64,000 bases of DNA from Dipodascopsis uninucleata var. uninucleata (taxonomy: Eukaryota; Ascomycota; Lipomycetes; Lipomycetales; Lipomycetaceae): positions 310,001-374,000 of the forward strand of contig JAJLTO010000004.1 in NCBI GenBank assembly GCA_030568195.1, read 5' to 3'. Position 1 is the first letter of the stretch. The number at the start of each line of letters is the position of its first letter. The position numbers and the translations under genes were made by a program. A model generated the notes under the pieces. The model saw nothing but the letters and a program-made list of their open reading frames with translations. It did not search any database and was not told the origin of the DNA. Positions 1-64,000 of this stretch are shown piece after piece.

Positions 1-2195
1 CTTGCTGACTATTATTAAATCTGAATAAACGAAGGAAATAGGATTAGAGCGGGTTATTTTTAATGGTTTTAAGATTTAAGCATGTACTACTGTGCGGGAA
101 TATATGTGCGTTAGGAATAAGATCGAATTTTTCGAGGGTGTTGCTGCAACTCTAATATTTTAGTCTGTAGTGGGTTAAGTCATATTGCCGATTCTTACGT
201 TGCAGAATATAAATGCTGCTCGACACTAAATAGTTGGCGAAAGTCAAAAGTCACTTTCTGTGTAGGCAACATCCGATAGTTCCATTGAACATAATGCGTA
301 GAAAGACATCTCGAGTTGCAATGACACAATATTCTGCCTGTCTGGGAAAGTGGAGTATCTCGTGTTTCTTAGGCCGATTTTCCGTTTCAAGCGCAGGCGA
401 AATGATAGCTTAATAATAGGTTAGCAGGTCTGTCTGGACGAACGGAAGTTTGTAGTAGTGCCGAGGCAAAATTAGTGGTCAGGGTAGACAGGCTAGTATG
501 TGATGAGGCTCTAGCATAAATGTCTAAACAGACATGCAGCCAATGGAATTGCCGTAATTTCATAGGAAATCGCAGAACACGTTTAGTAGTGCGGGTGGGG
601 TATAAGTGGGGGGAGAAATTAGTAAACCAAGCCGCACACCAGTCTACTTTTGTATTCAATTCGAAGCAGCTTGAATTCGCAAAAGCAGTTTACGCTCTGC
701 TGCGAATTTCGCTAACTATTCAGGTTCCATCAATGTTGATCGACATGAATATGGAAAAAAAGAGCGGTTTAAAAATATATGTTGAACCTCAATGCTATTG
801 TATTAGTTAGAATGTGGAGAAGTCAAACCATTAAATAAAAGACGTGTATTATATAGCAGGATCTTAAATTGCGCGAAATTTTAATAGATAAGACGCCTTC
901 GGTGAGATCTCGGTGTCAGTATACCCAAGTGTCAGCATTCTGTAGAATAAACAATTTTAGCAACTGTACACTCTATAAGCGATTTCTATTGCGTATTACA
1001 GTCTGTCAATCTATAAAGTCTTTATTTATGGGGTTAATACGTAAGTCTATCTGTAGATGTAGAGAAGTGCGTTCCCTGAACAGGACGATGATCGAGATTC
1101 CAATGACACCATATAATCTGCGGTTCGCATTTTTTTCGGAGAGAAATTACATCTACACTCCTTTGTAGGCTATTATTGATACTATGAACTTAACTAGGGC
1201 GTCTACTAGCAGTAAATACTAAAAGCATGTTGTGTAGTACGTGTTCAAGAATAGGAGAAATAGCTTTTCGCGAAATATTTTTATATCAAAGTAAGCACAG
1301 ACAGGTCATTTTGTGATCGATTCAGAAGATATATTTCAGCTGAGCTCACTTAAATGATAGTGCTTAATGATCTCTTAATCACTATGTATTATCGATATGG
1401 GCATTGTCAGCATGTAGCATACTACTACATTGCCTGGTAGATGAGATAAGATAGATTTACATATACCTGATGAGCCTTGAGTCTAATTCGCAGGTTACAT
1501 AGAAGTATAACAGATTTTCCACTTTAGAAAATACAAAATTCTTATAATACTATGGTTCTCAGAGTTTTGGAAGTTTTATATGATCTTTTTTCGCCTTTAT
1601 TGCTTCTTTCGCTATTATTGCTTCTTTCGCTATTAATTCCATAGACGTCTTACATATATATGTAACTTCTTCATTCGCTTATCGTTGTATTTTCCAATTT
1701 ATGGCTTACTTAAGTATTAATATATACCATGATCTCTATATATCTAGTAGAATAGCTAAAAGCGATAAAACGAGATATCTTACCCTTGAACATGGCAAGA
1801 CTTAGAGCAAGGGATAACTAGTTTAACTATGTGCTCTCTCCAAAATCTAGTGTAATCCTACGCTGTTCCTTATTTATTGGTCCCATTGTCTTCAGTTTAC
1901 TGTTTCTAGCAGGTCAAACCTAGTTATTGTCTTCTACCATTGTATTGCACGTATGTTACTGTGTACTATATATTTCATCTTCCAGAAATGCGGCATGTAT
2001 TGGAAGATGCTGTTAAATATGATTAGGAATACGACGATTATGGCATAAATGTATTCTCATATAGCTAAGAGTATTTGCACTACAGGTATACTCGTATCCG
2101 TGGTTAGGTTTAATAATAGCATCTCGCGCTCGCAATTCAAGACTTGAGGAGCAAGACAAAAAATTATCGTATAAATCTGCACAGAGACAGAGCTG
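1..2195. other. Gene-free left flank
   Basis: I find no supportable gene in this 2.2 kb. The few open stretches are shorter than 100 codons, lack family motifs and have no convincing splice partners. Composition is AT-rich and unstructured apart from one 18-bp tandem duplication near 1.6 kb. The last few hundred bases should hold the promoter and 5' leader of the N-myristoyltransferase gene, but I see no clear TATA element. Confidence 0.5.
1597..1632. repeat. 18-bp direct tandem duplication
   Basis: The unit TTATTGCTTCTTTCGCTA occurs twice head to tail with no mismatch, followed by a partial third copy of three bases. It looks like simple replication slippage in non-coding DNA. Confidence 0.8.
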
Positions 2196-3887
2196 ATGGC
2201 GGATCGAAAGGAAACAAAGGTTACGGTCACAAAAGGGGAGGTGTCTTCAGAAGGAGAAGATAATAGTACAGAAGGTGGTACCATTGCAGAGACTGCTGTT
2301 GACGAGGGCGGACAGACTGAAACTCAGAAGTCAAAAAAAAAGAGAAAGAACAGGAAGAAGAAAACTAGTAAGCCAATAGAGGCAGATGATTCCACCGTTT
2401 CTGTTGTTGAGACTAATGCTAAGAATGCTGTGTCCAATAATAATTCCGGATTAGGATCACTTGGAGCCAAATCGATCGACGAGTTGCTTCGACGACTGGC
2501 AATGGAGGAAGAGGTAAGTTTTCAGAGTCTTTCTTGTTTGATCGCTATGCTATCAATGCTAATGATGTTGAATTTTAAGCCACTTCAAAAACCAAAGTCG
2601 ATGAATGAGTATAAGTTCTGGCGTACTCAGCCAGTATCGAAGTTTGATGAAGTCATTGATGATGAAGGTCCAATTGACTCGATCAAAACTGTTGATGAAG
2701 TTCCTGACGAGCCCTATCCGCTACTAAAGGACTTTATCTGGGACAGTATGGACATAAACTCTCCTGAGATTCTAAAGGAAATATTTGAACTCCTCTATGG
2801 AAATTATGTTGAAGACTCTGAGTCAAGTTTTCGATTCAACTATCCTCTCAAGCTTCTTGATTGGGCACTCCATGCTCCTGGATATAAGGTTGAATGGAAC
2901 GTTGGCGTTAGAGTTGCAGCTACGAATAAACTAGTTGCTTTCATATCTGGCATCCCAATGCGCCTGCGTGTCCGTAATAGAACAATCGAAGGCTCAGAAG
3001 TCAATTTTATTTGTGTTCACAAAAAGCTGAGATCTAAACGACTTGCGCCTCTATTAATTAAAGAAGTTACTAGACGTATTAACAAGCAAGGAATTTGGCA
3101 GGCATTGTATACTGCAGGTGTTGTACTTCCTACACCAGTATCTACTTGCCGATATTATCACCGATCCCTGAACTGGCCAAAGCTGAATGAAGTAGGATTT
3201 AGTCCTCTTCCACATGGAATGACTCGCTCAAAAATGATCACCAAATATGCTCTACCAGCTACTACATCCATTCCAGGACTGCGACTCATGCGCAGAACTG
3301 ACATTGATCAAGTATACGATCTTCTTATGGCGTATCTCGCTAAATTTGAGCTGGTCCAGGTTTTCGAGAAAGAGGAGCTTCTTTACTGGCTCATGCACGA
3401 TCATGAAACTGAGGGCAGATCAAATGAAGAGAAAGATCCGGATCGTGTTATTTGGGCATATGTTGTTGAAGATCCTTCTAGCGGAAAGATTACTGATATG
3501 GTATCATTCTATAATTTACCATCTACTGTTATCGGTCATGCAGTCCACGATAATATAGCAATTGCCTATTCATTCTACTATGCAACTGCTGCTGGACTTA
3601 ATCTTGCCCGATCTGACCCTGATGGAACTGCCCAGATCAAGAGCAGATTGTTAGAGTTGTTCAACGACACATTGATTATTGCCAAAAATATTGGATTTGA
3701 CGTATTCAATGCTTTGACATTATTAGACAATCCTCTATTCTTGGAGGAGCTTAAGTTCGGGGCGGGAGATGGCTATCTTAACTACTATTTGTTTAACTAC
3801 AAAGCCTTCCCAATTAAAGGTGGATACAATGACGATGGTAGTCTCGACCTAATTGATCGTAGTGGTGTTGCTATAGTGATGCTCTGA
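2196..3887 (+). CDS. NMT1: Glycylpeptide N-tetradecanoyltransferase (N-myristoyltransferase)
   Basis: Transfers myristate from myristoyl-CoA to the N-terminal glycine of target proteins in the cytosol. The N-terminal third is charged and lysine-rich, with a run of Lys near residues 45-60 (ribosome-binding type tail). The catalytic GNAT-like double domain follows, with family motifs YKVEWNVGVRV, EVNFICVHKKLRSKRLAPL and the C-terminal FGAGDGYLNYYLFNY. The protein ends in ...VAIVML, so the C-terminal leucine carboxylate that serves as catalytic base in yeast Nmt1 is present. A GTAAGT...TGCTAATGA...TTTTAAG intron at 2514-2579 (66 nt) fits splicing. It has no in-frame stop, so the frame is open with or without it; I prefer the spliced 541-residue form because the insert is hydrophobic and absent from the family. 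Start is the first in-frame ATG. Confidence 0.95.
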   Translation: MADRKETKVTVTKGEVSSEGEDNSTEGGTIAETAVDEGGQTETQKSKKKRKNRKKKTSKPIEADDSTVSVVETNAKNAVSNNNSGLGSLGAKSIDELLRRLAMEEEVSFQSLSCLIAMLSMLMMLNFKPLQKPKSMNEYKFWRTQPVSKFDEVIDDEGPIDSIKTVDEVPDEPYPLLKDFIWDSMDINSPEILKEIFELLYGNYVEDSESSFRFNYPLKLLDWALHAPGYKVEWNVGVRVAATNKLVAFISGIPMRLRVRNRTIEGSEVNFICVHKKLRSKRLAPLLIKEVTRRINKQGIWQALYTAGVVLPTPVSTCRYYHRSLNWPKLNEVGFSPLPHGMTRSKMITKYALPATTSIPGLRLMRRTDIDQVYDLLMAYLAKFELVQVFEKEELLYWLMHDHETEGRSNEEKDPDRVIWAYVVEDPSSGKITDMVSFYNLPSTVIGHAVHDNIAIAYSFYYATAAGLNLARSDPDGTAQIKSRLLELFNDTLIIAKNIGFDVFNALTLLDNPLFLEELKFGAGDGYLNYYLFNYKAFPIKGGYNDDGSLDLIDRSGVAIVML

Positions 3888-4081
3888 AATGGCCATCTAA
3901 ACTAATATATCAAACTTACTAAAATTATGGTTCTATGACGAAAACAGTTATATGCAAGCTTTCTTAATGTTTGTAATAAATATTTCGATAAATTATGCAC
4001 CGTATATACATATAGAAATTTTTTGTCAAAATGCATATTAAATCATTGACTGCACTGTAGTATTCTGAATATTCACATAAA

Positions 4082-4948
4082 TTACTTTTGGCTGTTTTTT
4101 TCGCTGTTACCATTCTCAGTCGATGAATAATGCTTGTCCATTTCATCTTGGTATGAAAAAGCATCTGCAATCTCCGCAACACCAGGATGACCTCGGCTTG
4201 TAACACCCATTAGATCCTCAAAGACCTTAGAATAAATACCATTTCTTGCTCGAATACCATAATGTAACTTCTGTCTGTTATCCAGGTGACTCTTAAGACT
4301 ACGTGACTTGTAGTCTGGCTCGAACGTTAGTCGACCATCTTCGAAAACAGTATTGATAGATTCGTTCAGCTTATCTTCTGATACTATGTACATGTCTGTA
4401 GAATTAAATATACGGATGATCTCAGCCTCACGCACTTCAGCTCTATCAGCCAAAGTTCGTAGTCTTCTGGCCTCCGCGAGCAGATTTTCTACCTCCTTCC
4501 TATCCTTTGAAGATGTCTGTGAGTGATATTCAGAAATGTAGCTTTCGACAGTAGGCAGAGTAAACAGCTTCTGGCTCTCTTCTTCCATTTTTGATACCGT
4601 CGATTGATTCATTTTCTCATTCTGACTGATATTCTTAGCTTGCGAGCTAGTTCGTGCCTTGATAATTTGTTTATGTGCATTCATAATAGATTCTCTGTAA
4701 TACTGCCTTCGAAGATTTGAAATTTCCTTAGACTTCCGACCATCCTTGGGCTCATGGACCGTCTTATCTATGAGAACCTTAATATCTGGATATGGTTTAA
4801 TTGTTGGTACTCGCTGAGTACCGGGCTTGTTAACAATGCCTTCCGCATATCCTTCTCTTCCGGGCTTAGGGGGAGCTCGAGGTATCGTGAGTATACTTCG
4901 GGGTTTAGGAAGGACTCCTCCTTTTGCCATTCGCAAGCTAGTAGACAT
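4082..4948 (-). CDS. PET123: Mitochondrial small ribosomal subunit protein mS26 (Pet123-like)
   Basis: A 288-residue single-exon protein. The start (MAKGG...PRSIL, from the second Met at residue 7) parallels yeast Pet123 (MGKG...TRSIL). So do a basic linker, a V-x-EP element followed by an RRQYYRESI segment, a long coiled-coil middle, and a motif MYIVSEDKL...INTVF that matches FIVTESQL...IDKVF in Pet123. Pet123 is a fungal mitoribosome small-subunit protein (mS26) needed for mitochondrial translation. The 5' end is rich in basic and proline residues, as expected for matrix import, but no cleavage site is clear. Start could be residue 1 or the Met at 7. It converges with NMT1, about 190 bases apart. 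The assignment rests on motif order rather than high identity. Confidence 0.75.
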   Translation of the reverse strand: MSTSLRMAKGGVLPKPRSILTIPRAPPKPGREGYAEGIVNKPGTQRVPTIKPYPDIKVLIDKTVHEPKDGRKSKEISNLRRQYYRESIMNAHKQIIKARTSSQAKNISQNEKMNQSTVSKMEEESQKLFTLPTVESYISEYHSQTSSKDRKEVENLLAEARRLRTLADRAEVREAEIIRIFNSTDMYIVSEDKLNESINTVFEDGRLTFEPDYKSRSLKSHLDNRQKLHYGIRARNGIYSKVFEDLMGVTSRGHPGVAEIADAFSYQDEMDKHYSSTENGNSEKNSQK

Positions 4949-5583
4949 CCTTCGTCACTTCCCTATTTCAACACTCTTGATTGCTCCAAAGTATTTAAAT
5001 AATAGTAGAACTAATAAATGCAGAGTGTCAGATGTAATTGTCTTCTCGGAAGGATTACAGCAGTAACCTTGTTGTAGTTAAAATCCAACCAAAGGAAATC
5101 GAAGGATTCCAATATTTCAGAAGCTATTAAAAAAAGGAAATGCCAATACAAAAATTGGAATCCGCAGTATATAGAGCAATGCTAATGACTTACAGTATCT
5201 TAGCTAATGCTAGTCAAACCTTTGTTTTTACGAAAGATCTTAAAATCTCGTTGCAGAGAAAAAATTATTCTCGCGATATTTTCTCGTGAGAGTAACAGTA
5301 GATGATATTAGGGTTGAAATCATGTGGCTTGTAACATGTGGCTATGTGGCTCTGTGGCTCTAGTTTCAGATTTTAGCATCAAGCGATTTGATGAAGACCA
5401 TTCTATAACTTTCATTATCCATTATTTTTTACATGATAAATTATTTTATGAATTAAATAGCACATATTCAAACCGAAGATATAGCTTGCAAATAGGAATT
5501 TTCGTGTTTAGGAACGATCATGTATAGGCTGACCCAAACTTCTTGAAGAAGGATTATCAGGGAACGTAGTCAATGAGGAAAAA
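4949..5583. other. Intergenic, no gene seen
   Basis: 635 bases between the mS26 gene start and the end of the REX1-B gene. It should hold the mS26 promoter and the REX1-B 3' end. A short imperfect repetition of the word TGTGGCT lies near 5325-5360. I see nothing else. Confidence 0.5.
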
Positions 5584-6427
5584 TCAAATTCCCACATCCA
5601 GTTCCAACATTTCAGCTCTGGCTTCTTCCATCATTTCATTTATAAGTCGAATGATTTCTGTCCGTCTGTTTGCAAATTAGAATAATTCACGTAGACCTGA
5701 TACATGCGAACTTAAAAGAAGACCTACCTTTCGCTAAGATCCCTTAGTTCAGAGTCGAATGATCTTTCAGGAGAGCTGTTCGCATGTATCCGACAGGATA
5801 GTAATTTTACTGTCTAATAGTACAAGTTAGAACATCAGCTATTGTTATAGCTAATTGAAATTTGATCCCAGAACTTAGAACTTCACCACTCACAATTTCT
5901 AGTTTTTCCTTTTCTAGATTTTGCACTTGACGTATTATATTAGCAAGATGACTCTGATTGCACTCATTCAGCAAATGTTCTTGTCTAACTATGTCACTCG
6001 AGATATCCTGGAAGCCTTCCTGAGAGATTCTAATAACCTGTTGTATTTCTTCTATCGAAATCCTAAGAAACATATCAAAATTAGGTGAACGCCATTTTTC
6101 ATAAGAATCTTTGTTCTAACCTTCCATTCGTATAGTCTTCCATGGCACTTTAAATTAGAATAATGATCATTAGTATTGTTAATAATCAGTTATTTGTTGC
6201 TTCTTTATTTTTACTAGTACCTCTCAAACTCGTGATATAACTCAGTTCGTGTGCTTTGCGCCGAAGTAAAGGTCTAGTTGTTTAACGACGTTAATATATC
6301 ATATAGCTACGAAGTTATATCTTCACAATTAACTAATAAAGCAAACCTTCATATACTTCAGCACATTTTCTGGATTCGAATCTGTCTCTATTAAATACCC
6401 GTTCGTACCAAGACCGTTCGCAGCCAT
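5584..6427 (-). CDS. REX1-B (required for excision 1-B) domain protein, six exons
   Basis: Exons 6347-6427, 6221-6273, 6121-6147, 5894-6062, 5728-5813 and 5584-5665 join with matching phases to 165 residues. Introns are 73, 73, 58, 80 and 62 nt with GT...AG ends. The order of elements matches the REX1-B family (human C19orf60/REX1BD): FTSAQSTRTELYHEFER, then DYTNGRISIEEIQQVI, a helix with ANIIRQVQNLEKEKLEIT, and a C-terminal helical Glu/Arg-rich segment ending MLELDVGI. The family is named from a Chlamydomonas DNA-repair locus; its fungal role is not known to me. Only the fourth exon is a long open stretch by itself, so this gene is easy to miss. Exon joins are inferred from phase and family fit. 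Confidence 0.75.
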
Positions 6428-6897
6428 CGTGCGTACGTTAGCAAAGTAAGAAAATGAGAAGAAATGATGAGGCGTCTCAAAGTGAGTATGGGAAAGTCTA
6501 AATATGACGCACTGCCATTTACACTACGCGTCGTTCAAGTTGTTTGCATTCATGTGAAACTGACGATATAACGAGATTTACTAGACGACATGTTCACTTT
6601 CCATACTCATATGCATGCTCAGAAGTTGTACTACATCAGTTGGTACTGTATGCCATTTGTAATCTTCCATACTCTCGATATGATTGACATTACTGGTTAT
6701 TGTGCTCATTGCTGACTATGGGAGTATTAGGTTGTCGGTCAGCTTTGAAAGCTAGGCTTACTCTTTCGATCAGTTGGACCGGCCACATATAAACGTTTAT
6801 GGGACAAAAAAGATTTATAACGAAATAATCGGTCAATCTAGCTGGCCTGTTCAATAGTATCGTTACAAAATTTTGAACGCCATCGGAAAATTCTATT
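6428..6897. other. Intergenic between divergent genes
   Basis: 470 bases separating the REX1-B gene (minus) from the unrecognised gene that starts at 6898 (plus). It presumably holds both promoters. No repeat or RNA gene was seen. Confidence 0.4.
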
Positions 6898-7872
6898 ATG
6901 GGTATCTACGGTTCAATATCTTATTTCCTAACAATACGAAGCCGAGCAAAAAGCAAGATGCGTCCAGTTCTATCGTCTACATGCCCTACGACTCTTGGTA
7001 GAGATATGTTACCGTCCAGTAGTACGACTGGCTCGTATAAAGTTTATCGATCACCGATTACGCCGCAACTATCGGCGAAGGAGCGACCAATTATTCTCCC
7101 TCTTACACATGCGAATCTTGCGAAAATACCTCGTTGCGAGAACAGAGTACAAGAATACATTTCTAAATGCGTCACTCCTCGTCTCAATAGCCCTGGAAAG
7201 GGGATTGGGAGCACAGGATCAAGCGAATTTAAAAATTTCATGGAAGACTTTGCTCTAGAAAGTCCGGCGAAAGCTGATTCAAAATCGTCGCTCGTTATGA
7301 ATGAATACGTCGACTTTATACGCGACAGATATTTTTATGATCTGATATCCGAATTTTCTACTATCGAAAATCTCTCATATTGGGATATAGAATTATTTCT
7401 TAAGTTTCTCAGACTTTTAAGACGTGATGTGCATACTTCTAAATGGTCCGATCGCTATATGGTAGCTTTCGCTGCTCAAGCTGTTAAAAGCAAGCGTTCG
7501 TCTGTCCAAGCTTTATTAATGACCAAAGGTCAGTCATATTAATTATGTTCTAATTTTAGTTTTATGACTAGCTAACTATAGTACAATACAGAGTACACGG
7601 AGAATTCCGGTTATGAGAGTGTATATAGATGCAAGATCCATCAATATAAGCCAGAGAAGTGCTCTGCCGATTGTCGCTTCAAGGAAGCAACGCGACTCGA
7701 AAATAAAGATAGCTTCAAAAAATCAGGCCTTCTCAAGAGTTTGACAAAGACTCTACATTCGAAAATGTTTAAGCGAGGTATTTCAGCTTATGCAGTAGAA
7801 CATGGCGACTATCCAGAAGCTGGAAGTCTTTTCACACAAGACGTTCCAGACCACGAAAACCATCATCAATAA
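6898..7872 (+). CDS. Unrecognised protein, two exons
   Basis: Exon 6898-7528 and exon 7592-7872 are joined by a 63-nt intron (GTCAGT donor, CTAAC branch site, ACAG acceptor) in matching phase, giving 303 residues. The N-terminal 90 or so residues are Ser/Thr/Pro-rich and probably disordered. A compact helical region follows (EYVDFIRDRYFYDLISEF, then YWDIELFLKFLRLLRRDVH). The C-terminal exon carries a cysteine/histidine cluster, CKIHQYKPEKCSADC, then a basic tail ending GDYPEAGSLF. I do not recognise the family. Start is uncertain: the Met at residue 22 is an alternative. The coding-like exon 2 in perfect phase argues that the gene is real. Confidence 0.65.
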
Positions 7873-8353
7873 CAAATTCTTTTAGCGATTGGTACGCGGA
7901 AATTTATAAAATTCAGCCAACGTAATTGACAATGATTTGTTATGCAAAGATTTATCTACGTATTTATCGGTTTTCTGTGGGCTAATTTAATAGGGAGTAA
8001 GAAATTCCAATATATACTATGACTATTGGTTTCGTTATTTTGCTCTTCTCTTAAACTAGATAGTAGAGCTTTATTTAATTATTTTTTTATTTTCTCCTTT
8101 GTGATATAATTCTTCTATTACTGAAAAGTAAGCTATTATTAGTGACTGTAGATACCTGGTTCTATAATTATACAGATATCAATTCGATTTTTTGGTAGAT
8201 TTTTTCAAATTAAAGGAAAATGAATCTGATGAATGTATTTGTACTTATATTTCTTTTTTCCGTTAATGCTATTTAATTTTTCTCAGAAACAATCCATGTC
8301 TTCATAAGCGTTTCTTTAAAATTCACGTCATTACTAACTAGTTATTGCAATTA
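7873..8353. other. Intergenic between convergent genes
   Basis: 481 AT-rich bases between two convergent stop codons. It should hold both 3' ends. Nothing else was seen. Confidence 0.5.
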
Positions 8354-10559
8354 CTAAAGTTTCGAAACTTTTTTCAGATTCTCAGAGACATTACCCGCAA
8401 TAACATGGGCGGTCGCCATAACAGTTATCATAGGATTGACGCCTGACGCAGACGGAAGGGCGCTTGCATCTGCTATGAAGATATTGCCCAACTCCCATAA
8501 TTCTCCTGAGGCTCTAGCGACAGAAGTCCTCGGACTCGATCCCATGCGGCAAGTACTCATCTGATGAGCGGAATATATTTTGACGTCATAGGATGTAGTC
8601 AGAATTGTTTTACATACTTTTTCTTTCCATTCCCGGAACTCGTTGTCTGCAACGCCAGTCTTTAATGTATCGGCTGAAGGATGAAATGCAGGAAGTCTAC
8701 GACTACTAGTGTATATAGTATCCACATCAGATACCAAAAGTATATCAAGAAGGGTTTTGTAGCCTTTGGGAAACCAGATATTAATAACGTGAAATGCATA
8801 AGAAAGAGCAATAAGAACATACCTTCAACAAGAGAATGACGATCAGATTCACTGAGTTTATATTCGATACTCGGGCCACCATCAATAGGATTGACACTCA
8901 CACTGCCTTCACCTTTGTCACGACACATCGTAATAAACGTGCACAGACTGTTATATTTGACAAGTGTTTGCTTTGCAGATAGTCCGCTATGCCATGGAAA
9001 TGGATCGAAAATATGTATAGGCTGATGGTACGAGCACTCGATTCTAGCGCCATAGCCTTTACCATCTAAATTTTCCTTCTCCGTGTTCACAGCGGTTAAA
9101 ATAGCATCCTGGAAAGAATTACTATCAGAATCAAACAATCCGGCATAAGCAAATATTACCGGATGAATTTTTAGATGCTTGCCTATATTACTATTTGTAA
9201 ATCCTGATTTTCGTAATACAAGCGGTGAATTTAATGCACCGGCTGAAAGAATAACCGTCTTCGATCTCAACTTCATATGCTTACCATTTATGGTAATCAT
9301 AACACCAACAGCCTTATCGCCTCTTGTGAGAACTTTCTCGACAGTTGTTCGATCGATAAATTTCGCTCCATGTTTTGCTGCGTCAACAAACCAGCAGCAT
9401 ACGCAGCCCTGCTTTTCACCAAATCGACATCCAGAGCCACAATAGCCACATCGATGTTCATGACCACCGGTATTCTGCTTTACCACAGAAACCGGCGACC
9501 CTAGCTTTTTTGAACCATTTATCAGGATCTTGTTAGCCATAGAGTGCTTAATATGAGCTGAAGACACGCCCATAGCATCACAGACATACTCTATGGCATC
9601 GGTGTATATTGCTTGGTTATAAAATTCAACCCCATGTTTAATTGCCCATTCCCTCCGCACGTACGACGGCGTCGGAATACTGGCACTCCAGTTCACTGTA
9701 CTCCCTCCTCCAAAAGTTGAGCCTGCGATAATACCAATTTGTTTATCTTCAGAGTGCAGCATGCCACCGCACTCGTATAAATTATTAACAGCTTCAAGTT
9801 CACTGAAGCTGAGCTCTGATTGTGCATAATATTTCCCTTTCTCAATCACCAACACAGAAAATCCATCTCTAGAGAGACGTGATGCTACCACACCCGCGCC
9901 TGAACCAGAGCCAATAATGATAGCATCGAACTGCGTTAGTTCACTTAGATCTGTCTCACTAAGCATGCTGTATAAAAAAAAGTCCTTTGACTTGTATCTT
10001 TGCATATCGTCAATAAGTGGCTCGCGAAGTGGATGACGCATTGCCTTATGTACCAGTCCGGAACTGCCTAAATAGCCAGCTAGTATAAGACTGTAGAACG
10101 CTTTATGTAGACTGCGAAATACACTAAGGCGAGATGTCTCAAGACTAACCAAAGCAGCCTGCTGTTGAGATTCTGAAAGTCTGCAAAACGGCCTGAAATA
10201 GCCAGTGAATATCACAGATTTATAGCTTTGGCTGGATTAATATAGTTAGTAGAATATTTGCAGTAATAGCTAAGAAAATTGTCTTTGTTGTGACTTCACC
10301 TCATCATTTTAAGGACTGATTGGAGTTGCGGGAACTTGTCGCGTGTTTGATGTAAAACGTGTTGCTTCATAACTTCCTGAAAAAGAGCACAATCAGATGG
10401 CTTCTCCTTTGCAAATTTTATGAGGATATCTCTGTAAGCAGGCGATAAAGTGTACGTAGGAACACTACGTAGCAGTGCGTCTTCTGGAACCTGAGGAAAC
10501 ATAGCATCGGCAATGGCCAATAGCGTCTGCCATTCAGCATAGTTAAGATCGAATGACAT
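8354..10559 (-). CDS. FAO1: Long-chain fatty alcohol oxidase (GMC family), three exons
   Basis: Exons 10300-10559, 8823-10192 and 8354-8763 join in phase (introns 107 and 59 nt) to 679 residues, normal for FAO. Such enzymes oxidise long-chain alcohols to aldehydes with FAD, mainly at peroxisomal or ER membranes. Exon 1 holds the FAO-specific N-terminal helical region (LLAIADAMFPQVPEDALL). Exon 2 holds the FAD-binding Rossmann motif (FDAIIIGSGSGAGVVASRLS, then VLVIEKG) and the family signature GGGSTVNWSASIPTPSYVRR. Exon 3 holds the C-terminal GMC part with HQMSTCRMG and IADASALPSASGVNPMITVM. The N-terminal exon is needed for a complete protein: the piece beginning at 10192 alone lacks the usual first 90 residues. 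The start ATG is at 10559. Confidence 0.93.
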
Positions 10560-10858
10560 TATAATTTAATGGCATATAGTATGATAACTAGTTTCTAGTT
10601 AAAATACTTTATATTCAATAAAAATACCTTCAAATATCTTCAAATGTCTTTACTAGGAATGAATGGCAAGATTATACATATTATCTGGCATCTCATTTTG
10701 TAGATCATCTAGCTTAAAAAATGGTCTTCTTTTTGGCAGTAAATTATTTTGCGGGGTCCAGTACCTAGAATGCCCTAACACCATGTAGATTAGCCACATC
10801 GTAATATGACAAACATGACTAAACCGACACAGCAAAAGTAGTAATAAATTGATAAATA

Positions 10859-12085
10859 TTAAATAATCACAACACCCTCTTCAGGCGCCGAGTATTGCCT
10901 GATATTAACACCACCACTATTCAGCACTCTAAAAGACTTTTCATCCATGCTATAAGATTTCGAATAAACAACTTCACGGAGACCCATCTGCACTATTTTG
11001 ATGCTGCAAGTCAAGCAAGGACACGTATTACAGTACAAAACGGCACTATCACCAACTCGCTCTCTACCAGCCTCCATTAAGGCGTTCTCTTCAGCATGCA
11101 AACACAAGCATGTACCCAAATTACTCCCGTCAGTGCCGCCTGAATTGCACCTCACACAGCCACCTTTATTGCAATTTACGGTTCCTCTGGGAGTACCGTT
11201 ATATCCCGTAGCAATTACACGATTTGCGCGGACAAGAACACATCCAACTTGTCGCTTCATGCAATTACTTCGACGTGCAGCTAGAGAAGCGAGCTCCATG
11301 AAGTACGAGTCCCATGATGGGCGAAGTCTTGATTCGTCACACAAGTTGAGGTTCGAGAGTTTAACGTAGAGTAATTCAATTGATTGTACGGCATTTACAA
11401 TTTGGAGTCTGGCCTTAAACAGTAACGAAGATAACAAACTTGACCCTGTATACATGTCATTGTCATACTTCTTAACAAAAGCTTCCAACGACATTATCTC
11501 GTTATTTTCGCACCTGACTCCAATATTGGTTAGTAAGAAAAGAACTGCGACATTTCAGTGAGAATTTGAGAAAGGTAGTTCTTACATTGCTTTCGACTTA
11601 TATCGCTCATAGCGAATTGTAATTGGCGCCTGAATAGCAACAAGGAGGAAAAAAGGTCTGGTCGAGAACTTGTCATATACCTTCGTATTTAAAATATCCG
11701 TAGTTACAAATTTCTCTTGCCATCTTACAGTGACAAAATTGAGCATATCATCAGCGGAATCAAAAGTTAAAGGAAGTTCTAATCCGGCCGATTCTTGTGT
11801 GGAAGATCTATTGTGTTTTAATGTGTATGGCTCATCCTGTACGGGCGTTGCCGGGTAGACGCTTGCAATAGCTGCACCTGAGTCGCCATTATTATCAGTT
11901 CTATATCGCTTATGCTGTCTTTCAAGAAAATTTATGTCTTGTGCATTATTTAACACGTCGAGAGAGGGTGTGACGGCGCCTGAAGGTGACTCACGAAGAT
12001 TTATTCTCTTAAATCCTTGAATTTCCAAGTATCTTGCGACCTCGCGCTTACCAGAGTAGGATGTTCCACATATTCCTATTAACAT
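10859..12085 (-). CDS. DCD1: Deoxycytidylate (dCMP) deaminase with N-terminal kinase-like domain
   Basis: Exons 11586-12085 and 10859-11513 are joined by a 72-nt intron (GTAAGA donor, CTTACTAAC branch, CAG acceptor) to 384 residues. It converts dCMP to dUMP for dTTP synthesis. The N-terminus begins MLIGICGTSYSGKREVARYL, a P-loop-like nucleotide-kinase fold seen in fungal Dcd1. The C-terminal half is the zinc deaminase: HAEENALMEAG with His306 and catalytic Glu308, and PCLTC with Cys333 and Cys336. The loop GYNGTPRGTVNCNKGGCVRC is the dCMP-deaminase-specific insert with its extra zinc-binding cysteines. About 70 residues longer than yeast Dcd1, mainly from a Ser/Pro-rich linker around residues 30-110. 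Confidence 0.93.
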
Positions 12086-12381
12086 TGTGTCTTATACACG
12101 TCGTATTTTATAATATTCAAGATTGAAAACATGCTTAATTGAAAAATATCATAGGTGAGATAGTAGTTAATGCTAATTAAAACGCGTCAAGTTGCTTTTG
12201 ATGAACTTTCTTCCTTATGAGCCGCAATAACTTTGATCTTACAAATAACTAATTATAGCGGCCGCTCCGACAAAAGCATCTAAATTATCTTTTCAGATAT
12301 ATACAAGCGGCACAAAACTACTTTATTCCTGCTCAGTCTCGGCAATTTGCTAACATACAATTGAGTGCTATGTAATGTCCA

Positions 12382-13119
12382 ATGGCTGACAATGGCATCG
12401 CTAGTAATATCCAAAAGCGAAGTACGCAAGATCCAGAGAGAATTGCGACTTATTCTGCTGCAGTGAAATATATAACAACTGTACTTTCGAGAGATGAACA
12501 CGCAATGAGCAGAATAAGAAAAATGAAGTCTCATCAGGACAGTCATGAGAAACAATGGTAATCCTAATAAGAGAGTCTTGAGCAGTACTATGCAACCGCT
12601 TCGTCTTTACGTCTACCCCTCTTTCATATGCTAATAACGTGAAATCGTATAGGTTTGAGGGCCGAGAAGCGATAGTAGGTAAATACAAGAGACGCAGAGA
12701 AGGACGAGTCAAATTGCAGGGAGTACTGTGAGTAGTGAGATCTGAACATACTTTTATTTGGTATACGTGTTAACGAGACTATCAGATCAATACTTGGCGG
12801 CGATACATCCGTAACCACTTCGGAGGTACGCAAACAAATTCAAACCAACCATTTATAAAACTATTTAAGGAGGAAGCTAATATATGTACAGATAAATGAT
12901 ACTGAAGCCGAGAAAAAAGAGCTAGAGGAATATGATAGAAAAGTTTACGGAGCGTGTATGACAATGGTGGATTCTATGAGCAAAGAACTGGCAGAACTTA
13001 AAGTACCATTCTTTTGCAGAGAGGTAGCCAGCTCTCAAGTAGAGGATACCAAGGGGCTTCTTGCAAACAAAAGAAAAATTCTGCAATTTCTCGAAGATAT
13101 TACGGCTGAAGATGATTGA
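12382..13119 (+). CDS. DUF2458-family protein, four exons
   Basis: Exons 12382-12557, 12653-12727, 12786-12825 and 12892-13119 join in matched phase to 172 residues; introns are 95, 58 and 66 nt with recognisable branch sites. The product follows the order of the fungal DUF2458 family as I remember it: DPERIATYSAAVKYI, then RIRKMKSHQDSHEKQWFEGR, a basic segment KYKRRREGRVKLQGVL, and the C-terminal YDRKVYGACMTMVDSM...LAELKVPFF. It is predicted helical, with coiled-coil character. The molecular function is not known to me. No single exon is long, so the gene is visible only when spliced. Family recognition is from motif memory. Confidence 0.72.
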
Positions 13120-13195
13120 CATGGTAAATAGGATTAAATTCGATTTATTCCAGTATTTTAGGGATACAGGTCCACAATTTTATGTTCTCTAGATT

Positions 13196-14300
13196 TCATT
13201 TAACTTTCTTTTCATCTATCGTTCCCTTTGACGATGGGTGCGTTAATGAGTATACGGCACGCAATCCGATAAATGCCAAAAAGTAGATTGCAACAGAAAC
13301 AGTGAAAATAAATATCATTTGCTGTTCGGATGCTTTGTTCAGAATCTAAATAATATTGAAGAATATGTCAGTCGATAACAAAATCACAAACAGAAAAAAT
13401 ATGTCGGTGCCATTACATTACTTACAGGATAAGGATAGAATTTGTTCACAGCAAACGTATGATGGATCCAAAACCTGAAAGTACGTTAAACTTGTTCCAT
13501 AAGATCATAAAGATATAATCATGATCAAGGCTGGCTCCAAAACTTACCAGTATCCGGTACCAATCAATGAATACAAGCCCAGCACGCCTATCCCGGAAGT
13601 TGCCCAAGGTGGAGAAAACAAAAGATAGTCACACGAAAGAATGATAGCTGGGAACATATGAAGACAGAGATCAATTCTCAGAGGTAAAAGCGATTTCAAT
13701 TCTGGAGGGACGACAAGATCACGATTAATCTATAGCATATGGAAACACGTTAGTAAGTATCCAATCATATATGATCATAATAAGTCCGAGAATTAAACTG
13801 CCATACCAAACAAAGACTGCCATATAAGATACTGATCAACACCTCAACGGGAGCAGATATGAGAAGAAGTCGATTCTTGATATTAAACAGTGCCTTTGAA
13901 CCCGTGAGATTCGCAAAAAAACCGAATATAATTGTAAGATAACTCGCAGCAACACCTATTCAGTAGTCAGCCGATATGTAGGTTAGAGGCTGCCGTAAAA
14001 CAAAAAATTAACAAGCATACGTATTACAGCAAGCCAGTTATAACAGTATTACTCACCTAGATTAGTCAAGTAATTCCACTGGCCACTTTATGCAGTTTGA
14101 ATTTGTTACTCGTTAGTATAGATATACTCGATAATAGCAATGTAATCAGTCATCTCTATCATAAATATTTACCCATATGCTTTAGCCATTGGTGATTTTG
14201 AATTCAGGATGAATGATATGTCAACCTGAAATACCGCTATTCCAATTAGGCAAAGGACCGTGGAAACCGAGTTAAACAAAGGCTGTCTTTTGCTAGCCAT
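13196..14300 (-). CDS. FAR-17a/AIG1-like multi-pass membrane protein, six exons
   Basis: Exons 14173-14300, 14057-14085, 13807-13955, 13548-13729, 13426-13474 and 13196-13345 join to 228 residues; introns are 87, 101, 77, 73 and 80 nt and every phase matches. The family (human AIG1/ADTRP) are membrane Thr hydrolases that cleave fatty-acid esters of hydroxy fatty acids. Visible signatures are YGGQWNYLTNLG with the likely nucleophile Thr50, ALFNIKNRLLLISAPVEVLI, and LCLHMFPAIILSCDYLLFSP with the likely catalytic His126, then several hydrophobic segments. The tail ends in a lysine-rich motif (EKKVK), an ER-retrieval-like end. It is convergent with the DUF2458 gene, 76 bases apart. Catalytic assignments are by analogy to AIG1. 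Confidence 0.82.
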
Positions 14301-14904
14301 TATCTGTCTTCCTTCGTTTTTAGATACTATTCGATATGGCTCTGTTATTCATAAGTGTGATGTCCTCAATGAGTCGTAGCATCAGGTCTTACTCAAGAAC
14401 ACTACGGAAATGAAGTGCATGATTGTGATCGAGAAAGATCTAGTGTTACGTAATTATCGTACCGTAAAATAATTACATCATAAAGACTAGCTGCGCTCAT
14501 ATAATATAAATACGATAAATATTAATAATATTAATAATAACCAGCCACTCCCACTGGGAAGTAAGAGGAGAATTCTAATGAAACAGGATTAATAGATGGA
14601 GATGGTTATTTTTATCGATCAGAATCAGATTTACAAATTAGATGGTATTAGGGACAAGGAATTATTGTATGAGATAATACATAAATATCCACTTCAATAT
14701 TAACATAAAACTCCGAGCTATCTGTTAAGTCCGCCATTACAATTTCAAAGTTGCAGAGGAAATGCTCTCTCTGAGCAGGAAACGGAATTTATCATCTTGA
14801 AGTGCAGACTGAAAAATTGCTGGAGTAATAAATACTAAATAGACATATGTAGACAAAGTGAAGTGTGTGTCGTAATCAAAATAATGAAATAGATCTAATA
14901 GTGG
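14301..14904. other. Intergenic, no gene seen
   Basis: 604 bases between the FAR-17a gene start and the stop codon of the next minus-strand gene. It contains a short AATATT-type AT repeat near 14520. No gene or RNA was seen. Confidence 0.5.
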
Positions 14905-15836
14905 CTATGGCAAATGCGGACTACTACCATGTACGAATATTTCCTCTGCCTTCTCTTCTGCTAGGTTAGTGGATGCAGTAAACTGATCTACAATTTTTGC
15001 TACTTGAACTGCATTAGTTCCACCTTGCCAGGCAACTAGTCCAGCAATATTGAAGTCTTGTTGACCTTGTTGCTGCAGACGTTGTTGTTCATAATCGGCC
15101 ATACTCTGTCTCAACTGCTGGAGACGCATTTGGCTGGCCATTGCTGCACCGCTAATCATAGAGTTCATGAGTAACTTCATCTGAAAGCGAGTGATTTCGG
15201 CCTCTAAAATGAGTTTTTTGACTATCTCATGGTGTTCCTCTTCCATCCTAAAGTTGGCAATACAGTGTCCCCAGAAAAAAAAGAATGCTCCCGGTTCCAT
15301 AAAAGAATATGCTGCTGCCTCTAGATCTGCACCAGTTGCATAGCAACTTTGAAGTATTTCTTCTGCTTCATCTTCTAGAGGCGCATCCCATAAGAATGAA
15401 CCGTTGGAAAACATGAAGATGGCACGATTTTCCGGGCCGAAGACAATTTGTTCAAGATGACTTTGAAGGCCTAAAGCTTGCAATTTTTCCATAGAGCCTT
15501 GCAAATGTGAATTTAGTCGCCAGGTCATATTTTGTTTTCGACGTGCAAAATACTGGTCATCTGGACCCATTTGGACCCAATTCAGAGGATTAGAAACATT
15601 CTCGGCTGCTGATTGAGCTAGATATTCTGAGAGTGGTTGTGGGAGGTTATCGCCCAAGTAAGCATTATTATCAGGACCGTTGTTCTTAAAGCATACAATC
15701 CAGGCTCCACTAGGCATGATTGAAATAGAATTCATGGATCCTAATTTCTGCTTATTGATCGCATCTGCTAGTAACACAGGTATCCCAGTTGCAGATATTT
15801 GTTTCCCGTTATGCAGGAAGTATCCATCACTTGTTA
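14905..15836 (-). CDS. Unrecognised protein with internal GP/W repeats (3' exon; 5' end unresolved)
   Basis: A long open exon with a good acceptor (TTTTCTTTTGCAG) at its 5' edge, so the protein starts further upstream; coding-like stretches at about 16070-16252 and 16025-16065 may be earlier exons, but I could not make phases agree. The visible part has about four loosely repeated units of the form phi-x-x-x-GP/SG-x-x-x-F/V...NGS/W: SDGYFLHNG, MPSGAWIVCF, MGPDDQYFARR and FGPENRAIFMFSNGSFLWD. That suggests a beta-sheet repeat fold. A helical, Gln/Met-rich C-terminal region follows (MASQMRLQQLRQSM, QQRLQQQGQQDF). I do not recognise the family and assign no function. Confidence 0.6.
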
Positions 15837-16418
15837 CTGCAAAAGAAAAATGAAAACACACGCTCATTTTGCGTCTAGAATAATTAAAGTGCAAGAATTA
15901 ATGCAGTTAATTGCAATTCATATATCATCAGTATTGCAGAAAGTTGTAACAGTTGTTCTTATACTAAGCATATTAAACCAATTGAATTAGCGATTATCAA
16001 GAAGAAAGTAAGGATTAGAAATATCGTTCATTAATTACATAGCGAATATTCTGAGCCAAGAGGCGCAGCCTAAGCATAAGAGGAGGTTGTCAGCACTTGT
16101 ATGTATTGATTGTTACTATTACTAGTTTGGTGTAGGTATTGATTGCACTTGCGAGCGTGTTCCCTCAATTCTGTTCCGATGCAAAGGTCGGCTTGGTCAC
16201 GAGTTAATAATTTTTGCCTGGCAGTTCCATTCTCGTACCTCCCATCACTCAAATGGCATAGTCTTACTCAGCGATGTCTAACTGTTATACTCCTCCATAT
16301 CAATCAAGAGTCGAACCACTTTCAAATTAATATAGTTGTATTACACATCTTCTGATAAAGAATAAAAGACTGCATAGAGCAAGAGCCCCTCTTGTACTTC
16401 TATATTCTCGAAAATAAT

Positions 16419-16450
16419 GGTCTAAGCTGAACAGGTTTTCAGCTTAGACC
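16419..16450. repeat. Perfect 12-bp inverted repeat, 8-nt loop
   Basis: GGTCTAAGCTGA is followed, after 8 bases, by its exact reverse complement. A second weaker inverted pair with a related core (TTAGACT...AGTCTAA) lies at 16501-16530, within 60 bases. They may be remnants of one element's terminal repeat, or chance products of template switching. Confidence 0.75.
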
Positions 16451-16559
16451 TAACGACAGTAAATGCCTTCTATTCTATCAACAGCTGTCAAACTGATGAT
16501 TTAGACTAAACTTTAGATAATAAAGTCTAAAAAAATTAAGGGTCGTCTTGACTATTTTG

Positions 16560-18100
16560 ACAAAACTCCACCACTTGGATTCAGCTGTTCGCGTAGTCCA
16601 ACGAGAATCTTCCCTATAAAAGTTTCAATCAGGAGAGAAGACTGCTCCTCCAAATGAAGGTGGACTACATCCTTCAAGACTATTAGTGCTTCCAGAGTTT
16701 CAAATGCATATCAGTCTCAACTGTCCTGGACTTACTGTATCTACAGTACACTTTTACGCATCATCTAGGTCTTTAGCTAAAATCCTAATAACACATTGAA
16801 CGACAGCTTTGGTTCTTTTGTAGGCTTTCTTTAAAGTCCATCGTAGCAAGTTAATAGAAGAGAATGATTCCGTTTCCTTGTGCCAAATGCTTTAACACTT
16901 TCGAATCAGAAAAACTGGTCTTTGACGTCCCGATTAAATCTATCGTCATGTGCTTTTTCCGAGATATCCAAAGGATCCATGGTCTTCTAATACAGTGCTG
17001 TTAGTTATACTATCATTCCTTTGTTTGGAATGAGATTCAAGACAAATTTATTCCTTTTTATACTCATAAGCTGGACACGGTGTCAATCTGTGCACAGCAG
17101 AGCACTGCTTACTTACTATCTAGGTAGAACAAGAATCTAGCTCCTATGAAATTTGATCTGACAGCTGGCACGGTCAAATTTTGGAACCTATGCCTTCGTT
17201 GATTCAAATTAGCTGTATCCGTGTCATCCGTGTCTACTTCAGTTCTTCCTAGATTGGCGTGGCTATGCTTCCTTTGCGTAACTATTACGCAAAGGAAGCA
17301 TACATCATATGCAACATTTAAGTTTACGAGTTTTACTTACCAGCACCGCTTAATTACCCTAATCTATCCGTATTCCATCTGTCTCCTAGCGACTTGAATA
17401 TTCAGCTCTGAATGCTACCAGAACATTAAATTTGTCTACTCGAATTTGTTCCACCGACACATCACTCACGCAAATAGCAGATTCTCTCCTTTTTTATTTT
17501 TCTCCGATAATTTTATGGCTGACATCTTGCTTATTCAGAGTTCCAGATCTCGCTACGTGAACCGTCTCCCCCCCAAAGAAGGTAATAATACCCTTGCCGA
17601 CAAATCTAGAGCAGCCAATAGCAACTACAGCTGTACCCGAGAAATCTAGAACTACTCGAACTATGCTGTTTTAACTAAGCTATAGAACATAAGCGGTAAA
17701 ATTCTGCTGGGATAGATTTGATATGGGTACATTTACTCTTGAGCTGCAAAACAGAATCCTTTCAAATCGGCTGATTTTTTTAGATCCAGAATGATGAGCC
17801 GAGAATACCAATCCCATTTGGCAAGAGATCTAGAATATTATTCTAATAGAAGCGACTGATTATAGCTAACAAATCCGACTTCACCACTTGATTTCTATCT
17901 TTGGTGCTGCATTCAAATGATTCCCAGCACAACAGCTGTTTTCTTGGCATCATTAGAGTCAAGTAGTCTTCGACAGTTTTTCCAGGACTCCGACAGTTAA
18001 GCTATTATGTGCTATATCTTGTGCGACCACGGATCTACCACAATAGTATCGTTATCTCCAAGTTTAATGCAAGGTGAGGTAATACATTTAGATGCGCGCT
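16560..18100 (-). pseudogene. Decayed coding relic, family unknown
   Basis: On the minus strand several stretches read like ordinary protein but do not form one open frame. Examples are LEEQSSLLIETFIGKILVGL (near 16590-16660), INLLRWTLKKAYKRTKAVVQ (near 16800-16870) and VGKGIITFFGGETVHVARSG (near 17540-17610). Amino-acid composition is protein-like while the flanking frames are not. The stretch looks like one or two old genes or an element remnant in several broken pieces. I cannot name the family. It spans two perfect hairpins. Confidence 0.4.
17264..17302. repeat. Perfect 18-bp hairpin with 3-nt loop
   Basis: TATGCTTCCTTTGCGTAA is followed by CTA and then its exact reverse complement. An 18-bp perfect stem with a 3-base loop is far beyond chance in unstructured sequence. 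It lies inside the decayed coding relic. Confidence 0.9.
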
Positions 18101-19016
18101 AGCAGTCACTCCTGATAAATACAGGTTTATGCGGACCAGGCGACAAGGAGGACGAGAATATAATTGTGGTTCGAGGGCACTGCAAAGACGGCCTGTATTT
18201 ATGCTGCTGTTGTTGTCATTGAGATGATGACAATGGCTATATGAGAATCGACATGATTACAATTCGTATCAAAGTCTTAGCATTGTACTGTAAATAAGAG
18301 TCCACCTAAATTAAAGTTGTTGATTTATATTTATCTTAACACTTAGCATGTCTTTTTTGAACTAGGCAGGAATGCAAATCGCGCTAGAGGGAGGTGAACG
18401 CTAGACTTCTGAATGCCTGGTAGTTCTAGTGTCTCTGCGATGTAGTTTGACCTTGCGCTCAGAACCTTGTGTCATGTAGTTACGGGTATCCCTGTCCAGC
18501 GTGCTTAGTGGATTGCATACTAGAGCAGATGAAAATTTTTCTATGGAGTCTATGTCAGCGCCGAACCGACGGACCTGGACAATCCAGACAAGGCGAAGCA
18601 ATGCCTCGCTCCGTGCTTTTCATGAAGTGTGCTGACAACATGCCAGGCCGTCCCAATGGTTTAGACATATACTACGTACCTGGCGGCGTCGTAGATCTTT
18701 CTCTAGAAACCACGAGATGGCGTCCTAAGACTCTTAGTGCTAGCATCTCTAGAAGCCACAATATGGTAATTGCTGAAAACCGTTTTCCGCGCCGGTATAC
18801 ATAGCCATAAAATATGCGGCTTGGAAAGAAGTTCCCGCCCATTAATATTGGAAATCTTTCTCCGTATGCTAAGCCACATTGCTCTTTAGAGTTGCAAGTA
18901 ATCCATTAGAGTTTGCAAAACATTTTCAGATGTGCCATGGGAACAGAAAATTTTTTTCACGACACTTTTAGGGACGTACGATGTCATATTATATCCTTTA
19001 ACGGCAGGAACCGGCA

Positions 19017-19040
19017 GACCCGGCGGCAAGCCGCCGGGTC
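19017..19040. repeat. GC-rich perfect 11-bp hairpin with 2-nt loop
   Basis: GACCCGGCGGC, then AA, then its exact reverse complement. It is an all but pure G+C island in AT-rich DNA. It lies inside a short minus-strand open stretch (18886-19074), where it reads as a Gly/Pro-rich peptide. Confidence 0.9.
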
Positions 19041-19763
19041 CATAGAATAAAAGTTTTCGCACCCTCGGCTTCACAATTTAAACATGCTTTACATATTACT
19101 TCAAATTATAGAAACCCTGCTACTACTGTGCTAGCATAAAACTTCTTGTTCTGGTATCGAATTATCAACGCGCTCAACAATATGGACTCTTAAATGATAT
19201 ATTAATGAATAGTGATCGGCTATTGTCTGTGTATCAAGAGCAGATCCTACTACTGTTGTTTCATACGTAATGGTCTAGTTACTATTTTACTTAAGTTTAC
19301 TATTTGCGCACTAAACTTCTATTATATATATATAATTCATTAACATAGTCAGATGTAAGACAAGTAACTAAAGTGAATAAAAAATTACTCATAGAGATCA
19401 TACCTTTTACGTGGTAAAGCTATTACGAAATCGACAAACCGATCGCTGCTCAGCATATATTCAAATGTAATATCCGTATATTCACGTATAACTTCTACTT
19501 ATATTTTTAACATATTCCAGATCCCATACAATCTTCATGTTTACCTCATTAGCCCCTTCCAGTTTTTTGTCTGATGTTACCACAGCTCTTTTTTCCGTAC
19601 AAAGATTGACAGATTCATTTTGCAATCCAGAAACTCCAAATAAACAAAGAAAAACAATTAAACATAACTAATTAAGTACTAACAAACAACTGCAATGCCT
19701 TTTAAAAATGATCATGTCCATAAAATGATTTTAATGATGAAGCTGTCCGGCTTGTGCCTGAAT

Positions 19764-20954
19764 CTATACTGTGAGATGCTCGATATTGTCCTGCTCAATC
19801 AAGTAATCGTATCCTGGTGGAGAAACAGGAACATCTTCATATGTTGGAGGAACCTCATCATCCCACGAAATTCCTAGCCCGCCACGCTCCGTGACTTCGA
19901 GATTAAACTGCATGCGCAGTATTCTAGCGGTACCAGTTGGCGATGTCGCTGTGTGAGATCTCGAAATGAGATGCTCCTCGGCAACTAGCATCTCTACTAC
20001 CAACAAGTGCTCTACAGAGTAGCCGATAGCAGGCTCCGAGACATTGCATGCTAATGTAGATTCGGTGAATGTTGAGACTTCAAACTGTAGATCTACTCTA
20101 CCATCGTTCGAATTATCAGTTTTCCATCCTCGTCGGCATTCTCCAGCAGAGATCAGCTTCGTCTCCTCCAGAGGATGCGGTGCGTCTATATGCTTACTGC
20201 ATGCAGTCTTTGCCAGCTTGCAAATCTCTTCAACGCGCCAGTTGAACTTTCTTAGTACCCACTTGGTGTGCTTCTCCCTGTTATTGATGTTATTCAGCTG
20301 CATCTCAACGTTGAAACTTGACTTAGGGAAGCAGACAGACGGAATCTGAGCAGTAACATTGAGATTCGTAGGTGGGAATATGCGCAGGCAGCGACGAGTA
20401 TCATCTGATCTGGTCGCAAGTGACCGATAGAGGGTTATAGCTCTTGTAAGAGTAATAGGAGCCATATCTTTAGAAGCAGGAACAGCCTGAGCTCGTAAGA
20501 AATATTGAATGTTGGTTATTCCGCTAACTGTAGTTGCAGGGAGACTTCCTGGCAACAGGTAAGAGAATGGATATCCATACTCTGACTTTGGAAAAGTAGC
20601 TTTGCGCGTCAAGACGTCCCAGCGTCTCAAGACACTTTCTCTCGTGATGCACTTCTTACAGGCACCAATCGATGGTCGTTTCACGGTGATCTCCTGTACT
20701 AGTTCCAAAGTAGCGCTGGAGACTTCGATCGAGTTGGTGTTGACGTAAAAGAAAAGAAGACCGCTCAGTAAAGCACCGGTAGACTCCGCGGGTGCGCCAT
20801 AGCAAATTAATGGAGGAGACTCAATACTAAGGTTGAATTCGATCGGTCTCACCAAGAGTCCATCGCTCGAATGGTTCTTCCTGGCCAAAGGCTCCTTCAA
20901 AACAATGCGAGTTGGACCGAGCACAGGAGAGTGGAAAGATGAGAGCAAAGGCAT
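19764..20954 (-). CDS. LDB19: Alpha-arrestin-related trafficking adaptor, LDB19/Art1-type
   Basis: A single exon of 396 residues from the ATG at 20954. The N-terminal part has the arrestin-like sheet pattern (STGALLSGLLFFYVN, IEVSSATLELVQEITV). The segment YPFSYLLPGSLPATT is the usual arrestin mid-domain motif, and CLRIFPPTNL is typical of the LDB19 branch. Near the C-terminus are two proline-tyrosine motifs, PPTY and PPGY, within about 15 residues; such PY motifs recruit Rsp5/Nedd4 ubiquitin ligases to membrane transporters. The protein is short for Ldb19 because it lacks the long disordered tails of the yeast version. Its likely role is cargo-selective ubiquitination and endocytosis. Confidence 0.85.
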   Translation of the reverse strand: MPLLSSFHSPVLGPTRIVLKEPLARKNHSSDGLLVRPIEFNLSIESPPLICYGAPAESTGALLSGLLFFYVNTNSIEVSSATLELVQEITVKRPSIGACKKCITRESVLRRWDVLTRKATFPKSEYGYPFSYLLPGSLPATTVSGITNIQYFLRAQAVPASKDMAPITLTRAITLYRSLATRSDDTRRCLRIFPPTNLNVTAQIPSVCFPKSSFNVEMQLNNINNREKHTKWVLRKFNWRVEEICKLAKTACSKHIDAPHPLEETKLISAGECRRGWKTDNSNDGRVDLQFEVSTFTESTLACNVSEPAIGYSVEHLLVVEMLVAEEHLISRSHTATSPTGTARILRMQFNLEVTERGGLGISWDDEVPPTYEDVPVSPPGYDYLIEQDNIEHLTV

Positions 20955-23900
20955 TTCAATAGATTTTCACCTGCTAGCAACTATATGAAAAAAAAAATAC
21001 GTCTACGCGCAATTGACGTAAAGCAATGTGTATGCTAAGTATATCAAATGTACTTGAAGAGTACGAGTACCGATGTGAAAACGAAGTACTTTATTAGTGG
21101 CTTTATGGAGACTACTCTGTTATGATATCTTTAGGAAAACCGGTCATATGCAGGATGTGTGCAATATATATATTTATATATTCATATATGAAATAAGAGC
21201 ATTTATGTTTATTATGAGAAAAAGAATAGAAAGTTCTATAGCAACTGTATTCCATTAAAAGTATCCAAAATTATGATGAATACCAAAGCTAAATGACGTG
21301 AGTTCTAAAGAGTCATAAAGCCACAATGCAGCCACATGCACACTAAGCTTCGCTTATTTCTTTGGTACCGTCAACAATCTGATCGTACATCGCCTTAATA
21401 TCCAATAAGCCTCCCCGCACGCCACACTATTCTTTGTTTTGGTTTGCTACCCTTACTACAAGCCCTCCGGTGTTAGCCGATGACTAATATTATGTTACGT
21501 ACGAGAGATTTTAGATTTTAATGGATAAGTTTAAAATATATCTGCATTTATGTCGCAAATATTACGCGATAGCTGCACCGACGGGCGCCAGTGTTCTCGA
21601 ACTGAGTGAGCAGAAGGAAAGCCACTGCTGGCTAGTCAGCAAGTGGTCGACACCTAGAATTCCACTCCTTAGGATACTGACACATCATTCTTCGAGATAC
21701 GGCTCTTTGATGAGCTGTTATGTCAATGAGTGTTCTCCAAGGCGTGTGCTATGTATACGCTGTGCATGAAAAGATACCCCCTCATTTACGAGAGTCATGA
21801 GGTTTCCAATAACGAAGCGGAGTATATACACACGCGGAATGGACAGAATGTGTTTATGTCGAGCTATTGGACGTCAAATGACTTTTAAACGTGAAGCTGT
21901 GTATTCCTAACTGGTGGGTAGCAAATTAACAAGGCCGGCGGGTTGATTTCTTGCGCACTATACTGTTTGGGCCGCAATGTGATTGCTTTTGACAACAGAT
22001 CTAATTAGACAAGTCCAGGGATTTCACCATTCACCAAACACTAAATTGGAACTATTCATCCACTGCACTGTATGTCTAGCCGCAGTTCCACTAAGTAGAC
22101 TGCAAGTTTTTTGTGTGCAATGGAACGCATCATTTATGAGACCGGTCCTCTCTAGTGCAGAAAAAGCTATGTTACCTTGTTGGCACAATGCGTATTTGCA
22201 ACGAGAATATTGTCATGCACTAGCAGTACTAGTTGGGTCGTGTGTTTATGGTTACGTATGGCTGTAAAAGAATTATATGCCGAGTATGCGTGTCATATCA
22301 CATCATTTCCACACCATCTCGACTCTCTGAGGGTTGCGTACTGAGAGCTATTGTGTTGGATTTTATTCACGCTGCGATAGTATGCACACGTTTTTCCATC
22401 TTTCTGTTCCAGCTCTAGTGATCGGTTTCTTTATTTCTTCCCCTTTTAGGTTTCTCTATGAAACACTCTCAGGGAGGATCTTTTCGCCATACTTTATTTT
22501 TTCTCATTCCGTAGCAGACGGGCCGTACGCGAAATATGTCGTTACGTGGCTAGAGTTTGAGCAAGCACGAAGATACTTCGTAGACGTTCTGTACTGCTCT
22601 CCAGCCTTTGTCGGGGAGGGGTTGAAAAAATTTTTCTGCAGAAAAGTCTCCGCTAAAAGTAGGTAAATGCAATGGTGAGAAAAAATACCCGAAACATCGT
22701 AACAGCTACTATGATTATGGTTTAATTATACTTATTATTTCCAGGCCGGTACCATATATATCATGCAGCTAATATATGAACTCTATTTTAAACTCATCTG
22801 TGGCTTACATGTCATTTGAAGCTAAGAGATCCCTCTCGGTAACTCGGTTTCTAACTATAGTACTCTATGTAACCACAATCACAAACTCAAAGGGGCTGTG
22901 GTCCCGTCTCAGTACTGGAGAGAGATTATTACTTGCGTATAGAGTAAACGGGTAGCACCTGGACGCTGCGGTTGGCATCGGTGTGCTATTGACACTATAT
23001 CTGATCTCTAAGCCCTACACTCCCTCATATCGTAAATATCACGCGCGCAAGATCTCCACTATTATAAGACGAGAGGCGGACATCACATTATACTGCTAGC
23101 TCCTGAAAGATAGCGACCTAGGCTCCTCCTGTAGTACTGGGCTTCTGGATGATCTCCCTAGATTTGTGCCTGTCAAGCTTTGCCAGATGCTTAACCAGAG
23201 ACGGCACCTATTCTTTCAAAGTTTCTGCGCTGTTAGTTCTGGGACAGCTATAATATTCAGCAGACTTAAAAGGTTAGATTATATTTATATTTTTGCCTTG
23301 GCTTCGGTCGTAGAGCTCTGGACCCATGTATGCTATGCAGGAGACGAGAGATTTGCCATTGAACACTCTCTTGTAAGTTGTACGGGACAGATGTTCTCGG
23401 CACATGCTACAAGTAATATGTCGTTACCAGCCGATGTCTTATTTTTGTTTCATGGAACCCTCGGATACGCTCTAGTTTCCTACCGCTCTTGCTGCGTTTT
23501 GTGTGAGCACTATGACGAATTTCGCGAAATCCTCACGGTATCACGACATATCACCAGGTCGATCCCGACCAAAAAGCTTGCAATAGCGCAGCTCAAATGA
23601 TATATATCTTTTTCTTTTCATTCTCGCGATGTTTAGGAAATATTAACTGAATTATTCTCTTAAATTGCGTCATGTGTGAAGAAGTGCTTGATGAAATTGA
23701 TTATGGCCGGTGCAGGATCAAGTTAAATGCCGTCAAGGAAATGACAGCGTCTTTTCTGGATTCTAGTCCTAGCAATTGCATTTCTTATATTTTTACTGTA
23801 CTCATAGTGATAAAGCGATCCTAGGCGGATGGCGTTGTGTACTTTCTTTTTTGCAAAGGGATTTCATGTCCAGGACCGACCAGACAGATGTTGACTCCAA

Positions 23901-25074
23901 ATGCTGTCCAACAGGTATATCGGTGAGATGTAATAAGAAGATACTTCTACCACTTCTACCACATATTAAATATTATATTTTATGCTACGCTATGTTTCAA
24001 TGGATCTGAATGTAGTGTATGCGATATGCGTTGGTTGGTTTTGAATACCTTGGTGTTTGGCTGTTAAGTGCTAGTTAGCACGCCTTGTTCATTTCTGAGC
24101 AACTGTGATTGTTTTGTTGCAGTCTATAGTAGAGTATACATCTACGTCCCTTTATATTATCCATTGCTACTTTTTAACTAACTCTCAATTATTTTGTCCT
24201 GTACCTTCCAAATTCAGAATTGCGTTGAGAAGTTTGATATAGGATTATGCGCTTACCTGCACCGGTGCTCAAATAGTATTTCTCAGAAATTCTTCGACCC
24301 TGAAAGCTATCACATATCTACTAAGTATTTATAAGTGTAAACATATATATTTATGTGTGAATGGTGGCTCCTACAAGGTAAATAACTAAGCAGTAAAGCT
24401 AATTGAGCGAGCGGTCTCCAACTTCAAACGTATAGCTAGAGAAACCAGTATGAGCCGCAGTGTCCACTGTTGACTATTCTAGCTCCGCGCCGATGAGCTT
24501 CTGTCAGCTGCGGCGCTCGTGATGTCTGATGAGGCAGACAGATCCTACGTGGTTTGTTGTACGTCATAACTTATTGATGCGGAGCCTTTCTGCAGAAATA
24601 ATTGTACTTTATAAGGCTATTTATGATTTTTATCCAGATTCGAAGGATAGAGCTGATCGACTCATCAGTTTTTTGGGCCTTGAAGATTAAACTTTCACTT
24701 GAGTTGGTTTTGAATCCCCGATTTTAGCGAGCCGCAAATTCGATTTCCAGATACCACATCACTCTTAGATTCTGACGGCAAGGCAGTCGAATATTTTATC
24801 CGATTCGACAAATTTAAAGGACGCAATCGTGGTATATGCGTACCTCGCTCGTTTTGGTTGGTCTGCAGGTCGCGATCATATATCAAATACGTCTATAAGT
24901 TATCTATTGTAGTAGCGAGATCGACGTGATCGTGTAATTGTAATTTTTCGTCACAAATCTTCTCAGTAATTCATGTTTTAATGTCATATTGAGAGAGTTC
25001 GCAAAATTAGGGCAGTCCGGACGTATATTCTGTTGTCGGAATTCTCAATGATTGTCTAGATGAACTGCTGAATC
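20955..25074. other. Long divergent intergenic region (4.1 kb)
   Basis: It separates the arrestin gene (minus) from the Ras-like gene (plus). It contains a TATATA-rich tract near 21165-21195 and patches of higher G+C at about 22880-23600, where open stretches of up to about 140 codons occur without family motifs. No supported gene, tRNA or repeat array was seen. It could hold long promoters or unannotated non-coding transcripts. Confidence 0.4.
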
Positions 25075-26180
25075 ATGGCCATCCATATTCGAAAGGATAA
25101 CGCGCCGTTCAAGTTTGTTGTTTTAGGAGCTTGTGGAGTAGGAAAAACCTCTCTTATACTACAGGTAAGCTTTGACTCTCTGAATTGATATTATGCATGA
25201 CATTATCAGCAGATCATTTGATTAAATGTATTATTATGAACTAACGTATTATGATACACGATTTCTTAATAGCTATGTTTGCATCGTTTCGTGGACACTT
25301 ATAACCCCACTATTGAATATTCGTACAGGAAGCATGCTATAGTAGAACATCAAGCTAGCATCTTAGAGATTCTTGATACGTCAGGAAATGAAGAATATGC
25401 AGTACTACGTGATCAATGGATTCGGTAAGAGGCAAGGATATTCATCATTCGCAGAGGGCGGATTTGCTGACAACAATTAATTTATCATTTAGTGAAGGTG
25501 AAGGCTTTGTTCTCGTCTACTCAATTACATCTATGAAATCATTTAAACAAATAGAGTTACTTTATTCCGAGATCGAACGACAAAAACCAAAAAACTCCGT
25601 CCCTATAATAGTGGTTGGTAACAAGCTTGACCTGATTTCTTTACGGGAAGTGAAAAACCAAATGGGCCAAACATTTGCAAAAAATCGGCACTTGGAGTTT
25701 TTCGAAGTTTCGTCTAAGAATGATCTTAACGTGAAAAGAGCTTTCACAGAACTAGTGAAATTAGGTCGAAAGCTGCGACAAAAGGCAATAAACGAAGCGG
25801 AGTCTCATGAAACTGCTGGCCAACGAAAAACTGACGTTTATAGTAAAAGGCGACTCGCAAACAGTAATACAATCACTTCCAATAAAAATACTGTTATTAC
25901 GTCAGGCACGTCAATATCAGAAGAATATGCAAAGACTACAGAAACAAGAACTGTAACAGAGATGACATCTGATATTTCTGAAAATACAAATAACGGCGAT
26001 GGTTGTGAACATGAAAATGCAACATCTGACTATCTGCCTCGAAAGCCAGGCAGTACTTCGACAATATCCCATCCAAATGGTCAGTACAATCACATCAGTA
26101 GCACTGATGGGCCATACGAATCTGCTATTGCAAACAAAAAAACAAAATCTAAGAATAAAGAACAGTGTGTAGTAATATAA
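25075..26180 (+). CDS. Ras-subfamily small GTPase with unusual active-site residues
   Basis: Exons 25075-25164, 25273-25424 and 25493-26180 join in phase to 309 residues. The fold is Ras: P-loop GACGVGKT (residues 18-25), switch I YNPTIEYSYRK with the Mg-binding Thr43, DTSGNEEY (65-72), NKLD (124-127) and SSK (154-156). The end CVVI (306-309) is a CAAX prenylation box. Three changes stand out. Cys20 replaces the Gly equivalent to Ras G12, Asn69 replaces the catalytic Gln61, and Ser67 replaces Ala59. A 140-residue Ser/Thr/Asn-rich tail precedes the CAAX box, much longer than in Ras. It is likely membrane-anchored and signalling, possibly with slow GTP hydrolysis (inference). The subgroup (Ras, Rsr1 or Rheb) is not clear. 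Confidence 0.9.
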
Positions 26181-26363
26181 GAGAATAATCTGCTATAATT
26201 AAAGGATGAATATACATTATACATAATACATATTTTCATGAAAATATCTAGATAGAATACATTTCTTTGCACATCAATACACAGACGAATATACATATTC
26301 ATATCCTTTCTTTATTACATATTAGCCAAATTATCTGTAGAGTACATTTTAGAAGTCGAGTAA

Positions 26364-28587
26364 TCATCTGGCACTGAGAAGAACACCACCCCATGTGCCT
26401 AATAGTTCATGAACTAGAAAGCGATGTCTGAGGGCCTGCTCTGCACTTGATCTCTCATGATAGTTGACGGATAGCAAAGAGCGCAAGAAGGTGCTAAGGT
26501 CATCTCTCCTTGGGTCATTCATGATCTCATCCAGCAATAAGACTTTGCATTGCTTGCTTAACGTATTCCTGTTAGAGTCTCTCACATCATCAGCAATCTT
26601 AGCCACCTCCAGCTCTCCGTCATCATGACTAAAAATCAAACGGTCCTTAGGTTTCTTTCGATTAAAACCATCAGAATGCGAGTATAGATGACCTTTGCGC
26701 ACAATGCCAGGATCGCTTTCTAATTCGGAAATCTCGATTCTCGATAGCGGTACTGGCATGCCTTTGGATCTAACTGGTGTTATACTGTCTAGACCTCTTA
26801 AGTCTTTTCCGATCGGCGTTAAATTTTCTCTTTTTATGTTGTAATCACCTGTTAAAGGGCTCGATAACAATTTGAGCGGTGGTGTAGGTGACATTATCAC
26901 TGATATATTGGATATATTCTGGGTGTGTTGTAAAACCTGTCCTCTCTGGTGGATAGATCCCTTGTTTTGGCTGCAATTCACATCATCGTCTAAATTGCTG
27001 TGACCATCATCATCATAATCGTCATTGTGCTTCATTTCTTCATCAACTTCATCACTTTCGGCTTTAAGCCGGTGGTTCATATTAGCTTGTACTCTACGAG
27101 TCCTTATTTCTTGTGTTGATATCGGCTTCTTTTTACTTCGCCTTTTTCGACGACGGACATAATCACCTAGAATAGGATCCAGTGACTTTCTTTTCTTTTC
27201 AGGCCTAGCTTGGAATAAGGTCTTCAATGACGAATGATTTGATAATGGCATCGGTGACGATTTACTCTTACTGGGAGTATTTGATTCTGTCGAGAAGTCT
27301 TCCAAATCACTAGTTTCCTCACGTACATCATAATCCAGAATATTAGTAGATTCCGAATTAGTATCTTCCAGATCCGAGTCTCCAAACTCATCCATCCACA
27401 AAGACGCAGTGTCTTTGTAACATTGGACACTACCAAACCATTCTCGAATCAGCTTTACGACTTCAATACGCGTACCGCCTTGTACTATTCTTCCTTTGCC
27501 ATTCAAAAGTTCGCTATCACCTAGTAAGAGCTCGAGCAGTATAACCCCTGCACTCCATATGTCTATCCTAGAATCAAATCCAGGATCTCCTACCAATACC
27601 TCAGGAGCACGATAGCCAACTGACTGAATATCATAATTATCATGATAAGCATAGGTTTCATTGTATCGCGTAGCATTCCCAAGATCGATGATCTTAATCT
27701 TAAAGGAGGCATGTGAGGCATCTTCTCTATCACTTGAGTACATGATATTGTCCGGCTTCAAGTCACAGTGTATCCAACCATGAGAGTGTAGTTCATGTAG
27801 ACCAGAGAGCAATTGCATTGAGATTTTTGATAAAGCGGAAAGTCGTACTGGACACACTGTTATTGGATGTTTATTTAGGTGGACGCAACGAGGGAGACTT
27901 ATGGGCCTCTTTGAATCCATATATTCCATTACCAGATGAAGGCTACCGTTAGAAATAAAGGAAGAAATATACTGAACAAACTGTGTGGTCCTCCATCGGC
28001 GTAGACTTGCAAGCAGTGTGATTTCATGCTGTCCAATGCGTGTGAATTCGCGTCCTAGCTTCTTTATCGCAACATGACGCGGCAAACTATCACCAGACAG
28101 TATATCTTCAGCTAAAAATGTGGTTGCAAAAGATCCAGCGCCGATCTCTGCTATCGGCCTATATCTGTCAACCAATATTTCCCCAGCATGTACGCTATGA
28201 GACTTAAATGGCGAAGAGTCTAACGTACTGACTATATCTATCACGGACATCACGCATACGCAGCATGTCAGCGAACTCCAAAATAGAACAGCATTAAATT
28301 TGTATCTTGAGGACGAGATAAAATAACATACCTTCCGACTTGATATGATTAAGTCGCACTCCACTAAGTTCTGTGTACCATATATCACCGTTAGCGTTAG
28401 AATGTGGGATTACTTGACTCGGCCTTCTTATTAGACGTCGTCCATCAACAACATTCGCTGAACGAATAATTTTATTTCCAGAGTGGTTCTGTAAAGCTAT
28501 GAAGTCATACAATCGCGCAATACCTAGCGTTAAGTGCTGCACAGGTCTCAGTGACGTATAATATGGCTCAACAGCACTAGGATCCAT
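26364..28587 (-). CDS. CMGC-type (DYRK/HIPK/SRPK-like) protein kinase
   Basis: Exons 28332-28587 and 26364-28237 are joined by a 94-nt intron in matching phase, giving 709 residues. The N-terminal 105 residues are non-catalytic. Catalytic features are the glycine loop GAGSFATTF (118-126), VAIKK with Lys144, HCDLKPDN (242-249), DLG in place of DFG (270-272), and SVGYRAPE (291-298) followed by IDIWSAGVILLELLLGD. About 250 residues of acidic and basic disordered sequence (including RRRKRRSKKKP) interrupt the C-lobe after FGSVQCY. The kinase then resumes with LSTFLRSLLSVNYHERSSAEQAL, the usual CMGC C-terminal helix motif. That split kinase layout resembles SRPK kinases, while the activation segment is more DYRK/HIPK-like. 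The nuclear-type basic patches suggest nuclear access. I cannot name the ortholog. Confidence 0.85.
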
Positions 28588-29005
28588 ACCAACTGATAGT
28601 TATTCATGCGAAGAAAACGTCCATATACATTCCATTTGTCTACTAACTTTCCTCGACAAAGCCTGTATATTTATCATGCCTACAGTGTGCTTTATGCACC
28701 ATCTATTGCTGTCATATAATATTCGACTTCCAATATAGCCATATAACTTCCCTACCCGCCTCCAGAAGGTGCTGATTTTCTGCTTTGTCCAGTTTTATGT
28801 TTACTGTTGAGCCATATTTCATGCGCCACTATTTGTGGCTGATTTTTCTCTATATATGCCTAAAAAGGAAATACTTGCAGGAACCGTTCTATTTTCAGGC
28901 AAATATTATAATATATGATTTTATGTCTTCTTCATATTCGTACAAACTTATAACGACGGTCAACTGTAAAAAAATATGATTATAGTATAATAGTATTATA
29001 GTATA
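28588..29005. other. Divergent intergenic region
   Basis: 418 bases between the kinase (minus) and transporter (plus) starts. It is AT-rich, with TATA-like runs (TATAGTATAATAGTATTATAG) just before 29006. It presumably holds both promoters. Confidence 0.4.
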
Positions 29006-31106
29006 ATGCATACATTTCTAATTAGTGCTGAAGATTTGCTGGTTTGGAAATTCGTATGAGAACTTGACTGCAAAGGGTGAGTGGGAGCTGTAGTGGCTTC
29101 AAAAGTGCAGCACCAGGTGAGGCTCAGAGCTAACAGCCCTGATCTCCCACTGATCCCTTCCAGATAAAAAAATTCAGCAGATTGCATCTGAAGCCAGGCA
29201 GCTAAGAATTTGCCATTTACTTTTACGATTTCTTACGTTATTTATACCGTATGACAATCATTAGCCAGTGAATGTGCTTAAAATCAGAAAAGAACTAAAA
29301 ATCTCTCAGCGTGGCAATAGACTTGTCCCACATCGAAGGATTCGTTCTGCAAACAGGCCATCAATGCCTCAGGAGAAGTATATCGCTCTAGGCGACGCAA
29401 CCGATAAAATCGAGCAACTGGCAGCTACGTCAGTTACTGCTTCTCATGTTTCAACTACAATTCCAGGAAGCAGTCGTACTCACCGACGCAATTCTTCGGT
29501 GGTAATGGCGTCACGACTAGGGCTATCTAGATCTAGTATTTCAGGTGCTGGCGCGAACGACAAATTGACAGCAGCTGAACATGATCCTGACGATGAGTTA
29601 GGAGATGAAATTGCCTTTAACATTGATGATGAAGACCCATTTACGTCAAATCCTATCCAAGTGGAGCAAAAAATCGTGGAGAAAAAGATCACGGACGCCT
29701 TATTGATCCGTAAGATTATGTTTAACGCAGCGTTTATATTTCTTTGGTAAGTTATAATCAGTGCTCAGTCCATTCTTATTCTATTATATTACTAGTACTA
29801 ATCGTATTATGCTTCATCTATAGGTATTTTTTTTCATTGTCGCTTTCGATGGTATGTATTCGGAGTTCTTGACTTTCGAACTGCGGGCGGCGAGCAAAAA
29901 TGTTCAGCTTTTCTAACAAAACTGCTTTAGTATAACAAATGGATGTTCTCGGATAGCCACTTAAATTTCCAGTTTCCTTTATTCGCCACGTCATATCATA
30001 TGGTTATTCAAACCCTGATATCTGGACTAGTGCTCGTTATGATACCGAGATTCCGACCAAATCCTGAGGCTAAAATGGGCTGGAAGGTGTACATGTAAGG
30101 AAATAATATGATAGAGCTCATGGACGTTTCCATGTATGAAAGAATTGAACTAACAATAGTTCCTTTTTATAGAACCCATGTAGGTGCATGTGGCGTTGCT
30201 ACAGGTGCTGACATTGGACTCGGAAACATGTCACTCCGATTTATCACTCTTGGGTTCTACACTATGGTTAAATCCTCGAATCTAGTATTCGTTCTACTCT
30301 TTGCATTCTTGTTCAAACTTGAGAGACCAACATTACAATTGATATCGATTATTGGGTTAATGACGACTGGTGTAATCATGATGGTAGCATCAGAGGCACA
30401 GTTCGTGTTGATTGGCTTCATACTGGTTTTAACAGCTGCAATTCTCTCAGGATTCAGGTGGTCAATTACCCAGATCCTACTTAAGAAGCACGAAGCCACT
30501 TCAAATCCATTTTCAACAATATTTTATCTTGCACCTATTATGTGCTTGACCTTATTAATACTTGCTTTATTTATTGAGGGATTGAGTAATTTATTGACCT
30601 CCTCAGTATGGGCTCAACAGCCATTTTATTTGTGGATACTTATCTTGACAATGCCCGGTATTTTAGCCTGTATGATGACTGCAGCTGAATTTTTCCTGCT
30701 TCATAAAACCAACGTCGTTACGCTCTCCATTGTTGGTATATTCAAGGAGATTGTTACGATTGCGGCCTCTGCGGGTGTTTTCGGAGACAAGCTTACTGCG
30801 ATCAATATTTCTGGCCTCATAGTCACTTTAATTGCTATAGGTTTATATAACTATATCAGAATAAAGAAAATGCGTCAAAAGATAGAAGATAAAGTTACTG
30901 GTAAAGGTCTTTCTGTAAGTCTTGAAAGTGAGAACACAAATAATAAAGGATACACACCGGTTGCGGTTACAGATGAATACGAAATGAGCAGATTGTCTCC
31001 AATTACACCATATCGCACAGAGTCACAGGAATTCTTCGATTCAGAATCTATGAAGCAAAATGGTGTCTTCTCAACCAAAAATTTAGACTATAACATTCCC
31101 AAGTGA
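29006..31106 (+). CDS. SLC35/TPT-family nucleotide-sugar or triose-phosphate type transporter
   Basis: Well-supported exons are 29265-29746, 29824-29851, 29931-30094 and 30173-31106, all in matched phase. A first exon at 29006-29053 (16 codons from an ATG) is tentative; it fits phase 0 to an acceptor at 29264. The hallmark WYFFSLSLSMYNKWMFS is assembled across three exons, followed by FPLFATSYHMVIQ, ATGADIGLGNMSLRFITLGF and FYTMVKSSNLVFVLLFAFLF. About ten hydrophobic segments follow. The N-terminal 140 residues are charged and cytosolic. It resembles fungal SLC35C2-like proteins of the Golgi/ER (the S. pombe C22E12.01 / yeast Ymd8 group). The substrate is not predictable here. If the first exon is wrong, the Met at MPQEKY is the next start. 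Confidence 0.85.
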
Positions 31107-31326
31107 GATTTATAATTACTCGTGTTCATAGATGAGATATAAATTAAAAATGGTCGAGCATGGTCATATAGCGTGGCCTTTTTTTAGTTTTTGCTTGTCT
31201 TTCAACTACCGATATTTACCGCTTGTGTCTACTCATCAGATGACTTGTCGATAGCTAGTCTTGTTTATATAGAGGGAACTGGGTTGCATCTTTGGTTTTA
31301 ATATATATCTATTTTATGTGAAATTC

Positions 31327-31349
31327 TTGTTCATGAGGTTCATGAACAA
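31327..31349. repeat. 10-bp inverted repeat, 3-nt loop
   Basis: TTGTTCATGA, a 3-base loop, then the exact reverse complement. It lies about 220 bases after the transporter stop codon, so it may sit in or near the 3' end of that transcript. Confidence 0.75.
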
Positions 31350-31672
31350 TTATATCATCCATTATGTTTTTTAGTACTCTTGGTTGTTAATATACTCAAT
31401 AGCTTATTATAATTTTATCCCCATTATATTTCAGCTCGTGCACTATATCGTATAGCTCAGATTATGTAGTAGTACAGAGGCTCTAGAATAATGATGCTGC
31501 AACGTGATTATGTACTATACAATATCGGCGACCACCATTTTATTTTTCACTGCGCTTGTCGAGAATTCCATAGATTCACCACTCACTAAGATAAATATTA
31601 ATCCACAAGGGTCTATTCTATAATAAAATATTACAGGACATACGCTAACGTGATCTTGAATTATAAAATTGG

Positions 31673-31702
31673 TACACAATGCCTCTTTTGAGGCATTGTG
31701 TA
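31673..31702. repeat. Perfect 13-bp hairpin with TTTT loop
   Basis: TACACAATGCCTC, TTTT, then the exact reverse complement. It is in the middle of a convergent intergenic region. Confidence 0.9.
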
Positions 31703-32342
31703 ACTGTGGATTTGAAATTAGTGCGTGCCTTTGTTGAGAGCCACACCTCATCACGACATGAAACTGAATTTAGCTATAAAAGCAATCTGATATCCACGTC
31801 AAAAAAGATGCAGCTCCAGTCAATATGCATTATTTCTAACAAAACAAATATATATGTTTATAGAAGTATATTGGACTATGTATAAGCATTCAATGAATAT
31901 AAAAAAATAGTATATGGCAATGATATACTGTACAGATCAACAGTTCCTCAAGCGACTTTTGAATACAGCTCTAGAATAAAATACAGGTTGATCACTCGAG
32001 ATCTTTTATAAATTAGATGAAGGGATAGAATAAGAAAATAACACCGATACAAATATTACAACCAAAATTAATCCAACATGAATGAATCCGATTCCTTATA
32101 ACTTCACGTGGTTAAAGGTAGCAGTTAGAACTAATTGATAAGACCGTGCGTGATTGAAATGAGCGTGTTCAGAAAATCAAAATTGATGGAAACATACAAA
32201 AGCAGCTAAAAGAGTGAGTTAATTAGTATTACCGTCAAAATATTATAATATCAGTTTAAATGAGTGACAAGTAGTAGGCATGATATTAATGTCTTCACAG
32301 TGAACTTATTGAATAACTATGTGTTATAGATAAGATGCAGTA

Positions 32343-33923
32343 TCAGTTCCAAGAATCTAAGAGATCATGAGGTTGATAGAGCGTGTGATCTTCAATACGT
32401 GGAGCCGGCGCATCTGTAGTTGGTTTCGATTCAATCCAGTACATATTATTGGAAGTATTATCACCTATGTATGATGTAGCAACTGTGTTGGGGTGCACAG
32501 ATGCATGTTGTGGCCGTGTGGGCATGTCATTACCATTTGCCAACTGCAATGCACGACTATGGTTACTTGGTGAGATATCAGATGAGGAATGAATAGGACT
32601 CATAATATCTATCATGTTTGCGTTCAAACTAGTTGGTGCATTCGTGGTGTACAGCAGATTATTATGAGTGTATGGCTGTAAGTCCGAAGAAGGTAAAAAA
32701 GGATGAATAACATGAGTCTGAAAAAAAAGGTCGTTCGGAGAGTCACGTAATGGTGATTGTAAATCTAACGAGTTTGGAGTAGGACTTTGTGGGTGATGGT
32801 ATACATGAGAATGCGAAATATATGATGAGCCATTACTCTGAGAAATTGGCGTTATCATATCATTAGTGGTATTGGGAGTCGAATTAGTCTGACTAGACAT
32901 ATTTGACAATGACGCGTCACCATTCGACTTCAATATCGCTGTACTACTCTTATCAAATGGCGGACTTGGGAATATTGCTCTTGTTGGCGTCGTCGATGGC
33001 GTGTCAGAGACGAGATTCATAACTAGAAGAATGAATAAAGATCAGCAACTATGACTCGAAAAAAAGAAACCTAGAATATAGATTATCTTACACTCTGTGT
33101 CATCTTTCAGTAAGTGTTTGAGAACCTGAATATGACTTGATACTTGCTTACGGGTTCTAAGCTTGCCTGTCTTGCGATATATGAAATCAGAAATGAGCTC
33201 ATTTCGTCCACAAGGGCGATTATTGACAGTTATTTTGCGACGGCCAACTTTCGGTATTTTATGGATTGCTTCCATGAAAGCTTCTTCAACGTCTGCACTC
33301 CAAATAGAAGAACCGTCATCTCCATTTTCACGTCTCTGGCGTGCCAAATATTGATTATATGCTGGTCTATCGATTAATGATAGGTGGCGTGTCACTTCAA
33401 TTGGAGAAGTATCAATAGTAAGTCCTGGAGCTGATACACTGTGCTGCATCATAGCGCTTTCAGCCATCGACACGTTCGATGGCGATATATCGTTCTCATT
33501 AGGAAAGCTTCGCCCATGCAAACTTGTACTAGTAGAGAAAGAGCGTCCCAATCGTGGCCGCTTATTTGCTGGTGAGAACGATAGACTATTAGGTGTTGCA
33601 AGTGATAGAGGTGCGCGGTTTGGAGTTTCCGTGTGATGTAAAACAGAAATTGCACTGCTCTCATCGTTCTGTAAATAATCTTGCTCTTCATCAGTTGAAG
33701 CATCGTCTCTAGCTAACGATCGCTTCAGATTTTCTTGACTGAAGCTAGAATCATATGTTTTACGACGCGAAATAGCTCCCGGCATAGTCATATTATTCGT
33801 CATTGCTGACGGTAACAGACCGGTAGATTTTATATCTGATGACGAATATAATGGCGAAGTGTATGATGAAGAAATCGCGCCTTCATTATTCCTAAGTGGT
33901 GTTTCTGGGTTGGATATTTGCAT
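32343..33923 (-). CDS. TEC1: TEA/ATTS-domain transcription factor (TEC1/AbaA-like)
   Basis: Exons 33092-33923 and 32343-33022 (69-nt intron, phase matched) give 503 residues. The TEA DNA-binding domain spans about residues 205-275, with IWSADVEEAFMEAIHKIPKV, GRRKITVNNRPCGRNELISD and the recognition helix RTRKQVSSHIQVLKH. It lies immediately before the intron. The N-terminal 200 residues and the whole C-terminal half are Ser/Asn/Thr/Pro-rich and disordered, as in other fungal members. TEC1 controls filamentous or invasive growth in yeasts and AbaA controls conidiation in moulds; which applies here cannot be told. The gene faces a 4.9-kb upstream gap. Confidence 0.93.
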
Positions 33924-36900
33924 ATCTGATTATCTGTATTTTCTTGCTTATTCTAAGACTTTCCGTTCCTGTATTTTAAAGCTGAGGTTACTGGATCAAA
34001 TAATAGTAAAGAGTGACTGATAATATATCAAAAGAACGATAGTGAGATGCAAAAGAAGGAACGTCAAATGAGTGGCATAGATCTGATGGGCAGATATGTA
34101 TCTATCATACCCAGAAATTAAAGAGCGACTGAGAAGGTAAATAAGAATAGAGAAAGAACGACAATAATAAATGAGTGAAAATTAGAAGACAGGAAGTCGA
34201 TTACAACGGAAAATGAACGAAGTAAGGAAGCAAGGAGAAAGAAAAGCGACAGGGAAAATAGAGTAAAGCAAAATCAAGTATCATGCTTGTACAGGGTAGT
34301 AGGTTGAAAGTGCAAGTTATGAAGTGTTATTTTACTCTTTTTACACCCCCTCGAGTGACCTCACCCAAAGTCTGTATCGACGCGTCTATTGGAAACGAAG
34401 TTGACGCGTTTCAATCGTGTCTTACACGGTCTGCACTGTTGACACTTTTTCTCTATATAAGTTTAGATATCAGGCTCTAGCTAGCCCGCTCTTACGCCAC
34501 AGAATTCCAAGAATGTAGTCCACCGTTATATAGTTTTACTATTTTAAGACGATAATACTATACATGTTATTTTATTCCCATCCTTAATAGGGCCATGATT
34601 TAAAGAGTAAGACATATCTTCACCTTGATCAGATTGGGTGAAAGCAATTGATAATGCTGTATTATCTATAGCGCTGCAAAGAGAGATTAGTTATATAAGT
34701 GTATTTGAGAGCTGTCAAGTTTCATTTGCTGGCCAACTCTAGTTTTTGTTGATCGTTCAAATTATGTATTATCCGCACCAATACACTTTTGGGAGTTCGC
34801 AACTTTTAATAAGCAACCCGATTGAGGTCAGTAACAACAGGGTCCTATTCGAACTTACTCCGTTTGCTACCTGTTACTGTTTTCCATTGGTCCATCTACT
34901 CAGAGAATAAGACATGCTTGTTCTCAGTACCAATCTTTCTGCTCTTAAGAGAAACTCTTGCTATAATATGCAAGATATAATCTTTACACTGTTAATTTCT
35001 CGATTTTTATTTTACTGCTTACTTGACTTTAATCACCAGAGTACGGAATAATTTTTTCATGTTACAAGCAAGTCAAATCAGTTGTACATAAACGGCAAGC
35101 AATATTTAGATACAAAACTACGTTATCAGGCATTGTATTTTTAATCGTGAGTGCCAGTGAGGCATGTTCGATTGGGTTGAGTCTTTGTCCTGCTTATAAC
35201 TTGCAGTCTAATTTTATGGTAGGCCTAGTCATGCTTAGTTAAGATAAACCGGGCATTCATTTAATACAGCATCTAAAGTTTTTGTATTCAGCAAGGGCTG
35301 GCTATATTACATGCAAGGCGTACATGTATGATATAATGTACGCTGTGATTCCTTAATTTACTTACCATTTGATGCTTTTCTTAAGTGTAGGAACTATATA
35401 AGAGTAATCTATTTTCTGTCAAATTTATATTACGTTACACAAAGATGGTCTGTGCACGAAATGTGCCTCTGTTTGTATACCGTGTGCCGTAGTCATCTGC
35501 GCGGTTTAGAGAGCTGGCAGCCTTCAAGAATTAGTGGTGTTGCCGTGTCATGTGCCTGTCTAGGACAGAATGACATGTCGTGGACGCTAAGAATTTCTGC
35601 ATGTCGCTGGGCCAGAGATTGTGAATACGCTAGTTTGGCTTGTATAAGAGAGGAAGCAGATAATTGGTGCTGTTTGTATCTAGGCAGAGTTTGAGAAGGC
35701 ATAGCGAGGGGAGAACTCTGAAAACATAGGTGAATTGATATTGTAATTTTCTCGATTTTTGTAACTTTTTATCGGTTACCTATCTCTTGAAGTTCTTTAG
35801 TTGCTTAATGGCTTGTGAATAATAAGAAATTCTTTGTTACTGTGTGTTCATTATTATATTTATCTACTATACTATCTGATTAGGTTATTTCTAGCATCAA
35901 GGATATTATTTTCTATCTTTCCAACTCTCGCGCATGTTCTCTTTTATTTGTCTTTGTATACATCGCTGTCCCTGTTATTTATATGTGCATTAAATCTTGG
36001 AAAAAACTTGTGATTTTGTTTAATTAATTGGTCTACGAGCTCTCGGAGATAGTACGTAGCTGCGGCTAAATGAAGCAATTATTGGCATCTTAGGGCTAAT
36101 TATAAAGAAAAGTAGCTAACTAAAGCTGAATTAATTGCATCTTTAGGAGTAGTAATATGATAAAGCACTTAGTACATCAGATATCACGTTTTCTAATTGC
36201 AATTTTATAGGGCATGTAATCTCACAAGGCAGACTAGCACGAGAAAGCGCCGTATCGAGATATGCCTCTCCGTGGACACTGGTTGTTAGAAGAAACACTG
36301 AGTACATATTTAACTGACTAATAACGTGTAAATGCAAGCACGGTAGGACAGAAATTAAAAACGAGGGGAAGGTGTCCAACTCGTAAATCACATACACATT
36401 AAGCAACTACATCTTATTGAGTTAGAATCAGGACGAGAGGAACCTTAGTAACGTAGCCTGAGTGCCTGACCATATCGTATACTATATCTTAACCCACCGG
36501 CTTTAATCGGTCTCAGTTATTGCCTTCATCTGCGATATTTATCAGTAGTAAGTCTACCATTGATCTGCTGCACGCGTTTTTACTATATACCTCCATGAGC
36601 TCACCGAACCATCACACCATAACATTTTAATTCTTTTGGTTCGCTAAAAGGATAATGATCTAGAGCCTGTTAAGTTGTCATGTTCGTTGGCTCGACAACA
36701 TGCGACTGCATGTAGTCGACCAGACAAGTGCCCGCACTTTGGGGATACTGAATCTAACCTCCATTTACGCGGCCGGCTTGTATAGCCACGTACAGACGAC
36801 GTCCAGGATTGATAATTATAATCCCGTAAAATCGCTAGCATTTCCGGGCCATTGACTCGGATAAACAGTGTTCTAGAGCTGCCCAGAAAATCTGATCACA

Positions 36901-38806
36901 AACAAGTCATGCGTAATGAAATAAGCTTACGCAAAAAAATTGATTGTTAGTCTTACAGAGTCAATTGAAATAGGATCGCGGGATGACTTTATTCCAAACG
37001 GAAGGCTCTCTCAGCATTCTCCTCCTCACGACTCCGCTAATTAATAAAGTCTGATCCACACCTTTCCCCCAACCTTATGACCACGAAATTGCGGTCTTAC
37101 TATTTACTAGGAGCCAACGATACAATTATCTACAATATTCGTATTTGATCTGTCATATAACATATAAAATGTAACGAGAAATCGAAAAATTATAAGGAAA
37201 TCATCTATATTAGATGCTTCCGGGTGCCGTATGTATATATACGTCGACTCAGCTCGCAAGTCAAGCTAGATCTACCCCCACGTCACAATGCGTATCTCGA
37301 GGCTCGTGTACCCCTAACGAACGAACGCTTTTGCAGTTTTGTGCCACAATTGTTTAAGATTTTACACGCTCTGCAAGCGAGTGACGCTAATATCGGTTAT
37401 ATGCCGTGTATTTGCCGATATGACTAACATCAGGACGATTAATTAGTAATAGCTATATAAATATTACGTGCTATGTCTTATGTAACGTATGATACATGCT
37501 TACGAAGAATCTTATATAACAAAGCACAAATTGTGTCATTTGCTTTTCTCTATCGTGAAGAGATGATAAGCTAGCCGTAGATGACAGTGATAATGCAATT
37601 TGTGCATTTTGACCTCAAAAATTCACAGCGATAGATGCTATGTGCGGTTATAAATCTCAAGTTAGCCTTAATATGGTTAGAATATCGCGATGTATAAAGT
37701 GCTACAGGCAAACTCTAATATCCCACTTGCCTAAGATACGTCTTACCGTGTTGAAAATTAGTTATACTCGAGAAAAACGCCCCGCAGCAAAATGGTTATT
37801 CAATTTGGATTAAATACAAGCAGCCTCCCATACTGCAGGCCATTGGTATTTATTCTAACAGCATTCGCAGATCCCTATACATTTCGTGAGCCTGCAGTAT
37901 CAGGTCATAGATATCTCGATTTCGACACAGGAAAGTTGAACTGCTAGCATCAATAATAATTTTAATGCTAGTGTTCGAGCTAAAATAGTGAATCGAAAAT
38001 TTTAAAGCTCTTGGTCTACGGTTTTGTTTCTTTATATGTTCTCTTGTAGACTTAGTAGAATAAATTTCTATTATAAGGGATCTTTGTTTATTAAATAGAG
38101 CTGTTACATTCATCCGCCGAGGGTAGCATTACGGTCAAAGTCGTTTTTGAGCTATCGGAAGTATATTACTAGTATAAATATAATATTTTGATAATATTAT
38201 ACATCGTACCAAAGAATAACAAAATTGTCCTTCCTAATTGCTTTTAAAATCATATCGATTATTCCATTTCCTTTCTCTAACAGGGAGCATATCTTCTGGT
38301 CATACATATTGGATTTACTGAGTATCGAATACGTCGTGGATCAAATCTCTGCTGGCAGAAAACAGATTTCGCTGACTGCTCGGTTTCATTGATTCTCCAA
38401 AGTACATCAGCAGATCCGGTCCGCGGTCGTCGTATTATTGTTGCAAAAGGTATCGCTTACAGGACGAAAGCTGGTTACTAGGAGTGAAGTCTTTTTTTTT
38501 GGTTTCAGAATACAGTTGATTTGCTAACTCTTGTTCTCGTTATAATAGTTACTTTCAAATTTTAATCGATGTCTAGTGGCTCTTTGTCAGTTTTACTTTT
38601 ATCAACTTCATTTATTTCAATATTCTCCGTGAGAAAGGACTATTTCTGAATTACTATATTCTACATTATTAGCTTGGTCTAATTAATGATTTATCTCGAG
38701 TTTTCATAAGAGCATATATCCGAGGAATATTGTGTTTTGCAGACCATAATACTGACGAACAAATATCTTCTTTTTCATTTTCAAATCAACAACAACAGCA
38801 CAGACT
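33924..38806. other. Long divergent intergenic region (4.9 kb)
   Basis: It separates the TEA factor (minus) from the auxin-efflux-type carrier (plus). Two coding-like items are noted. One is a minus-strand open stretch of 87 codons (37850-38113), with the protein-like segment SSNTSIKIIIDASSSTFLC. The other is a plus-strand stretch (38283-38481) preceded by a strong acceptor, CTTTCTCTAACAG. Neither has a recognisable family. The remainder looks non-coding. It may hold a long regulatory promoter for the TEA factor. Confidence 0.4.
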
Positions 38807-40436
38807 ATGGCATTGTCAATTGGAGCTTCGATATATATTGCTATAAAGCCAATCATTAAGATCTTTATTGCAGTTTCCTTTGGTTTTTATTTTGCCAGAA
38901 AAGGTATTCTCGATGTCCACACATGCAAGAAACTTTCATCTCTAATGATCAACTATTTTGCGCCATGTATTATATTTAATAAGGTTCTCCAAGCATTTGA
39001 CATTAGTATGATGAAGCTGGCTGCTACATGTCTACTGACAGGAATTTTGTTTCTTGTATGTGGAATGGCATTTGGTGCTCTGGTACGCTACTTCACTCCT
39101 GTTCCAAAGTACTGGAAAGGTGGAGCTATGGTGTCGACAATTTGGAGTAATTCAGGTGACATTCCCATGGCTTACGTCATGACAATCACGGCCTCTTCAC
39201 CTTTTGTGTCTGGAGATGAAGATAGAGGCATAGCTTACGTTTCCATCCTCATGTCCGTCAGTATTATCAGCTTGTTTTCATTTGGAGGTGTACAATTGGT
39301 GGAGTCTGATTTCAACGTGTCAGATGATAGTAGTGATGATGAGGTTTCGGATCCTGAGAAGGGTCGACAGTTACCAACGGATCAAAGCCATGGCATGTCG
39401 GTGAATAAATTGAAAAATATGTTTAATTTTTCAAAAAAAAGTGATAAGACTAAATCGTCATCAATCAAAGAGGAATCTGGTGACGAAGCTGATGAAAAAA
39501 GTGAGCATCCAGTACAGGAGTCGGCTATAGTTATTAGCGAGGCTCCTGACAATGATCTTGAACAGGACGGAGCCAATTCGTTAATTCTTACTCCTGTAGA
39601 ATCAGCTGGTGTCCGATCGTTACGTAGAAGATTATCTAGGGCGTCGGCTGCTCAGGCTCAGGCTTTAGCAGGATCTAATCCTGAAGTAGACGAAGGTGTT
39701 GCTTTAGATCCAGTTATTAGTGCAGTCTCCATGAACGTGGAGTCACAAATGCGTCAAGGGAAGCAGAGTGTTTTTATAGCTAAACTGATTCTAATTTTGA
39801 AAAATTTATATCAGCCACCAACAGCATCTCTTATTGTTGCGATTGTGATTGCGATTATTTCTCCTGTAAAGAGATTATTCGTAGTAACTGATTATGATCT
39901 CTCTGATGCACCAGATGGCAAGCCAATTCTTGATTTCGTTATGGATTTCACCAGTTTCATTGGTCAAGCTAGCGTGCCTCTTGGATTGTCGTTACTTGGT
40001 TCTAGCATCGGAAGACTGAAGATTAATGGCCTGCCGAAAGGATTTTGGAAATGTATTGCTTTGATCGCATTACTTAAGTTGGTCGTTCTTCCAATTATTG
40101 TAATTGCGTGGTCGCAACGAATGAGAAGTGCGGGCTTGCTACCTGAAGACAATTTGATTATTGTGTTTGTATTTGTAATAGCGGGTGCTTGTCCTACGGC
40201 GACTTCTCAGTTTTATTTGACTGCTTTTTTTGCTCCTGAGGAGGCTTCCCGTGTAAAGCAAATGGACTGTTTAGCATCGTAAGTATTTTCTCAAATTGCG
40301 AAAGTGGTCGTTTAACATGTTTCATAATTTACTTACTTCTCGTGCATCTAGTGTTCTCATATTTCAATATATTTCTCTTGTTTTTTCATTGGCTACAGTC
40401 GTCACATATACTCTCAAGGTAGTCATAGGAGAGTGA
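38807..40436 (+). CDS. Auxin efflux carrier (PIN-like/AEC) family membrane transporter
   Basis: Exons 38807-40278 and 40352-40436 (73-nt intron, phase matched) give 518 residues. The N-terminal half carries about five hydrophobic segments with the AEC-type start (IYIAIKPIIKIFIAVSFGFY, then FARKGILD). A 190-residue charged, Ser-rich cytosolic loop sits at about 165-340. Five more membrane segments follow, including FIGQASVPLGLSLLGSSIGR and CPTATSQFYLTAFF. The second exon supplies the last helix (VLIFQYISLVFSLATVVTYT). Fungal members such as yeast Ecm3 are organic-anion-type carriers of uncertain substrate, probably in the ER or plasma membrane. Confidence 0.9.
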
Positions 40437-41454
40437 AGCATCTAAAGAAATAGGATTTGACATTGATATGCATATTACTGCGTTATTAGTATAATTGGCA
40501 GCCTACAGAATTTCGCTCTTATATATGCATTCAACCACTTATTCTAGCGATATGAATGTTTATGGAGTGATTTGATTTTAGTTTTATCAATACGAAGCAA
40601 CTTTCTGTTGTAGCTTATCTCCAGTAAGAAAGTGAAGATATTCTCAGTTCTACGATAACAGGTTATAACAACGGTAAACTGAATATTCGACGCAACAGTG
40701 CATGTCTTTGAGAGCAATTCAGTATAGGCACATTTCAACTGCAATTTCTAAGTTACTTTAATTTTTTATTTGGGTTATTCGGGTTTTATTATGGAAGGTG
40801 GTAAATAAAATAATCATGACTTTTTTCATAACGGTGTTGTGACTTTCATATTAACATTTTTAAGACAAAAACGACTTGCTTCTGCTTATCTTGCACTACA
40901 CATCATTTTAAGTCTTCATTTTGATTATTCTTTCTGTACTGGCAAATTTAGCCTTGTTTAGCATCATGATATCATTTACAATGTGAATATCGGTCTACAA
41001 AATTTCATGATTTACTACACACTCAAAGTCCTAATGATTGCAAATTCAGCCAACTCATCTAATCTTAAATGATCTAATTATAATATATATTCATAAATAT
41101 CATGTGTACAGTAAGAATTTTTAAAAAAATATTTAGCAAGCCAGATAAATCACATAGTCATACAGTTTTACAGTTTATACCATAACAGCCTCCGAAAAGA
41201 AAACGAGAAAATAGCGAAAAAAATGCAAATGCAACAAACAGTCAAACCCCACAATGAACCAAACCTTTATAAACAGCCATTACAATAGGAAATGTACCGC
41301 ACAGTCTTGTGAGATAAATTTTCAAATAAGCTTAAGAGCGATAATGAATAGCATCTCTCTGATGATTAAAACCAAACAACAACCATGATAACCAGAATTT
41401 TCGAAGTTCAAACTTTGAGAGACAGAAGTTACTTTCGGTCTATTCCAAAATGCC
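40437..41454. other. Convergent intergenic, no gene seen
   Basis: 1.0 kb of AT-rich sequence between two convergent stop codons. It holds short poly-A and poly-T tracts. No gene or repeat was seen. Confidence 0.5.
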
Positions 41455-44400
41455 TTATAGCGCGATATTGGATTTTGGATCGTAGTCTGGTGGTCGGCCA
41501 GCAAACACCACTTTACCACGTGCATTTAATGCTGCGCCATCATACGATATTAGAACATTAGGATATTGTTCTCTCGTTCTTATAACCTCATCCTCTGCAA
41601 CGCCAGTATCATCAAAGGGAATCCAGATCACAGGAGTTTTAGCACGAAGAGCCTCATGTTTGAAAGCTTGATTAACAAGATAATCTCTCTCTTCAGGTGA
41701 CAAATCTTCTAAATCTTCAGCGACACCTTCCAAAAGAGCAAGATCCTTTGAATTCTTCGCAATTTCAGAGCGCATAACTTCAGAATTGTTTCCTGTGTAA
41801 ATAAGATCTGTGATGTTCTTAATGGGTATAGTGGACAAAGGCTTCGAAATACCAATCTTTTGGGCACCCTTATTAACATGATCAAACACTTGGCCCGTTG
41901 TTGCATTCAGAGTTGCTGCGATTGGTTTACTAAAGAAACTCATCAAATGCCCTAAAGGAGACATTAAAACTTCATCTCCTTCTGAATCAAACTCATAGAA
42001 TGCCGAAGTAGGACTTGGATTATTACTCTTTCTATCAAGACTCGTACTTGTATCAGCACTGTCATTGGATTTGTTGGCAGAAAGATCAAAGTCATATCTA
42101 TCAATTTCATCATTCTCAAGCTCACATTCTGTATGAAGCGTCTTCTTCATATCGCTCTTTGTAGGCTCATTTTCGTTCTCATTGACACACCCTGTTGCTT
42201 CCATAGTAGAATATGATGTTACAGTATCTTTACCGGCAAGCAATGGAACATGTGTTTGATCCTGCCATCTTTGGAATCTCTCTCTTGCTTTATGCTCGAT
42301 TTCAACAGGTAGATAAGTAATCAGAGGACCATAAGACTTATTTAAGAGATATTGAAACAGAATAGTAGCAAAAAACATGATTATCATAATAATTCCATGT
42401 GGTGTGCAAGTAGCATTCAGATTTTCATCACGCACCAAAAAGAATAGGCCGACGAGACATAACTCCATCACATACACACCAGTAAAAAGCTGGTTTATCG
42501 CACGAGGGAAATATAGTCCAGACGAGTCAATCTGGTTATAATGACAGAATAAAAACTCATATCTGTAAGCAATGTAAAAAAGTGTGAATGCAATCAAACA
42601 CATTGGAATAATAAGAGGTGAGATGATCGTATAAACTAAACCAATAGCTCCCATATTTGTGTAAATGGGATAGAATGTACCCCATTTTACTGCTACCAGC
42701 TTGGTAGCACGAGTAAACTTTTGACGGGCCGTATTATCCATTAGAGGGCCAAGTACCTTCTGCATGAGAAGAGGTCCGATTCGCAAAAGAGCACCAGCAC
42801 TCACAGTAAGTCCTTGTAGAATCAAATACGAAAAGAAAAAGTTAGATGCCTTCGGCAGATTCGAAGCTAATAAAGAAGCAATGGAAGTTGGATTCTTAGT
42901 AAGCTGTTGAATGACAGTAGTAATCGAACTCGCGATCGTGATAACCAAGAAAACCTGGACGAAAAGAAATGCAAAATACCCATTCTGAACAGTCAACTCT
43001 ACCAAAACACCAGTTGAATTGCCACGCTGTCTGGCAAGGATTCTCAGAATCACAGGTAGCAATGCCATAAGACCTGCAAGGGCAGCAGGAGGAAGAATAC
43101 CAGAGATTATACCCTTGATCGAATATGGAAGATCATTGATAAAATCCAGGAAAGGAAGTGCACTGGTCAGATAACTCAGCTGCGAAACGATACCAACAAA
43201 CGCCACAGGGAAAGCCCAGCCAAAAATCAAAGCAGCTGTGATAGACAAAACTGAACCATTTCGCACTATTGCTTCAAGCCAGTTGATACGCATATTGGAC
43301 CAAATGATATCTCTAGGATTGATCTCTACCAACCTAGGAACCATATAACGAGCAGAAACACTTGCAAGAGACTGACATGCCATATGAGCTGCAATCTGAT
43401 TATTAAACTGAATGAAACAAGAGTTCATAAGAGGATAACTCTCAGCATCATTTTGAAGTTCTTTAATATCCATATTCATAGTATTTAACTTCTCTTTGCA
43501 CCAATTAATGGTATCTACCTTCTTCATGAAATAAGGGATTCCAATTGGAAACCACGATGGGGTAACTCTGTGAGTTGGTCTATCTTTTACACTTAGATAC
43601 TTCTCCCATGCAGGAGTCTCGAAACCAGTTGACGGCATGGATGTTGAAATATTGCCGATTTCAGATACAGGCGCATGTTTAGCTTTCTTCTGGTCTTTAC
43701 GCAATTTTTTCAAATGCGCCTTATAAGCTTTTTGGATGAGCTGAGTCTCGGCACTCTCCAGCTTGCGAGCAATAGTATCCCGCTCACTGATCATATCGGT
43801 CAGCGTGTTAAGGCTTCTGTTGATCCACACATTGCGAACTCCGCCCGGAAATACACTAAACAAATGCTTAATCTTCTCTTCGTCTAAAAGTAACTCCGGA
43901 ACTGCTCTGATTAATACGGTCGTAGCACTCGCACGGAGTCTATGCTGTGGCGATATCAAATATCTCTGTCTCATTTTAATATAAGCTGCCATTTCATGGC
44001 TAAAAACGGCACACACGAATATAATGAAAAAAATTGCGAGAATAAGATGAGCCCAATATCTTTGAGTGAACTCGGAGCCTACATTGACCCAAGCCAGCCT
44101 GTCAAGTCCAGTAGCTTCGCCGTCGCCCTCAGTGCCATTGATAGGCAACAGGATTGGTAAGATGACAAGCGATGCAATGAAGAAAATAAAAATAAGCATG
44201 ACGAGATACCGAATAAAGAAATAAGCATCAAGACCGCAGTATCTAATGAAGTCGCTTTCTGAGGTGAATAAAGTAGGATATATCCAATCCAGTAGACCAG
44301 GACCGGCCGGTCCAATCTGCTGGCGCTTTGGAACGGCATAGGTCTTAGGCTCATAAACACGCTTCATGCGCTTGCGGAGGATGAGAAAGACCCACATTTC

Positions 44401-44643
44401 GACGCCGAAGATGATGAGCGATGCAGTGAGTGAAGACACGAAGGTCGAAAGCGATTGTCCATATGAAGACTGTGCAGAACCAGCATTGCCGTTGAGATCA
44501 AGATCGGTACCGCTAGTGCTAGAGGACGAAGCAGACGAGCTCGTTGAGCTGATCGTTAGAGACGAAAGTAGCGACGTGATTGATGGAGTTGCTGTCGACA
44601 AAGTCGATGATGCCATCGAGGCCGTTGAGCTTAGCGTCGACAT
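41455..44643 (-). CDS. OSCA/Csc1-type calcium-permeable stress-gated channel (Rsn1/Phm7 family)
   Basis: A single exon of 1062 residues from the ATG at 44643. The open frame continues upstream only through non-ATG codons. A Ser/Thr-rich N-terminus precedes a first membrane helix (FVSSLTASLIIFGVEMWVFL), then two more helices and the cytosolic PHM7_cyt domain at about 200-400 (STTVLIRAVPELLLDEEKIK...FIQFNNQIAAHMACQSL). The RSN1_7TM pore domain follows (about 420-750, including GIISGILPPAALAGLMALLP and FFFSYLILQG). A long acidic tail contains a C-terminal PHM7_ext-type motif (TPVIWIPFDDTGVAEDE...GRPPDYDP). The family are mechanosensitive or osmosensitive cation channels at the plasma membrane. 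It is divergent from a TMEM16 gene. Confidence 0.93.
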   Translation of the reverse strand: MSTLSSTASMASSTLSTATPSITSLLSSLTISSTSSSASSSSTSGTDLDLNGNAGSAQSSYGQSLSTFVSSLTASLIIFGVEMWVFLILRKRMKRVYEPKTYAVPKRQQIGPAGPGLLDWIYPTLFTSESDFIRYCGLDAYFFIRYLVMLIFIFFIASLVILPILLPINGTEGDGEATGLDRLAWVNVGSEFTQRYWAHLILAIFFIIFVCAVFSHEMAAYIKMRQRYLISPQHRLRASATTVLIRAVPELLLDEEKIKHLFSVFPGGVRNVWINRSLNTLTDMISERDTIARKLESAETQLIQKAYKAHLKKLRKDQKKAKHAPVSEIGNISTSMPSTGFETPAWEKYLSVKDRPTHRVTPSWFPIGIPYFMKKVDTINWCKEKLNTMNMDIKELQNDAESYPLMNSCFIQFNNQIAAHMACQSLASVSARYMVPRLVEINPRDIIWSNMRINWLEAIVRNGSVLSITAALIFGWAFPVAFVGIVSQLSYLTSALPFLDFINDLPYSIKGIISGILPPAALAGLMALLPVILRILARQRGNSTGVLVELTVQNGYFAFLFVQVFLVITIASSITTVIQQLTKNPTSIASLLASNLPKASNFFFSYLILQGLTVSAGALLRIGPLLMQKVLGPLMDNTARQKFTRATKLVAVKWGTFYPIYTNMGAIGLVYTIISPLIIPMCLIAFTLFYIAYRYEFLFCHYNQIDSSGLYFPRAINQLFTGVYVMELCLVGLFFLVRDENLNATCTPHGIIMIIMFFATILFQYLLNKSYGPLITYLPVEIEHKARERFQRWQDQTHVPLLAGKDTVTSYSTMEATGCVNENENEPTKSDMKKTLHTECELENDEIDRYDFDLSANKSNDSADTSTSLDRKSNNPSPTSAFYEFDSEGDEVLMSPLGHLMSFFSKPIAATLNATTGQVFDHVNKGAQKIGISKPLSTIPIKNITDLIYTGNNSEVMRSEIAKNSKDLALLEGVAEDLEDLSPEERDYLVNQAFKHEALRAKTPVIWIPFDDTGVAEDEVIRTREQYPNVLISYDGAALNARGKVVFAGRPPDYDPKSNIAL

Positions 44644-46551
44644 AGTCTTGCGTCTTCCTCTCTTTCTCGTCCGTAGTAGAAAGAAAGAATGCGGCAGGAC
44701 AGACGTCTGCTGATGCAAGAGAAAATGCTTACGGCTTCCAGAGTATTTTTAAGAGTGTGTAAGGGAGAAAGAGAGAAAACGACATAGAAAGCGCGCAGCG
44801 AAGGCACGATCAGGACAAATATTTATCACAAAAAATTCTTAAAATGCGAATTGTGAATAAATATCTTTTACAAATACTCTCCATAGAGTTAAGCGATTCT
44901 AGTATTTGAAGGAAATGCTATTGTGTCATATGTTTGGATAGTGAAAAATCTAGCCCGCTGTGAGAATTGGCGTCCACTCCTGCGAATATGCAATCAGACT
45001 GGATACAAGTTTATTTTAGAGTTAGGTACTTTCTTAGTGTGGTTGTGATGCTTATTTGTGGCATATATGCAATAGTACTTGGCGTGTGTGGCACCCACCA
45101 TCTGCAGCTAACTGTATTCTCTACGCAGTATGCACTATCAGCGCCAACTGACTTTGTACACATATCAGCACCTGCAGTGATAATAGTGGATATCGTCATA
45201 ATAGATCGGCATCTTGCGTCCGCCGTACCTTTTCTACAGAGCGCCGAGCTCTCAGGTACCGTGCAAATAACGTATCTATACGCTAGCATGTATGTGGTAC
45301 CCATGACGCGGCCTCTCACCTTCGTATGTCGCCGCTAATGTCGCGCCTGCCCGCTGTAGCACTGCGACACAATGTACCCAGACTCTTCGAGAGCTGTCTT
45401 TTTTGCCTATTACATCTCGTGAATGCGCATCGCGTCCTCTCCCAGACGCAGGTCAGAGCGGCACTAATACCACAGATGCGACGTCGCGTCGCACTTCTGC
45501 TGCCCCTACCCGCACAGGCGCACCTGATAAGTGCCACTTAATCTTGCACAGCCGCTGTGGCTGCGGGCGATTATGAGTATGGGTTGGGGATATTGGTATG
45601 ACGGAAGTGGCATTTGTGGGGATATTGGTAATGAGGTAGACGATGACGACGCTGCGAGATCCAAGTAGTATTATTGTGAAGCTCTTAGTTGGCAAGAGGA
45701 GGAAATACATATGTACAGGGTAACAGCACATCTGGAGTCTTCTACAGAATAGATAGTGCCGCATGAAAAATAGTCAGTGGCTACTTAAAGCTGCAGCCTG
45801 CTTGTTGGCAAAGTAGGGCAAATTTTTTGAAGGTCTTGTTGAGGCTGATGGAGGCTGATGAATCAAGTTCCATGGACGTTTTCTCTTACAATAACCTTTC
45901 CAGGCAAGCTTCTAGATTTTTTAGCTAACGGCCTAAAAACACTACAAGCGCTTAAGATATTACAAAAGTTGGCGCTAGGAAATTTTCTCTGACCCATACT
46001 AGTGAGAAGGATTGGTTCTTGTAGTTTAATAGTTATGTTGGTATGGCGGAAGGGAGCGAACAGCCAGTTCTTGTGGTTGGTGTAGTCCAATAGCAGGACC
46101 GCAGATCAGAGCTGCTTCACTGTCATGCATCAACTTCACCTTGAAATAGCAATGGCTCTTCCCGCATTTTCGTGTACAACTTCCACACCGTTATTTAAGA
46201 CTGGTCTGTCCAGTAGTAATATTTCTAAAGCCAACCGCCCTCTCCTCTTATTGTTTTAGGTTTGAAGAAGTGCGTCAATTCCTCAACCGCGAGTTGAAAG
46301 GAGTCGTAGACTAACACTCTGCAGTTCTAAGGCATCTTGCGCAGGTGTGAGGCGTCTTCAGACTCATCGAGCGACCGCTTTCCAGCTGTCCCTTTCTTGA
46401 AATCAGTCTATCCCGCTCTTCTTAATACTCAGAACAGTACTGTTTTAGTATTTTCAGTCATTTCACTCTACAATAACGCGAATTGAGAGCTGCCGAGTCC
46501 GCAAGCTGTTGTATTAAAATATTCGATTTGTCTGTGGCGTTAGAATCAAGG
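44644..46551. other. Shared divergent promoter region of OSCA and TMEM16 genes
   Basis: 1.9 kb between the start codons of two membrane-protein genes. A G+C-richer patch at 44980-45540 has overlapping open stretches on both strands, up to about 120 codons, with no motif; I do not call them genes. A 10-bp tandem duplication (GAGGCTGATG twice) is at 45841-45860. Confidence 0.45.
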
Positions 46552-48915
46552 ATGTCTGCAGCAGAGAGCAAGGAAAAGGCTTCAGAAGTCGCTGCTACTA
46601 ATTCTCTACCTCCTAGCAGTCTCGAATGTGATTTCGTTATCTTATTCAACGCTGATTCGTCTAAAATTCCTTTGGATAAGAGATCTCCTGAGGATGCTGA
46701 GGATGCTCTCAAGAGCCTTCTTGCAGAGCTCACAAACAATGGCTTCACCTTCCAGGTACGATACAACAAGTATAAGTCAGTTTTCATTTTCATCAAGGCT
46801 TCAGACACGGTATTGTCAATTGCGTGCTACCAGTCGCAGTAAGTGTTCCCCAAGGACTTTGAATCTTTTGCCATGCTATTATCTGTCAATTGTTACTAAT
46901 TGCGGATGAATTTAGAATTCGAGAGTGGTTGCATGGAGTCAGAACAAGTCCTCCAGTAATTCCCACAGACAAAACTTCAGTTGTCAACAGTTTCACCATT
47001 GCAGAGCGCTTGAGACTAATTTACGAACGTCTGGTTCGCCCTCAGAGTGATCATGGATTAGGAATCACTCCTGGGCAGGGCGATTGGGTCTTTGTGCAAG
47101 ACATTTTCGCCCTCCATGATCCACGATTTGATTTAGTAAGTGAAATTGTTTCTTGGTTGAATATTGTATTGAACAAGTTTCCATTAACTTAGTTCCAGGC
47201 ATGGGTTAAACGATGGTCTACTAAATGGCTATTGGATGACTCAGAGTTAGAACTCATTCGCAATACTTTTGGCGAGAAAGTCTCGCTCTACTTCGCTTTC
47301 CTCCAGTATTATTTTACGTGGCTTCTCGTACCAACAATCATTGGGTTAATCTCCTATATTTGTCTTCCTGATTTCTCTCCTGCATTTGCAATTGCGAACT
47401 GTGTTTGGTGCTGTTTATTTGCTGAATCCTGGAAGCGACATGAGAAAGTATTGGCTGTTAAATGGGGTGTGAAAGGTTGCTCTATTCTGAATACACCTCG
47501 CGCTGCTTTCAAAGGCGAAAAGCAGATTGAAGATCCTGTAACCGGTAGCCTAGTTCAGTACTATCCTCCATGGAAGCGTTTAACGAAACAATTAGCTTCT
47601 GTACCAACTGCCTTGGTTGCAGGAATTTGCCTTATGGCACTTCAAGTTGTCGTATTTGTTATTGAAATTTTCCTTTCGGAGATTTACAATGGACCTCTTA
47701 AGCAATACTTAGTTTTCCTGCCGACTGCTTTGCTTAGTACTCTTGTTCCTACGTTCACGGCATTCTACAACATTGTCTCTACTTATATGACCAACTGGGA
47801 GAATCATGCGGTCCAGGATACTTACGAAAACTCCATGACTCAGAAAATGTTTGTCCTCAACTTTCTTACGTCGTACATGGGTCTCTTTCTGTCTGCATAT
47901 ATCTATCTTCCATTCGGCCACTATATCGCTCCTAATTTAGATTTTATTAGCACTTTTATTCAGAAGATTGCAGGAGATAAAATTACTACCTCGAAGAGTT
48001 TCACAATTAATACTCTACGTCTAAGACAGCAGTATGTTTATTTCACCGCCACTGCGCAGTTCATTAACTTCTTTGTGGAGACTCTTTTGCCTTATATTCA
48101 AAGGAAGGCTTTCAGTGAAGCAAAGCGTCTGCAGACTAGAGTCACTGGTGCTATCGATAGTCATATGGACAATGAGAATGAGGCTCTATTTCTCACTAGG
48201 GTCAGAGTCGAATCTGAGTTCCCTAACTATGATGTCGAAGAAGACTACCGTGAGATGGTTGTTCAGTTTGGTTATCTTAGCTTATTCTCAACTGTCTGGC
48301 CGCTTGCTCCGTTATTCAGCTTCATTAATAATTGGATTGAGCTTCGTGGTGATGCCATGAAGATTTGTCTAGACATGAAGCGCCCTATTCCTCAGCATGC
48401 CGAATCCATTGGTCCGTGGATGAAGTAAGTAGATTCATTTATATATGTAATATTTTTAAGTCTCATTATTTTAATATGTAATTCTCATCTATAGTAATCT
48501 TGTGTTCCTGACATGGCTTGGCTCTATCACTACGGCTAGTTTAGTTAGTATGTACAAAACTGCGGGTTCTGATGCTGCTTCTGCTTCATTTGTTAAAGTA
48601 AGACCGTGGCATTTACTATCTACTGTTTTGATTTCCGAACATGCATTTTTGGCAATTCGATATATCGTCGGATTAGTGTGCGATGCTATTGACAACCAAA
48701 TTATTCACAACGATAAGAAGCAGAAATACCTGAATCGTAGATCTACCCTTCAGCTTAGACTTACTAACGAAACCTTGGAAGACATTGAACACGATTCGAT
48801 GTTGGCCAAGGAAGAGCACAGGGGAGAATGGGAAAAGGATATTTCAGAGTCAATCGTTATACTTCGACAGGCGATGGAGAAGTCAAAGACTCCTGCTGAG
48901 AAGAAGAATGAGTAA
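46552..48915 (+). CDS. Anoctamin/TMEM16-like membrane protein (Ist2-type)
   Basis: Exons 46552-46838, 46916-47135, 47199-48424 and 48495-48915 give 717 residues. The N-terminal cytosolic domain holds EREWLHGVR-like QIREWLHGVR and ERLRLIYERLVRP. The anoctamin signature follows (WVKRWSTKWLLDDSELELIR, FGEKVSLYFAFLQYYFTWLL), with about eight hydrophobic segments. The RGDAMK motif near WIELRGDAMKICLDMKRPIP is typical of the family. Yeast Ist2 tethers cortical ER to the plasma membrane; animal TMEM16s are lipid scramblases and chloride channels. This protein lacks the long basic tail of yeast Ist2 and ends in a lysine/glutamate-rich helix. Intron 2 has two acceptors 6 nt apart (after 47192 and 47198). 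The codon at 46552 is the first ATG in frame. Confidence 0.92.
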
Positions 48916-50305
48916 GATTCGCTTAAATCGAAAGAACTTTCTACGGACTTGTACTACTAGAAGCTTAATTAAATCTATATTAGTGGAGGATGAAGTATGC
49001 CAACACAGGGACGAAGCATTCGTCTTATTTCTGACTTTAGGCATACCAAGATGTGATGCAGTAATTTCACGCTGCCATAAATAAATTCTATGCTTTGATG
49101 CATGTGATTTTGCATTAATTTCAAACGAACTCCGAGTTTATTCCATTCGTGTTAGTCATTAAAAAAAAGACGATTCAAAGAGGGATCTTTAACGTAAATT
49201 GTACCGCTATGATGATTTTTTATTTATGATTGAGTCATTATGAGTGCGATAGATATGATGAAACTGCAGCCTCGATCTCACAGTACCGCTAAGATAATGT
49301 GTATTGAAATAGCTTATAGCGTGGAGTTACGTAGTTTTCTTCAGAATTTCTTTTGGCAGTTTCTTATGGCCATCACAACTTCCATAAGTACAATGGATCT
49401 ACATCTTTCAAATACGCATATTACAGATTTCTTAATTATAACTTAGAGCGTCAGGCTATAGATTACGACTATTTTATCACTACTCTATGATATGCATGTG
49501 ACTCGAATAGATTAATGCTTCTGTAGTTTATCATAAACGAAAGTCTTTCATAACATACACTCTGTCTGAGCTAATATCTTTAGAAGTGCTAGCATTTTAA
49601 ATTTAATCTGTACAAATTTAGATTAACGATAGATTAACGATAAATTGCACGGAAATAAATATATCTAAACTTTAAATACAATAGGAATATGAAGTGTATT
49701 AGGGTATATTATATGCGTATTCCATCTAGGCAAAGAAAAGGGATAGCTGAGGACAGCACGAACAGAAATAGAAATCAAAAGATATCGTACAATCTTTCTT
49801 ATTATTATATAATCTGCAGACATATTTGTACAGTTTTATAGTCTCATCTTATTCTAGGAGTGTAACTAGTCCTGTCATAAGTGATCTCTCTGTTTGTCAT
49901 AGACGGAAAAGTCGTTTGAGCTTTTTAGGAGCTAGCAAAAAAATACGCAACTTTTGTAGAGGCTGTGTTATTCAAAATATTCTCGGTACCAATTATTAAA
50001 TATCTCCGTGTACTAAAAATACTTTGCGTCAATTTAGGTCTACAGGATTGATTCAACTTATTTAATCTTTGTTCAGCATTTAACCAGAAGACAGCTTGTT
50101 GTTTGGCGTACAGCTAAAAACGTACTGGTGATCAGTTTTATGCAGCTTCCATAGCCTCGTTCGTGCATCGTTCTATGTCGCCAAGTGGCCCTATCTTTAC
50201 AGGGCAATTTCGACTACAATTATATAAATATCGAATTCAAAATCTCTTCGGTATTTATAAATTGAAGAGAAGCCAGAGGTGTGGTTATAACATTGTCAAG
50301 AAAAT
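48916..50305. other. Intergenic, no gene seen
   Basis: 1.4 kb between the TMEM16 stop codon and the next start codon on the same strand. The right part should be the promoter of the RING gene. A direct repetition of GATTAACGATA occurs near 49621. No gene was seen. Confidence 0.5.
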
Positions 50306-52200
50306 ATGAAGATCCAGCTGCTATCAAGAGCACTTTTGCTCTGGTTAGTCGTGACGGTAGAGGGACTTTCAACTTCCATACATACTCAATCGTCAGCAAT
50401 ATCATCAGCGGAACCTGCACAGCAAACTTCAAGCATTCTAGATGTATCTGCTACGAATGCTACAGATAACTATCCTAATGTCTTTCAGCTTGTCGTTCGT
50501 TTTGGCACGTCATCATCTGAAATGGAATATTCATCCTTTGTTCAAGCCTTGACGACCGATGCATCTCGGACTGGAGCAGGGGTATGTATTGGCACTGGTT
50601 CAATGATTAATTATATCGCTGCCTTACATTGCTAATATTAATGATTACATCTTTTATATAGAATGTCTTATATGAAGGGCAATTAGTAAAATATACAGCA
50701 AACTCTTCTGTAACTTTAGATAGCGACTCGATTGCTTATATTTCCTGCGATGATGAAAATTTTGGATCACAGGCTTTGACACAAGCTGTTAGTATGAATC
50801 CTTCTTGTATTCTATTATATTCGACGTCAGCGAGGACGTGCTACTTCGTATCTTCATATAAGCTTTACAGCATGAATATTGGTGCTGTATACAGTACTGT
50901 ATCTGCTTACTTCAGCCGTCAACTATTATCTGCAGTTTCCAACTCTGTCTATGGTGGTAATGTCAATGCTACAATTACTGTCAATGAAACGGATGTGCAA
51001 AATGCATTGACTGCGACAACTACATCGAGTAAACCTACCTCGAGTGCTCCATCGGCGACATCCAATTATGTTTCACTTTCTTGGACCTCCTCTACAGCTA
51101 CAGCTGCTTCTCCGTCTGATCAAGACAGTGAACAAAATGAAACACATACTACGGCTGTTGCTATGATAGTGCTATATAGTGTTACGGGACTGATATCTGG
51201 TTTCTTTTTGCTTATTATTATTTTGGGTGCTATTCGAGCTCATCGTCATCCAGAAAGGTACCAGGTTGTCATGGCGCCAGATGGTACCGTTCAACGAACG
51301 AATCGTGCTAGAGGACTTGCTAAAGCAGTTTTAGACTCAATTCCGCTCGTAAGAATCCCTGAAAGTCATTCTCATCGGACGGCAGACGTGGAAAATGCAG
51401 AAACAAATGAAGGTATTAAAATGAATACTATTCGTACTGAAAATGAAGTTGGTCCACAAAATGGTAGTGTTACTACTATAAACGATGCAGATCAAATGAT
51501 TGAATCAAATGAGCAGTCGAAAGAATCTAATGTTATCACGCCTCAAGAATCTAATGGATCTACAATTTCCTTACCCGCGTCTCTGATGATTTCAACGAAT
51601 GAATGTCCAATTTGCTTTGAACCATTTAAGGCTGGACAGAATCTTAGAGTATTGCCCTGTCATCATGGTTTCCATGCTGACTGCGTTGATCCATGGCTTC
51701 TAAATTCGTCATCTCAGTGTCCATTATGTCGAGTTGACTTGAGTATGAGAGCAGAAGCGGCCGCTGCTAATGGTGAGATTGGCGATAATGTTGATGGCGA
51801 TAATGCTGAAGCAGCTGATGTTTCTCATTCACATTCAAGAAGATTTCATTCTCGCGTGAATAGATTGTTAGACACGTTCAATGCTCAATTATTACCCCGT
51901 GAAGAGAGGCGTGTAGCTATGGAGAGAATTCGAGCCGAGAGGATGCAATCTAGTGAAAATAGAGGAGGAATTCAAGAAAACACAAGAGAAAGTGACGATA
52001 GTGTTGATGGTCATGCTCATCAAAGCTTACATACCTTTATGGAAACCCGACGACGGCTCTTCCATATTCATCAGCAGCAGCAACGAATACAACGTCGACA
52101 GCAACAGCGGCAAGAAGAGGAAAGACAGCGACAGCAACAAGAATTAGGAGAGCAGGCTGAAGAAGAACCTTCATTGCCGCCGAATATGTCAGACCGATAA
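50306..52200 (+). CDS. Membrane-anchored RING-H2 E3 ubiquitin ligase (PA-TM-RING architecture)
   Basis: Exons 50306-50581 and 50662-52200 (80-nt intron, phase 0) give 604 residues. It starts with a signal peptide (MKIQLLSRALLLWLVVTVEG). A luminal Ser/Thr/Asn-rich region with N-glycosylation sequons follows; its order resembles a PA-type luminal domain. A single membrane helix lies at about residues 255-283 (MIVLYSVTGLISGFFLLIII), followed by a basic cytosolic stretch. The RING-H2 finger is C407-C448 (CPICFEPF...CHHGFHADCVDPWL...CPLC). The tail is Arg/Gln-rich. By analogy with RNF13/GRAIL-type enzymes it ubiquitinates endosomal or vacuolar membrane proteins, though the exact fungal counterpart is not certain. 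Confidence 0.9.
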
Positions 52201-52975
52201 AGCTCATCTTCTTGACTGTTTTCTTTAGTATTGCGTCTTTTCGCTATATGATTCTCGTCGTCAGTTAATTTCATTTCGTTTTCTATTTTATTACGGTTAT
52301 TTATTATTATAGCAATCATTTGTTTACAGGTAATTGGTAAATGGCGCACAAATTTTTATTTTTAGTTCATGAAATGCAAGGAACATATTATTTGAATCAT
52401 ATTTGAATTCGTTGGGCGAATGTTGATAAATCAGTTTTTTGTTATTTATTTCGGTAATAGTAACTTTTGTAGCCGACGCTTCTCAAGATCATTTTAAGAA
52501 TCATATCTGAACAGGCGTTGGATCAATCTAGTATATTCTGTTACGAGTTTTTCGAGAATTAAGTGGTATATGGTCATTTCTTTTTGTGTTGGTTAACATA
52601 ATTTTGTACTTCAAGAACGTGAACCTTTTAATCCTTTAATGTCATATAATTATGTTTCTTTGTTAGGAAATGGTTTAAACTTGTATAATTTCAAGTCTTA
52701 TTTGCGTTTTTATTCTATGTGATGTCAGCGTGTATAGGACACTGTATGGTAAATCCAAGATCGACTACTGAATAACACTACATTCTGCAATCATTCCTTC
52801 TACTAATTTCGAGCGCAAGGAGCATTTTCGTAGTAGCATGTTTGACATATTTGCTCGTTTCAATCGTGCAGTGCAAACCAATTCTAAGCTTAGCCGAGCC
52901 ATCGTTCTAATTTCAATATTGTACAACACAAGTGTATATAATGATAAAGTTACTTCTAAACCTATCGAATTTGGT
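52201..52975. other. Convergent intergenic, no gene seen
   Basis: 775 bases between the stop codons of the RING gene (plus) and the GCIP-like gene (minus). AT-rich. Nothing else was seen. Confidence 0.5.
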
Positions 52976-54268
52976 CTAGAGTCCTTCTAAAAATTTTTGC
53001 TTCCACATAACAAACCATTTTCGGTAGTCATCCTCTGCGACTTCAATGACTGAGTTGACAAGGCTTTCAGCTTCATTTTTTATTTGATCGGCAGTTTTTT
53101 CTTGTTCAACAATATCTACTCCTTCCCAAAATCCTCCGACAAAGTCATCAATATGATCGGCGAGTGTCTTAACTATCGGCGTGGTCTTGTTGAGAAAAGT
53201 TGTAAATTTTACATCTGGCGTATTTTGCGGTGACTTGCTTTCCAAGTATCTGTAAAACTCCTTCGAGAATCGGCGCTTGATAATTGATATATATAATATA
53301 GAGATCAAGTTTATACGATTCACCCATAATTTGGAAAGTTCCACCAGTTTAGATCTATTTTCCTCCGAATCTTTTTGATCGTCGTCATTGTCCTGCTCGC
53401 TCTTGTCATCGTCATCTTCTAATCCCCATATATCCATTTCACTCGGCGCTGTTGGATTCTCCACATATTCTTTAAGCTCTTCCCAAGATTCCTTTATCAT
53501 ATCTTTTGCTTTCCTGGTGTCTTCTGCTATTAGCAATGATATAACTTCGCCGCAGGTCTCAAAATTCGAAAGCATTCGTTCAAACTTGCGTAACTGTTGG
53601 CATTGTTCGATGACAATGCCCGCACAAACATAACCGTCTTTCACCCGCTGATATTCCTTGTGTTGTTCAGCATCATCTTCATCGTCATTAGATTCTGGCT
53701 CGAGAACAGTAGAGGAGACAGATAATTCAGTCATATCTCTTGTCAATGACTCTTCGCTTGGGTCTCTCTGCTTTCCTTCGATCTCATCGAGCAGATTCTC
53801 CACGACCCGACACAAGTTCAGTAGCCTAGCTCGTCTTTCTTTAACTATGAAGTCTACAGCAAACTTCAAATCAAGTTCGTCGTCACCGTCTTCTAGCTGA
53901 AATGATCTTGTAAACTCGTTTAAAAGCAGAATCGACAATGTACCTAATGCACTTATACAAGACATGATGGCTCTATCGTTATCATTACTAGCACCACCAA
54001 TTCTTTTCGCATCTTCTTGTAGATTACGAGAAAGTGAAGCTAATGCTAGCTTTGTTGACTCTAGTTGTATATTGCCAACAATTCTTCCAATATCCTCTCT
54101 TTTAGTGCTCTCAGGGAGAATTGTCTTTGAGGATGGGCCCGCTACCTTGATCTCAATCGATGATACATGTAGTAGATTTCGAGTCGTTGCTATAGTATCT
54201 GCTATAGACGGATTTTTACGTCCTGTCAAGTTCCTGACTTGCTCATGAGTGAGCTGATTGTTGGTCAT
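52976..54268 (-). CDS. GCIP (Grap2/cyclin-D-interacting, CCNDBP1)-like helical protein
   Basis: A single exon of 430 residues from the ATG at 54268. It is almost entirely helical, with long acidic linkers (LEPESNDDEDDAEQH, LEDDDDKSEQDNDDDQ). The arrangement is an N-terminal helical bundle (ALASLSRNLQEDAKRIGGA, MSCISALGTLSILLLNEF), a central acidic loop and a C-terminal bundle (LVELSKLWVNRINLISILYI). That fits the GCIP/CCNDBP1 fold found across fungi and animals. I see no catalytic motif. The assignment is from overall pattern and is tentative. Nearby genes give no functional clue. Confidence 0.5.
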   Translation of the reverse strand: MTNNQLTHEQVRNLTGRKNPSIADTIATTRNLLHVSSIEIKVAGPSSKTILPESTKREDIGRIVGNIQLESTKLALASLSRNLQEDAKRIGGASNDNDRAIMSCISALGTLSILLLNEFTRSFQLEDGDDELDLKFAVDFIVKERRARLLNLCRVVENLLDEIEGKQRDPSEESLTRDMTELSVSSTVLEPESNDDEDDAEQHKEYQRVKDGYVCAGIVIEQCQQLRKFERMLSNFETCGEVISLLIAEDTRKAKDMIKESWEELKEYVENPTAPSEMDIWGLEDDDDKSEQDNDDDQKDSEENRSKLVELSKLWVNRINLISILYISIIKRRFSKEFYRYLESKSPQNTPDVKFTTFLNKTTPIVKTLADHIDDFVGGFWEGVDIVEQEKTADQIKNEAESLVNSVIEVAEDDYRKWFVMWKQKFLEGL

Positions 54269-54519
54269 AGCTTATATGAGTATAAAAATCTTTTAAATTT
54301 TTTTTTCTGCAGACCTGGTCATTTATTAAGTTGAAGACGATTTTACAATTTGCAGAGTTCAAATGGGAAAAAAAAGTTGAGGTTTGGAGAAGTGGGAGAA
54401 TTTTAGTAAATTCAAAAATTATTTATACATTGGTTTTCTTCAATTTCGATTTTAGTCGCTAGAATATTGCAACTCTGAACACACAGAGTGTATCTGTATA
54501 GATTAAAATCCAAATAGAA

Positions 54520-54926
54520 ATGGTACAGGGAACCTTGAAACCGAATAAGTCAAAAAAGTATGTCCTGAGTGAATTTTTTTGACTGGACATATTAGTATTA
54601 CTGACAGTTAATAGAATATCGAAGCCTGCACAGCAGGCCAAGAAGGCGGCCAAAAAGACGTTCGCTCCTCGAAAATCGTCTATAGTTACATCTTCCAATC
54701 TTAAAAAGGTGTGCACATTCAATTTTACATCCAATTAATCAATTAAGAATGATATAATTAACATAGATATTATATATAGAAGCACAGCGCTGGCATCGCC
54801 TCCGGTACTGAAAGACTCTTGTCATCGAGAGTGGGCCATTTGGAACTTCTAAAAGGATCTCGACGTGAAATTGAGAAAGTTGAAAGAGAAAAGAAGAGAA
54901 AAGAAAAATCAGGTCAAAAAAAGTGA
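54520..54926 (+). CDS. UPF0390/DUF2462 small basic protein, three exons
   Basis: Exons 54520-54557, 54615-54708 and 54780-54926 join in matched phase to 92 residues. It begins MVQGTLKPNKSKK, matching the MAQG-x-LK start of the UPF0390 (Leydig cell tumour 10 kDa) family. A Lys/Ala-rich stretch (QQAKKAAKKTFAPRKSS) and a helical basic C-terminus follow. The function is unknown in the family; the composition suggests RNA or nucleolar association. The first exon encodes only 12 full codons. It is divergent from the GCIP-like gene with 251 bases between the starts. Confidence 0.8.
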
Positions 54927-55344
54927 GCTATACAATAATAAACTTAGTGGTTCGTTTGATCTTTACGAATGGAGTCTTGGTCGGATTTGATTTAATATTT
55001 GCTTAATATGCCTATATTTGATAAACACTGCTCTCTTTCCAGCTTGTACAATACTGAATGCATTAATTTACAAAGAAACTTAGAAGGAAATTAGAAATAA
55101 GGATATTCTATTTTTTGGCTTCAAGAGAGTTCCTAGTTGTAAGTCTTCTAAGAACAGTAATGAATTAGCATCAACAATTTCTTCCTTTTTAGTCCAAATG
55201 CGTAGAAGACAAATCGAGCGCACGAGCTTATATCAATAGTTTTGATTCACTTATCCCTTCAATTGTATGTTTCCTTCCCCCCAAAGCTAATCCAACTTTC
55301 AGAGCGAGAAGCCGTAACACCAATACTGTTCTCATTTCTTTGCT
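54927..55344. other. Convergent intergenic, no gene seen
   Basis: 418 bases between convergent stop codons of the UPF0390 gene and ARPC3. No feature was seen. Confidence 0.5.
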
Positions 55345-56282
55345 TTATGAGAGTGATTTATTCATGAAACGGCGTCGGGTGAAAGCAAGCCAGTACTATA
55401 ATATATATAGTTAGTAGCCATTAACAACAAAATCCTAGTTACTGAGAGCCTATAAATTGGCTTATCTGGATAATGTTATTCTTACCTTGCTTGGAGTATT
55501 TCCCTCTGCATAAACTCGAGAGATCAGACGAGCAGCAAGCTCTTGTCGGAATTGTGACAAATATGAGCGGAGCAACTCACCATCTGTTCTGTCACGCGGT
55601 GCTGCATATAGACTGTTGAGAGGGAATCCAGGGTCACCTGGTATTGAAAAGTGATCAAGAGCAAGAGTGTTTAAGATGCGGCCAGCTTCATCTCTTCCTA
55701 CGTTACTTGCATTTTTTGTCGACAGAGTAGTAAGACAATCTGAAATGAACAAAATACCGTATATTAGAGCACGGTCTGCGGGACCTTTGATTTCGAAATT
55801 TTTGAAGAAAGAGTTTGCTCGAAACAAGTCAAGAACTTCATCTATGATGTCGTAATCCTCCGATGTCGGATAGGCTGGTCCTCTAAACTTAGTACGTAGA
55901 GGAAGGACCGCAAAATTACCTGATCAAAAAGACAATCAGTCGCCTTTTCTACTTAATAATTATGCAGGAACTATTGTCCAGACGATAGGTTGTTAAGGAT
56001 AATTACTTACCGACAACACGAGAGTCGGGCTCCGACAAGAACGTAGAATGATAAGCCTACAACGGTCATCACAGTTAACATCAATCACATCAAATCTATA
56101 TCAGAAGACACTTTTCGCGATTCATTTTTCGTAATTCAGTTATATCGCCAAAGAGACTGCTAATTGATAGCTTTGTCACACGATGAATTGAGAGAATTTT
56201 TGATTCTGTTCATATACTTCATCAACGCCCCTCGCTCCCCAATCAAACTAATATTCCGAATAGCGAAACCACTCACCGGCAT
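55345..56282 (-). CDS. ARC18: Arp2/3 complex subunit 3 (ARPC3/Arc18)
   Basis: Exons 56277-56282, 56011-56056, 55486-55919 and 55345-55395 give 178 residues, the same length as human ARPC3. The first coding exon is only six bases (Met-Pro), followed by a 220-nt intron. The protein then reads AYHSTFLSEPDSRVVGNFAV, DYDIIDEVLDLFRANSFFKN and DRALIYGILFISDCL, and ends YWLAFTRRRFMNKSLS. All are ARPC3 signatures. Arp2/3 nucleates branched actin for endocytic patches. The last exon is 17 codons including the stop. All splice phases match. Confidence 0.95.
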
Positions 56283-56542
56283 CTGCACAAACAATGTCAA
56301 ATAAGACAGATCTTATTATTTATTAGTGGATTGACAGCTTCAATGATGTCGGATGCAATACTATCAAATTGACGATGACTCCGTAGTATTACTCTTCTAC
56401 TGACCGTTTTGAGTTCGGCAGGCGATATGGGTTTCTATGAATCTATACTTCGAGTGTGGTCTATGCCGGCTGCATCTTACTTCAAGCTGAGATGATGTAA
56501 CTACACTATGGACACCAATTTACCCGGAACAACATTATCAGG

Positions 56543-56613
56543 CCGTTGTAGTATAGTGGTTAGTACACTTCGTTGTGGCCGAAGAAACCTCAGTTCGATT
56601 CTGGGCAACGGCA
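56543..56613 (+). tRNA. tRNA-His (anticodon GTG)
   Basis: GCCGTTG at the 5' end pairs with CAACGGC before the discriminator A. The D arm (TAGTATAGTGGTTAGTAC) is a good A box and GTTCGATTC is the B box. The anticodon arm CTTCG-TTGTGGC-CGAAG places GTG as the anticodon. No intron. A T-rich terminator (TTTTTTCTTTTTT) follows directly. The 5' edge may be off by one or two bases. Confidence 0.95.
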
Positions 56614-56766
56614 ATAATTTTTTCTTTTTTACATATTCCTAATATATATAATATTTCCGCAAAATATAAATTAATTGTATTTTAGCAAACCACAGAAGGA
56701 CGCGTGCCAAGCCATCTATCCATTATTTTCCTCTATTGAAGAGAGAGGAAATTAAAAATAAAAAAA

Positions 56767-56882
56767 TTGCAGCACCTACGATTCCAGCGTGGTCTCCCAC
56801 CGCAGTACTGAGTAGGCCCAAAGAAGCTTAACTGGTGTTGATCGGACGGGGAACTGTGTTTTCTTCTTGGTATGGCCGCAAC
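56767..56882 (-). rRNA. 5S ribosomal RNA (dispersed copy)
   Basis: 116 nt on the minus strand. The ends TTGCGGC and GCTGCAA form the closing helix. Internal features include CCCCGTCCGATCAACACC, the A-box region AGTTAAGC, and the loop E/helix IV region GGTGGGAGACCACGCTGGAA. A run of seven T follows the 3' end as a Pol III terminator. It stands alone near a tRNA gene with no rDNA around it, so 5S genes are dispersed in this genome, as in Schizosaccharomyces, Yarrowia and Neurospora. Confidence 0.95.
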
Positions 56883-57069
56883 TGACAAATAACGTAATTT
56901 TAACACATATATAGTGTACTTTGGTACTTTACCCTTAAGTCACGGAACTTCAATGTATATTGTGGTTCTCAAATGTGTAGTGTATGAGATCCCGATCAAT
57001 AGATGTAAGAATAAGTGCTACAGGAAAAACGTACGATCATGCAGACTACACCGATAGAATAAGACCGAA

Positions 57070-58527
57070 ATGTCATCAGCACTCGAGCCTCCTACTACGG
57101 CAAAGGTTATCCTTCATACAACTAAGGGCCCTATAGAAGTCGAACTATGGGCTAAAGAAACACCGCTGGCTTGCAGGAATTTTCTGCAGCATTGCATGGA
57201 CGGCTATTATGACAACACAATTTTCCATCGAGTAGTCCCAGATTTCTTAGTACAGGCCGGCGACCCGACTGGTACAGGACATGGAGGACAAAGTATCTAT
57301 AGCAGTGAAGGCGGGTTTCCGTCCGAATTTCATTCACGTTTACGATTTAATCGTCGCGGTCTTCTAGGCAACGCAGAGGCAGAGAGCCAAAATGACAACT
57401 CCCAGTTCTTCATAACGCTAGCAGCGACTCCGGAGCTGCAGCGAAAGCATACACTCTTTGGTCGAGTTGTTGGAGAAACAATTTACAATGTCCTCAAGAT
57501 CAGTGAGGTGGAATTAAACGAAGATGGTCGTCCGCTGTATCCTACTAAGATCAGTCATACGGAGATCTTGGTCAATTATTTCAGTGACATGAAGCCTCGA
57601 CAGCTGAAGACGTTAGACTCTAAGCAAGCAAAGTTGGCCAATTCTAGCACGAAAAAGAAGTTAAAGACACGTCCAAAGGTAAAATTGACTTATGGCGATG
57701 ACGAGGAAGAAGAGGAAGGCTTAAATCCAACAGCAAACAAGAAGTCAAAAAAGACCTTCAAAATGAGATCTGCTCACGAGATACTCAACGATTCGAGACT
57801 CGTGCAGTTCAAATTAGAGAGAACAGAAAACGATACGACAATAATCCGGACAGGCCCAACTTGCGAGGAGAATAAAACAGATAGTGGGAAGGGTGTAGCA
57901 ATGGAAGAGAAAACAGAACAGAAAACTACCAGGAAGCATAAATCAGATTCTGAGGTTAGCAGTTCGAATTACGAAAAGGGAACGCCGCTGCAAGATTCAC
58001 AGCCAGAGATAAAAGCAAAGAAAGAGAGTATTAAGTCCTCTTATGAGGAGGATGGCGTAGCAAATGAATCGTTTGATGTCGTTGGTAGCCAGGCGTCAGA
58101 ATTTGATAAAATCAATGCAGAGATAGCTGCGCTTAAGGCATCGATGAAACGTAAACGGGAAGGGAGCACGAGTGAGAAGAGTCAAAGCAAAAAGAAGATT
58201 TCCGCACTAGAGGAGCAGCGTTTGAAGTATCTGCAGCCCAAACAGTCGGGTATATCAGCTAAGAAGAGGAAGGAGCAACGCGAAGCTGCAACTCTGTCGA
58301 TGCTGTCTAAGTTCACTTCGAAGTTACACGACTACACCAAAGCCAGGCCACCTCCACTTCCTAAGCGGAAGAAAGCATCCGACGGAGACGAGGAAGAACT
58401 CTGTGAGCTTCACAACCTTCCTCGCTGTCAATCATGCATGTATTACGACCAACTGAGCGATGGAGAGGAAGGGGGCTCTACCTATCTCTTTCACACGTTC
58501 GGCGTCGAAGAAAATAAGAAATCATAG
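57070..58527 (+). CDS. CWC27: Spliceosome-associated cyclophilin CWC27
   Basis: A single exon of 485 residues. The cyclophilin domain occupies about residues 10-180 (GPIEVELWAKETPLACRNFL, YDNTIFHRVVPDFLVQAGDP, NDNSQFFITLAATPELQRKH). Charged, Lys/Glu-rich sequence with coiled coils follows, ending with a short conserved C-terminal part (LYDY-like LHDYTKARP...CELHNLPRCQSC). CWC27 binds CWC22 in the activated spliceosome. It is known as a catalytically weak or inactive isomerase, and the present domain carries Glu where the active tryptophan region of canonical cyclophilins lies (AEAESQNDNS segment). That last point is inference. Start is the first ATG, 7 bases after an in-frame stop-rich leader. 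Confidence 0.92.
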   Translation: MSSALEPPTTAKVILHTTKGPIEVELWAKETPLACRNFLQHCMDGYYDNTIFHRVVPDFLVQAGDPTGTGHGGQSIYSSEGGFPSEFHSRLRFNRRGLLGNAEAESQNDNSQFFITLAATPELQRKHTLFGRVVGETIYNVLKISEVELNEDGRPLYPTKISHTEILVNYFSDMKPRQLKTLDSKQAKLANSSTKKKLKTRPKVKLTYGDDEEEEEGLNPTANKKSKKTFKMRSAHEILNDSRLVQFKLERTENDTTIIRTGPTCEENKTDSGKGVAMEEKTEQKTTRKHKSDSEVSSSNYEKGTPLQDSQPEIKAKKESIKSSYEEDGVANESFDVVGSQASEFDKINAEIAALKASMKRKREGSTSEKSQSKKKISALEEQRLKYLQPKQSGISAKKRKEQREAATLSMLSKFTSKLHDYTKARPPPLPKRKKASDGDEEELCELHNLPRCQSCMYYDQLSDGEEGGSTYLFHTFGVEENKKS

Positions 58528-59576
58528 GATACTTAAGCTGCAGGCATCTTCTATTGGTATTACACATGCTGATAACCATGGGAAGCAAGGTCTGCACACA
58601 TAATTGCTCGTTTTGTAGCTAGCAATGTGCGCACATGCTTACGTACTCCATCAAGCATTATTCATGAAACGCGTTTGTACTATAGGACAGAGAATAAAAA
58701 TTTTAAGTCTAATAACGTGGTAGTTTATAGATAGATATATTTGCAAATGAATGCTTACTGGTGCAGCGAGCCTCGTCGAATCGTTTCTTGTCGTGTATAG
58801 ACCATTTATGCTTGTAGTGAAGTGTCTGGACCCTTTCAGATATTAAGTCTAGGCCTAAAATCAATGCACGTGCAGCCTTGCTTATGTCGACAGCCAGCGT
58901 ACGACTTTGGCAGCCCACAGAACCTTCTAAAATCGCGAAACTTTTTGAGCACTGACGCTCTATGGCACAATATTAGTGCCCAATTGGAGCTTCAGACTGC
59001 GATATCTTGTAGTCAAGATTGTTGCTATTAGTAGCTGTTGCCAGTGGTGTTCAGGTCCGTCTTCACTACACAAGTGCTTGTAAAATCGACTTGGACTGAA
59101 ATAGAAATTATAGTAGAAAGTTCCATCCATATTTAAAAAGTTTGTTTCAAAACTAGCAAACACAATCCATATACCTTATTTTACTATGCAATATTGGCGT
59201 ATCATCATTGCTTTTGGTATTTTTCCTTGCAAATTTGATATTTTTGTCTAATTTTAGAGAGGTCTCGCACATGGCTATAAAAGGCCACGCTGTCCGCTAC
59301 GTGTACTTTCCAACCTTTGCTTAGTGCTCAACGGGCTCAGGGCAAACTTGTTTGCTTGCCACTTCAACGTGGATAAGGCTGTGCATCTTTCCTACTATTT
59401 GATTATCAAATTCAACAAGATAATTCATTTTCTTTTTATTTTTCGCAGTTCGCACCGCAGATTAGGAGAGTTAAGCAAGCCATAGATAGATACGGCTGCT
59501 TTCGAGGTGTTGAAAATCAATATTTAAAAGGCTTCGTTGCCATCAGTTGATTTGGGATTCTTCAATAACATTGATA
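58528..59576. other. Intergenic with HAC1 promoter and leader
   Basis: 1.05 kb between the CWC27 stop codon and the HAC1 start codon. A TATA box and a likely long 5' leader lie in the right half. On the minus strand, 58709-58990 stays open for about 97 codons in one frame, with protein-like sequence such as LAVDISKAARALILGLDLIS. It lacks an ATG start at the upstream end or a splice partner that I could confirm. It may be a relic or an unrecognised exon. Confidence 0.45.
59276..59283 (+). promoter_or_regulatory. TATA box of HAC1
   Basis: TATAAAAG in the context GGCTATAAAAGGCC, about 300 bases before the HAC1 start codon. A TACGTG word at 59298-59303 matches the core recognised by Hac1 in the yeast UPRE-2 and might allow self-regulation, but a six-base match alone is weak. 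Confidence 0.5.
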
Positions 59577-60889
59577 ATGATCAATATGGTTAGATCTCCA
59601 AATGAATCAGACTCTGAAATATCTGGTGACCGTGAACGGTCGTCGTCAGTCGATTCTGTTTGTGATGACCCTAATGACGAGGGCTACTCGCGAAAAAGAA
59701 GAGATTCATTGATTTTGCCTTTACCACCGGGGGCACTCCCTCCTCGAAAGCGAGCAAAGACTGCAATCGAGAAGGAGCAAAGACGTGTCGAGCGAATACT
59801 TCGAAATCGCCAGGCCGCTCAGTCATCCAGAGAAAAGAAGCGGAAACAATTGGAAGAACTGGAGAGCGTAAACATGCACCTCCAGAACGAAAACAAACTT
59901 ATGGCTGAACAGCTTGGCCGAGCTGAGAGCGAAAATGAATCACTTAAAAAGAAGTTAAATGACGTCGCTGCTGAACTGGCGAAAGTAAAGACATTCATGG
60001 AAGGCTTCAAATTTAACTGTGATCAGTATCTACATGAGGATACCGGAAGTGGCAAAGGCATTAAAAATGAGCCTGAAATAAGTAATACATCAGTTGCTAT
60101 TACAGGCAGTAATATTCTGGGGTCGGTTAGTCCTCTACAACTTGCTACCAACTCACCAAAAAGTCAAGATTTTGTATGTGATGATACCATGCAATCTAGT
60201 CCTATATCACAAGTTCTCAGAGATAGTGAAACCATGCCTGCATATTCAGTTCCGGACGCTGGAAATATTGTGGCCCTCAAATCGATGCATCATCCCGCAG
60301 CGATGATGTCTTTAGACCTGCAGCGTCTTTTGAGGAACCCACTCTGTTTCGGCCCCTGGATAATGAGGCTAGCATGGACACTGTTGATAACGGCAGCTAT
60401 TTCGGGGAAGATGATCTCGACAGTTTACTTGTCGAGGTTGCCAACTCGGCTACACTCCTCATTGGATCTGAGTCGATCGCCAGTGATAGCCCAAGTTCGA
60501 TCACAGAAGATGATACTTTCTCCATCTTCGAAGAGGTCCAGTCTAATTCGAAAATTGAAACATTTGATTGGGACACAGTTGTCGACGCCAGTGTTATCTC
60601 AACAGATCACATCAAAAGTGACGAAGAAAAGACGCTCACTGCTGAAGAAAATCCGGAAAACCAGTCTGCTCTTGCTACAGACCTCACAGCATATGACTCC
60701 TCAGATGCATCCTCGATCTTCGCACCAGTCAAGTCAGAATTTCCAGATTCACAAGCAGCTCCAATCGATATTCCAGCTCTCCTCTCAGAGAAGCAGCCAA
60801 GTCAGACATTTGGCGCTCGCGGGCCGATCTCCGTGCCCAGCTGTAGCGACTGGTCTGGACGAGCAATGGAAGTCGGGTTGTTCGAATAG
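59577..60889 (+). CDS. HAC1: Hac1/HacA bZIP transcription factor of the unfolded protein response
   Basis: The spliced form joins 59577-60297 to 60321-60889 for 429 residues. The bZIP begins near residue 66, with basic region N77-x7-R85 (NRQAAQSSREKKR) and leucines in heptads to about residue 130; the PPRKRAK lead-in is typical of HacA. The frame change at the 23-nt Ire1 intron occurs at about residue 241. The new frame encodes an acidic, Ser-rich activation tail (LDNEASMDTVDNGSYFGEDD, LDSLLVEVANSATLL, SPSSITEDDTFSIFEEVQ) ending at 60889. Without splicing the bZIP frame stays open to 61136 (519 residues). The first in-frame ATG is at 59577; a second at 59586 is possible. Neighbours are CWC27 upstream and RRP8 downstream. 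Confidence 0.93.
60298..60320 (+). promoter_or_regulatory. Unconventional 23-nt Ire1-type intron in HAC1 mRNA
   Basis: The 5' site is CCG|CAGC and the 3' site is CTG|CAGC, both matching the CNG|CAGC consensus of XBP1/hac1 sites. Each heptamer is the 7-base loop of a hairpin: CATCATC/GATGATG flanks the first (7 bp) and AGAC/GTCT the second (4 bp). Removing 23 bases shifts the frame and opens the 60321-60889 activation frame. Lengths reported for other species range from 19-29 nt in several fungi and about 23-26 nt in animals to 252 nt in baker's yeast. Confidence 0.92.
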
Positions 60890-61451
60890 TTTGTCTTCTG
60901 AATTCATGTCTTACATGTCGAGATTAGATACGAAGCTTGATGAGTTTATTGGTGCGGGTGAAGATTCTAGCGAGATTAATTTGGATTCGCGGGATAGGGA
61001 CAACAGTGGCAATCATTTTGATAATAATGGAGAAAATGGATTGAATATGAATAAAAATGATTTAAATCGTCTTTTGGGTTTAGTTGAAACGGTAAATAGG
61101 ACTTTGGCTAAGAGTAGATCTCATCTACAGGATTGAAATGGTGTTTAATCTAGTATTTTTATGTATATTTATTTAGAAATATAATTGAAGTAAATTTCTA
61201 ATCGTTAATAGTCCACTTTATTAGTACATATGCAAAAGTGATGGATATTTTATTTATTGGTTTTGTTTAAATACTATGTAGATTGTCATTTGCTAGGTAA
61301 TAGTAAATATGCATTAACAAATACATCATAGGGTTTGGTGTAAAAAAATTCTCGACAACATTTTATCTTGCTTTGTTCATTAGTCCATTTCCTTTAAACA
61401 AATCAGGCCGTATTTTGTCATAATCTTAGAGCTCATTAGAAGTCTCTTAAA
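60890..61451. other. HAC1 unspliced-frame tail and intergenic DNA
   Basis: The bZIP reading frame of the unspliced HAC1 message continues through 61136 with coding-like sequence (FMSYMSRLDTKLDEFIGAGE, LNRLLGLVETVNRTLAKSRS). In the spliced form this is 3' UTR. From 61137 to the RRP8 start the DNA is AT-rich, with no other feature seen. Confidence 0.5.
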
Positions 61452-62846
61452 ATGAACTTGTTTGAAGTTGAAGGGTGGTCGATCCCTTCAAAAGTCACTG
61501 TACCAAATGGTGGTTTTATATCGCAAGATTCCGCAACAACAGTGGTAGAAGATTTATCAAAGAATAGTGTTAAGAACAGACAATCAAGCAAAGATAAAAA
61601 AAAGAAAAGAAGGAAGCTCTCCATAAACAAAAGTGCTAATATCATTGCTGCCGAGCAATTGTTAAATAAGAACGAAGAAGTGAAGAGTGATGATTTACAG
61701 AAATTGTTTAATATGCAATTTCAGAAGAAATCTGAATCAAGCAATCAAAAGCAGTCAGAGTCGAAGTTTAAGGAATCTACAATTCTCGAAGTAGCGTCAA
61801 AGAAGCACGAGTCACCTAAAGACTTGAAATCTACGATAGCCAGGGCAGATTTGAATAAGACAAGTCAGTCAAAAAAGCAGAAATCTGAGCGCAGCATTAA
61901 AGAAAAGAAAACAGCGTTAGAAATAGACTCTATTACAAATATTCCATCTTTAGCGCCTAAGGGCTCAGAAATGAAGCTGACACCGCTTCAGAGAAAAATG
62001 AAGGAAAAACTCACCGGCTCTCGATTTAGATGGATTAACGAAAAGCTATATACTATATCGTCGGAAGAGGCAGAGAAGCTGATCAAAGAGCATCCTGACC
62101 TCTTTAATGAGTATCATGAAGGTTTTCGTAACCAGGTTCAATCATGGCCCGAGAATCCTGTGAAGTTCTACATTGAAAAAATCCAAGAACTTTCAAAGAA
62201 AAGAGGGCCGATCAGTGTTGGACTCCCAAGAGACAATAAAGGTACAACCATTATCGCAGATATGGGATGTGGTGATGCTGAACTTGCATTGAATGTGGCG
62301 ACTGCGTTTACTAAGCTAAACAGCAAAAAGGATAGAAAGCCAAGCAAAATGCACAACAATATTGTTGTGCATAGCTTTGACCTCTCAAAAACTAATGAGA
62401 GAGTAACAGTGGCAGATATCAAGCATGTACCATTGGCAGATGAAAGCACTCATATTGTTATTTTTTGCCTATCACTGATGGGAACAAATTTCTTAGACTT
62501 CATAAAGGAAGCACATAGAATTCTTCGAGCTCGAGGATTGTTATGGATCTCAGAGATAAAATCAAGGTTCTCGGATAGAGATGGTGCGGATTTTGTTCAG
62601 GCCATTAGAAAACTTGGATTTCTACATACTGAAACCGATGCGTCAAATCTCATGTTTATCAGATTTAGTTTCTTCAAACCCGTTTCAGAAAGAAAACTTA
62701 AGAATGAAATTGCTGAGACAGAGAAGTTAAATGAGAAAAAGAGAAAGATGAAGTTCATAGAAGAAGATGAACCATATAGTAGTGACGCAGACGAGAGTAA
62801 GCACACTTTACCTCTGCTGAAGCCGTGTATATATAAGAAAAGATAA
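61452..62846 (+). CDS. RRP8: 25S rRNA adenine-N1 methyltransferase RRP8
   Basis: A single exon of 464 residues from the ATG at 61452. The first 180 residues are Lys/Ser-rich and disordered, as is usual for the nucleolar RRP8 tail. The conserved part begins FRWINEKLYTISSEEAEKL, then FNEYHEGFRNQVQSWPENPV. The SAM-binding Rossmann motif ADMGCGDAELA is at about residue 273, followed by SFDLSKTNERVTVADIKHVP, CLSLMGTNFLDFIKEAHRIL and LLWISEIKSRF. RRP8 methylates N1 of one adenine in helix 25.1 of 25S rRNA (A645 in yeast) during 60S assembly in the nucleolus. A basic C-terminal tail ends the protein. Confidence 0.95.
   Translation: MNLFEVEGWSIPSKVTVPNGGFISQDSATTVVEDLSKNSVKNRQSSKDKKKKRRKLSINKSANIIAAEQLLNKNEEVKSDDLQKLFNMQFQKKSESSNQKQSESKFKESTILEVASKKHESPKDLKSTIARADLNKTSQSKKQKSERSIKEKKTALEIDSITNIPSLAPKGSEMKLTPLQRKMKEKLTGSRFRWINEKLYTISSEEAEKLIKEHPDLFNEYHEGFRNQVQSWPENPVKFYIEKIQELSKKRGPISVGLPRDNKGTTIIADMGCGDAELALNVATAFTKLNSKKDRKPSKMHNNIVVHSFDLSKTNERVTVADIKHVPLADESTHIVIFCLSLMGTNFLDFIKEAHRILRARGLLWISEIKSRFSDRDGADFVQAIRKLGFLHTETDASNLMFIRFSFFKPVSERKLKNEIAETEKLNEKKRKMKFIEEDEPYSSDADESKHTLPLLKPCIYKKR
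62349..62372. repeat. Perfect 24-bp palindrome inside RRP8
   Basis: ATGCACAACAAT is directly followed by its exact reverse complement, with no spacer, within the coding sequence (Met-His-Asn-Asn-Ile-Val-Val-His). It has no known role. Confidence 0.85.
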
Positions 62847-62960
62847 GATGTTATAATTATATTCATTAGGTAGAATTAATATGAAATTACGGCAACAATT
62901 GTACCGGTCATAGTAGTATCCAATTATTTATGTACAAAGAAACTTTCATGCTAGCACTCA

Positions 62961-63610
62961 CTACCATGCTGTTGGTGGATCCCCTGGCCGGCGCTCAACT
63001 CGTTTAATATCGTAGTCTTCTGAGGCTACGCTTTGCAGGAATTTATAGTTCCGCTCCTATAAAACCGAATAGACATTGTCAGCAGACGGTATTATTATTA
63101 TCTAGGTTATAACACTCTTCATAAAATGTCTTACATAATAATCTTCTTTTGATTCCTTTCGTCGTTCGAGCTTTTTCTTCTTCTCGAGATCGACATCAGA
63201 TACCTAAATAAAGAAGTTTGTTATATTAGTACCTTCTAGGTTTCTTAGTCATATCTCAATATTATATGTCTTACGGATATGTGAGTATCGTCATAGTTTT
63301 TATATCGCATTTGAGTAAATTCCGTCAAATATAAAGATGCCACATAAATGCCAACCATAAAAGGCAAACCAAATGCAAGAAATGGCTGCTTTTTCGTGAA
63401 GTGTTTGTATCGTCCTAGCGTTTGGTCAATATAGGGACTGAGCTTTTGAATCCAAATTGGCCTTTTATCTTGTGCAAGCTCAAAAAATACCTTCCTTCGA
63501 CGCTGCTTTGCCAACTGTTCAGTTTGCTTCAAGATCTCTCCCTTGGTGGTTGGAGTGCTCCTCGGGCCATCTGACCTTGATGCTGAGGATGGTTCTGATG
63601 GAGATGACAT
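62961..63610 (-). CDS. COX16: Cytochrome c oxidase assembly factor COX16
   Basis: Exons 63275-63610, 63135-63203 and 62961-63056 join in phase 0 to 166 residues. The N-terminus is Ser-rich with basic residues (candidate mitochondrial targeting). One inner-membrane helix lies at about 76-97 (FLAFGLPFMVGIYVASLYLT), followed by the family segment TQMRYKNYDD. A Lys/Glu-rich helix (DLEKKKKLERRKESKEDYY) and a C-terminal acidic and basic tail ending PPTAW follow. Cox16 helps join Cox1 and Cox2 assembly modules. The last two exons are short and continue the family pattern, which supports the splicing. It is convergent with RRP8. Confidence 0.9.
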
Positions 63611-64000
63611 ACTGGTAACTTCAATATATTACCATTTTCAGTTTTAAAGTCATAAAGATCGATCTGATTTGCGAAGAAATGAGCTTTCTTCGACTCCGAA
63701 CAAGAATTCCAGTTTGTAACTATCCGTCACTCTCCTGTAGATGGTGGGAATTGAAGTTTTGGTAATTTTAAAAGTTACAAATGTCGGATTTCATTTAAGT
63801 TTGGGAATATGCAACATCTAAAATTGAAATTTACATTTGGATCCAATAAAACCTTGCATTATACGATATTTATTACACTACAAAATCTCATTACATACTC
63901 AAGACAGTAAACGGTCTTAATTCTGGATCTTGATATAGAAGACCATACTCGACTAACAGAGTTAATTAAGTTCTGCCAATTAATGACTTATTACATATAA
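63611..64000. other. Right edge, COX16 upstream region
   Basis: 390 bases containing the COX16 promoter side. No gene can be supported before the window ends. Confidence 0.4.

Follow-up and report, generated by a model that had tools for sequence, protein, structure and literature searches.

The gene that begins at position 59577 of the window (the whole 64-kb stretch of DNA analysed here) is almost certainly an ordinary HAC1 gene of the Lipomycetaceae type, from whose mRNA Ire1 would splice 23 nt under ER stress, with a switch of reading frame, and whose unspliced form is probably translated as well. Under stress, Ire1 would cleave the HAC1 mRNA after 60297 and after 60320, each cut falling in a 7-nt loop. 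The exons would then be joined by a Trl1-type ligase, and the loss of 23 nt would shift translation from the bZIP frame into an acidic frame of 189 aa with a putative activation role. Without stress, the mRNA would stay unspliced and its own frame of 519 aa would probably be read. A preliminary description of the same DNA had already read 60298-60320 as an Ire1 intron, and this reading is supported by the splice sites, a match to an Rfam family, the switch of frame and the presence of an IRE1 gene. In this way, a well-known mechanism is extended to the Lipomycetaceae, the group of earliest-branching budding yeasts, in which industrial oil producers are included. The significance of the intron is lower than was estimated at first. 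The preliminary description overlooked that the unspliced frame exceeds the spliced one in length and is conserved among relatives; this frame matters more than the splice itself and is the lead to be kept.

Splice sites and hairpins of the predicted intron

The 5' site CCGCAGC (60295-60301) and the 3' site CTGCAGC (60318-60324) have cut points 23 nt apart. If Ire1 cuts after the third base of each loop, CCG|CAGC and CTG|CAGC, the established position within a 7-nt loop, the predicted intron is 60298..60320 on the forward strand. Both loops are closed directly by stems. The 5' hairpin (60287..60309, forward strand) has a stem of 8 bp, the outermost pair being G-U, and was recovered by the stem scan and the folds; the 3' hairpin (60314..60328, forward strand) has a stem of 4 bp and was recovered by the stem scan and the 49-nt fold. 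The two loops at a distance of 23 nt, each within a hairpin, were described previously, and the sites, coordinates, spacing and stems were all verified. Moreover, the region 60267..60345 of the forward strand matches Rfam RF04247 ('bZIP non canonical Hac1/Xbp1 intron'), an RNA element of twin hairpins with an outer stem, at 42.6 bits compared to a gathering cut-off of 41 (E 1.9e-6).

Both strands of the 64-kb window were scanned for paired hairpins 15-60 nt apart, each with CNGCNGN in a 7-nt loop and a stem of at least 4 bp, and the HAC1 pair was the sole one. In the genome as scanned (16.2 Mb in 25 contigs), 21 pairs of CYGCAGC sites lie 19-33 nt apart when both strands are counted, representing 19 loci, and only the HAC1 pair has both stems of at least 4 bp.

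The local fold of 49 nt contains both hairpins, and its stability is unremarkable (z -0.71). In the 101-nt fold (z -1.78), the 5' hairpin is retained, with pair probabilities of 0.84-0.96 for the inner six pairs; the 3' stem is a minority structure with pair probabilities of 0.07-0.09, other pairing of the 3' side is preferred, and the fold that keeps both hairpins together with the outer stem is 2.3 kcal/mol less stable than the optimum. The expectation of the preliminary description that both stem-loops would appear on folding was borne out at 49 nt, and at 101 nt mainly for the 5' stem. The 101-nt fold tells slightly against an Ire1 intron.

It could be supposed that the hairpins arose by coincidence and that the acidic open reading frame is spurious. 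The modest z-scores of both folds are in keeping with this, as is the acidic tail, which is without a database relative in a region search of 636 candidates. On the other side stand the Rfam match, the genome-wide uniqueness of the pair, the switch of codon-usage frame at the intron and the spliced annotation of a Myxozyma homologue, which together leave such a coincidence scarcely credible. Chance hairpins as such were ruled out by the RF04247 match, the window scan and the uniqueness among the site pairs of the genome.

Two reading frames of HAC1

The unspliced (u) frame occupies 59577..61136 of the forward strand and crosses the intron without a stop codon. According to the open reading frame, its translation and Pfam, it encodes 519 aa with a bZIP at residues 65-127, upstream of the intron; the matches to bZIP_1 (29.2 bits) and bZIP_2 (27.6 bits) are both above cut-off. 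Exon 1 (59577..60297, forward strand), comprising the N-terminus, the bZIP and a linker, is common to the spliced and unspliced forms. Exon 2 (60321..60889, forward strand) encodes an acidic C-terminus in the spliced (S) frame, which ends at the stop TAG 60887-60889. Since this stretch is open in the u frame too, it is dual coding. The spliced product has 429 aa, of which the C-terminal 189 include 39 D/E and 8 K/R, and is shorter than the u product. Beyond the S stop, a u-only tail of approximately 81 codons (60890..61136, forward strand, with the stop at 61134-61136) can be encoded only by the unspliced mRNA or through a frameshift.

In the u frame, the C-terminus is basic: of the 279 residues that follow the junction, 38 are K/R and 19 are D/E (tallied over 281 letters, including the stop and one codon beyond). 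A protein with an entire bZIP and such a basic tail could serve as a bZIP factor that lacks an activation domain and holds spliced Hac1 in check. This would be analogous to XBP1u in animals, where pXBP1(U) directs pXBP1(S) to degradation (PMC5636610); by this analogy a restraining role is conceivable, and we hold it to be unlikely.

Codon usage was scored in bits per codon. The reference was a set of 11 further long frames in the window, all open over at least 300 codons and chosen mechanically. In exon 1 it backs the u frame (0.196 compared to -0.097 and -0.068), and from the intron to the S stop the S frame scores 0.195 and the u frame -0.043. The earlier claim that excision moves the bZIP frame into an acidic frame of 190 codons is therefore well founded, since an acidic end of 189 aa was obtained and codon usage switches at the same place. 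In the u-only tail (60892-61136), the u frame scores 0.136 compared to -0.237 and 0.033 and is coding-like; at 61140-61430 all three frames score negative. The tail is mid-range among true-frame windows (46.5% of 243 lower, these windows coming from the training frames themselves), and its score is reached by 1/32 open wrong-frame windows and by 131/4757 of all wrong-frame windows.

When the S protein was kept fixed and codons were drawn by local usage, a mean of 7.5 stops arose in 187 codons of the u frame, and only 2 of 20,000 draws were open. When only the synonymous codons of the S frame itself were reshuffled, the u frame was open in 11.6% of draws, which indicates that the signal lies in the choice of codons and not in their order. 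In the converse null, with the u protein fixed, the mean was 9.1 S-frame stops and no draw out of 20,000 was open. In the 11 other long frames, every window of 187 codons contains a stop at this offset (0 of 3577 open), and no open stretch exceeds 106 codons. Judging from the sequence, it is likely that the unspliced form of HAC1 is translated.

The open u frame may do no more than shield the unspliced mRNA, for example from nonsense-mediated decay, which a premature stop at a great distance from the poly(A) tail would set off; the protein itself would then have no role. The openness is improbable by chance under local codon usage, and within the dual region the u frame has poor codon usage and a hydrophobicity at the level of the null, all of which would be expected of such protection. 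A coding-like u-only tail, conserved in amino acids among close Lipomyces, would not, and we regard protection alone as possible, though somewhat improbable.

HAC1 in other Lipomycetaceae

The best database relatives of the window protein are Lipomyces, Myxozyma and Dipodascopsis proteins with 41-47% identity over 48-69% of the query; two proteins of L. kononenkoae have 63 and 68% identity over 30 and 26% of it. By this single gene, the source of the window is a yeast of the Lipomycetaceae kind and differs from every species in that list. Among 14 aligned Lipomycetaceae homologues, the annotated model of 13 (414-527 aa, two proteins each from L. starkeyi and L. kononenkoae among them) follows the unspliced frame. 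The sole homologue annotated as spliced is Myxozyma P0011 (364 aa), whose junction HHPAA|SFE is the same as that of the window gene. Exon 1 is 62-71% identical to 13 relatives over residues 38-143. The intron motif HHP[AE]A...[LP]Q[RC] is present in 13 of the 14, together with the same bZIP and a long u frame. From the phase of the proteins, an intron of 23 nt can be derived for P0002, P0003, P0007 and P0015 and one of 26 nt for the other nine, given that the form 3n-1 is imposed by the method, that 3 nt more are possible in rows with QQR and that a few rows of loose pattern are doubtful. The Lipomyces-like P0009 (261 aa, u-type), which was omitted from the alignment, differs from the 13 others in that its u frame ends approximately 60 residues past the site; it is either a counterexample to the long u frame or a broken gene model.

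All 13 u-type relatives have 60-86 aa in the position that corresponds to the u-only tail, and among nine close Lipomyces proteins the mean identity of this part is 76%. A profile of the Lipomyces tails matches the tail of L. arxii at 55 bits (0/2000 shuffles as good). For the window species the same profile gives 4.7 bits (79/2000 shuffles as good), and for P0015, P0007 and P0014 there were 326, 1130 and 131 of 2000 shuffles as good; these matches are not convincing. Homology of the u-only tail between the window species and Lipomyces is not supported by this comparison. A search with the u region of L. orientalis P0002 returned 10 proteins including the query, all of them from Lipomyces, with the window protein absent.

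Possible S frames of the relatives, as far as they can be judged from the u proteins, need not contain a stop in any of the 14, a protein-level result that proves little. For the acidic tail, the region search of 636 candidates gave nothing at E<=10. Compared to a profile of Pezizomycotina tails it scored 1.9 bits (232/2000 shuffles as good), and compared to the Myxozyma tail it gave a weak match of 4.5 bits (34/2000 shuffles as good); the Myxozyma tail had no match to the Pezizomycotina profile. A stretch FDWDxVxD, recognised by eye, is common to the acidic tail and the Myxozyma tail and is all that points to acidic-tail homology beyond the window species, which the search does not support. 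Among the proteins compared by profiles and region search, no convincing sequence match of the Pezizomycotina tails to the tails of the window gene was found.

Hydrophobic stretch after the intron

In the u frame, the 19 residues CFGPWIMRLAWTLLITAAI (60345..60401, forward strand) form a hydrophobic stretch with a maximum Kyte-Doolittle mean of 1.46. The most hydrophobic 19-mer was likewise sought in the first 80 residues past the 3' site of 14 Lipomycetaceae and 16 Pezizomycotina-type proteins and compared with shuffles of the same tail. P0009 was left out of the Lipomycetaceae set. The 16 are unspliced-type proteins chosen by eye from the homologue list; one of them, P0101, is a mixed model that ends in a motif of the spliced frame. 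The mean of the 19-mer is 1.25-2.23 in 14/14 and 16/16 proteins, and its start lies 2-40 residues past the 3' site in all 30. It exceeds 95% of the shuffles in 12 of the 14 and 9 of the 16 (21/30). The stretch of the window gene fails this mark, as 56 of 1000 shuffles of its own tail are as good, and it is not above the null given the S protein (P 0.49 with local usage, 0.16 with its own codons). It may be a by-product of the S frame. The hydrophobic patch was rejected as proof of ER targeting, because the acidic frame by itself yields such hydrophobicity in the window gene.

The Pezizomycotina-type HacA proteins (P0048, P0069, P0098 and others, lichen and earth-tongue fungi included) extend 137-264 residues past the 3' site; P0048, P0069, P0098 and similar proteins are of the unspliced type, with the hydrophobic stretch near the start of the region after the site.

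Targeting of unspliced HAC1 to the ER in the manner of XBP1u would add to the Ire1/HAC1 explanation and not replace it. The hydrophobic 19-mer near the 3' site throughout both sets, its rank above the shuffles in most Lipomycetaceae, and the coding-like u-only tail, conserved in nine Lipomyces proteins and L. arxii, are consistent with this. So are published observations: hacAu of A. fumigatus is found on polysomes and the predicted HacAu is said to be conserved, data not shown (PMC3197630), and roles of the unspliced form and ER targeting are discussed alongside animal overlap work (PMC7580959). Against it, the hydrophobicity of the window gene is that expected from its S protein, its stretch falls short of the 95% mark, its tail scores poorly on the Lipomyces profile, the search with P0002 returned only Lipomyces proteins, and P0009 ends soon after the site. 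Such targeting is, in our judgement, unlikely. In S. cerevisiae, targeting of HAC1 to Ire1 depends on an element in the 3' UTR. Unlike this, and as with animal XBP1u, the unspliced HAC1 of Lipomycetaceae might be a second selected product, whose hydrophobic segment would take the mRNA to the ER and Ire1 and whose u-only tail would add a function; such a product might even date back to the common ancestor with the filamentous Ascomycota. This wider proposal is speculative and appears rather unlikely. Almost certain, as stated at the outset, is the ordinary HAC1 with its Ire1 intron.

Comparison with known systems

The loops of human XBP1 are CCG|CAGC and CTG|CAGC, the same as those found here. 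Two overlapping frames are a further point in common with animal XBP1/xbp-1, and the intron of Drosophila Xbp1 is given as 23 nt (PMC4528330). The likeness to animal sites, and to the fly in length, noted in the preliminary description holds; its implication that they are odd in a fungus does not. CNG|CAGC is the joint Hac1/Xbp1 consensus in RF04247, so that animal-specific sites were rejected, and a proven Ire1-type intron of 23 nt is also reported for hac-1 of Neurospora crassa (PMC4488935).

Neurospora hac-1 is similar in being a bZIP gene with an Ire1-type intron and a change of frame, and short introns of the hac-1 type are typical of filamentous fungi (PMC4488935). It differs in its 5' site, CTGCTG compared to CCGCAG, and belongs to a different lineage. 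In fungi, the HAC1 intron can be as short as 19 nt (C. albicans) or as long as nearly 850 nt (L. elongisporus; PMC6222058), and plant bZIP60 has 23 nt (PMC4891664). Aspergillus hacA resembles the window gene in an unspliced frame longer than the spliced one: in A. fumigatus, a 433-aa HacAu is described, the 220-aa C-terminus of which is replaced by 129 aa on splicing (PMC10781871). Its intron has 20 nt instead of 23. The closest resemblance is to HAC1 of Lipomyces, Dipodascopsis and Myxozyma, which have the intron motif, the long u frame and the bZIP in common with the window gene; they differ in the 26 nt derived for nine of 13 u-type proteins and in the spliced annotation of the Myxozyma protein.

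Given the precedents in Neurospora, Drosophila and plants and the u frame of A. fumigatus, the splice is known in kind, and the overlap represents a family-level extension of a published idea. Among the literature matches listed, with most subscription journals outside the search, no study of Lipomyces HAC1 was apparent, and none on a hydrophobic targeting segment in fungal HAC1. The long u frame bears on how fungi with short introns bring HAC1 mRNA to Ire1 and restrain the unspliced form, subjects touched on in PMC4488935 and PMC7580959. Lipomycetaceae HAC1 is a clean test case for this, because mutations can be placed in the dual-coded part or in the unspliced-only part independently of each other.

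Pathway machinery in the genome

The preliminary reading depended on an IRE1 gene, and one is present in the genome as a single open frame of 1090 aa with a full-length match to the RNase domain (170 bits); an N-terminal hydrophobic start and the kinase were recognised by eye. A tRNA ligase of the Trl1 type (PF09511) was found at 248 bits. By the profile match its gene lies in two open pieces at L031:431-3319, which are probably two exons. A short spliceosomal intron probably splits the gene and likely accounts for the TAG between the pieces.

RtcB is the ligase of the animal pathway, and in this respect the window species appears to differ from animals. RtcB was not found in the genome at the sensitivity of the search, which did detect it in nine of the 14 control genomes, each of the nine a prokaryote. 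With a Trl1-type ligase present and RtcB not found, ligation of the HAC1 exons by Trl1 is the natural inference.

Upstream motif and neighbouring genes

A UPRE-like motif, GGACAGCGTG, was found upstream of HAC1 by motif scan (59286..59295, reverse strand), with CAGCGTG at -291. Autoregulation of HAC1 through it is possible, and the evidence is weak because control genes also carry CAGCGTG: within 1 kb upstream, this is the case for 2 of the 11 other long frames of the window and for 0 of 5 other HSP70 frames. No UPRE-type motif occurs within 1 kb upstream of the open frames of BiP, LHS1-like or IRE1; a 5' intron is apparent in the BiP gene, whose real promoter could therefore be more distant. 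The 10-mer GGACAGCGTG has 10 occurrences in the genome compared to 16 for its reversed control and is not enriched. The motif was accordingly set aside as support, given the control frames, its absence at BiP, LHS1-like and IRE1, and the lack of enrichment. The neighbouring genes of HAC1 encode a cyclophilin-type peptidyl-prolyl isomerase (57070-58527) and a Methyltransf_8 protein (61452-62846), the latter presumably Rrp8-like.
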